A stretch of 30,710 nt of DNA from a virus. The translations under genes were made by a program, and so were the position numbers. This document shows, in pieces, positions 1 through 30,710 of this stretch. The stretch covers positions 1 through 30,710 of the IMG/VR virus record IMGVR_UViG_3300042090_003220. One strand, 5' to 3'. The notes under the pieces are model-generated. The model saw only the letters and a list, made by a program, of their open reading frames with translations, searched no databases and was not told the DNA's origin. The first letter of the stretch is position 1, and every line of letters begins with the position of its first letter.

Positions 1-1464
1 ACGGGGTTGACGGCGCAGCAGCGGTTCGCGATGCAGTTTGTGGAGAATGCGCAGCGGGAGAATGTGAGCGCGCTGGAGGAGGCGCGGGCGATCGTTAAGC
101 AGCTCGCGGAGCGCCAGGCGGTGAACCCGGAATTTTCGCTGGATGATCTGGCGAAGGAAGTGGGGATCAGCCGGGCATCGGCTTACGAGCTGCGGAAGCT
201 GACGCGGCTGCATCCGGAAACGGAGAAGGCATTGGTGGACGGGAAAATAAGCGCCAGCGTGGCGAGCGAGGTGGCGAAGCTGCCGACGCCGGCGGCGCAG
301 AAGGAATTGCTGAAGATCATCACGAATGAACAGAACTGGCAATGGCCCTACTCGGTGCGCGACGTGCAAAAGCTCATTGATGAGAAGTTTATCAAGCAAC
401 TGGCGGCCGCGGTGTTTGATGTGAAGCTGACGTATGGCGACAGCGTGACGGGGATCATGGCTCCGTGCGCGGGCTGTCCGCATCGCAGCGGGAACATGCT
501 GGTGGAATTTCCGGACCTGAAGAGCAAGCCGAACGTGTGCACGAAAGTGGATTGTTTCGAGGCGAAGACGCAGGCGGCCTGGAAGACAAAGCGGGCTGAT
601 CTGGAGCTGGAGGGCATCAAGACAATGACAGATGAGGAGCGGAAAAAGAAGAGCGACGAATTCGTGCAGGCGAGTGAGACGTGCTATCGGTCTGCGGGTT
701 ACAAGAGCTATGGGACGTTGATGGGCAAGCACAAGCCAAAGCCGGTAGTGGTGCTGACGGATGAAGGTCTGAAAGAATTTTATCCCAAGCAGGCGGTGAT
801 GGAGGCGATCAAGGAAAACGGGATCAAGCTCGAAGGCGGCGGTGGTGGCGATGCAGCCGAACGCAAGAAACAGGCGGCGTATCAGAAAAAGAAAAAGGAG
901 TACCAGGGCATTGCACAGGATGCTTGTCCGCAGATTTTAAAAGGGGTGATCGATGGTAAAGAGCCGTCGCTGCCGCTGGCAGTGTGGAAGCTGCTGGCGC
1001 AGGCGGTTTATGAAACCACGGACATCACGCGGCACGACTTTGTGGCGCAAGGGCGCGGGTGGTCGACCGAAGTGACGGAATCGCGCAACGCGGTGCAAAA
1101 GTGGCTGAAGGCGGAGCACACGGCCCGGGAGTATGCGGAGTTCGTGGTGGAGCTGATGATTTGTGCGCGCTGGAATGGCGGCGGCTGGCACGCGGTCGCG
1201 TGGGACAAGGATTTTCTGGCGCTGTGCAAGCTCGCCGGCGGGACGCCGGAGAAGCTGGCGGAGTTGACGCAGAAGGCGGAGGAAAAGGGTGGATTTTGGG
1301 ATGACGAGAAACCACGCGTCACCCAGGTGCAGCCGACACTGCTGAAGTTGCCGGCCGTCAAAACGAACGGGAAGAAATTCAAGATGTCGCCGGCGAACAA
1401 GGCCAAGATCGCGGCGGCCGCTAAGGCGCGGTGGACGAAAATCAAAGCCGCCAAGAAAGGCTGA
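1..1464 (+). CDS. ParB-like partition protein, 5' end cut by window
   Basis: ParB/Spo0J-type DNA-binding protein, expected to act in DNA segregation or as a phage regulator. The frame is open to base 1, and the first visible residues (FVENAQREN, then ALEEA) match the end of the ParB N-terminal domain, so the real start lies upstream and the TTG at 7 is probably not it. A helix-turn-helix follows (SLDDLAKEVGISRASAYELRKL). Numbering from the TTG, C154, C157, C178 and C183 form a C-x2-C-x20-C-x4-C cluster that looks zinc-binding and is known from some plasmid and phage ParB relatives. The tail is Lys/Ala-rich and ends in a basic SPANKAKIAAAAKARW-type motif. Family assignment is firm; a role in true partition, rather than transcription control, is not shown. 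Confidence 0.85.
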   Translation, partial: TGLTAQQRFAMQFVENAQRENVSALEEARAIVKQLAERQAVNPEFSLDDLAKEVGISRASAYELRKLTRLHPETEKALVDGKISASVASEVAKLPTPAAQKELLKIITNEQNWQWPYSVRDVQKLIDEKFIKQLAAAVFDVKLTYGDSVTGIMAPCAGCPHRSGNMLVEFPDLKSKPNVCTKVDCFEAKTQAAWKTKRADLELEGIKTMTDEERKKKSDEFVQASETCYRSAGYKSYGTLMGKHKPKPVVVLTDEGLKEFYPKQAVMEAIKENGIKLEGGGGGDAAERKKQAAYQKKKKEYQGIAQDACPQILKGVIDGKEPSLPLAVWKLLAQAVYETTDITRHDFVAQGRGWSTEVTESRNAVQKWLKAEHTAREYAEFVVELMICARWNGGGWHAVAWDKDFLALCKLAGGTPEKLAELTQKAEEKGGFWDDEKPRVTQVQPTLLKLPAVKTNGKKFKMSPANKAKIAAAAKARWTKIKAAKKG

Positions 1465-1467
1465 GTT

Positions 1468-1674
1468 ATGACGAATGATGAATTGATCCGGCAAGCCCTG
1501 CCGAAGACGGCGCTGGCGAATCAGCAGTTGGTGCAGATCTACGTCCATGGCCAGGCGCGGCCGGTGCCGCCGGAATTCTTGACGGCCGTGCTGGTGAACC
1601 TGCGGGAGGCGACGGCGGCGGTGACGGAGTTGGAACGGAGGGCGAGGGGAGGGGCGGCACCGCTTGTTGGTTGA
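1468..1674 (+). CDS. Small hypothetical protein (68 aa)
   Basis: I do not recognise this protein. The ATG lies three bases after the ParB-like stop, so it is probably co-transcribed and translationally linked. The sequence is mostly helical in character (ELIRQALPKTALANQQLV, then TAVLVNLREATAAVTELERRAR) with no Cys, no membrane segment and a Gly/Ala-rich end. The last bases and the following gap contain short repeated GTTGAT units, so the C-terminal tail may be encoded by filler sequence. A small phage accessory protein is the most that can be said. Confidence 0.55.
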   Translation: MTNDELIRQALPKTALANQQLVQIYVHGQARPVPPEFLTAVLVNLREATAAVTELERRARGGAAPLVG

Positions 1675-1731
1675 TAGACGGAGAGTTGATAGTTGATGAA
1701 AAAAACAAACAAACAAACGAAAGGAACACAG

Positions 1732-2151
1732 ATGAGCATTGAAGTCCATGCCAGTAAAACGCTGGCGCATATCGAGGCGGAAATCAAGGCGCGCGAAGAG
1801 GAGATCGCGCAGTTGAATGGAGCACGCACCGTGCTGCGGGAATTGTTTCCACCGGCGGATGAACCAGAGGCCGAGGAAAAACCGGCACGTAAAAAAAAGG
1901 GGGGGGCAGATGTTCCTGCCGCTGACAAGCCGGGCCGGCCTCCGGGCGCGGATTACATCAAGGCAATGGCGGCCGCTCGCACGGCCCCGGAACCGTTCAC
2001 GGCGGCCAGCTTGCATGTGGCGACGGGATTGGAAACGAAGTTCTGTGCGAACAAACTGCACAAGTGGAAGGCCAAGGGATTCTTGGAATCCACCGGGCGC
2101 GGGGAGTTCAAGCGGACGAAGGATTTTCCGGCGGAGGCGGGAACTGAATAA
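1732..2151 (+). CDS. Winged-helix-like protein, candidate small terminase subunit
   Basis: I chose the ATG at 1732 because AAAGGA lies at 1720-1725, a good ribosome-binding distance; the in-frame ATG at 1693 lacks one and would add a Lys/Thr-rich leader. The 139-residue protein has an N-terminal amphipathic helix (about 5-40: IEAEIKAREEEIAQLNGA), an acidic-to-basic linker, and a C-terminal part (about 80-130) with winged-helix character (FTAASLHVATGLE, then LHKWKAKGFL). It stops directly before the terminase ATG, where small terminase subunits usually sit, and DNA-binding plus oligomerising helices fit that role. There is no sequence-level family match I can name, so a transcription regulator is equally possible. 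The linker is encoded by an A8G8 run at 1891-1906. Confidence 0.6.
   Translation: MSIEVHASKTLAHIEAEIKAREEEIAQLNGARTVLRELFPPADEPEAEEKPARKKKGGADVPAADKPGRPPGADYIKAMAAARTAPEPFTAASLHVATGLETKFCANKLHKWKAKGFLESTGRGEFKRTKDFPAEAGTE
1891..1906 (+). other. A8G8 homopolymer run inside a coding region
   Basis: Eight A followed directly by eight G. In the chosen frame it reads Arg-Lys-Lys-Lys-Gly-Gly-Ala. Runs of this kind are prone to polymerase and ribosome slippage; a one-base change would divert the downstream winged-helix part into another frame that stays open to about 2398. Confidence 0.9.
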
Positions 2152-4041
2152 ATGGAGACCGTCCAGACATCTGTACTGCCGGGTGGCGGGGACGGGCCGT
2201 CCCCGCTCCAGGAGAACCGCAGTCGTGCGGTGGGGGAGTTGTCGCGGGCGGAGAAGCTGGCGGCGGCGAAGGAGTATTTTAATCCGACGCCGTGTCCGGT
2301 GCTGCCGTGGCTCACAGATGATGAGCTGCTGGCGGCGCTGGACTTGCCGGATGGACCTGACGTGGTGGCCAAGCTGTTCAAGGAGCGGGAGGAGATGATC
2401 TTTGCGGCGAGCGAGGAGGGTGATCCGTTGCGGCATGGGTTTGAGTTGGAGCATTGGAGGGATGCGGACCGGTTGTTGAGCGAGAATCAGTATCTGTACG
2501 TGGCTGGCGGGAACCGGGCGGGGAAATCGGAGTGGGCGGCGAAGCGGTTTGTGGAATCGTGCCTGGCGTACGGGAATTCGATCCGGTGGTGTTTCCAGGC
2601 GACGGAGGACATGAGCCGGGATACGCAGCAGAAGCTGATCTGGAAGTATCTGCCGGCGCATATCAAGGCGCTCAACTTTAAACAGGATCGTCGGCATATC
2701 TTCAAGGTGCGCTGGAGTCTGGCGCAGGGGTTTACGGAGGGGCTTTTGGTGTTGCCAAACAAGACGCAGATCGTTTTTAAGACGTACAAGCAACTGGCGA
2801 GCGAAAATCAGGGGTTGGAACTGGGGGCGAAGCGTGGATCCATCGTGAAGCGGGCGGATGGGTCGATCGTGCCGAACATCGGAGTTTGGCCGGATGAGAA
2901 CATGCCGCTGGACTGGTATAAAACGCTGGTGACGCGGTGCGGCACGCGGGGGGCGAAGATGATCTGGACGTTCACGGCGATCAATGGCATCACGACGACG
3001 ATCAAGGAGTTTTTGGGGACGCCGAAGACGGTGGCGACGCGGCCGGCCGAGCTGCTGAGTGAGCGGGTGAACATTCCGGGCCAGCCGGCGGGGCACATGC
3101 CGTTCATCCAGACGCCGGTGACGGACGGCGGGGCGGTGATTTACTTTTTCACGCAGTGGAATCCGTTTTCCGGCTACGCGGAGAAGGGTGGTGTCAAGAG
3201 CGAGTGCAAGGACAAGTCGAGCGAGTTCATCGAACGGAAGGCCTATGGGTTTGCGCGGGATGTGATGAACAAGGCGTTTCCGCTGTTTGGGGAGGTGAAC
3301 GTGATCAAGGTGAGCGCGCTGCCGGCGAAGCTGACGCGGTACATGTTCACGGACCCGGGCGACGCCTCGAGGAGCTGGGCGAGTTTGTGGGTGGGAGTGG
3401 ATGCGAAGGGGAATCATTACATTTATCGGGACTGGCCGGACGCGCAGACGTACGGGGAGTGGGCGGTGCCGAGTTCCAATCCGCTGCAGCCGGACGGGGA
3501 TCGCGGGGATGCGCAGCGGAGCCAGGGGCTGGGGGTGAAGCAACATGCGGAGGAGTGGAGACGATTAGAAAAGATGGGTATTGGCCACCTCTCCCCGGCC
3601 CTCTCCCCCAGCGGAGAGGGAGACCGGAGCGATCTGAGGAATGAGGACATCTTTGAAAGATATACCGACCCTAGAGCCGCGAACAATCCGCATATTGAGG
3701 AGAACGGGGGGACGAACCTTTATCAGAAGTTTGCGGAGCTGGAGGAGCCGATGATTTTCCGGGGCTGGAGCGGGATTGAGATCGCGATCGGGTACACGCA
3801 TGTGAATTCGCTGCTGTACTGGAACAATGAAAAGCCGCTGAGCTGGCCGGATAATTGCCCGAAGCTGTACGTGACGGAGAATTGCAAGCAGGTGATCTGG
3901 ATGTTCAGCAATTTTACGGGTCAGGGCGGCGCGCGGGCGGGGGGGAAGGATTTTGCGGATTTGGTGAGGGGGATGGCGCTGGCGGACTTGCAATACTATG
4001 AAAGCACCACGTTTCAGAGCAGTGGTGGAGGGGCGTATTGA
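2152..4041 (+). CDS. terL: Terminase large subunit
   Basis: DNA-packaging motor: an N-terminal ATPase pumps DNA into the prohead and a C-terminal RNase-H-like nuclease cuts concatemers. Walker A is GGNRAGKS at residues 119-126. Walker B is best placed at IGVWPDE, with D248 and E249. The coupling motif is TFTAING at 273-279. The nuclease part begins near MFTDPGD with D401, and a late acidic pair D600/D603 sits in KDFADLVRG, as expected for this fold. The length of 629 residues is slightly long; two palindromic elements are read in frame, one near the N-terminus and one around residues 479-491 (HLSPALSPSGEG) between nuclease strands. The ATG directly follows the stop of the upstream gene. The portal lies downstream after three small genes. 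Confidence 0.93.
   Translation: METVQTSVLPGGGDGPSPLQENRSRAVGELSRAEKLAAAKEYFNPTPCPVLPWLTDDELLAALDLPDGPDVVAKLFKEREEMIFAASEEGDPLRHGFELEHWRDADRLLSENQYLYVAGGNRAGKSEWAAKRFVESCLAYGNSIRWCFQATEDMSRDTQQKLIWKYLPAHIKALNFKQDRRHIFKVRWSLAQGFTEGLLVLPNKTQIVFKTYKQLASENQGLELGAKRGSIVKRADGSIVPNIGVWPDENMPLDWYKTLVTRCGTRGAKMIWTFTAINGITTTIKEFLGTPKTVATRPAELLSERVNIPGQPAGHMPFIQTPVTDGGAVIYFFTQWNPFSGYAEKGGVKSECKDKSSEFIERKAYGFARDVMNKAFPLFGEVNVIKVSALPAKLTRYMFTDPGDASRSWASLWVGVDAKGNHYIYRDWPDAQTYGEWAVPSSNPLQPDGDRGDAQRSQGLGVKQHAEEWRRLEKMGIGHLSPALSPSGEGDRSDLRNEDIFERYTDPRAANNPHIEENGGTNLYQKFAELEEPMIFRGWSGIEIAIGYTHVNSLLYWNNEKPLSWPDNCPKLYVTENCKQVIWMFSNFTGQGGARAGGKDFADLVRGMALADLQYYESTTFQSSGGGAY
2186..2206 (+). repeat. 21-base palindrome in the 5' part of terL
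   Basis: GCGGGGACGG, one central G, then CCGTCCCCGC: a perfect inverted repeat read in frame as Gly/Asp/Pro/Ser. It resembles the other short GC palindromes scattered through the window and may be an inserted mobile-type repeat or a structure in the mRNA. Confidence 0.8.
3586..3623 (+). repeat. CT-rich hairpin element translated in frame in terL
   Basis: The element has a C/T-rich left half and then a perfect 8-bp stem, CCCTCTCC at 3599-3606 pairing with GGAGAGGG at 3613-3620 around loop CCCAGC. It encodes HLSPALSPSGEG-type residues that do not look like terminase core. I remember this kind of sequence as a dispersed intergenic repeat of several bacterial phyla; its presence inside an essential packaging gene is unusual. 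Confidence 0.75.
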
Positions 4042-4097
4042 AAAGCACCAAATTCCAACATCCAAGCTCCAGAGAATAATCAAACATCAAAAAGTTT
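4042..4097 (+). repeat. A/T-rich filler repeat upstream of a gene start
   Basis: Non-coding spacer of the CCAAATTCCAACATCCAAG type, an A/T-rich filler that contrasts sharply with the GC-rich genes and provides no clear Shine-Dalgarno sequence for the gene at 4098. Assignment to a host repeat family is from memory. Confidence 0.5.
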
Positions 4098-4316
4098 ATG
4101 GCGAAGACCTACACCACGGAATGTACGCAGGAGAAATTTGACCGGCTGCCGGGGTTGGTGCCGCGGGCGGTGTTCATGGATTGGACGGGGTTGAACAAGG
4201 GGGATCTGCAGAAGGAGGTGGCGGCCGGCCGGATCCGGGCTTACTGGAGCAGGCCGGGCGGTTACGCGAAGTATTACAAGAAGGAGATTGCCAGGCTCAC
4301 CGGTTTTAAGATGTAG
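4098..4316 (+). CDS. Small DNA-binding-like protein (72 aa)
   Basis: Small basic protein with an HTH or excisionase-like look: a helical stretch (FMDWTGLNKGDLQKEVAAG) is followed by RIRAYWSRPGGYAKYYKKEIARLTG, where an Arg-Pro-Gly turn and aromatic residues resemble the wing of short winged-helix proteins. I do not recognise a named family. The ATG at 4098 is preceded by TTT and A-rich spacer, without a Shine-Dalgarno sequence, like many starts in this window. Its place between terminase and portal suggests a small phage regulator or virion-assembly accessory; this is inference. Confidence 0.6.
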   Translation: MAKTYTTECTQEKFDRLPGLVPRAVFMDWTGLNKGDLQKEVAAGRIRAYWSRPGGYAKYYKKEIARLTGFKM

Positions 4317-4362
4317 GGGGTGACGAGTGATCCGTGATGCGTGAAAAACAAAAACTTGTTTT
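4317..4362 (+). repeat. GTGATNCGTGA-type filler
   Basis: Short spacer built of GTGACGAGTGATCCGTGATG-like near-repeats followed by an A-rich stretch and TTTT directly before the ATG at 4363. No Shine-Dalgarno sequence is seen. Confidence 0.5.
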
Positions 4363-4632
4363 ATGACACCGACGACTTTTCCGGAGGCGAATACGAGGTT
4401 TGTGGCGCCGGATGATCTGGATCCGAGCCAGGTGATGGCCATTCCGGGCTGGCGCGGGTGGGCGATCGGCGGTTCGCTGGATGGCTGTCCGCTGTGCGTG
4501 GTGGCGTGGACGCCGACGGAGGCGGAGCGGGCGGCGATCGCGGAGGGGAAGCCGATCTTTATTTCGCTGGCGGGCGGGCTGGCGCCGCATTTTCCGGCGA
4601 TGAGTTTTGAAGAAGCGTCACGCCCGGCGTGA
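4363..4632 (+). CDS. Hypothetical phage protein (89 aa)
   Basis: I do not recognise this protein. It has a Pro/Asp-rich start (VAPDDLDPSQVMAIPGW), a Gly-rich centre with two nearby cysteines (DGCPLCVV, a C-x2-C pair) and a hydrophobic stretch (PIFISLAGGLAPHF) too short and turn-rich for a convincing membrane span. The single C-x2-C is not enough for a zinc site unless the protein pairs with itself. Codon use is the same as its neighbours, and it lies in the small-gene block between terminase and portal. Confidence 0.6.
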   Translation: MTPTTFPEANTRFVAPDDLDPSQVMAIPGWRGWAIGGSLDGCPLCVVAWTPTEAERAAIAEGKPIFISLAGGLAPHFPAMSFEEASRPA

Positions 4633-4663
4633 ATGACTAAGCACTAATGACGAATGGAATTTT
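4633..4663 (+). repeat. ATGACTAAGCACTAATGACG-type filler
   Basis: Spacer made of a short A/T-rich filler sequence ending in GGAATTTT before the ATG at 4664. The GGA may act weakly in ribosome binding. Confidence 0.4.
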
Positions 4664-4912
4664 ATGAAAGCTGATCTATTCATCGCGGACAGGTTTGGAG
4701 GCATCCGAATCATCGAGAGCCCCATGTGTGTAAAACGCTGGCAGTTCCGGTTCCCGCGCACGAAGAAGAAACGCACCCGGGCAAAGTGGGCGAAGCGCGA
4801 AGAAAATTACAAGACGGAACCAGCGGCAATGATCATGGGACTGAATCAGATCGTTGCGCATCCAGCACTGGTCGCAAAGTTCCGGGCGGAAATAGGGAGC
4901 CTGACACCATGA
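4664..4912 (+). CDS. Small basic hypothetical protein (82 aa)
   Basis: I do not recognise this protein. It is strongly basic in the middle (WQFRFPRTKKKRTRAKWAKREENYK), which suggests nucleic-acid contact, followed by a short helical end (MIMGLNQIVAHPALVAKFRAEIG). Codon use is more relaxed and less GC-rich than in the neighbouring portal and terminase genes. The start at 4664 follows TGGAATTTT. The stop overlaps an ATG that opens a 26-codon reading frame made mostly of repeat sequence, which I do not call a gene. Confidence 0.55.
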   Translation: MKADLFIADRFGGIRIIESPMCVKRWQFRFPRTKKKRTRAKWAKREENYKTEPAAMIMGLNQIVAHPALVAKFRAEIGSLTP

Positions 4913-4914
4913 AT

Positions 4915-4957
4915 TTTGTCCTGAATTGTCCTTGGTTGGGCTGGATTGTCCGGCGGG
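4915..4957 (+). repeat. 43-base direct repeat, copy 1
   Basis: Matches 8180-8222 at 42 of 43 positions. Each copy carries TTGTCC three times, with TTGGTTGGG between the second and third. Both copies sit immediately after a small gene and upstream of a major head gene. Confidence 0.9.
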
Positions 4958-4960
4958 CTA

Positions 4961-4978
4961 TTGCGCCTGGCGGCGCAA
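4961..4978 (+). other. Hairpin upstream of the portal gene
   Basis: TTGCGCC and GGCGCAA form a perfect 7-bp stem around TGGC. There is no U-tract, so termination is unlikely; it lies 20 bases before the portal ATG and could affect mRNA folding or stability. Confidence 0.55.
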
Positions 4979-4998
4979 GGCGTTCATAAATTGAGAAA

Positions 4999-7392
4999 AT
5001 GGACACGCAAGAGACATTGGTACATGTGGGGGACGGGTCGCCGAAGGTGAGCGAGCTGATCACCGAGTTCAAGCGGAACGGGTCGCAGGGCGATTCGTTC
5101 GGGCGGATGGCGATGGCGGAGGAGACGCGCCTGGCGCGGTGGTCGGGCCAGTCCGATGACGGGAAGAAGCACGCGGCCAATATGCCGGAGGGGAAGGAGC
5201 CGTTTCCGTGGGAGGGGGCATCTGATGTCAAAAATTATCTGGCCGATGGTGCCGTCAATGAAATGGTGGCGCTGTGTTACATGGCGTTCTGGAACGCGGT
5301 GTTGAAGATCGCCGGCGGGACGGAGAATGATCTGAGTGATGCGGCGACGGCGACGGAGTTCCTGGACTGGCTGATTCATTTTCAGTTGTTGCGGACGTTG
5401 GAGACGGAGGTGGAGTTGAGCGCGCAGTTCATGTTCAGCCAGGGGACGACGGTGTTGCATGTGACGTGGGAACGGGAGATTGGACGGCGGCTCGTGAAGG
5501 TGACGATGGAACAGCTGCTTGCCCTTTCTACCCAAGCCAAGCAGCAGGGGTCTGGCGGATCGGGTCTGGGGTCTGGGGGAAGTATGGCGCAAGCGCAGAT
5601 GGGTGGTCCGTCCTCACCCCCTACCATGGCCGCTGCCGCTGCTCCTCCAGGAGAGGGAGAAAATACAGATGCGCAACAACTCATTGATGTGCTCAGCGTG
5701 TTGCCGCAGCTCGTCATGGATCCCACGATGGAGGATGAGGCGGTTAAAGCCGTGCAGTTTGTTTATGAGGGGTATGCGAAGGCGCAGTTGCCGGCGGCAT
5801 TGGAGGAGTCGGATATTTTGCTTTTATCCGTCAAGCGGGCGCGGGCGGCGGTGCGGTCTTTGCGTCTGGACGGGGAGTGCGAGCTGCCGTTGCCATACCT
5901 GGCGAAGAATCAGCCGATGGTGACGGCGTTGAAGCCGTTCCGGGATTTTGTGCTGCCGGTGGAGGTGGGGGATGTGCAGACGAGCCCGGTGGCGTTTGTG
6001 CGGGTGCTGTTGACGGAGGCGGATCTGCGGTCGCGCGTGCTGAGTGATCAATGGGACGCGGACTGGGTGGAGGAGGCGGTGAAGACGAAGGGGAAGTTTT
6101 CGACGTGGCAACTGCTGAATCCGTATTCGACGGTGGGGACGTGGAACTGGCGGGCGGTGGACAACCGGAGCTGGTTGATCGAGGTGGTGTACGCGTACGT
6201 GAAGCAGGTGGACGAGGACGGGGTGACGCAGGTGCAGGCGACGATCTTTAGCCCGCATTTCACGAAGGCGCCGTTCGGCGAGGGCGAGAAGGACGAACTG
6301 GCGGCGAAGAATGAGATTTTGAATTATCCGCGGCCGGAGTACCCGCTGATCCTGGGCCGGCGGGAGCGGTTTGACCGGAGCTGGTTGGCGACGCGGGGGA
6401 TTCCGGAGGTGCTGGCGACGGACCAGATGGTGGAGAAGGCGATGCTGGACAACATCGTCGATATGGCGGGCATGGCGGCCGTTCCGCCGTTGCTGGTGCC
6501 GAAGGGCATGGGGGCGCGGTTCAAGATCGGCCCGGCGGTGCAGAACGAATATATCCCGGGGCGCGAGACGAAGTTCATGGAGATGCCGACGAGCCAGCTG
6601 ACGCCGGCGATGGAGGTGATCAAGGGGATCCGGGAGAAGATGGCGCGGTACCTGGGGTTGTTTGACGCGAGCGTGATGCCGCAGTTGAGCGCGATGCTGC
6701 AGCAGCCGGCGGTGAAGAAGTTTTTGACGATGTGGGGCGAGGCGTTGCAGATGGCGTATGAGCTGAGCGTGAAGTTTGACGCGGACACGGTGGAGAAGGT
6801 GACGGGGAACGCGCCGAATCCGGACGCGGATGCGTTTCACTACGTGATGCATTTTGACGCGGGGCAGTTCCAGCCGGAATTGATGGAGGCGAAGATCAAG
6901 GCGTTTGCCGAAATGGCGGCGGCGGACAGCACGGGATCGATCGACCAGGCGAAGCTGACGCAGTTGAAGGCGCGCATGGTCGATCCGCAGATGGCGAAGG
7001 AGCTGATCATTCCGCAGGGCCAGGCGAGCGTGAAGATCTACAAGGACGTGCAGAATGACGTGCTGAACATGTTCGCGGGCAGCGAGCCGCAGTATGCGGA
7101 CGCGAGCAATGATCCGGCGGCGCCGACGAAGCTGCAGAATTTCATGCAGATCGTGCAGGGGAATCCGAACTACCTGGCGGCGCTGGACCCGGCGACGGTG
7201 ACGAAGCTGGCGCCGGGCCCGCAGGGGCAGCAACTGGCGCAGCAGATCGGGCAGAGCCAGCAGCAGAGCGGGAAGAAGGCGGATCCAAGGTTCAGCGCGC
7301 TGGTGGAGAATTATGTGAAGAATTTGCAGCAGGGGGTGGCGCAGCAGCAGAACAAGCAGGTGGGACGCACGGGGGTAAAGAAGTTAACCTGA
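4999..7392 (+). CDS. Portal protein
   Basis: Dodecameric portal at the capsid vertex through which DNA enters and leaves. The N-terminal part holds FPWEGASDV at residues 69-77, a hallmark of a podovirus-like portal family, followed by the long mixed alpha/beta body and helical stretches (EVIKGIREKMARYLGLFD; LTMWGEALQMAYELSVKF) typical of the stem and crown. The length of 797 residues fits large portals. Residues about 179-224 form a Gly/Ser/Ala/Pro linker whose DNA partly resembles the CT-rich hairpin element of terL, so it may be an inserted loop. The C-terminus is Gln-rich (QQLAQQIGQSQQQS), as in many portal barrels. Followed by three small genes, then scaffold and capsid genes. Confidence 0.87.
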   Translation: MDTQETLVHVGDGSPKVSELITEFKRNGSQGDSFGRMAMAEETRLARWSGQSDDGKKHAANMPEGKEPFPWEGASDVKNYLADGAVNEMVALCYMAFWNAVLKIAGGTENDLSDAATATEFLDWLIHFQLLRTLETEVELSAQFMFSQGTTVLHVTWEREIGRRLVKVTMEQLLALSTQAKQQGSGGSGLGSGGSMAQAQMGGPSSPPTMAAAAAPPGEGENTDAQQLIDVLSVLPQLVMDPTMEDEAVKAVQFVYEGYAKAQLPAALEESDILLLSVKRARAAVRSLRLDGECELPLPYLAKNQPMVTALKPFRDFVLPVEVGDVQTSPVAFVRVLLTEADLRSRVLSDQWDADWVEEAVKTKGKFSTWQLLNPYSTVGTWNWRAVDNRSWLIEVVYAYVKQVDEDGVTQVQATIFSPHFTKAPFGEGEKDELAAKNEILNYPRPEYPLILGRRERFDRSWLATRGIPEVLATDQMVEKAMLDNIVDMAGMAAVPPLLVPKGMGARFKIGPAVQNEYIPGRETKFMEMPTSQLTPAMEVIKGIREKMARYLGLFDASVMPQLSAMLQQPAVKKFLTMWGEALQMAYELSVKFDADTVEKVTGNAPNPDADAFHYVMHFDAGQFQPELMEAKIKAFAEMAAADSTGSIDQAKLTQLKARMVDPQMAKELIIPQGQASVKIYKDVQNDVLNMFAGSEPQYADASNDPAAPTKLQNFMQIVQGNPNYLAALDPATVTKLAPGPQGQQLAQQIGQSQQQSGKKADPRFSALVENYVKNLQQGVAQQQNKQVGRTGVKKLT
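5611..5662 (+). repeat. Degenerate CT-rich hairpin element in portal linker
   Basis: TCCTCACCCC at the left and a CTCC/GGAG hairpin followed by AGGGAGA at the right resemble the element at 3586-3623, with about 20 unrelated bases between. It is read in frame as PSSPPT, an Ala run and PPGEGEN. Relationship is suggestive only. Confidence 0.4.
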
Positions 7393-7434
7393 GCTAAATG
7401 GCTGAAGAGTTAAATTGTTAAATTGGAAAAACCT
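7393..7434 (+). repeat. GAAGAGTTAAA filler
   Basis: A/T-rich spacer containing GCTGAAGAGTTA at 7401-7412, the same 12-mer as at 13664-13675, followed by repeated TTAAAT words. GGAAAA at 7425-7430 may serve as a weak ribosome-binding site for the ATG at 7435. Confidence 0.55.
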
Positions 7435-7695
7435 ATGGATACATTGCTTTATATCATTTTATTCGCCGCCGGGTGTTTGACCGGATTTGGCTGGGGTGTT
7501 GCATTCGTGAACAAACGAATGAAGAAGCGCGTTCAAGTGGCCGAGGATGTCGCGAAAATCGCTTTGGGAACTTTGGTGGTAACACCGGGCGTCCAGGCGG
7601 GTGGACAACTGGGGAACTCGGGGCTGGAAAGCCCCGAGAACCGGCAGGCTGGAAAGCCTGCCCTACATGGTCAGGGGAGGACGCAGCATTTATGA
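7435..7695 (+). CDS. Small single-span membrane protein with repeat-derived tail
   Basis: An 86-residue protein: residues about 4-24 (LLYIILFAAGCLTGFGWGVAF) are one hydrophobic span, then NKRMKKR forms a positive-inside stop and a short helix (VAEDVAKIALGTL) follows. The rest (GLESPENRQAGKPAL and flanks) is encoded by a copy of the double-hairpin element, read in frame. I chose the ATG at 7435; the TTG at 7423 would add four residues. The stop overlaps the next ATG (ATGA). A holin-like or envelope role is possible from the topology, but nothing in the sequence proves it, and the tail may be dispensable. Confidence 0.6.
   Translation: MDTLLYIILFAAGCLTGFGWGVAFVNKRMKKRVQVAEDVAKIALGTLVVTPGVQAGGQLGNSGLESPENRQAGKPALHGQGRTQHL
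7620..7666 (+). repeat. Double-hairpin element, copy 1
   Basis: Stem 1 is GGGGCT/AGCCCC and stem 2 is GGCAGGCT/AGCCTGCC, each around a GGAA loop, joined by GAGAACC and ending in CTAC. This copy is translated in frame at the C-terminus of the gene starting at 7435. Confidence 0.93.
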
Positions 7696-7958
7696 CGAAC
7701 GAGGAGATCAAGGCGGGGTTGACGAGTTTGGAGCCGGGGCATCCGTTTGTGCTGGCGGTGACGGCGTTGCTGGCGCAGGAGGTGGCGGATGAGCAGAACG
7801 GGGCGATCCAGCCGCAACTGGCGGATGGCAGCCGGCAGTTCAACGCGGGGCGGCTGGCGCACGCGGTGGATTTTCAACGGGTGTTCAACGGCGTGGTCGA
7901 ACAAGCGCGCGGCGAAATGGCGGAAAGGCTCAACGCAGAGGCGCAGAGAAAGGAATGA
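7692..7958 (+). CDS. Hypothetical protein (88 aa), repeat-derived C-terminus
   Basis: I do not recognise this protein. It is helical (TNEEIKAGL; HPFVLAVTALLAQEVADEQNG; AHAVDFQRVFNGVVEQARGEM) and acidic, without Cys or a membrane span. It starts within an ATGA overlap with the upstream stop and itself ends in an ATGA overlap, so the three small genes 7435-8179 form a translationally coupled string after the portal. The last residues (LNAEAQRKE) are encoded by a CGCAGAG-type filler repeat that also supplies the AAAGGA-like ribosome-binding site for the next gene. Confidence 0.6.
   Translation: MTNEEIKAGLTSLEPGHPFVLAVTALLAQEVADEQNGAIQPQLADGSRQFNAGRLAHAVDFQRVFNGVVEQARGEMAERLNAEAQRKE
7932..7953 (+). 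repeat. CGCAGAG filler inside a gene end
   Basis: AACGCAGAGGCGCAGAGAAAGG, split here as AACGCAGAGG and CGCAGAGAAAGG, matches the filler at 18517-18593. It is translated in frame and doubles as the ribosome-binding region of the gene at 7955. Confidence 0.65.
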
Positions 7959-8179
7959 GCTACAAACATTCCAGCCGGTGGAGTTTTGGGGACACGATCT
8001 GGCACAAGGTGACGAAGGACAAGGGGATGATCGTGGCGATCCATCTGCGCAACAACAGTCCGCCGAATTACGGGGTGATCTGGGAGGATGATCGGGAGGA
8101 CAAATGCCACATGGAGTTTGAATTGACGGATGTGGAACCGGCGAAGTTTGAGGCGGAAACGAAGGCTGATGACGCTTAA
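7955..8179 (+). CDS. Small SH3-like beta protein (74 aa)
   Basis: Small protein with alternating beta strands (FGDTIWHKVTKDKGMIVAIHLR, then YGVIWEDD and CHMEFELTDVE). The pattern of a GD turn, a KG turn and a WEDD strand is typical of SH3- or Tudor-like barrels found in small phage proteins; no family name can be given. The ATG overlaps the previous stop and AAAGGA precedes it. It is the last gene before the 43-base repeat and the terminator at 8242. Its role is unknown. Confidence 0.6.
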   Translation: MSYKHSSRWSFGDTIWHKVTKDKGMIVAIHLRNNSPPNYGVIWEDDREDKCHMEFELTDVEPAKFEAETKADDA

Positions 8180-8222
8180 TTTGTCCTGAATTGTCCTTGG
8201 TTGGGCCGGATTGTCCGGCGGG
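8180..8222 (+). repeat. 43-base direct repeat, copy 2
   Basis: Differs from 4915-4957 only by C for T in the GGGC(T/C)GGA part. It starts at the stop of the preceding gene and lies 20 bases before a terminator. Confidence 0.9.
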
Positions 8223-8241
8223 GGATTTACTAAAGTTTTGG

Positions 8242-8279
8242 CCCGTGTTTGGCTCTCACCAGACACGGGTTTTCTGTTT
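8242..8279 (+). terminator. Intrinsic terminator before the scaffold-capsid block
   Basis: CCCGTGT at 8242-8248 pairs with ACACGGG at 8263-8269. A T-G wobble and TGG/CCA continue the stem inward to 11 pairs with loop CTCTCA. TTTTCTGTTT follows directly. It separates the terminase-portal block from the scaffold and capsid genes, so the latter need their own promoter, which I could not identify. Confidence 0.85.
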
Positions 8280-8345
8280 GGTCCCGAGGGGCGTGGCCCC
8301 GAATCCAGACTGGTCTGAGAACACCGACTTGCAGGTTTAAAACGC

Positions 8346-9659
8346 ATGAGCACTCCAAATCCGAAAGCGGCAGCAGGCACCGCTCAACCAACTGCGAAGA
8401 CCGAAACATCCGACGGGCCGCTGATTCCGGGGCGCGCGGATATTCTGAAAAGTTTTGCGGACCTCGCGGAGAGCGGGTCGCGGGCGCTTTCAGAAAAGAA
8501 ACCGGAAGAAAAGGTCGCGCCGGCTGCTGCCGGTGGCGAGAAACCAAAAGTTCTTTCTCAAGTTGAAGCTACTGAAGCGATCGCCGATCCGAAGGCGGAA
8601 GCGACGCAAGAGACGGAAGCGGAAAAGCAAGCACGCGAAACCACGGAGGCGGCCGAACTGGCGGAACGGGCGAAGGCGACGGGGCTAACACCGGTCGAGC
8701 AGAAGACGGCGGAAGATCTGGCGCTGAAGGAGTTGACGGAGCGGGCGACGAAGGCGGGCAAGACGGTCGAGGAGCAGTTCGCATTGGAAGAGGCCGAGGA
8801 AGCGAAGGCGGCCGGCGGCGGCGAGGAGGATCACCTGGCGGAAGATGCGGAGCTGAAAACGGCGCTGACGCCGGAGACCCAGGAGAAGATCAATAAACGC
8901 ATCGGCAAAGAGGTCGCAAAGACGAAGGCGGCCGTGGAAGCCAAGGCGGCGCTGGAGACGAAGCTGGCCGAGGCGGAACGCAAGCTCACGGAAGCTCCCA
9001 GGGCGGTGACGGCCACGGCGACGGGACCGCTGGCGAATGTGACGACGGTCGAAGGACTCCGGGCCGAGGAGGCGAAGGCGAACGAGGCGATCAACCAAGC
9101 CGAGGATCTGTTGCTGGCGCTGGAGGATTCACCGGAAGAGGTGGAGGCCACGCTGAAGACCGCGAAGGTGGCGCTGGACGAGTACACGCCGGCGGCGATG
9201 CGGCGGTACCTGGCCAACCTGAAGGCGAACGCGACAAAGTTTGTGCGGACGCAGATCCCGGCCCGGGCGACGTGGCTGCAGAAGGCGGACGTGGCGGCGG
9301 CGCAGGCGCTGAAGCTGATGCCGGAGCTGGCGGACAAGAACAGTCCGCGGGCGAAGAAGTTCTGGGAGATCACAAACGCGATGCCTTCGATCAAAAACGA
9401 AGCCGGGTGGACGAAGATGGTGGCCGTCCAGGTGCTTGGACTCGAACGGTTGGGCGAGCTGGAAACGGCGGCGGCGAAGCCGGCACCGGTGAAGGTCAAG
9501 CCGCGGGTGAAGCCGGTGGTGATCCCGAGTCCGAAGGGGACGCCGGCGGGCGGGGCGCCCCGGCGGGCAAACAAGAATGAGGTGGATGCGGAGACCGCTT
9601 CAGCAGCTTTGAACGGAGACAAGAACGCGAAATGGAAAATTTTGGAAGGTTTGTTTTGA
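8346..9659 (+). CDS. Scaffolding-like protein
   Basis: A 437-residue highly charged helical protein placed between portal and major capsid protein, the classic site for a scaffold that guides prohead assembly and then leaves. The N-terminal half is Ala/Glu/Lys-rich (KAEATQETEAEKQARETTEAAELAERAKATG and similar coiled-coil stretches). The middle continues as coiled coil (AALETKLAEAERKLTEA; INQAEDLLLALEDSPEEVEATLK). The C-terminal part is basic and Pro-rich (KVKPRVKPVVIPSPKGTP) and may contact the capsid protein, as basic scaffold tails do. No protease motif is seen. The start at 8346 has only a weak AGG upstream. Function rests on position and composition. Confidence 0.7.
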   Translation: MSTPNPKAAAGTAQPTAKTETSDGPLIPGRADILKSFADLAESGSRALSEKKPEEKVAPAAAGGEKPKVLSQVEATEAIADPKAEATQETEAEKQARETTEAAELAERAKATGLTPVEQKTAEDLALKELTERATKAGKTVEEQFALEEAEEAKAAGGGEEDHLAEDAELKTALTPETQEKINKRIGKEVAKTKAAVEAKAALETKLAEAERKLTEAPRAVTATATGPLANVTTVEGLRAEEAKANEAINQAEDLLLALEDSPEEVEATLKTAKVALDEYTPAAMRRYLANLKANATKFVRTQIPARATWLQKADVAAAQALKLMPELADKNSPRAKKFWEITNAMPSIKNEAGWTKMVAVQVLGLERLGELETAAAKPAPVKVKPRVKPVVIPSPKGTPAGGAPRRANKNEVDAETASAALNGDKNAKWKILEGLF

Positions 9660-9663
9660 CGAC

Positions 9664-9710
9664 GGGACTGGAAAGTCCCGTGAACCGGCAGGCTGGAAAG
9701 CCTGCCCTAC
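9664..9710 (+). repeat. Double-hairpin element, copy 2 (compensatory variant)
   Basis: Stem 1 reads GGGACT/AGTCCC here, changed on both arms relative to GGGGCT/AGCCCC so pairing is kept; stem 2 and both GGAA loops are unchanged. It lies between the scaffold-like and capsid genes. Confidence 0.93.
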
Positions 9711-9743
9711 AAAAGAACCGGCCAAGGAAATGGAGACTGTTTT

Positions 9744-10757
9744 ATGAGTCAATTAGTGGAACCGAATCAGGTGGGCAAGCGGGAAATGCTGTTCGACCTG
9801 ATCGCCCTTGACGATTTCAAGGAAAAACCGCTGCTGGCGATGATCCCGAAGGAGCAGAAGCTGGCGAACATGCGGCTGGACTGGCAGGCGGACATCTATG
9901 ATGTGCCGAACACGAGCGGCGTGGCGGATGGTGTGCCGGTGAAGAACATCGAGAACGCGGCGCAGTTCCGCCAGCGGCTGGAGGTGTACGCGCAGCAGTT
10001 CCGCCGGACGTTCGGCGTGGGCCACATCGCGGAGGAGATCTCGAATGTCGCCGGCGCGAAGAGCGGCGAGATGGCGCGGAGCCTGGAAAAGAAGATGGAG
10101 GAGATCAGCCGCGACATCGAGGTGGCGATCGGGAGCGACAATGACACGCAACTGGAGGCCTCGGAGGCGAAGCCGTACAAGATGCGCGGGCTGGGCTCGT
10201 GGTTGAACAACACGGCGCAGGCGACCTTGCCGGTGCCGGCGAACTTCCTGACGCCGGCGACGAGCATCGACACGACGCCGACGCCGAACCTGACGGAAAG
10301 CGTGTTCAAGGGCGTGCTGGAAAGCGTGTTCACCCAATACGGCAAGAGCCAAGATCTGCCGCTGGTCTGCGGGACGGCCTTGAAGAAGGCGATCACGAAC
10401 TTCACCCAGGCGGCGAGCGGGACGACGAACACGCAGGTGGCGCTGCGGACGTTCAACCAGGACATCGACGAAAAGAAAGTCACGACGAACGTGATGATCT
10501 ATGAGGGCGATTTCAACCAGGTGCATCTCCACACGAGTTTGCTGCTGGCGAACACGGGGACGCGGAATCCGAGCGCGGCGGGCAAGGCGCGCGGTTATCT
10601 GATCCCGATGGACCGCTTCGCGCTGAGCTGGGGCTGGCAGCCGAAGGTGACGCCGTTGCCGGAAGACGGTTCCGGGCCGCGGGCGATGTTGACGGCGGTG
10701 CTGGGGTTGATCGACAAAAATCCGTTGATCGGCGGGAAGTTTGCGGCGGCGAATTGA
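9744..10757 (+). CDS. Major capsid protein, DUF5309 (HK97-fold) type
   Basis: Shell-forming protein of the head. The 337 residues follow the DUF5309 pattern: an N-terminal part with PLLAMIPKEQKLANMRLDWQADIYD, a QFRQRL...QQFRRTFGVGHIAEEISNVAG block, a long helix (MARSLEKKMEEISRDIEVAIGSDND), then KMRGLGSWL, and a C-terminal beta region with NVMIYEGDFNQVHLH ending in a receding LTAVLGLIDKNPLIGG. No protease or extra domain is fused. The ATG at 9744 is preceded by AAGGAAATGGAG at a somewhat long distance. It follows the scaffold-like gene, separated by the double-hairpin element. Family recognition is from memory of the conserved pattern. Confidence 0.86.
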   Translation: MSQLVEPNQVGKREMLFDLIALDDFKEKPLLAMIPKEQKLANMRLDWQADIYDVPNTSGVADGVPVKNIENAAQFRQRLEVYAQQFRRTFGVGHIAEEISNVAGAKSGEMARSLEKKMEEISRDIEVAIGSDNDTQLEASEAKPYKMRGLGSWLNNTAQATLPVPANFLTPATSIDTTPTPNLTESVFKGVLESVFTQYGKSQDLPLVCGTALKKAITNFTQAASGTTNTQVALRTFNQDIDEKKVTTNVMIYEGDFNQVHLHTSLLLANTGTRNPSAAGKARGYLIPMDRFALSWGWQPKVTPLPEDGSGPRAMLTAVLGLIDKNPLIGGKFAAAN

Positions 10758-10765
10758 AAAAGTTG

Positions 10766-10786
10766 GCCCGGCCGGGACGGCTGGGC
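10766..10786 (+). repeat. GCCCGGCC hairpin, copy 1
   Basis: GCCCGGCC and GGCTGGGC pair (one G-T) around GGGAC, preceded by AAAAAGTTG. A close relative with the same left flank is at 11439-11459. Confidence 0.7.
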
Positions 10787-10794
10787 GAATTGGT

Positions 10795-10816
10795 CACAGG
10801 CGGGACGCCTGTGCTA
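10795..10816 (+). repeat. Single-hairpin relative of the double-hairpin element
   Basis: CACAGGCG and CGCCTGTG form a perfect 8-bp stem around GGA and the element ends in CTAC, like the larger elements. It lies 26 bases before the ATG at 10843. Confidence 0.75.
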
Positions 10817-10842
10817 CAAACGAAAATTAAAAATAAATTATT

Positions 10843-11283
10843 ATGCAAATCGTACCTTTGGTGATCGAGGAGGCCGCTTACAGCGGGTTCACTCAAAAAA
10901 TCATCCTGACGGCGGCGGACATCATCCTGCTCACGAGCGGGACGGCGGCGAGCATCTTTCCGGACTTCAACGTGGCGACGCAGTTTGCGGCGGGCACGTA
11001 CATCACGGATCTGGCGATCAATGTGAAGACGGCGTTCACCGGGCAGGCGGGCACGTTGACAATGGCGTTGACGGACACGGCGGCGAATGCGTTGAGCGCG
11101 GCGGGCCTGAGCCTGACGGCGGCGGGCTGGCTGGCGAGCTACAACCTGACGAAGCCGATCCTGGAGACGGCCGTGGGCCAGATCCTGGCGACGATCACGA
11201 GCCAGAACGCGATCACGGGCTGGACGGCGGGCGAGGTGCACATTTACCTGGCGTTGAGCGATCTGAACACGCTGGACCGGTGA
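10843..11283 (+). CDS. Probable capsid-associated structural protein (146 aa)
   Basis: I do not recognise a family. Position directly after the major capsid protein and a beta-rich, Ala/Thr-rich sequence (TQKIILTAADIILLTSG; FAAGTYITDLAINVKTAF; AGEVHIYLALSDLNTLD) with no cysteine suggest a head decoration or head-completion protein. The C-terminal strand pattern is regular, as in small beta-barrel cement proteins. The start at 10843 is preceded by an A/T-only leader without a Shine-Dalgarno sequence, nearly the same as the leader at 11485. It ends the second transcription block, 105 bases before a terminator. Confidence 0.62.
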   Translation: MQIVPLVIEEAAYSGFTQKIILTAADIILLTSGTAASIFPDFNVATQFAAGTYITDLAINVKTAFTGQAGTLTMALTDTAANALSAAGLSLTAAGWLASYNLTKPILETAVGQILATITSQNAITGWTAGEVHIYLALSDLNTLDR

Positions 11284-11292
11284 GTGAAACAC

Positions 11293-11339
11293 GGGGCTGG
11301 AAAGCCCCGTGAACCGGCAGGCTGGAAAGCCTGCCCTAC
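11293..11339 (+). repeat. Double-hairpin element, copy 3
   Basis: Canonical form: GGGGCT/AGCCCC and GGCAGGCT/AGCCTGCC stems with GGAA loops, GTGAACC linker, CTAC end. It starts 10 bases after the stop of the preceding gene. Confidence 0.93.
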
Positions 11340-11350
11340 GGCAAATGATT

Positions 11351-11380
11351 GCCCGCGACGGATGGCAAGCCGGCGCGGGC
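11351..11380 (+). other. GC hairpin upstream of terminator
   Basis: GCCCGCG at 11351-11357 pairs with CGCGGGC at 11374-11380 around 16 bases. It may be part of the compound terminator that follows. Confidence 0.5.
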
Positions 11381-11387
11381 GGCTTGG

Positions 11388-11427
11388 GGCGGTCGGTGGT
11401 TTTGCGAGGTTCCACCGGCCGCCTTTT
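11388..11427 (+). terminator. Intrinsic terminator after the capsid genes
   Basis: GGCGGTCGGTGG at 11388-11399 pairs with CCACCGGCCGCC at 11412-11423 (12 pairs, one T-G) around TTTTGCGAGGTT, followed by TTTT and seven A. The A-run would extend the reverse-strand U-tract, but all genes here are forward. It closes the scaffold-capsid block. Confidence 0.85.
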
Positions 11428-11438
11428 AAAAAAAGTTA

Positions 11439-11459
11439 GCCCGGCCGAGACGGGCCGGG
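11439..11459 (+). repeat. GCCCGGCC hairpin, copy 2
   Basis: CCCGGCC and GGCCGGG form a 7-bp stem around GAGACG. The left flank AAAAAGTTAG matches AAAAAGTTGG of copy 1, and both copies are followed by an ACGAAAAT-type leader before a gene. Confidence 0.7.
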
Positions 11460-11484
11460 ATACGGCAACGAAAATCAAACTATT

Positions 11485-11931
11485 ATGAAAACAATGAAAA
11501 CATTATTGGCGGTGGCGGTGACGGCGGCGGCGTTGGTGCTGGGGGCGGCGGTGCAGGCGAGTCCGGGATGGGATAACGGGACGTTGACGAACACGCTCTC
11601 GGTGATCAGCAATGCGACGAGCACGGTGGTGCAGAGCCAGCCGTACTGGGTTTCCCCCGGCGCGGACCTGGCGGTGTTTCCCCGGTTCAACGGGACGGGG
11701 AACACGAACATCGTGTTCGGGTTCGACGTGTATGACGGGCAGAACTGGAGCACGACGCAGCCGCTGGCAGCGACGAACAGCTGCAACTACGGGACGAACG
11801 TGACGGGGATGGCGATCTTCACGAAGGCGCAGCTCGTGGGGGTGCAGCAGATCCGGTGGGATTACACCCAGACGACGGATTTCACGAACATCCAGTTGTA
11901 CGGGATCGATTATCAGTCGTATCACCAATAA
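11485..11931 (+). CDS. Secreted-type protein in the virion gene block (148 aa)
   Basis: Residues 1-25 are a textbook Sec signal peptide: basic start (MKTMK), hydrophobic core (LLAVAVTAAALVLGAAV) and an AVQA-S cleavage site. The mature part is beta-rich with Asn, Thr and Trp (YWVSPGADLAVFPRF; IVFGFDVYDGQNWSTTQPLA; VQQIRWDYTQTTDF) and resembles small jelly-roll or fibre-tip domains, but I cannot name a family. It is the first gene after a terminator. A signal peptide is unexpected for a protein assembled into virions in the cytoplasm. It may have been acquired from the host, act on the cell surface, or use the segment as a membrane anchor. Confidence 0.7.
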   Translation: MKTMKTLLAVAVTAAALVLGAAVQASPGWDNGTLTNTLSVISNATSTVVQSQPYWVSPGADLAVFPRFNGTGNTNIVFGFDVYDGQNWSTTQPLAATNSCNYGTNVTGMAIFTKAQLVGVQQIRWDYTQTTDFTNIQLYGIDYQSYHQ

Positions 11932-11942
11932 GGCCTCTGACA

Positions 11943-11973
11943 GTCCCGGCGTCTGGACGGCGGACGCCGGGAC
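11943..11973 (+). repeat. GTCCCGGCGTC hairpin
   Basis: GTCCCGGCGTC and GACGCCGGGAC form a perfect 11-bp stem around TGGACGGCG, 11 bases after a stop codon. No U-tract follows. The left arm recurs inside the gene at 22565 (22961-22971). Confidence 0.8.
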
Positions 11974-12001
11974 CACTCAATCACGTTAGGAAGAAAAGAA
12001 C

Positions 12002-12457
12002 ATGAGCCAAGGTTTCCAGGTGGATTTGAGCGCGCTGCCGGCGGCGGTGGTGGAGGAGTTTCGGCTGGGCCGGCTGGCGCGGGAGGTGCACACGCTGCGC
12101 CAGGCGCCGAAGGTGCAGGCGCAGATCGCGAAGGAGAATGCGGGGGAGCATCGGGCCATGAACGGGCTGGGGCGGTTGCGGATGGTGGTGGGCCCGGATG
12201 CGTTTCATTACTGGGGGCGTCGGCTGGGGTACGAATGCTGGCGGGACAAGGCGTTTCTGAACGAGTTTGAGCGGGATAATCCGGCGGTGCGGGTGAAGTG
12301 CGGGGGGACGAAAATACAGGTGGGGTATCGGCCGAGCTTGGCGCTGCAGGTGAAATTTCCGGAGCGGGTGGACACGGGGCTGGAAAGCCCCGTGAACCGG
12401 CAGGCTGGAAAGCCTGCCCTACAGGCGGCGGCGGACACCAAACTGATCATCGCATGA
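12002..12457 (+). CDS. Hypothetical phage protein (151 aa), repeat-derived tail
   Basis: The N-terminal half is helical and basic (VVEEFRLGRLAREVHTLRQAPKVQAQIAKE). The middle has an aromatic, conserved-looking stretch (MVVGPDAFHYWGRRLGYECWRDKAFLNEFERDNP) followed by short strands (KIQVGYRPSLALQVKFP). The last part (TGLESPVNRQAGKPAL) is a double-hairpin element read in frame. The ATG at 12002 has AGGAAG upstream. The stop overlaps the next gene by four bases (ATGA). The order before an adaptor-like gene and the aromatic core suggest a head-tail joining accessory, but no family is recognised. Confidence 0.65.
   Translation: MSQGFQVDLSALPAAVVEEFRLGRLAREVHTLRQAPKVQAQIAKENAGEHRAMNGLGRLRMVVGPDAFHYWGRRLGYECWRDKAFLNEFERDNPAVRVKCGGTKIQVGYRPSLALQVKFPERVDTGLESPVNRQAGKPALQAAADTKLIIA
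12376..12422 (+). repeat. Double-hairpin element, copy 4
   Basis: Canonical sequence with GTGAACC linker. It is translated in the same frame as copy 1, giving nearly the same residues at the end of an unrelated protein. Confidence 0.93.
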
Positions 12458-13602
12458 CTTTTGAGACAACAGATTTTGAGGATGTGCTCCGCGAGGCGTG
12501 CGAGGAGGTGGACTTGGATCCGGAGAATTTGAGCGCGCAGGATTTTCGGGCGATGCGGCGGTATGCCAAGAAGCGGCTGGAGGTGGCGTGGGAATATCAT
12601 TTTTGGCCGACGCTGGGGACGGTGGAGCAGCGGTTCTTTCGGCCGGCGTGGTCGGCCACGACGACGTACCAGCAGGCCGCACTAAGTGCGACTGGTACGC
12701 TGCAAGACAACAGCGCCAACGAGGTCTTTTACGCGCCGACGCAGTTGTACTACCTGAGCCTGGCGCCGAACAACCTGAACAATCCGCCGGCGGATATCAA
12801 CGGGAACACGGATAACGCGCATTGGGCGGTGGCGTACGTGGGTTGTTTCAATGCGAATTTTGGGCTGGGCGCCACGGGCGGCTGGCCGGCGATCTTTCCG
12901 GTATACGCGGCGCAGACGTGGGATCCGACGGTGGCGTATGTCCAGGGCAACCAGGTCGGGTATGCCGGCCAGATGTACCAGATGTACGCGGCGGCCGCGG
13001 CGGCGGGCGATCTGCCGACGGATACGGCGAACTGGGGCTTGCTGGTGCCGTTTGATGCGTATGTGAGCTATACGCAGACGAACCAGACGGCGATCGGGAT
13101 CGTGCAGGCGGCGTACACGGCGGATCCGCGGACGACGACGCGGGGGCATGAGGTGAACTGGGATCTGTCCGAGCGCGGGGTGCAGGTGCATACGCCGTGT
13201 CCGTTCATCTGGCTGGATTACCGGGGGCGCTGCGTGAAGCTGGGCGGGGAGATCTGGAACGGGGAGGCGGCGTACGCGGCCGGGGCGATGATGTATTACT
13301 CGAGCGCGAGCACGCCGGGGAACTTTTACACGGCGGCGAGCGGGACGGCGGCGGGGCAGAGTCCGGACACGGCTCCAAACGTCTGGACGGTGGTGGCGAT
13401 CCCCCGGCTGTTTCACAAGTACCTGGTCCTGGGCATGGCGGCGGATTACATGAAAGCCGGTTTAGGATCGGGGCTCAATCAGTTTCAAGGTTCGCAGGGG
13501 CAGCTGCTGTTGAACCTGGCGCAGACGGCGTTGGACGATCAGAAGTCGTTGCTGGTGGGGCAGCAGGGGCAGCGGATCAAGACGGTGGTGCAAACAAGGT
13601 GA
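12454..13602 (+). CDS. Adaptor-like protein with carbohydrate-binding-like modules
   Basis: Residues 1-60 (TTDFEDVLREACEEVDLD; FRAMRRYAKKRLEVAWEYHFWP) and 315-382 (LFHKYLVLGMAADYMKAGLG; LLLNLAQTALDDQKSLL) are helical and resemble the two halves of a podovirus head-tail adaptor (T7 gp11 or P22 gp4 type), which seals the portal and seats the nozzle. Between them are three beta modules. The clearest, about 155-195, has TWDPTVAYVQGNQVGYAGQMYQM and GDLPTDTANW, the pattern of chitin-binding CBM5/12 modules; looser copies are at about 65-122 and 266-312. The total of 382 residues is about twice the usual adaptor. The gene at 17896 looks like a simple adaptor of the same type. Adaptor role and module identity are both inferred. 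Confidence 0.6.
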   Translation: MTFETTDFEDVLREACEEVDLDPENLSAQDFRAMRRYAKKRLEVAWEYHFWPTLGTVEQRFFRPAWSATTTYQQAALSATGTLQDNSANEVFYAPTQLYYLSLAPNNLNNPPADINGNTDNAHWAVAYVGCFNANFGLGATGGWPAIFPVYAAQTWDPTVAYVQGNQVGYAGQMYQMYAAAAAAGDLPTDTANWGLLVPFDAYVSYTQTNQTAIGIVQAAYTADPRTTTRGHEVNWDLSERGVQVHTPCPFIWLDYRGRCVKLGGEIWNGEAAYAAGAMMYYSSASTPGNFYTAASGTAAGQSPDTAPNVWTVVAIPRLFHKYLVLGMAADYMKAGLGSGLNQFQGSQGQLLLNLAQTALDDQKSLLVGQQGQRIKTVVQTR

Positions 13603-13699
13603 AGAGTTACATGAGTTGAATGGTTAAATGAGTTAAATGGTGGAAAAACTGAAGAAGTAACTCGCTGAAGAGTTACATGGTTAAATAGAAAGAAAATTT
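13603..13699 (+). repeat. GAAGAGTTACATGGTTAAATG filler array
   Basis: About 97 bases of A/T-rich short repeats: GAAGAGTTACATG occurs twice (13601 and 13667) with GGTTAAATGAGTTAAATGG words between. GCTGAAGAGTTA is shared with 7401-7412. AGAAAG near the end may be a weak ribosome-binding site. No gene is seen here. Confidence 0.7.
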
Positions 13700-14086
13700 A
13701 TGGGTTTACGAACTGTGCAGATTGCGGGGGGTGACCAGGCGGGCACCAATACGAATGCCGGGAGCTGGGCGGCGGCGACGCAGGTGGCGGCGGTGCCGTT
13801 GAAGCTGCACAAGCTGGTGGTGTTTGTGCCGACGGCGATCGGCGCGAACCGGGTGATCTGGCTGCTGGATGTGGCGGCCGGGGACAACACGGCGAAGGAT
13901 CCGATCCCGCTGCTGTGTCCGCCGGGCTATACCACGACGCTGGATTTTGGGGATGGCGGGCTGCAGTTCTCGAACGGGCTGTACATCGTGGTGTGCACGA
14001 ACGAGCCGGCGGGGCCGACGACGGCGCAGGTGGTGGGGGCGGCGAATGATGCGCGGGTGGAGGTGAATTACCGGCTCAAATTCTAG
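13700..14086 (+). CDS. Beta-rich structural protein candidate (128 aa)
   Basis: I do not recognise a family. The sequence alternates strands and turns (LKLHKLVVFVPTAIGANRVIWLLDVAAGD; GYTTTLDFGDGGLQFSNGLYIVVCTN; AQVVGAANDARVEVNYRLKF), giving a probable jelly-roll or Ig-like fold without signal peptide. The SNGLYIVVC phrase is reminiscent of phage proteins that describe a position-dependent surface strand, but this is weak. It sits between the adaptor-like gene and a fibre gene, so a tail or head-surface component is likely. The start follows A-rich filler. Confidence 0.6.
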   Translation: MGLRTVQIAGGDQAGTNTNAGSWAAATQVAAVPLKLHKLVVFVPTAIGANRVIWLLDVAAGDNTAKDPIPLLCPPGYTTTLDFGDGGLQFSNGLYIVVCTNEPAGPTTAQVVGAANDARVEVNYRLKF

Positions 14087-14089
14087 ACA

Positions 14090-14113
14090 CGAATTTCACT
14101 AATTTTCACGAAT
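14090..14113 (+). repeat. CGAATTTCAC filler, copy 1
   Basis: CGAATTTCACTAATTTTCACGAAT, given here as CGAATTTCACTA and ATTTTCACGAAT, matches 16022-16045 at 21 of 24 positions. It fills most of the gap before the ATG at 14117, leaving no Shine-Dalgarno sequence. Confidence 0.75.
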
Positions 14114-14116
14114 CGA

Positions 14117-15562
14117 ATGAAAACTTTTCTGGCGCTGTTGACGGTGAGTATTCTGGCATTGCGGCTCTTGTGGGCGGATGGGACGCCTTATTATGGCGGC
14201 GGTGGGGGCGGTGGGGCGACCACGACGTATTCGCAATTGCAGACGAATTTTAATGTTTATTATTCCAGCGGGCTGATCACGCCGGCGGCGGTGACGAATG
14301 GCGGGGCGTATGTGTGGAATCCAAATTTGATTTGGACGAACCAGGCTGGCGGCACGGTGCTGGGCGGGTTGACCAATTCGGCCGGGCTGAACATCGTTTA
14401 TGATGCGGGGCAAGCCGATTCTTTCCTCGGCACGTATCCGCCCGACATGGCTGGTGATACCACGGTTTATTTCTTTGTGGCAACGGATGTCACCTCCAAC
14501 CGACAAGAGTCAGCCAACACGTGGACGGCGAACACCGGCACGGGAACGCTGGTGACGACGAACGGGCCGGGGTTGAGTTATCTCCAGACGGTCTATGTGC
14601 AGCAAGGCAATGGTTTGCTTGGCTTTATTTACACTAACGCGACGGTAGTTAATTATAGTGGTGGTGTAACCGGTGGGGGTGGTGGTTTATTTCTTGGTAC
14701 TGGTAACACGCCGGGAACCAATTACGGTATTCAACAAATAGCCATTGGTGATAGTGTGATGAAGTATGACACGAATGACAGTGGCACTTTCCAGAATACT
14801 TTTATTGGTCAAGGTATTGGTGAATTTGGAATCTCAAACCAGCAGGATGAGGCCATTGGCTGGAGTTGCTTCCAATATGCCACGAACACGGGGGATTGCG
14901 TGGGCATCGGCTGGCAAGACCTGAAGTATGACCAAGGGCTGCAAAACATCGCCATTGGCGACACAGTTTTGCGCGATAAGAAACTGGGGTCTTTCAATGA
15001 TTTTATCGGCACGTTTGCGGGTGCCTCGGTCAATGACACGGTGGCTGGCAGCCAGTTGTGGAACAGCACGGCGCTTGGTGCCAATACGTTTGCGCAGCTC
15101 GACAGTGGCACCAACATCACCGCTATTGGCAGCCGTGCCGGCGGCACGCTGACCAGCGGAACCAATGACACGTACATCGGGGCGAATGTGGGGGCGGGGA
15201 GCGCGAATGAGAACAACACCACGCGGATTGGCAACGCGCAGACGGCGCTGATTTTGTCCGGAGTGGTGACGGCACCTTCGCTCTTGACGGTGAACAGCAA
15301 CGGGCTGGCGTTGAACCAGATCACTTTTCCGGCGACAACTTTGACGTGGACGAACACGGCGGCGAACACAGTGAGTCCTGTGCGGAATATTTTCCTGTAT
15401 GTGGACAATTCGGGGGTGACGGGGACGGCATTCAAAAAGAACGGGACGACGGTGTCAACCTCGATCGTGGCGGGGGACATGATCGTGCCGCTGAAGCCGG
15501 GGGATTTCATTTCGGAGACGTACACGATCGGGACGCCGGTGGGGAAATGGGAGCCCCAGTGA
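14117..15562 (+). CDS. Fibre or adhesin protein with YadA-like head repeats
   Basis: Residues 1-20 (MKTFLALLTVSILALRLLWA) look like a Sec signal peptide, followed by a Gly run. Residues about 209-370 are built of short repeats with the AIG, FIG, ALG and YIG pulse of YadA-head left-handed rolls (IAIGDSVMKYD; DFIGTFAGASVNDTV; STALGANTFAQLDSGTNITAIGSRAGG; TYIGANVG), typical of trimeric adhesins and tail fibres. The last 100 residues are a beta domain ending in PVGKWEPQ. The DNA of about 14590-14850 is visibly less GC-rich than the flanks, pointing to module exchange. It probably recognises the cell surface, as virion fibre or as an exported adhesin. Confidence 0.72.
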   Translation: MKTFLALLTVSILALRLLWADGTPYYGGGGGGGATTTYSQLQTNFNVYYSSGLITPAAVTNGGAYVWNPNLIWTNQAGGTVLGGLTNSAGLNIVYDAGQADSFLGTYPPDMAGDTTVYFFVATDVTSNRQESANTWTANTGTGTLVTTNGPGLSYLQTVYVQQGNGLLGFIYTNATVVNYSGGVTGGGGGLFLGTGNTPGTNYGIQQIAIGDSVMKYDTNDSGTFQNTFIGQGIGEFGISNQQDEAIGWSCFQYATNTGDCVGIGWQDLKYDQGLQNIAIGDTVLRDKKLGSFNDFIGTFAGASVNDTVAGSQLWNSTALGANTFAQLDSGTNITAIGSRAGGTLTSGTNDTYIGANVGAGSANENNTTRIGNAQTALILSGVVTAPSLLTVNSNGLALNQITFPATTLTWTNTAANTVSPVRNIFLYVDNSGVTGTAFKKNGTTVSTSIVAGDMIVPLKPGDFISETYTIGTPVGKWEPQ

Positions 15563-15574
15563 CCCGAAATAAAA

Positions 15575-15751
15575 ATGAGCCGGGAAGATCACATGGCGCG
15601 GATTGACGCAATCCGGGCGGATCAGCTGGCGTGGCTGAAGCAGGAGAACCGGGTGTTGCGGCAGATTTTGACGGCGGTGAAGGCGGGGAAGGCGGGGCGG
15701 ACCGGGTCCTGGCGGAACCGGCCGCGGCGGCGCCGGACGGCAAACGAATAA
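15575..15751 (+). CDS. Small coiled-coil protein with basic tail (58 aa)
   Basis: Starts with MSREDHMARIDAIRADQLAW and continues as an amphipathic helix (LKQENRVLRQILTAVK), then a Gly/Lys/Arg-rich end (SWRNRPRRRRTANE). It lies tightly between the fibre gene and a small membrane protein, with 12- and 5-base gaps, and the frame shows the same codon preference as neighbours. A frame-shifted longer reading across the same bases is Gly/Glu-rich and looks like a shadow. No Shine-Dalgarno sequence is seen, only CGAAATAAAA. Function unknown; a small partner of the next gene is possible. Confidence 0.5.
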   Translation: MSREDHMARIDAIRADQLAWLKQENRVLRQILTAVKAGKAGRTGSWRNRPRRRRTANE

Positions 15752-15756
15752 AATAT

Positions 15757-16017
15757 ATGCAAGAGCTATTTACGGAGTCCGCAAAAGAGGTGCCGGCGCT
15801 GGCGTTGCTGGTGGTGGTGGTGGTGATCTTCATCCGCTTCATCAGCCAGCAGAGCCAGAACATGCGGGACGCGTACAGCAACGTGATGAAGGAACACATC
15901 GACGAGCGGGTGCAGACGCGGAAGGTGATCGAGGAGAACACGAAGGCGATTCGGGAGAATTGCGAGACGCGCGGGCAGGTGACGGAGGTGCTGCGGGAGC
16001 TGAAGAAGAAACTTTGA
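15757..16017 (+). CDS. Small membrane protein with coiled coil (86 aa), lysis candidate
   Basis: A single strong membrane span lies at residues about 12-29 (VPALALLVVVVVIFIRFI), followed by a long charged coiled coil (NMRDAYSNVMKEHIDERVQTRKVIEENTKAI, then VTEVLRELKKKL). I chose the ATG at 15757, because earlier in-frame starts add a Gly/Glu-rich stretch overlapping the upstream gene. A short N-terminal anchor plus coiled coil fits an inner-membrane spanin, a holin partner or a tail-associated membrane protein; sequence alone does not decide. The neighbouring holin-like/lipoprotein gene makes a lysis or envelope group the favoured reading. Confidence 0.65.
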   Translation: MQELFTESAKEVPALALLVVVVVIFIRFISQQSQNMRDAYSNVMKEHIDERVQTRKVIEENTKAIRENCETRGQVTEVLRELKKKL

Positions 16018-16021
16018 GACG

Positions 16022-16045
16022 CGAATTTCACCAATTAACACGAAT
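16022..16045 (+). repeat. CGAATTTCAC filler, copy 2
   Basis: Second copy of the 24-base filler seen at 14090-14113, 4 bases after a stop codon. The remaining gap to 16093 is A/C-rich and ends in AACGAAAGGAAACAGACAG, a ribosome-binding leader close to the one before 1732. Confidence 0.75.
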
Positions 16046-16092
16046 TTTAACGCGGTAAACCAACAACAACCAACGAAAGGAAACAGACAGTT

Positions 16093-16851
16093 ATGAACTC
16101 AAATCAGGCATTATCTTTAATCCGCTGGCTGGCGAATGCGCTCAGCGGCGGCATCATCGCGTGGAGCGCCCAGCGGTCGGATGCGACCAAGGGATTGGCG
16201 GCCTATCTGGCGCAGCTCGTGACCGGCCCGGATGTGATTGCCGGCGGTGTGCTGGGGTTGACCTGGCTGTGGGGGCATTTGACGCACCGCACGGCATCGG
16301 CCACGGATGCGGCGGGGAACCCGATCAACCGGACTTCGATTTATGCGGTGCTGGGCATCGGCGTCCTGGCGTTTGGACTGACGGGGTGCTCGATCACGAC
16401 GCAGCATACCACGATCAATACGCCGGCGGTGTATAACGTGGCGAAGGACGCGACGGGCGCCTGGTCGACGAACCTGGTATCGGCGGCTTCGGTCACGACG
16501 TCCGACAAGAAAGAGCGGCTGTGGCTGCCGGAAGGGTATGCGTTGCTGGTGGAAGACGACATGTGGGGCATTGATCTGGAGATGACTTCGCCGTCCTCCC
16601 AGCTGCCGAACATCAAATCCGGCATTCACCACGGCTCGATGCGCTGGCTGCCGACGAGCACGAATCAACTCTACGCGGCGAGCATGAGCGCGAGCGGCAC
16701 AATTGACAACAAGGCGGTGCCGTTCCTGATGGCGGCCCAAGGCCAGTTCACGGCCGGCAATGCGCATGTAGCCAATGCGACAAGCACGAACGGGATCAGC
16801 GCGGATGCGGGTGCGATCGTGCCGGGCACACCGAACACCCAGCACCCCTAA
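16093..16851 (+). CDS. Holin-like N-terminus joined to a lipoprotein-like domain
   Basis: Residues 1-70 look like a small phage holin: a first hydrophobic helix (SLIRWLANALSGGIIAWSA) and a second (DVIAGGVLGLTWLWGHLTHR). After a short polar linker comes a third hydrophobic stretch (SIYAVLGIGVLAFGLTGCSI) with a good lipobox, LTGC, whose cysteine is residue 99. The remaining 150 residues are soluble, Ser/Thr/Asn-rich and contain a compact domain (RLWLPEGYALLVEDDMWGIDLEM). AAGGAAAC provides a ribosome-binding site for the ATG. No in-frame ATG precedes the lipobox, so the lipoprotein part is either fused or started from a GTG. It is in the same frame as the next gene, separated by one TAA. Confidence 0.62.
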   Translation: MNSNQALSLIRWLANALSGGIIAWSAQRSDATKGLAAYLAQLVTGPDVIAGGVLGLTWLWGHLTHRTASATDAAGNPINRTSIYAVLGIGVLAFGLTGCSITTQHTTINTPAVYNVAKDATGAWSTNLVSAASVTTSDKKERLWLPEGYALLVEDDMWGIDLEMTSPSSQLPNIKSGIHHGSMRWLPTSTNQLYAASMSASGTIDNKAVPFLMAAQGQFTAGNAHVANATSTNGISADAGAIVPGTPNTQHP

Positions 16852-16881
16852 GTTCTGCCCTACCTGCATCCCAACGAACGA

Positions 16882-17295
16882 TTGAAGGTGTCCACCTTGG
16901 ACGGCTGGTCGGATTTCATCCAACTGGAGCCGTTGCCGTGGCGGATGCGGGATGGGCGGCTGTTGCGGAGCCGGACCGGATCGGGCACGGACGGGCTCAG
17001 CTCGCCGAAGTTTGTGAAGTGCGATCTGCAATCGACGAACAGCTTCTTTCCGACGGTGTCGCACGATGCGTGGTATCGCGGGAACATCGAGGAGTCGTTC
17101 GACAACGGCGCGACGTGGACGGCGTGGACGCCGGCGCAGTACGTGAAGGCGGAGGCGGACCAGGCGTTGCGCGAGCTGGCGACGGATAACGATGTGCCGG
17201 CGGCGGAGGTGAACCTGCTGTTTGAGGCGGTGAGCCGCTTTGGTGATGCCGCGTGGACGGCGGATGCGGCGGCGCGGGCCGCCTTGAAAGCATGA
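16882..17295 (+). CDS. DUF1353-family phage protein, start uncertain
   Basis: Matches the DUF1353 pattern known from phages: a TDGLSSPKF motif (T36, D37), SHDAWYRG (H61, D62), then a helix with AEADQAL (D93) and the closing VSRFGDAAW. These His and Asp positions are the family's conserved set and suggest metal or catalytic use, although the family's activity is unassigned as far as I know. It is often near lysis genes. The start is unclear: TTG at 16882 or GTG at 16888, neither with a good ribosome-binding site, and codons from 16852 after the upstream in-frame TAA also read as plausible protein (LPYLHPNERLK). The stop overlaps the next ATG (ATGA). Confidence 0.72.
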   Translation: MKVSTLDGWSDFIQLEPLPWRMRDGRLLRSRTGSGTDGLSSPKFVKCDLQSTNSFFPTVSHDAWYRGNIEESFDNGATWTAWTPAQYVKAEADQALRELATDNDVPAAEVNLLFEAVSRFGDAAWTADAAARAALKA

Positions 17296-17828
17296 GTTCC
17301 TGGATCCAACTGCCGGATGGGTACACGTTTGCGCTGGAGGCGATGCGGACGATCGTGGCGGATGGGGCGGCGGTGGTGCTGACGCCGGCGGACGGGACGC
17401 CGGCGGTGCGGTGGGACGCGACGGATGCGCGGTATGCGGCGCTGGTGATGACGGCGCTGCAGGGGATCATGACTTCGCCCTCGGGTTTCCAGACGGTGAC
17501 GCCGGCGCCGATCATCGACAGCGTGGTGTTGTCCCAGGAGGACATCACGCTGGCGACGGTGACGATCACGGGGTGCGGGTTCTATGCGCGGACGGTGGGC
17601 AAGCTGTATTTTGAGGATACGAGCGGCGGCCAGGACAGCAACGGGTATTACGACGTGTGCGCGTATGTGAACGGGCAGAGCCTGACGGGGACGTACGGGG
17701 GGGCGGGCGACGGGAATCTGTCGCAAGGCGGTCCGGGCGTGCTGATCTATTACCAGGACACGCTGGGGACGAAGAGCAACGTGATCAACGGGACGAATGT
17801 GAGCGGGACGCAGGTGACGATTCCGTAG
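17292..17828 (+). CDS. Beta-rich hypothetical virion protein (178 aa)
   Basis: Starts in an ATGA overlap with the DUF1353 gene, so the two are translated together. The N-terminal part (WIQLPDGYTFALEAMRTIVADGAAVVLTP; YAALVMTALQGIM) is mixed; the C-terminal part has IPT/Ig-like character (PIIDSVVLSQEDITLATVTITGCGFYARTVGKLYFED; VNGQSLTGTYGG; VIYYQDTLG). Such domains are common in tail-surface proteins. I do not recognise a family. The sequence is Gly/Thr-rich without a signal peptide, and its stop is followed by a double-hairpin element. Confidence 0.6.
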   Translation: MSSWIQLPDGYTFALEAMRTIVADGAAVVLTPADGTPAVRWDATDARYAALVMTALQGIMTSPSGFQTVTPAPIIDSVVLSQEDITLATVTITGCGFYARTVGKLYFEDTSGGQDSNGYYDVCAYVNGQSLTGTYGGAGDGNLSQGGPGVLIYYQDTLGTKSNVINGTNVSGTQVTIP

Positions 17829-17843
17829 TTGAGGGCGAAACAC

Positions 17844-17890
17844 GGGGCTGGAAAGCCCCGTGAACCGGCAGGCTGGAAAGCCTGCCCTAC
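17844..17890 (+). repeat. Double-hairpin element, copy 5
   Basis: Canonical copy with GTGAACC linker, ending in CTAC only five bases before the ATG at 17896, so the element itself occupies the ribosome-binding region of the adaptor-like gene. Confidence 0.93.
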
Positions 17891-17895
17891 GATAA

Positions 17896-18516
17896 ATGAA
17901 GACGGTCACTTACAACGACATCATGTTTGCCGCCGCCGAGGTGGCGGGAAGGACGCGTGACAAGATTCCGCCGAGCGAGGCGATCATGCTGCAGGCGTTT
18001 CTGGCGACGGCGCTGCGGGACATCTGGCAGGGGGCGTACCAGTGGCCGGAACTGATCCCGGCGATCGTGAGCGTGCAGACGACGAACCGGGTCTTCTCGA
18101 AACAGGAAGGCAACGCGGGCGAGATGGGGGACATTCTAGGCGTCTGGACGAATAATCCGCAGGTGACGACCTCCTATGTGATGTGCCGGTTCTATGAGCA
18201 GAATGACGCGGTGCAGCTCGAGGACGGGGGCGGGACGGTGTGGGTGGAGTACATGCTGCCGCGGCCGGATCTGATGCAGGTGCCGGCAAACCAACTGGCG
18301 GCGTATGCGATCCCGGACCGGTTCCGGAATTATCTCGTCTATGTGGCGGCGGGAAACCTGGTGCGCGCGGACGGGCAGATGGCGCAGGGGGATGAAATCC
18401 TGGCGCTGGCGCAAAGCGAGATCTCGACGGAGATCCGGCGGCTGGTGGATGTGCCGCGGCGGGCGGTGAAGAACCGGAATATTTATGAGGTGCATCCGCA
18501 GACACCTCCCCAATAA
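17896..18516 (+). CDS. Head-tail adaptor-like protein (206 aa)
   Basis: Probable connector between portal and nozzle. N-terminal helices (SEAIMLQAFLATALRDIWQGAYQWPEL) and C-terminal helices (PDRFRNYLVYVAAGNLVRADGQMAQGDEILALAQSEISTEIRRLVD) enclose a small beta region (YVMCRFYEQNDAVQLEDGGGTVWVEYML), the arrangement of T7 gp11/P22 gp4-like adaptors of about 200 residues. It directly precedes the nozzle-like gene, the usual order. The gene at 12454 shares the helical frame but carries large insertions, so either may be the structural adaptor and the other a modified relative. No Shine-Dalgarno sequence; a double-hairpin element ends just before the start. Confidence 0.65.
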   Translation: MKTVTYNDIMFAAAEVAGRTRDKIPPSEAIMLQAFLATALRDIWQGAYQWPELIPAIVSVQTTNRVFSKQEGNAGEMGDILGVWTNNPQVTTSYVMCRFYEQNDAVQLEDGGGTVWVEYMLPRPDLMQVPANQLAAYAIPDRFRNYLVYVAAGNLVRADGQMAQGDEILALAQSEISTEIRRLVDVPRRAVKNRNIYEVHPQTPPQ

Positions 18517-18593
18517 ACGCAGAGACGCGGAGAACGCAGAGGAAACGCGGAGATGAAAAGTTTTAGCCACGAAAGAACGCAGAGAACGCAAAA
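18517..18593 (+). repeat. CGCAGAGACGCGGAG filler array
   Basis: Tandem near-copies of AACGCAGAG and ACGCGGAG, then TTTTAGCCACGAAAG and another AACGCAGAGAACGC just before the ATG at 18594. The same word is used at 7932-7953. No gene is seen. Confidence 0.7.
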
Positions 18594-21380
18594 ATGATTT
18601 TACCACCGCCATCTCCGTTTTTGGATGCGAAGGACCTGAACTCGCGGTATGCGAGCGAGGTGCGGAAGCTGTCCAATGTGACGCCGGTGCAGGATGGGGA
18701 TGCGGCGTTTTACAAGGTGGACACGCGGCGGCCGGCGCATGAGCTGGAGACGGGGGTCTGCGCGGATGCGCTGAACAAACGGTTTGAGGATGGGCGGGCC
18801 TGGCCGCGGTTCGGCATCGATACGCAGGCGTGGGGGAAGGTGACGGATGGCGGGACGGTGTGGGGTTATGCGCGGTTCAATGATCCCCAGGGCTTTGATG
18901 TGACGCTGGTGGCGACGGATGCGTGGCGGACGACGGACGGCGGCCGGGGCAACCTGTGGCGCATCCTGCCGGGCAATGCGCCGGTGCTGGTGCCGCTGAA
19001 CGGTCACGATATCTGGGGGACGGTCCGGCTGATCCCGAGTTACAACGGGGTGACGATGTTGCGCCAGGGGAATGAGCGGCATTATTTCTCGGCGAAGGTG
19101 ACCTTGGCGATCACGAGCACGGCGATCACGGGCGGGACGGTGACGGTGAATCCGGCGACGCTCAGCGTGGGCCGGGCCGTGACGGTGACGGGGATCACCG
19201 GGGCGACGGCCACCTATTATGTGGGAGCGATCACGGGGACCACGATTTGTCTGTACGATACGAAGGCGCACGCGGTCGCCGGCGGGGCGACGGGAAGGTT
19301 TGCGATCAGCGTCAATGGCCAGGCGGGGACGCTGAACCTGCTGGCGGTGGATCCGGCGGCGAGCACGATCCAGCTCAATGACACGCCGACGTGGAACAAT
19401 GGCGATGAGGTAATTTTCAACGGGATCGCGGGCGGGAATTTCAGCCAGGCGACGCTGGCGGTGACGAGCACGGCGATCACGGGAGCCACGGTGAGCGTGG
19501 TGACGACGTTGCTGACCGCGGGGCGGCCGGTGACGGTGACGGGGATCACGGGGGCGGCGGGGACGTACTACATCGGGGCCATCACCTCGACGACGGTTTG
19601 CCTGTACGATACGGCGGCGCACGCGATCGCGGGCGGCTCGACGGGGAAATTTGCGATCACCGTGAATGGCCAGAGCGGCACGCTCAGCTACGGGATCACG
19701 CCGCCGAATTCCGGGGCAGGCTATTATGTGAAGACGTTGCCGGGGAATGTGATCCAGTTGTACAGCGATGCGGCGTTGACGACGTATATGACGTTTGCCT
19801 CGGCCGTCGGTCAATTTTACCTGGAGCGGGATGCGGCGTTTCCCGGGTTTTACGGGAACGGCGCGCCGCCGCTGCTGGCGCGGCCGAACGCGAGCGGGAA
19901 CACGTGGCTGGACCTGGGGATGCTGCTGGTGCCGACGAGCATCCTGATCACCTCGACGAGCAGCAGCAGCTCGAGCAACCCGAACGTGGTGACGGCGCCG
20001 CAACACGGGCTGCTGCCGGCGGACGCGGTGACGGTGACGGGGATCCACACGACGAACGCGGCGCTGATCACGGGGACGGTGTATGCGTACCCGATCTCGC
20101 CGGACGCGGTGGTGCTGTACACGACGAGCCTGGCGGCGCTGGCGGGCGGGGCGGCGGGCCAGGTGCCGCTGACGGTGAGCGGGGAAAGCGGGACGCTGAC
20201 GAAGGCGGGGAGCACGGGCCTGCCGATGCCGAGCGGCCGCGAGGGGCTTTACTTTCAGAACCGGCTGCTGGTGGTCAATGGCAGCGACACGCTGATGATC
20301 AGCGATCCGTTGAATCCGCTTTCCTTCAGCCCGTTTGTGAACGCGGTGACGGCGAACCTGGGCAGCAGCGACCCGATCACGGCGCTCTGGCCGTTCGGCA
20401 GCGATTCGGTGCTGATCATGCGGGGGACGCGGGTGGACATCCTGAACAACCTGAGCGGGGGTGCAAGCGCCTGGACACTGAGCAACGTGACGACGGAGTA
20501 CGGGTGCATCGCCCCGTTGAGCGTGGCGCAGACGGGGCAGGATGTGTGGTTCCTGACGCGCAAGGGCGTGGCGAGCATCACGCAGACGGTGAATGGCGAG
20601 GTGCAGGGCGTGGCGGATCCGGTGAGCAAGCCGATGAAGAAATACATCGATGAGATCAACTGGCTGTACGCGAGCACGGCGGTGGGGGCGTATTGGAACA
20701 ACCGGTATTTTGTGGCGCTGCCGCTGAAGGGGCAGACCGGAGCGGTCCAGAACAACGGGATTTTGAGCTACAACTTTTTGAACCAAGGGTGGGAGGGTCT
20801 GTGGTCGGGGGCGACGCTGCTGGTCGCCGGCTTTGCCCGGCAACTGATCTTTGGCGAGGAGCGGCTGACGTTCCTGGATTACACGGGGCAGGCGCGCTGG
20901 TTCGGCGACGGGTTCACGGACGGGGCGGTGCCGATCAGCGACATGCTGTTGACGCGGGCGTACACGGCCGGCAGCCCGACGCGGCGGATCTGGCTCTCGA
21001 CGGCGATCATCTGGGACACGAACAATCCGAGCCTGACGGTGAACGCGCTGACGCCGGGCTGGGATGAGACGTTGGCGATGACGGCCAACCAGACGTATGA
21101 CCTGACGCAGTACCAGATCTACGGGCAGGCGGCGTATAATCCGGCGACGAGCACGCAGCCGCAGTTTGATGCGCCGTACCGGGCGGATTACGCGCTGACG
21201 CCGCAGGAGCTGCTGGTGGGGGAATTGGACGTGCACCAGAACTATACGGAGAAGTTCCGGATGCGGCGGGATGACTGGGCCGTGCAAATCCAAATACTGA
21301 ACACGTCCGGCTCGGCGCGCATCCAGGCCGTTGGGGTGATGGGTGTTGCCGGGCCGTCCGCCGGTTCACGGAATGTCTAG
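18594..21380 (+). CDS. Nozzle-like tail protein with three internal beta repeats
   Basis: A 928-residue protein likely to form the tail tube end (P22 gp10/T7 gp12-like nozzle). It begins PPPSPFLDAKDLNSRYASEVRKLSNVTPVQDG, then a beta region. Residues about 169-252 and 286-370 are two closely similar modules (SVGRAVTVTGITGATATYYVGAITGTTICLYDT against AGRPVTVTGITGAAGTYYIGAITSTTVCLYDT), and about 449-540 is a divergent third; they resemble the small FCCH-like domains seen in phage tail proteins. Residues about 545-760 (REGLYFQNRLLVVNGSDTLMISDPLNPLSF; DSVLIMRGTRVDILNNL; VWFLTRKGVASI; YWNNRYFVALPL) have the blade rhythm of a beta-propeller, as in nozzles. It follows the adaptor-like gene directly. 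Confidence 0.7.
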   Translation: MILPPPSPFLDAKDLNSRYASEVRKLSNVTPVQDGDAAFYKVDTRRPAHELETGVCADALNKRFEDGRAWPRFGIDTQAWGKVTDGGTVWGYARFNDPQGFDVTLVATDAWRTTDGGRGNLWRILPGNAPVLVPLNGHDIWGTVRLIPSYNGVTMLRQGNERHYFSAKVTLAITSTAITGGTVTVNPATLSVGRAVTVTGITGATATYYVGAITGTTICLYDTKAHAVAGGATGRFAISVNGQAGTLNLLAVDPAASTIQLNDTPTWNNGDEVIFNGIAGGNFSQATLAVTSTAITGATVSVVTTLLTAGRPVTVTGITGAAGTYYIGAITSTTVCLYDTAAHAIAGGSTGKFAITVNGQSGTLSYGITPPNSGAGYYVKTLPGNVIQLYSDAALTTYMTFASAVGQFYLERDAAFPGFYGNGAPPLLARPNASGNTWLDLGMLLVPTSILITSTSSSSSSNPNVVTAPQHGLLPADAVTVTGIHTTNAALITGTVYAYPISPDAVVLYTTSLAALAGGAAGQVPLTVSGESGTLTKAGSTGLPMPSGREGLYFQNRLLVVNGSDTLMISDPLNPLSFSPFVNAVTANLGSSDPITALWPFGSDSVLIMRGTRVDILNNLSGGASAWTLSNVTTEYGCIAPLSVAQTGQDVWFLTRKGVASITQTVNGEVQGVADPVSKPMKKYIDEINWLYASTAVGAYWNNRYFVALPLKGQTGAVQNNGILSYNFLNQGWEGLWSGATLLVAGFARQLIFGEERLTFLDYTGQARWFGDGFTDGAVPISDMLLTRAYTAGSPTRRIWLSTAIIWDTNNPSLTVNALTPGWDETLAMTANQTYDLTQYQIYGQAAYNPATSTQPQFDAPYRADYALTPQELLVGELDVHQNYTEKFRMRRDDWAVQIQILNTSGSARIQAVGVMGVAGPSAGSRNV
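19098..19350 (+). repeat. Internal protein repeat 1 of the nozzle-like gene
   Basis: Encodes the first VTVTGITGA...CLYDT module, about 84 residues. The DNA is also closely similar to the copy at 19449, indicating a fairly recent duplication or repeated conversion. Confidence 0.8.
19449..19700 (+). repeat. Internal protein repeat 2 of the nozzle-like gene
   Basis: Second copy of the module, with the same TSTAITG start, AHAIAGG turn and VNGQSGTL end. The third module at about 19938-20215 shares the V.VTGI and SGTL marks but is diverged and has a Ser run. Confidence 0.8.
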
Positions 21381-21392
21381 CCGCTGAGCGGC
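21380..21392 (+). other. Small palindrome between nozzle and fibre-like genes
   Basis: GCCGCT, G, AGCGGC begins on the last base of the stop codon of the nozzle-like gene. It is short, with no U-tract; any role is unknown. Confidence 0.4.
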
Positions 21393-21410
21393 ACCAATGA
21401 TGAAAAACGT

Positions 21411-22541
21411 ATGAAGATGATCAAAATGGCGATGGTGGCGGTGATGAGTTTCATGCTGGCGTGCGGGCCGGCGGTGGCGACGCTGACGGCGACGTGGACG
21501 CCGGGGTATGTGTTCAGCGCGAATGAGCGGCCGACGACGGAGACGTTGAACGAGCTGGGCAACGGGACGATCCTGATCTCGGGCACGGTGGATGGATCCA
21601 CGGGCCTGACGGCGGGGAGCGTGGCGGGGAACCTGCTGGCGGACAGCGTACCGGACGGGGTGACGCTGAACTACAACGGGAGCGCGCCGCGGCAGATCGA
21701 GATCCTGCCGGGCGGGGTGGGCTGGCAGCAGGTGAACACGAACGTGGCGGGCCGGGCGTTGAGCGGCGGGTTCAACCAGGCCTCGCAGACGGGGACGAAC
21801 CTGAACGTGAATTACGACGGGTTGACGATCGTGCTGAACACGAACAACGCGCTGACGATCGGCGCGGGGTTTCTGGCGGGATTGTTCTTCACGTATCCGG
21901 CGACGCCGAACTTCACGAACCAGTGGGGCTATGCGCAGGCGTTCCTGATCACGAATTTCCAGATCACGCTGCCGACGAACGCGTGGACGTACGCGACGAA
22001 CACGTGGCGGGGGACGACGATCACGACGAACAGCGCGGCGCCGGCGCTGGCCGCGGCGGACACCACGGCGATCCAGAGCACGCTGCAGGACACGAACACG
22101 GTGACGACGCTGGGGAGCCTGGCGGGATTTGTGCAGGGGCAGGAGCAGCAGAACGCGGGGACGTACACGAACCTGACGCGGGTGCTGCCGACGGCGCCGG
22201 GCGTGGTGCCGTGGTACTGGGGCGGCTCGACGAACAACGCGACGAACGTGACGGCGAGCAGCCAGACGATCACGGTGTGGGTGAACTCGAACACGGCGAG
22301 CGCGATGCTGGTGGACGTGGGGGGATCGTACGCGCATTACCAGAGCGGCAGCGGCTCGTATTCGGTGATCCTGGGGGACCAGAACACGAACCAGGTGTTC
22401 CTCATCAGCGCGGCGCAGGATCCGGGGGTGTTTCCGGTCAACCGGTTCATCGTGCCGCCGCATTACGGGATTTACCTCAAGGGCGGCAGCGGGAGCAGCC
22501 CGGTGAACTGGGCGTTCACGCTGCTGGCAACGCCGTACTGA
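21411..22541 (+). CDS. Fibre-like protein with N-terminal signal-like segment (376 aa)
   Basis: Residues 1-23 (MKMIKMAMVAVMSFMLACGPAVA) look like a Sec signal peptide; the MLAC before the cleavage region is a poor lipobox. The mature start, WTPGYVFSANERPTTETLNELG, and ISGTVDGSTGLTAGSV match the N-terminal style of phage tail fibres. The rest is beta-rich with many Thr and Asn (LNVNYDGLTIVLNTNNALTIGAG; SSQTITVWVNSNTASAMLVDVGGSYAHYQ) and ends in a receptor-domain-like strand set (HYGIYLKGGSG, NWAFTLLATPY). It follows the nozzle-like gene. It may be the tail-tip or host-range protein; the signal segment is unexplained. No Shine-Dalgarno sequence. Confidence 0.65.
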   Translation: MKMIKMAMVAVMSFMLACGPAVATLTATWTPGYVFSANERPTTETLNELGNGTILISGTVDGSTGLTAGSVAGNLLADSVPDGVTLNYNGSAPRQIEILPGGVGWQQVNTNVAGRALSGGFNQASQTGTNLNVNYDGLTIVLNTNNALTIGAGFLAGLFFTYPATPNFTNQWGYAQAFLITNFQITLPTNAWTYATNTWRGTTITTNSAAPALAAADTTAIQSTLQDTNTVTTLGSLAGFVQGQEQQNAGTYTNLTRVLPTAPGVVPWYWGGSTNNATNVTASSQTITVWVNSNTASAMLVDVGGSYAHYQSGSGSYSVILGDQNTNQVFLISAAQDPGVFPVNRFIVPPHYGIYLKGGSGSSPVNWAFTLLATPY

Positions 22542-22564
22542 CCAACGTGACGTTGGATCCAAAT

Positions 22565-23221
22565 ATGAAACTGCAACCATTCTTTATCACCGGGATCCCG
22601 CGGACGCGGACGGCGTGGCTGGCGAATTTCTTCACCACGAAGAATTCGTTTTGCTGGCATGATGCGATGAAGGGCGGCTGGCGCGCGGAGCACGTTCATG
22701 ACAAGTTGATGCAGGCGAAGCTGGCGGGGAATTATTATTGCGGCGATGCGGACAGCGGGCTGCTGCTGGTGATGGAGCGGATGAATGAGATCTTTCCCCA
22801 GGCGCGGTGGTTGTTTGTGCGGACGACGCCGGCGGACGCGGCGCGGAGCTACCGGGAATATTTTACGGAAGGGAAGGAATATCCCGGAGTGCCGGCGGGG
22901 ACGGACCTCGAGGAGATGATGGAGAACATCCACGAAAAGTATGAGGCGGCCTTGGCGAGCGTCCCGGCGTCCAGACGCCTGGAGGTGGACAAGACGGACC
23001 TGGACCATCCGAAGGTGATGGAGTCGGTGTGGCGTTGGCTGGTGCCGGGGCTGAGCTGGGATCCGTTGCGGTATGAGTTGTTGAATGAGCTGGCGGTGAA
23101 TGTGCTGGCGAGGAAAGTTAAGGTGGCGGCGTTACCCAATCAACTGGGGGCTGGAAAGCCCCCAGCACCGGCAGGCTGGAAAGCCTGCCCTACGGCGGAG
23201 CCGTTGAGCGGGCCGATTTGA
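22565..23221 (+). CDS. Sulfotransferase-like protein (218 aa)
   Basis: The N-terminus FFITGIPRTRTAWLANFFT (G10, R13, R15, T16) has the form of the 5'-phosphosulfate loop of PAPS-dependent sulfotransferases, GxPRSGT-like, and residues DSGLLLVMERMNEIFPQARWLFVRTTPADAARSYREYF fit the second, 3'-phosphate-binding block (strand, R, then S). It may transfer sulfate to a cell-surface sugar or to a virion component. The length is short for the family. The C-terminal tail (GAGKPPAPAGWKACPT) is a double-hairpin element read in frame, and ASVPASRRLE comes from another palindrome. The GNAT-like gene follows after 4 bases. A kinase of the same P-loop class is the main alternative. Confidence 0.62.
   Translation: MKLQPFFITGIPRTRTAWLANFFTTKNSFCWHDAMKGGWRAEHVHDKLMQAKLAGNYYCGDADSGLLLVMERMNEIFPQARWLFVRTTPADAARSYREYFTEGKEYPGVPAGTDLEEMMENIHEKYEAALASVPASRRLEVDKTDLDHPKVMESVWRWLVPGLSWDPLRYELLNELAVNVLARKVKVAALPNQLGAGKPPAPAGWKACPTAEPLSGPI
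22961..22983 (+). repeat. GTCCCGGCGTC palindrome inside a gene
   Basis: GTCCCGGCGTC matches the left arm of the hairpin at 11943-11973; GGCGTC, CA and GACGCC form the local palindrome here. It is read in frame in the sulfotransferase-like gene. Confidence 0.65.
23146..23193 (+). repeat. Double-hairpin element, copy 6 (extended stem)
   Basis: Stem 1 is lengthened on both arms to GGGGGCT/AGCCCCC, stem 2 is GGCAGGCT/AGCCTGCC, linker AGCACC. It is translated in a different frame from copies 1 and 4, at the C-terminus of the sulfotransferase-like gene. Confidence 0.92.
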
Positions 23222-23225
23222 TTTT

Positions 23226-23588
23226 ATGCTGGAGTACCAGGACATTTTGACGCCGGCGCAGCTCGAAGCGGTGCGGACGGCGGCGCGGCTGGATCCGGCG
23301 CGGCATGATCCGCGGTTCGCGACGCACGCGGTGCTGCGGGACGGCGAGATCGTGGGGGCGCTCTCGGTGTGCCGGCTGCAGGTGACGAACATCTGGAGCC
23401 ATTCGGTGTTGAACGGGGCGATCCACACGGCGCGGATCATCCAGCACGCGCGCGGGCTGACGTACAAGGCGGCGGCCGGGCGGCCGTGGGTGACGATGTG
23501 CGCGGCGGGCAGCCCGATCTATCCGTTCATGGAGCGGTTTGCGTTTCAGAGATTGGGCGAAACAACTTTATTTGAGGAGGTAAAATAA
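23226..23588 (+). CDS. GNAT-like acetyltransferase-type protein (120 aa)
   Basis: The pattern HAVLRDGEIVGALSVCRL (central GNAT strand pair), a helix (IHTARIIQHARGL), and the closing SPIYPFMERFAFQRLGETTLF, which recalls the GFxxxG end of GNAT proteins, suggest a small acetyltransferase-like fold. The acetyl-CoA loop (Q/RxxGxG/A) is not clear, so catalysis is not certain. Small GNAT-like proteins are common in phage virion gene blocks. The ATG at 23226 is 5 bases after the sulfotransferase-like stop, suggesting a pair that modifies a surface or virion target. Its end contains the Shine-Dalgarno sequence of the next gene. Confidence 0.55.
   Translation: MLEYQDILTPAQLEAVRTAARLDPARHDPRFATHAVLRDGEIVGALSVCRLQVTNIWSHSVLNGAIHTARIIQHARGLTYKAAAGRPWVTMCAAGSPIYPFMERFAFQRLGETTLFEEVK
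23575..23581 (+). promoter_or_regulatory. Strong Shine-Dalgarno sequence
   Basis: AGGAGGT, 8 bases before the ATG at 23590 and inside the end of the preceding gene. It is the only full-strength ribosome-binding site I see in the window, suggesting high expression of the gene that follows. Confidence 0.85.
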
Positions 23589-23589
23589 T

Positions 23590-24576
23590 ATGGCGTGTAT
23601 TTCATTACCGGTTTTGGCGGCGGTGGGGACGACAGCGATGGGCGCGGCGAGCGCGGCGGGGGCGTTCTCGCCGGGCGCGCCGGCGCAGGGCAACTACGGC
23701 GCGGAGACGGCGCAGGCCTTGCAGGCGCAGATCCAGGAGGCGCCGCAACTGTACCAGGCGCAGGCGAACCCGAGCTACGGCGAGCCGGCGTATGCGGCGC
23801 TGAACCTGACGAACCTCTCGACGCTGCTGAACGGCGCGAACGGGCAGGCGGGGCTGCTGGCGGACCAGCAGCAGGCGCAGGCGGCGGCGGCCAAGGGACA
23901 ATCCGCCGCGAACACCATCCTGCGGACCAGCTCGCTGAACGACGTGCTGAACCTGGGACCGACGGGCGTGGCGGCGATGAACGCGGCGGATCCGGCCGGC
24001 GCGTCGTTGTTGACGCAATTGAACACACAGGCGAATCAGGGATTGGCGGCCGGGAGTGGCATGACGGCGGACCAACAACGGCAGCTGAATAATTCCGTGA
24101 GCGGTTCGCAGGGCGCGCGCGGCATGGCGTACGGGCCAGCCAGCGCGTACGCCAGCGTGTTGGCGACAAGCCAAGCGGGGCAGCAGCAATTGGCGCAGCG
24201 ACAGCAGACAGCGGCAGGTGTGGTGGGAGCAGACCAGAGTTTTTACGGCGCACCATATCAGGCGATCTTGGGGACGCAGAGCAATGCGGGGGGTGCGGCA
24301 AATTCCTTGCTGGCGCAGGGCAATGCGATGCAACCCGGAAGCCAGTTCAATCCGCAAAGTCCGCTGGCGGCGAGCATCTACAGCCAGAACCTGACCTCGA
24401 CGAACACGTACAACGCGGCGAATGCCGGCGGCCAGGCGCTGCAGCAGGGCGTGGGCGGGGCGTATAGCGGACTGCTCAACATGTTCAACAGCAATTATAA
24501 CAGTCCTAGCGGATACTCTTCATCTTTCGCATCTGGCGGATATACCAGTCAAGGATTGCCGTTAAACAGTTACTAG
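23590..24576 (+). CDS. Internal virion (ejection) protein candidate 1 (328 aa)
   Basis: Starts with a short hydrophobic Ala/Gly-rich segment (ISLPVLAAVGTTAMGAASAAGAF), then a Gln/Ala/Asn-rich helical and loop-rich body (AETAQALQAQIQEAPQLYQAQANPSYGEPAYAALNLTNL; LLADQQQAQAAAAKGQSA; DQQRQLNNSVSGSQGARG) and a Gly/Ser/Tyr-rich end (SGYSSSFASGGYTSQG). This composition and the hydrophobic start fit the DNA-ejection proteins of podoviruses (T7 gp14, P22 gp7/gp16/gp20 type), which leave the head and form a channel across the envelope. The function is inferred from composition and gene order; no family motif is recognised. A strong Shine-Dalgarno sequence precedes it. Confidence 0.6.
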   Translation: MACISLPVLAAVGTTAMGAASAAGAFSPGAPAQGNYGAETAQALQAQIQEAPQLYQAQANPSYGEPAYAALNLTNLSTLLNGANGQAGLLADQQQAQAAAAKGQSAANTILRTSSLNDVLNLGPTGVAAMNAADPAGASLLTQLNTQANQGLAAGSGMTADQQRQLNNSVSGSQGARGMAYGPASAYASVLATSQAGQQQLAQRQQTAAGVVGADQSFYGAPYQAILGTQSNAGGAANSLLAQGNAMQPGSQFNPQSPLAASIYSQNLTSTNTYNAANAGGQALQQGVGGAYSGLLNMFNSNYNSPSGYSSSFASGGYTSQGLPLNSY

Positions 24577-24583
24577 GAAATTT

Positions 24584-25696
24584 ATGCCTGACTATCAATC
24601 ACCTTACATGGGGGCCGGGGACGGAATGGCGCCGTATAATCCGGGCCTGGCGCCGGCGCTGGAAAGCGCGAACAACAATTTCATGAAGGCGAACACGCAG
24701 TTCGACCAGGACATGCACGACGCGATCGGCCAGCACAAGCAGAACGTGCAGGACAGCGCGAACGCGGACCAGACGTTTCAGATGCTGGTGCCGGCGATCA
24801 AGCAGGCGGGGCTGCCGCTGGATCCGGACATCGTGGCGAAGTACGGGGGCGCGAGCCTTTCGGCGAAGAAGGGGATGATCGGCGCACTGGCGACGCAGTA
24901 TGCCGCGGCGTTGAGCGCGCAGAAGGATCAGGCGCAGATCCAGCAGTACACCGCTCAGGCGGCGGACCGGCAGGCGGATGCGAAGGCATCTTCCGATGCT
25001 GGCAATTTCCTGCAAAGATACGGGCAGAACATCGCGCCGGACCCGGATGGCGACCCGAATCAACCGGCGGTTTCACCCATTGAAGCGTTCAACCAGACGT
25101 TGAAACAGATGCCGAAAGATTTTGATGTGGGACGGGCATTGCCAAAGGCGATGGATGCCATATCCAAATTTAACCAGATGAAAGCCGGACCGGCTGGCGC
25201 TGAAGATACGCCGATTGTGCCGCAAGACCTGGGGAATGGCCGGACGGGTTACCGGATGCCGGGGAGCAAGCAGTTTGAGATCAAGGATGATCCGACCTCG
25301 CTGGAATCGGGCGCGACGCCGATGACGGCACCGGATGGGTCGTTGCTGGGTTACAACATTCCGAAGGGCGGCGGCAAATATAATTTCCAGCCGATCAAGG
25401 AAATGACGGATGACCAGAAGCAGAACCTGATCTTGCAGCATCAAAAGGCGACCTCCGGTTTGCTGGCGATGATCCCGGGAGCGCAGGGCAATCCAGATTC
25501 CTTGAAGGCGATCAATGATGAGATCGCCACGCACCGGAACGCGGTGACACAACTGCAGGCGAAGGCCAAGGCACCGGGCGCGCCGGCGGATGCGCCGCTG
25601 GCAATGCCGACGGACAAGGCGCAGATGAAGAAGGGGCAGGCGTATCAGACTTCACGCGGAGTCTATACGTGGGATGGGACGCAGTTCACCAAATAA
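24584..25696 (+). CDS. Internal virion (ejection) protein candidate 2 (370 aa)
   Basis: Largely helical and Gln/Ala/Asp-rich: ALESANNNFMKANTQFDQDMHDAIGQHKQNVQDSANADQTFQMLVPAIKQAGL is a long amphipathic stretch, and AQKDQAQIQQYTAQAADRQADAKASSDAG continues it. The C-terminal third includes TDDQKQNLILQHQKATSGLLAMIPG and ends in a short beta segment (QAYQTSRGVYTWDGTQF). No signal peptide, membrane span or enzyme motif is seen. It lies between the first ejection candidate and the giant protein, spacing 7 and 4 bases, consistent with one co-expressed set. AGGA at 24572-24575 is a good ribosome-binding site. Confidence 0.55.
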   Translation: MPDYQSPYMGAGDGMAPYNPGLAPALESANNNFMKANTQFDQDMHDAIGQHKQNVQDSANADQTFQMLVPAIKQAGLPLDPDIVAKYGGASLSAKKGMIGALATQYAAALSAQKDQAQIQQYTAQAADRQADAKASSDAGNFLQRYGQNIAPDPDGDPNQPAVSPIEAFNQTLKQMPKDFDVGRALPKAMDAISKFNQMKAGPAGAEDTPIVPQDLGNGRTGYRMPGSKQFEIKDDPTSLESGATPMTAPDGSLLGYNIPKGGGKYNFQPIKEMTDDQKQNLILQHQKATSGLLAMIPGAQGNPDSLKAINDEIATHRNAVTQLQAKAKAPGAPADAPLAMPTDKAQMKKGQAYQTSRGVYTWDGTQFTK

Positions 25697-25700
25697 ATCA

Positions 25701-28700
25701 ATGGCGGACACGCTGACATTTGAGGACGCGCAAGGGCCGTCCACCCTCACGTTTGAAGATGCGCAAGCACCCAGCGCACCTTCCGGTGAGGCACCATCCA
25801 CCATGACGTTTGAGGAGGGGTTGCCGGTGGATACCAGCAAGCTGCAGGCGAACCCCTACGAGACCGCCCAGTTGCAGGATCCTAATTTGCGCGGGGTGCT
25901 GGGGCCGGGCACACAGGAGGACGCGGCGAATGTGATCAAGGCCATTGGCGCGGCTCCGGGTGCGGTGGCGGGGTACGCGGGAAATGTGGTGCGTGGCGGC
26001 GTGGCGGACGTGGCGCAGACGCTGCACGGCGATGAAAAGTATTATGAGCTGAATAATCTGGCCGCGGCGGCGTTGGGTGAAACACCGCAGATCGATGATG
26101 AGTTGAAGCTGGCGAGCGGGGAAGCGCCGGCCGCCGCGACGATGGCAAAGGTGAGCCAGGGCGCGGCGGCGTCCATTCCGCTCATGGCGGCCGGAATGCC
26201 GGCGGGCGTGGCGGGACGATTGATCAGCGCCGGGTTTGCGGCGGACATGATCCGCGGCGGCGGCCAGGCGGCGACGGATCTGGGGACGGAGCTGGGGAAG
26301 AATCCCGAGGACCGCGATCCGGACAAGATCACGAGCGCCGTCAGTGACCTGGTGCAGGCGGGAGCGTTTGCGCCATTGGCAGGGGCGCACGCGGTGCCGG
26401 ACAAACTCAAGGCGACGGCCGAGCTGTCCATGCAGTTGTTGAATGACCCCACGTTTGCCACGCCGAAGGTGGAAGCGCCCACTTCGATGACGTTTGAAGA
26501 CGCAACCAAGCCAGCAGCCGTCCAAACGCCTGGAACGCCGCCGCCTGGCACACTGAGTTTTGAAGAGGCGAGCAAGCCCACACCTTCCCCGTCGCCGGCC
26601 GCTATTCCTCCTATTCCCGTGACGACCGCTCCGCCAGCAGAGACGGCAACGGCACCCGTGTCCCCAGCGCCGGCGGCGGCTCCCGTCAAACTATTGCCGG
26701 TGGACGTATCGGACAAGGATGTGAAAGCGATGAGGGGCAGCGTGGACACGCCGCCGGATGTGTTGGACACGATCTCGGATCATTTTCCGAACGGCGTGCA
26801 GTTTGATCGCGCCGATCAGGGTGAGGCGGTGCGCAGCGCGCAGGGCCGGGCGGCGGAATTGATGAGCCACACCCAGGGCGAGCCGGCGGATCAGGTGCTG
26901 CAGGGATTGCACGCAGAAGGTCTGTTCAAGAATTTGGAGACACCGGATGATCTGGCGCAGGCGATGGTACAGGCCGGGCAGGTCCGGCTGGCGGCGCGGG
27001 GCAACATGACGGCGGAGGCGCGGCAGCTCGCGGAGGAACAGGCGCGAACGGTGGCGTTTGAATCGGCGAACAAAGCGAGCCGGCCGGGCGTGGAGAGCGT
27101 GCCGATCGAACAACTATTTCTTGGCGACACGGTGAAAATCAAGGGCCAGCCCATGACGGTGGTGGAGCATCCGGTGGATGCGGACACAGGAAAACCGTTT
27201 GGCGTGACGCTGGAGGGGGCTTATGGGCGGCAGACGCTAAACATGGGTTCGCAACTGCACATCGATGCGGGCAGCTTGAAGGAGGGTGAGATGGTGGGGA
27301 TGGGGGCGGCGGTGCCGAGCGAGTTTCATAACACGACCGGCGGCGATACGGGGATCAAGAAGGCGGCCGTGGCACAGGAACGCCAGGCGCGAGGGGAAGC
27401 GCCACTTGCGCAGCCGCCGGTGCGCAGTTTCCCGGGCGACGTATGGCAGGGGGCGCTGGCGAAGGTGGCGGATAATCCTTCAGCCCCGCTGGAGCTGGTG
27501 AACTCCATGTTGTCAGACCAGGTGGAGGGCCGGAAGCGGGCTTTGACGGATGATGATGTGGCGTTGCTGTTGCACCGTCACACTGACCTGAATTATCAGC
27601 GGGCGAAACTGGTGCGCGAACAAGCGCAGGTAGAGGACGATGCGAAACAGTTTCCAAATCGCGCAGACGAATTACCCCGCATCAAGGGGGACATCGCCAA
27701 GCTGGACGATCAGTTGGACGCTTTGGAGAAGGTGATGGCGCCGGCGGCGACGGAGACGGCGCGGGGCCTAGCGGCGTTGCGGGCGATGGTGCAGGATAAT
27801 TATTCGCTGGCGCGCATGGAACGGGTGCGCACGAAGCAACTGACGGATATCAAGGGGCGCGACCTGACGGCCGGCGAGCACGCGGACATGATGAAGGAGT
27901 TGCTGGATCTCCGGGCGAAGATGAAGGATGCGACGGAGCGCGAGGCGAAGGCCAAGGCGGCAGATGATGAAGAGCGGAGCAAGGCAATGGCGGACGCGGA
28001 GATCGCGGCGCGCATCGAGCAGGTGAAGAACGGGGTGGGTTATGACCGGCAGGTGCATTCGCTGGCGGACCGGATCGTGACGGCGCTGGAGAAAGAGGCG
28101 ACGGCGGCGCGGGCACGGTTGAAGGCGAAGTTTGCGCGGTTCAACACGGGGTTGGATCCGACGCTGCTGACGGACCTCGCGACGGTGGGCGCGGCGCACA
28201 TCGCGCGGGGCACGCTGGATTTTACCCGTTGGAGCAAGGCGATGGTGGCGGACTTTGGTGAGAATGTCATTCCGTGGCTGAACCAAGCCTGGACGAAGGC
28301 AAATGCCCGGGTAGATACGGCCGTGGACCGGCTGGCGCAGGGCAAACAGTCCATCGAGGTTAAGAAGCGCATCCGGAAGGACGATGTGACGGGGCAGCGC
28401 AAGAGCATCATCGCGGGGCTGAAGGACGCGGCGACGGAGCAGCGTCCGCTCGATGAGCAGGGCGACTACATCCGGAAACTAATGGAGAATTTTATCGTGA
28501 GCGGGCTGAAGGAGCGCGAGCCGTTGGTGGACGCGATCCATAAGACCTTGACGGATGATGTGGGCATGGCGGATGTCACGCGGCGCGATGTGCGGGAGGC
28601 GATGGCGAACTACGGGAAGTTCAAAGCGCTGAACCCGGATGAGATCAAAGCGAAGCGACGGGATTTGAGCCACCAGATCGCGCAGACGCTGAAACTGGAG

Positions 28701-30710
28701 GATATCCAGGCGCGCCGACCATTACCCCGCAGCGGCGTGGAACAGCATACGCCGAGCACGGAAGGCCGGCTGCTGCAGCAACAGGTGAACGAGGCGAAGC
28801 GGCGCTTTGGCGTGGTGGTAACAGACGCGGCCAAGCAGCTCAAAGGGGCGCTGGAGGCGCGCAAGACCTGGCTGAACAACCGGATCGCGGACCTGAAGTA
28901 TCAGATCGCCGCCGGGGCGCGGAGCGTGAAGACGAAAACGCCGGGACCGGCGGACGCGGAAACGAAGCTGCTGCAGATCCAGGTGGATACGCTGAAGCAG
29001 CAGCTCGATGAGATTGCGCCGCGACCGGGCATGACGGACGCGCAGCGGGCGGCGCTGGCGGAACGGAGCATCCAAAAGGAGATTGAATGGTTGGAGAAGC
29101 AGATCGCGGCCGGCCAAGTCTCGGTGGCGTCGCGCAAGCCATTGATCACGTCGGCACGTCTGGACGCGCTGCGGGCGCGGCGCGTGGCGCTCCGGGCCCA
29201 GTGGGATGAGCTGCGGTCCATGGATCCGCAATATCAGAAGACACTGGAGGAACGCGCGATCAAATCGTATGTGGCGCGGCTGACTGCCCGGGCGGCGGAT
29301 TACGCGGACCGGACGGCCCGAGGCGACTTCGCGCCCCGCCAGGTGAAGCCGGCGGCGTGGAAGACTTCCCCGGAGGTCATTAAGGCCTTTCGCGACAATG
29401 AGGCGGCCAAACAGGCTTTCCACGATGCCGGTGAGCGGGCGCGCCTGGCGGCGCGCAGCGGACCGGCCCGCGTGGTGGACGGGATGCTGGCGGCGATCCG
29501 GGCACCCTTTGCGATTGCAATCTACGGTCACGGAACGGTGGGTATGATCACGCACGCCGGCGGCCGGATGTTCCTGCCGTCCCAGTGGGGGACGTATTGG
29601 CGGAATTTTGGCAGCCAGTGGAAACTGTGGACGAACAAGGATTATCACGACCGGGCAATCTACAAGCTGGTGAATGATCCGGACTATGATTTCTGGAGGC
29701 ACGCCGGCGCGGCGGTTGATCCGCATTCGATCTACACGGATTATGGTTTGTATGCGAAGTGGGGCGGGAAGTTTGGCGCGGCAGGCAAGCGCGGGTTTGA
29801 TGCGCTGAAGATCTACCGGTTGGAGGCGAACAAGGCGGAGTGGGCGAAGGTGCCGGAAAGCATCAAGAACGATCCACAGCAGGCGGCCGTTATGGCGCGG
29901 AACATAGCGCAGATGAACAACCACGCGACGGGGGTGGCGAACCTGGGACACGGTCCGCTGACAACGACGGCGCAAACGGTGATGTTCGCGGCCAAGCTGG
30001 AGGCGAGCCGATGGGCGCGGATCATCGGCGATCCGGCGAAAACGATCTTTACCTTTACGGACTGGCATAACGCAAATGCGGCGGACCGGCAGATTGCCGT
30101 GACGCGGCTGAAGCACGCGGCGGAGTTCGGGGCGTTCTACTTTGCGGCGTTGCTGGCGAATCAGGGGATCAACCAGGCGCTTGGGACGGGCCAGAAGGTG
30201 AACCTGACGGATCCAACGAAGAGCGACTGGCTGAAGTTCAAGGCGGCGCATTACACGATCGCGCTGGATGGTGGGTTGCTGGCGCCGGTGCGGTTCCTGG
30301 GGCATGTGATCGCCGGCGATCTGCTGGCGCGCCGGACGAAGATGCAACTGCTGAAGGGCAGCCGGTTCCAGGCAGCCACGACGACGGCCGGACAGTACGC
30401 GCGCGGGAAGTTTTCGCCCACGGCCTCGATCCTGACGGACGTGGCGACGCGGGCGGATTACGCGGGGCGGCCGTTGCCCTTCACGACGGAGGCGCCGCAG
30501 CACAAGAATCAGACGCGGTACACACTAGGGGAATATCTGTGGTCGCACGGGCCGATTCCGCTGACGGGCGCGGCGGAGATCGTGTACAACGCGTTGCGCC
30601 AACAGGGCATGAGCGGACTGCAGGCCTCGACGTTTATCAAGGCACTGGCGGTGGCGGCAGCGGAGTCCACGGGGGCGCATGTCAACGAGGATTTGACCCC
30701 GGGCAAGTAG
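25701..30710 (+). CDS. Giant internal virion / polyvalent-type protein (1669 aa)
   Basis: I chose the ATG at 25701, four bases after the upstream stop; an earlier start adds a stretch that overlaps that gene. Short motif (T/S)-x-(T/S)-F-E-(D/E)-(A/G) occurs at residues 4-10, 15-21, 34-40, 261-268 and 284-290, joined by Pro/Ala-rich linkers. A small beta-barrel-like module follows (about 467-520: FLGDTVKIKGQPMTVVEH). Long coiled coils come next (about 600-1150). The C-terminal 300 residues match the conserved end of large phage polyvalent proteins: NIAQMNNHATG at 1401-1411, DPTKSDWLKFK from 1504, LDGGLLAPVRF, and KFSP at 1570-1573. It is probably carried in the head and injected. It appears complete and ends exactly at the window edge; no named catalytic motif is visible. 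Confidence 0.72.
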   Translation: MADTLTFEDAQGPSTLTFEDAQAPSAPSGEAPSTMTFEEGLPVDTSKLQANPYETAQLQDPNLRGVLGPGTQEDAANVIKAIGAAPGAVAGYAGNVVRGGVADVAQTLHGDEKYYELNNLAAAALGETPQIDDELKLASGEAPAAATMAKVSQGAAASIPLMAAGMPAGVAGRLISAGFAADMIRGGGQAATDLGTELGKNPEDRDPDKITSAVSDLVQAGAFAPLAGAHAVPDKLKATAELSMQLLNDPTFATPKVEAPTSMTFEDATKPAAVQTPGTPPPGTLSFEEASKPTPSPSPAAIPPIPVTTAPPAETATAPVSPAPAAAPVKLLPVDVSDKDVKAMRGSVDTPPDVLDTISDHFPNGVQFDRADQGEAVRSAQGRAAELMSHTQGEPADQVLQGLHAEGLFKNLETPDDLAQAMVQAGQVRLAARGNMTAEARQLAEEQARTVAFESANKASRPGVESVPIEQLFLGDTVKIKGQPMTVVEHPVDADTGKPFGVTLEGAYGRQTLNMGSQLHIDAGSLKEGEMVGMGAAVPSEFHNTTGGDTGIKKAAVAQERQARGEAPLAQPPVRSFPGDVWQGALAKVADNPSAPLELVNSMLSDQVEGRKRALTDDDVALLLHRHTDLNYQRAKLVREQAQVEDDAKQFPNRADELPRIKGDIAKLDDQLDALEKVMAPAATETARGLAALRAMVQDNYSLARMERVRTKQLTDIKGRDLTAGEHADMMKELLDLRAKMKDATEREAKAKAADDEERSKAMADAEIAARIEQVKNGVGYDRQVHSLADRIVTALEKEATAARARLKAKFARFNTGLDPTLLTDLATVGAAHIARGTLDFTRWSKAMVADFGENVIPWLNQAWTKANARVDTAVDRLAQGKQSIEVKKRIRKDDVTGQRKSIIAGLKDAATEQRPLDEQGDYIRKLMENFIVSGLKEREPLVDAIHKTLTDDVGMADVTRRDVREAMANYGKFKALNPDEIKAKRRDLSHQIAQTLKLEDIQARRPLPRSGVEQHTPSTEGRLLQQQVNEAKRRFGVVVTDAAKQLKGALEARKTWLNNRIADLKYQIAAGARSVKTKTPGPADAETKLLQIQVDTLKQQLDEIAPRPGMTDAQRAALAERSIQKEIEWLEKQIAAGQVSVASRKPLITSARLDALRARRVALRAQWDELRSMDPQYQKTLEERAIKSYVARLTARAADYADRTARGDFAPRQVKPAAWKTSPEVIKAFRDNEAAKQAFHDAGERARLAARSGPARVVDGMLAAIRAPFAIAIYGHGTVGMITHAGGRMFLPSQWGTYWRNFGSQWKLWTNKDYHDRAIYKLVNDPDYDFWRHAGAAVDPHSIYTDYGLYAKWGGKFGAAGKRGFDALKIYRLEANKAEWAKVPESIKNDPQQAAVMARNIAQMNNHATGVANLGHGPLTTTAQTVMFAAKLEASRWARIIGDPAKTIFTFTDWHNANAADRQIAVTRLKHAAEFGAFYFAALLANQGINQALGTGQKVNLTDPTKSDWLKFKAAHYTIALDGGLLAPVRFLGHVIAGDLLARRTKMQLLKGSRFQAATTTAGQYARGKFSPTASILTDVATRADYAGRPLPFTTEAPQHKNQTRYTLGEYLWSHGPIPLTGAAEIVYNALRQQGMSGLQASTFIKALAVAAAESTGAHVNEDLTPGK

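Follow-up and report, generated by a model that had tools for sequence, protein, structure and literature searches.

The window, as we call the whole stretch of DNA analysed here, is an entire virus record of 30,710 bases with a G+C content of 62%. It belongs to a tailed phage whose major capsid protein is of the SU10 type (PF17236). The protein encoded by its terL gene matched no PHROG or Pfam family, a profile of it gave no match among PDB sequences, and in genome contigs the profile returned 88 pattern stretches without any confirmed relative. The gene was identified as a terminase by a fold search, in which the top matches of an AlphaFold2 model (28-sequence alignment, mean pLDDT of 83.5) were the large terminases of phages D6E, Sf6 and T4, with a best E of 1.5e-10. 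The nearest relative of the window TerL, L002/L003 (one contig), is 63% identical in protein.

Table 1. Features of the window and their positions.
Feature	Coordinates	Strand	Evidence or remark
terL, large terminase subunit, 629 aa	2152..4041	+	open reading frame and fold search; alternative start GTG 2230
Odd palindrome, 10-bp arms, 1-nt centre	2186..2206	not assigned	in TerL N-terminal extension or 5' leader
Putative inserted triplex motif (TM type B), 39 nt, 13 codons (HLSPALSPSGEGD), in terL	3586..3624	- (triplex-forming purine strand)	profile, 8-triad motif, absence in relatives
8-bp hairpin core, CCCTCTCC-CCCAGC-GGAGAGGG	3599..3620	not assigned	hairpin scan
Portal linker, longer than in relatives	5611..5662	+	resemblance to terL element at chance level
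D1 copy 1	7613..7675	-	in 3' end of ORF 7423-7695
D1 copy 2	9657..9719	-	begins at stop codon of ORF 8346-9659
Single hairpin CACAGGCG-gga-CGCCTGTG, then CTAC (GTAG on minus strand)	10795..10817	-	between two genes; sequence unlike D1
D1 copy 3	11286..11348	-	just past ORF 10843-11283
D1 copy 4	12369..12431	-	inside 3' end of ORF 12002-12457
D1 copy 5	17837..17899	-	just past ORF 17253-17828
Direct repeat, 238 nt, 77% identical	19096..19333 and 19447..19684		within large ORF 18594-21380
D1 copy 6	23140..23202	-	inside 3' end of ORF 21923-23221

Two palindromic elements, both in frame within terL, had been described in the original prediction. The first, reported as a perfect 21-base palindrome, is real and reads GCGGGGACGG-G-CCGTCCCCGC, but its centre base is unpaired, so that 20 of the 21 bases are self-complementary. 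It is stronger than expected, the window holding two stems of at least 10 bp against a mean of 0.25 and a maximum of 1 in 20 first-order Markov simulations. Whether it is coding is doubtful. Because the candidate start GTG 2230 lies downstream of it, and because the alignment with the nearest TerL begins at residue 26 of the window protein, near which the relatives start, the palindrome is part of the gene only if translation begins at ATG 2152; it may belong to the 5' leader instead of the coding sequence. As an abundant host repeat it was rejected, being matched with one mismatch in 2 of 78 genomes and through its 18-base core in 4 of 78. The portal linker, in which about 28–33 residues are missing from the six closest loci, had been put forward as possibly containing a degenerate relative. 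Against the profile of the second terL element it scores 2.5 bits (E 6.9), a value that simulated windows also reach, so that the resemblance is at chance level.

An in-frame insertion in a loop of TerL

The second element encodes TerL residues 479–491 in phase 0, and all six of its frames are open, with stop codons absent. The 8-bp hairpin that had been predicted between 3586 and 3623 was recovered within it. A total of 80 relative loci (L002–L081) were aligned, 75 of which cover the site, and the 13 inserted residues are missing from every one of the 75. The expected restriction to one lineage is therefore borne out, and the finding named beforehand as counting against it, equivalent residues in distant terminases, did not occur. 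In L002/L003 the TerL aligns on either side of the element, with 15 residues missing precisely at the HLSPALSPSGEG segment; no empty site in a near-identical terL came to light. The second element is both genuine and an insertion. Other, unrelated extra residues are present at the same site in three of the relatives (L032, L033 and L069), indicating that this loop of TerL is naturally variable in length.

In the structural model the insert falls between helix 462–480 and the strand preceding the invariant D506. Residues 484–486 and 488–491 have pLDDT values below 50, and the insert therefore sits in a loop of the nuclease domain with little predicted order. This agrees with the loop position originally claimed; the loop probably lies at the protein surface, as the same claim has it.

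A different palindrome, with an 11-bp stem, occupies the equivalent loop in L004 (7326–7350), whose TerL is 54% identical, and is missing from the nearer L004 relatives L005 and L007. It may represent a second, independent palindromic insertion at one TerL site. Its identity as a host repeat finds no support, with a match in just one of 78 genomes.

Repeat families of the window

A profile made from 37 copies in Verrucomicrobiota genomes scores the second terL element (3586–3623) at 26.0 bits, with an E of 3e-7. This is the sole place in the window above noise, the best of 50 simulated windows reaching 8.4 bits, and the match also spans the non-palindromic left part of the element. On the minus strand the element reads CCCTCTCC-GCTGGG-GGAGAGGG-CCG-GGGAGAGG, with eight out of eight purine triads and the published CCG loop. 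A perfect 8-triad class II motif occurs once in the window and in none of 100 simulations. Taken alone, the hairpin has a stability ordinary for its composition (z of -0.18 against shuffles); the evidence for the element consists of its triplex motif and its match to the family.

Searching the literature by sequence led to the account of Holder et al. (2015; PMC4666352), which defines the type B motif of E. coli (TM_ECO) by a CCG second loop and a purine third strand, and gives PIT as an earlier name of the motif. The terL element has a hairpin of the CCCTCTCC / GGAGAGGG type, followed by a CCG second loop and a purine third strand that mirrors the purine arm (GGAGAGGG-CCG-GGGAGAGG), and it is a member of a multi-copy genomic family. 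The intergenic location, which is descriptive and stands outside the motif definition, does not apply to it, since it lies within codons 479–491. Judged by its sequence, the element belongs to the G/C-rich intrastrand triplex motifs of TM type B, a kind of repeat found between the genes of many bacteria of soil and water.

Of 78 genomes from one Verrucomicrobiota order, 36 contained the generic pattern of the family, the maximum being 52 copies in a genome, and the reversed control pattern had 0 matches; the match to an abundant genome repeat that had been anticipated for the second element was thus obtained. A close form of the element (at most 3 mismatches of 34) turned up in just a single genome among 288 sampled from the phylum as a whole. 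Its exact 29-mer had no match in viral contigs.

The window also holds six 63-nt copies of a different repeat, D1, made up of double hairpins adjoining CTAC (GTAG on the other strand). All six end in AGCCTGCC-CTAC, so that the GTAG tag of GTAG REPs stands beside a hairpin in each of them; the terL element has no such tag. The copies share one orientation and lie at gene 3' ends, and their first stem varies from copy to copy with complementarity kept. Stretches of genome contigs with the D1 core number at least 118, and most of the 80 listed are from Verrucomicrobia; the upstream second hairpin accompanies the core in 122 of 155 copies (80 listed and 20 further loci). In viral contigs an exact 27-mer of D1 had no match and its 22-base core occurred in 10 stretches only. 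Two genomes of the Verrucomicrobiota order (G004 and G350) contain both D1 and the triplex motif, and from these two repeats we infer that the host of the phage is verrucomicrobial. The identity of the terL element with a published triplex motif and the six copies of another host repeat both go beyond the original prediction, which overall is partly supported, the observation itself being partly confirmed.

The triplex motif in other viral contigs

The generic pattern was found in 81 stretches of viral contigs. The 80 listed viral loci, some of which are parts of one contig or near-identical contigs, contain 92 copies of the motif, and 42 of these lie inside long ORFs (180 aa or more, with a minimum of 25 aa on either side of the motif). 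This is rarer than chance (741 of 1000 random positions), as expected of a repeat mostly kept out of genes. Motif-bearing ORFs of at least 250 aa accounted for 36 rows, and 30 ORFs were scanned against PHROGs, the rows outside the scan being L319, L324, L339, L356, L366 and the second row of the L362 ORF. Family matches were obtained for 10 of the 30: a terminase (L325), head proteases (L325, L316 and L313), portals (L315 and L343), a head-tail adaptor (L300), an integrase (L291) and families of unknown function (L308 and L347, two families).

The L325 terminase, which is unrelated to the window TerL, carries the motif in frame beyond its PHROG-matched stretch, and its 28-residue insert is missing in all six relatives that cover the site. 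A second copy lies 3.2 kb away in the protease gene of L325. Around both copies the terminase and head protease genes share a 63-bp unit (7625–7687 and 10860–10922; 60 of 63 positions identical, 95%), which exceeds the published motif in length and suggests that the mobile unit is somewhat longer than the triplex core.

In L315, L343 and L316 the motif is in frame and falls within the PHROG-matched stretch. The portals of L315 and L343 are diverged; when they are aligned, the motifs of both coincide in one linker, and Pseudomonas phage PM105 has a shorter version of this linker. For the L316 protease, a search for relatives returned its own contig alone, and the insert is judged against a named phage of 42% identity with a weak alignment at the site. 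The motifs of L313 and L300, near the N-terminus and outside the matched stretch, are weaker cases.

Pairs of viral stretches that align across the motif mostly carry it in both members, including pairs at 94%, 78% and 73% identity, which implies that copies can persist; in one pair at 69% identity it is not clearly common to both. Clean empty-site pairs were absent among the viral stretches, close pairs both holding the motif. At the sensitivity used, only 2 of 50,697 named phage records matched. These are MG065686.1 and MG065691.1, both Campylobacter phages (86.5% identity, E of 0.02), in which the motif is possibly foreign DNA in the assemblies. A literature search, with subscription journals thinly covered, found no report of REP or similar repeats inside phage genes.

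Origin and retention of the insert

The family identity of the element, its lineage-restricted gain, its phase, its loop position and the presence of the same family in other phage head genes together make it very probable that a host-type TM type B motif entered the phage terL as a single unit of some 39 bp and was kept in frame in a variable loop. The motif, an abundant repeat of Verrucomicrobiota and other bacteria, would have entered as such a unit from a donor that was presumably the phage's own host. Three properties would explain why it was kept: a length divisible by three, the lack of stops in every frame, and a landing site in the nuclease domain, namely the loop of variable length between helix 462–480 and the strand leading to the conserved D506. 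The enzyme with the insert probably still works, and the insert appears to have been retained by tolerance and not for any benefit.

Selection, with the triplex or the encoded peptide serving a regulatory or packaging role for the phage, would fit the recurrence of the motif in head genes of different phages, including the one linker of two diverged portals, and its conservation between contigs just 73–78% identical. However, the motif is depleted in ORFs overall and the insert of the window sits in a variable, low-confidence loop, and we regard such a role as unlikely.

Slightly less probable again is that the element is a coding palindrome of the Rickettsia type or a REP mobilised by RAYT transposases. 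Rickettsia palindromic elements and CGTC REPs, which PMC3733652 describes as short palindromic repeats in frame in protein-coding genes, behave in an equivalent way, and Y1 transposases are common in the genomes examined. However, the terL element and its flanks have neither an unpaired CGTC end nor, as in RAYT-mobilised REPs, an unpaired GTAG end, and the transposase loci are flanked by other palindromes. Moreover, Y1 (RAYT) transposases did not set repeat-rich genomes (11 of 12 have them) apart from motif-free ones (9 of 12), and in none of 20 transposase stretches did the triplex motif lie within 1.2 kb of the transposase gene, so that a linkage of the family to RAYTs is unsupported by both genome distribution and proximity. 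D1 copies were likewise absent from the 20 transposase stretches read, a small sample.

An assembly artefact, in which two contigs were joined at a repeat, is very improbable: misjoins at short repeats can occur and such virus records may be fragmentary, but both flanks belong to one TerL that is collinear with one relative, the reading frame is intact across the element, and the L325 TerL gives an equivalent picture. That a C-rich coding stretch merely happens to be palindromic, as the unremarkable hairpin stability and the G+C content of the window might allow, is scarcely credible, since it is already contradicted by the insertion relative to all relatives covering the site, by a profile score extending over the non-palindromic left part of the family and by the lack of the triplex motif in simulations.

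Insertion of a host-type motif followed by in-frame retention is thus the reading we prefer for terL. It is conceivable, if still speculative, that the triplex motif is more than an unstable intergenic repeat and constitutes a mobile family of about 40–63 bp that invades phage genomes, is tolerated in frame in loops of essential head genes and is carried by phages between hosts, the TerL and portal loops being natural traps that record the insertions. The lineage-restricted, in-frame gain in a phage terminase and the duplicated 63-bp copy in L325 are direct signs that the motif can insert. Furthermore, repeats shared with bacterial genomes offer a clue to host assignment for uncultured viruses.

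Among known systems, D1 resembles the GTAG-tagged REPs, known from the verrucomicrobium O. terrae according to PMC3733652, in having a GTAG tag beside a hairpin and in lying downstream of coding regions; it differs from them in that each unit has two hairpins and one phage record contains six copies. The terL element is like the Rickettsia palindromic elements of that source in being a short palindromic repeat in frame in a coding gene, and unlike them and the CGTC REPs in having no CGTC end, in its sequence family and in its phage carrier. Protein-coding palindromes, described in Rickettsia and other bacteria, are now extended to essential phage genes.

TM_ECO type B (Holder et al., 2015; PMC4666352) and the terL element belong to one family. 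The hairpin, the CCG second loop and the purine third strand are all identical in kind, and a high copy number per bacterial genome and inverted pairs about 90 bp apart are common to both. In the same account the motif is tied to genome instability, and the E. coli copies are intergenic without exception, with no association with phages, transposons or plasmids found. In contrast, the reading frame of a phage packaging gene runs unbroken through the motif of the window, which was acquired within a phage lineage.

Follow-up and report, generated by a model that had tools for sequence, protein, structure and literature searches.

GTAG-tagged REP units, probably copied from Verrucomicrobia hosts, lie at gene ends of a phage genome and give predicted proteins recurrent tails

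Why do unrelated proteins of one virus carry near-identical residues close to their C-termini? The window analyzed here, the whole of a virus record of 30,710 bases, has a head-gene order of phage type (a ParB-like protein, a terminase-like ORF, a portal-like ORF, and an SU10-type major capsid protein; the labels "terminase" and "portal" follow from gene order and length, with 0 Pfam profile matches for either). It holds six copies of a 50-nt double-hairpin unit, every one on the plus strand (Table 1). A sequence-only reading had copies 1, 4, and 6 translated in frame close to the C-terminus of three proteins that are unrelated to each other, and this is what we saw in the translated ORFs: copy 1 yields ...GNSGLESPENRQAGKPAL followed by HGQGRTQHL*, copy 4 yields ...ERVDTGLESPVNRQAGKPAL followed by QAAADTKLIIA*, and copy 6 yields ...GAGKPPAPAGWKACPT followed by AEPLSGPI*, with PAGWKACPT as the part coded by the element. 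Copies 1 and 4 indeed share a frame and give nearly the same tail, and copy 6 is read in a different open frame. The element-coded residues do stand near the protein ends, as had been claimed, but not at the very end, as 8-11 unrelated residues follow in each case; likewise, the claim that the element lacks stops holds for two of the three sense frames (four of all six), but the third sense frame has a TGA. Because only two sense frames are open, a shared frame for two of the three translated copies is unsurprising. Copies 2, 3, and 5 are untranslated and begin 1, 6, and 12 nt beyond a stop codon. The membrane-type ORF that carries copy 1 ends in a TGA overlapping the ATG of the gene that follows (7692), the ORF with copy 4 has an ATGA overlap with its neighbor (12454), and the sulfotransferase-like label of the ORF with copy 6 reflects a Sulfotransfer_3 match at E 0.0046, under the Pfam cut-off.

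Table 1. Repeat units and repeat-bearing ORFs of the window
Feature	Position	Strand	Description
In-frame insert, terminase-like ORF	3580..3639	+	about 20 codons (GHLSPALSPSGEGDRSDL..); separate palindromic family (CCTCTCCCCGGCCCTCTCCC)
Small membrane-type ORF	7435..7695	+	element-coded from about residue 62 (SGLESPENRQAGKPAL), then HGQGRTQHL
REP unit copy 1	7617..7666	+	inside ORF 7435-7695; CTCGGGGC-TGGAA-AGCCCCGAG / AACC / GGCAGGC-TGGAA-AGCCTGCC / CTAC
REP unit copy 2	9661..9710	+	intergenic, 1 nt past stop of ORF 8346-9659; precedes major capsid gene
Second, different double-hairpin REP-like unit	10766..10814	+	GGCCGGGACGGCTGGGC / GTCACAGGCGGGACGCCTGTG / CTAC; intergenic, after major capsid gene
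REP unit copy 3	11290..11339	+	intergenic, 6 nt past stop at 11283
151-aa conserved phage protein	12002..12457	+	element-coded TGLESPVNRQAGKPAL, then QAAADTKLIIA; homologues known
REP unit copy 4	12373..12422	+	inside ORF 12002-12457
REP unit copy 5	17841..17890	+	intergenic, 12 nt past stop at 17828, 5 nt ahead of ATG at 17896
Sulfotransferase-like ORF	22565..23221	+	extended by copy 6
REP unit copy 6	23144..23193	+	inside 3' end of ORF 22565-23221, other open frame (PAGWKACPT)

Each unit consists of a variable hairpin 1 (8-9 bp), a linker ACC or AACC, an invariant hairpin 2 (GGCAGGCT-GGAA-AGCCTGCC), and CTAC. All six copies end in CCCTAC, which places GTAG on the minus strand next to a stem of 8 bp with a GGAA loop. 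The repeat stands far above chance, with 20 near-matches to the GGCTGGAAAGCC core in the window vs 3.7 expected, and the fold z-scores of the copies range from -4.8 to -6.8. On the other strand of the window, the unit core was absent at ≤3 mismatches; a reversed control pattern gave 0 matches. Every copy lies between 80 nt 5' of and 12 nt 3' of a stop codon (the translated ones within roughly the last 85 nt of their ORF); such zones, whose limits were set after the data were seen, make up 8.5% of the window, giving p about 4e-7 for random placement of all six. The copies form no inverted pairs: all six are single plus-strand units, separated from one another by more than 1 kb. Intrinsic terminator hairpins resemble them in being GC-rich and just past stop codons, but the units have no T-run, carry a CTAC tag, and add a second hairpin; inspection by eye led us to reject a terminator identity because the 3' T-run is absent. 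An Rfam search of the window gave 0 matches above the gathering score, and 0 tRNAs were found. Two further repeats were noted in the window: a direct repeat of ~43 nt (TTTGTCCTGAATTGTCCTTGGTTGGGCYGGATTGTCCGGCGGG) at 4914-4960 and 8178-8222, both close to gene ends, which may be a promoter or regulatory region of the phage, and an AT-rich CTGAAGAGTTAAATTGTTAAATTG-like repeat in two gene gaps (7395-7431 and 13592-13694) of a genome that is otherwise GC-rich.

GTAG-tagged REPs, and REPINs with RAYT transposases, were reportedly described by Nunvar in 2010 and by Bertels and Rainey in 2011. Single REPs are also common in bacteria. A GTAG REP is defined as a palindromic stem-loop of 6-13 bp with an unpaired GTAG at one end. 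The phage repeat, which on the minus strand reads as GTAG first and then two stem-loops, is such a GTAG-tagged REP unit and corresponds to one half of a REPIN. When 85,000 bacterial and archaeal genomes were scanned, the same double unit turned up in the Verrucomicrobia metagenome-assembled genome PSRM01 (G001), where the part AACC-hairpin 2-CTAC is identical to that of the phage and hairpin 1 occurs in many variants. This 7.7-Mb genome has 207 copies at ≤3 mismatches (0 for the reversed-pattern control), and in the loci read, 42 units stood in inverted pairs and 6 were single. Of 146 genomes related to G001, only 8 carried the unit. In the combined set of phage and bacterial copies, the stem of hairpin 1 is maintained by complementary changes: we counted 21 double-change cells vs 4.4 after shuffling, a value reached in 0 of 500 shuffles, with double changes at six of the nine pairs of the helix.

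A linked RAYT gene was found in two of the related genomes, G121 and G064. In G121 (contig C423), a Y1 transposase gene has one REPIN on each side; in G064 (contig C165), there are two tandem RAYT gene copies, the first of them broken, each followed by a REPIN whose GTAG supplies the TAG stop of the RAYT gene. The G064 protein passes the NCBIfam model NF047646, REP-associated tyrosine transposase, at 87.3 bits (cut-off 80) and matches PDB 4er8, TnpA-REP. In G001, the genome with the highest copy number, no RAYT gene was seen to adjoin the element in the loci read, and we noticed no transposase in the phage window. The 146 genomes related to G001 gave 0 matches to the phage capsid protein and 0 prophage relatives; the element had 0 matches in GenBank phage and plasmid collections, and, among 2.9 million viral contigs, the exact element or exact double core occurred only in the present record.

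Our unit shares with known GTAG REPs and REPINs the terminal GTAG by a stem-loop, a high copy number in bacteria, inverted pairs, compensatory stems, a REPIN-linked RAYT gene, a preference for gene 3' ends, and some copies in ORFs and C-termini; it differs from them in its phage setting, its single units, its two tandem hairpins, and its one orientation. In the PVC superphylum, GTAG REPs lie mostly downstream of genes and some lie in ORFs, including C-termini (Di Nocera 2013, PMC3733652). Words beginning with "phage" had 0 occurrences in PMC3733652, and titles, abstracts, and matched passages of the literature yielded no account of REPs in a phage genome. As described in PMC3733652, Rickettsia palindromic elements likewise sit in frame in unrelated proteins and are tolerated, but those that fall within this scheme are CGTC-tagged and belong to Rickettsia, in contrast to the GTAG tag, the RAYT link, and the phage carrier seen here. 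Hence, the principle was already known from translated REPs in bacteria and in-frame palindromes in Rickettsia, while the phage setting, the single units, the one orientation, and the repeated use of the same permissive sites set the present case apart.

Do the translated copies matter as peptides? The sequence-only reading had left open whether the tails were a tolerated by-product or a portable peptide tag, in which GLESPxNRQAGKPAL would be functional and common to several phage proteins. A near-same tail on two unrelated proteins speaks for a tag, as does the occurrence of the same peptide within a host protein family: in G064, three paralogous proteins carry an in-frame REPIN between domains that gives the same peptide GQESPENRQAGKPA. 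These proteins (L158, L163, and L171) are large paralogues, labeled FG-GAP-like repeat proteins by eye, whose near-identical in-frame REPIN (PPFQAAGSGGFPAARVSGQESPENRQAGKPA) occupies one common position between domains, in contrast to much divergence elsewhere. Past the common GLESP, however, copies 1 and 4 code for tails that differ solely by an E/V exchange, and the base responsible restores pairing with the opposite stem arm (CTC..GAG vs CAC..GTG). As the one variable residue is a stem-compensating change, it is the hairpin that is conserved, not the peptide. Moreover, the frame used in copy 6 is a different one, copies 2, 3, and 5 (half of the total) are untranslated, the related phage L010 has an unrelated peptide at the same place, and the element occurs in no virus record but the present one among those searched. 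We found no conservation of the peptide independent of the DNA hairpin, and relatives occur without the peptide. The tag was therefore rejected on account of the E/V compensation, the differing frames, and the untranslated half of the copies, and we regard it as extremely improbable.

The other option, a tolerated by-product, gained ground from related phages, both from element-free relatives of the copy-4 gene and from clade members with other repeats in frame at permissive places. The expectation that insertion near a stop codon lengthens the protein could be followed in the copy-4 gene by comparison with relatives lacking the element, and was borne out: homologues in L007, L011, and L151 end at about residue 122 of the 151-aa window protein (with KRFSKSYNL in L007, KRFSKKYGND in L151, and QRFHKSYG in L011), which is about where the element starts. 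The same alignment columns read VKFPER in the window and ARFPEK in L010, and the window element begins about one residue later. In all three element-free phages, the stop lies at or overlaps the start of the next gene, and so does the window stop that follows the insert. This gene end in L010 holds a different double-hairpin repeat, partly decayed and in frame as TAGGAPTLTPGAGVLPR, intact copies of which stand directly upstream of the homologue of the 7692 gene in L009, L010, and L178; L008 provides an empty site for this repeat, with its coding flank CGGAACGTACACCA-TTGA almost abutting the next ATG. The double hairpin of L010 and L178 had 0 matches at 3 mismatches in 293 related bacterial genomes. 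For the small membrane protein (copy 1), the sulfotransferase-like gene (copy 6), and the gene after copy 5, the collections searched contained no relatives. Judged from these alignments, the by-product reading of the predicted tails is well supported: the tails probably have no meaning of their own and, we infer, would be made as protein and be neutral.

Repeats of several families recur at such permissive places in the clade. The in-frame insert of the terminase-like ORF gives LSPALSPSGEG... and is absent from L011. Members of its family were also seen twice in L008, in the portal linker and just past the portal stop (about 3930-3975). One variable portal linker carries three different in-frame repeats in L180, L178, and L008, and is repeat-free in L007, L152, L177, L011, and L151. 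The L180 repeat family was present in 48 of 293 related genomes of bacteria, against a control count of 0, and phages of this clade therefore seem, by this sequence match, to harbor REPs of the bacteria that they infect, although the L010/L178 repeat had no bacterial match. L180 has a second tagged hairpin family (CGGTCGCAGCGCGACCG..CCACC) at 843, 4627, and 5455, two copies of which lie within a scaffold-like gene. The window has an extra hairpin AGTCCCGGCGTCTGGAC..GGACGCCGGGACCAC with a CCAC end at 11944-11976, downstream of an ORF ending at 11931.

We propose, with high confidence, that the unit is a GTAG REP of a Verrucomicrobia RAYT/REP system that was copied from host chromosomes, kept at harmless sites, and translated at some of them as a by-product. 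A host RAYT, acting on single-stranded DNA, would have transferred REP units to the phage genome, by copying or by moving them, probably in the course of infection. Units within essential coding sequence would be lost, and gene ends and flexible linkers would retain theirs, so that copies would survive only where they are harmless, either in gaps right past stops or among a gene's final codons. A copy just before a stop would make the protein ~17 residues longer and keep the frame, because two of the three sense frames are stop-free. Some observations run against such capture: the phage units are single, but in bacteria the inverted pair is considered the mobile form (PMC3116915); no RAYT gene stands beside the element in G001; the phage capsid protein had no match in the 146 genomes related to G001; and simple random capture does not predict one orientation.

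Multiplication within the phage, following a single host capture, offers another account of how six copies arose, and it is partly compatible with host capture. It would fit the identity of the linker core and second hairpin in all six copies, their common orientation, and the extra flanking bases common to copies 3 and 5 (97% over 63 nt). These two copies (11286-11348 and 17837-17899), with GAAA upstream and AAATGA downstream included in the match, look as if one derived from the other, and spread from copy 3 to copy 5 within the phage is possible. Copies 1, 2, and 6, however, have 5' hairpins that differ in three separate compensatory ways, as in bacteria, which favors several captures, and homologous recombination hardly spreads short repeats across unrelated junctions. 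As a general account of the copies, spread by recombination of phage-owned repeats thus appears improbable.

The orientation of the units requires more than random capture. In the window and in L008, L010, L152, L178, and L180, the credible CTAC- or CCAC-tagged hairpins have the tag 3' on the coding strand, and the minus-strand matches are few and look spurious. The phage pattern differs from that of bacterial loci between co-directional genes, where units had the same orientation in 11 cases vs the opposite in 21; the contrast of 7/7 phage with 11/32 bacterial units gives about 0.002 by hand calculation, although the bacterial counts, made with a rough gene caller on mixed taxa, are indicative only. 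One-strand insertion in a unidirectionally replicating phage and selection on the transcript would both explain this bias. With regard to the latter, a double hairpin at gene ends could have been selected as functional RNA, to stabilize mRNA 3' ends or, as a spacer, to control the next gene. Such a role would suit the six copies and the 10766-10814 unit, all co-oriented with transcription at gene 3' ends, their very stable RNA folds with GGAA loops, the unlike bacterial orientations, and the similar tagged hairpins in related phages, which have the same orientation and in part share junctions. Yet the lack of a T-run means that they are not intrinsic terminators, nothing is found at the same junctions in L007, L011, L151, and L177, and the GC-rich REPs of bacteria are just as conserved, for different reasons. 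Clade repeats also sit within the coding sequences of portal, terminase, and scaffold genes, where a 3'-end role makes no sense. We consider functional RNA quite improbable as the main explanation, but a slight regulatory effect may have been added to a selfish origin. One-strand insertion leads to a more specific, still doubtful extension of the host-capture proposal, namely that a host RAYT copies single REPs into one strand of the replicating phage, which would account for the single orientation, and that this phage clade regularly serves as a landing site for the REPs of whichever bacterium it infects.

REPs and their transposases are regarded as a domesticated part of bacterial chromosomes that is inherited vertically. 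The presence of several fresh-looking REPs in one phage, and of other families at the same permissive positions in its relatives, suggests that REPs enter mobile DNA. If the landing-site reading is true, phages could ferry REPs between bacterial lineages and would thereby provide a horizontal route for REPINs that current models hold to be unlikely; in PMC8049555, modelers consider replicative horizontal spread of REPINs unlikely. REP repeats could also mark the hosts of uncultured phages. For annotation, PAGWKACPT, NRQAGKPAL, or LSPALSPSGEG in predicted proteins of the PVC group or of phages should be taken as a warning that the residues are repeat-derived. The translated copies also offer clear-cut examples of mobile DNA that has turned into protein sequence.
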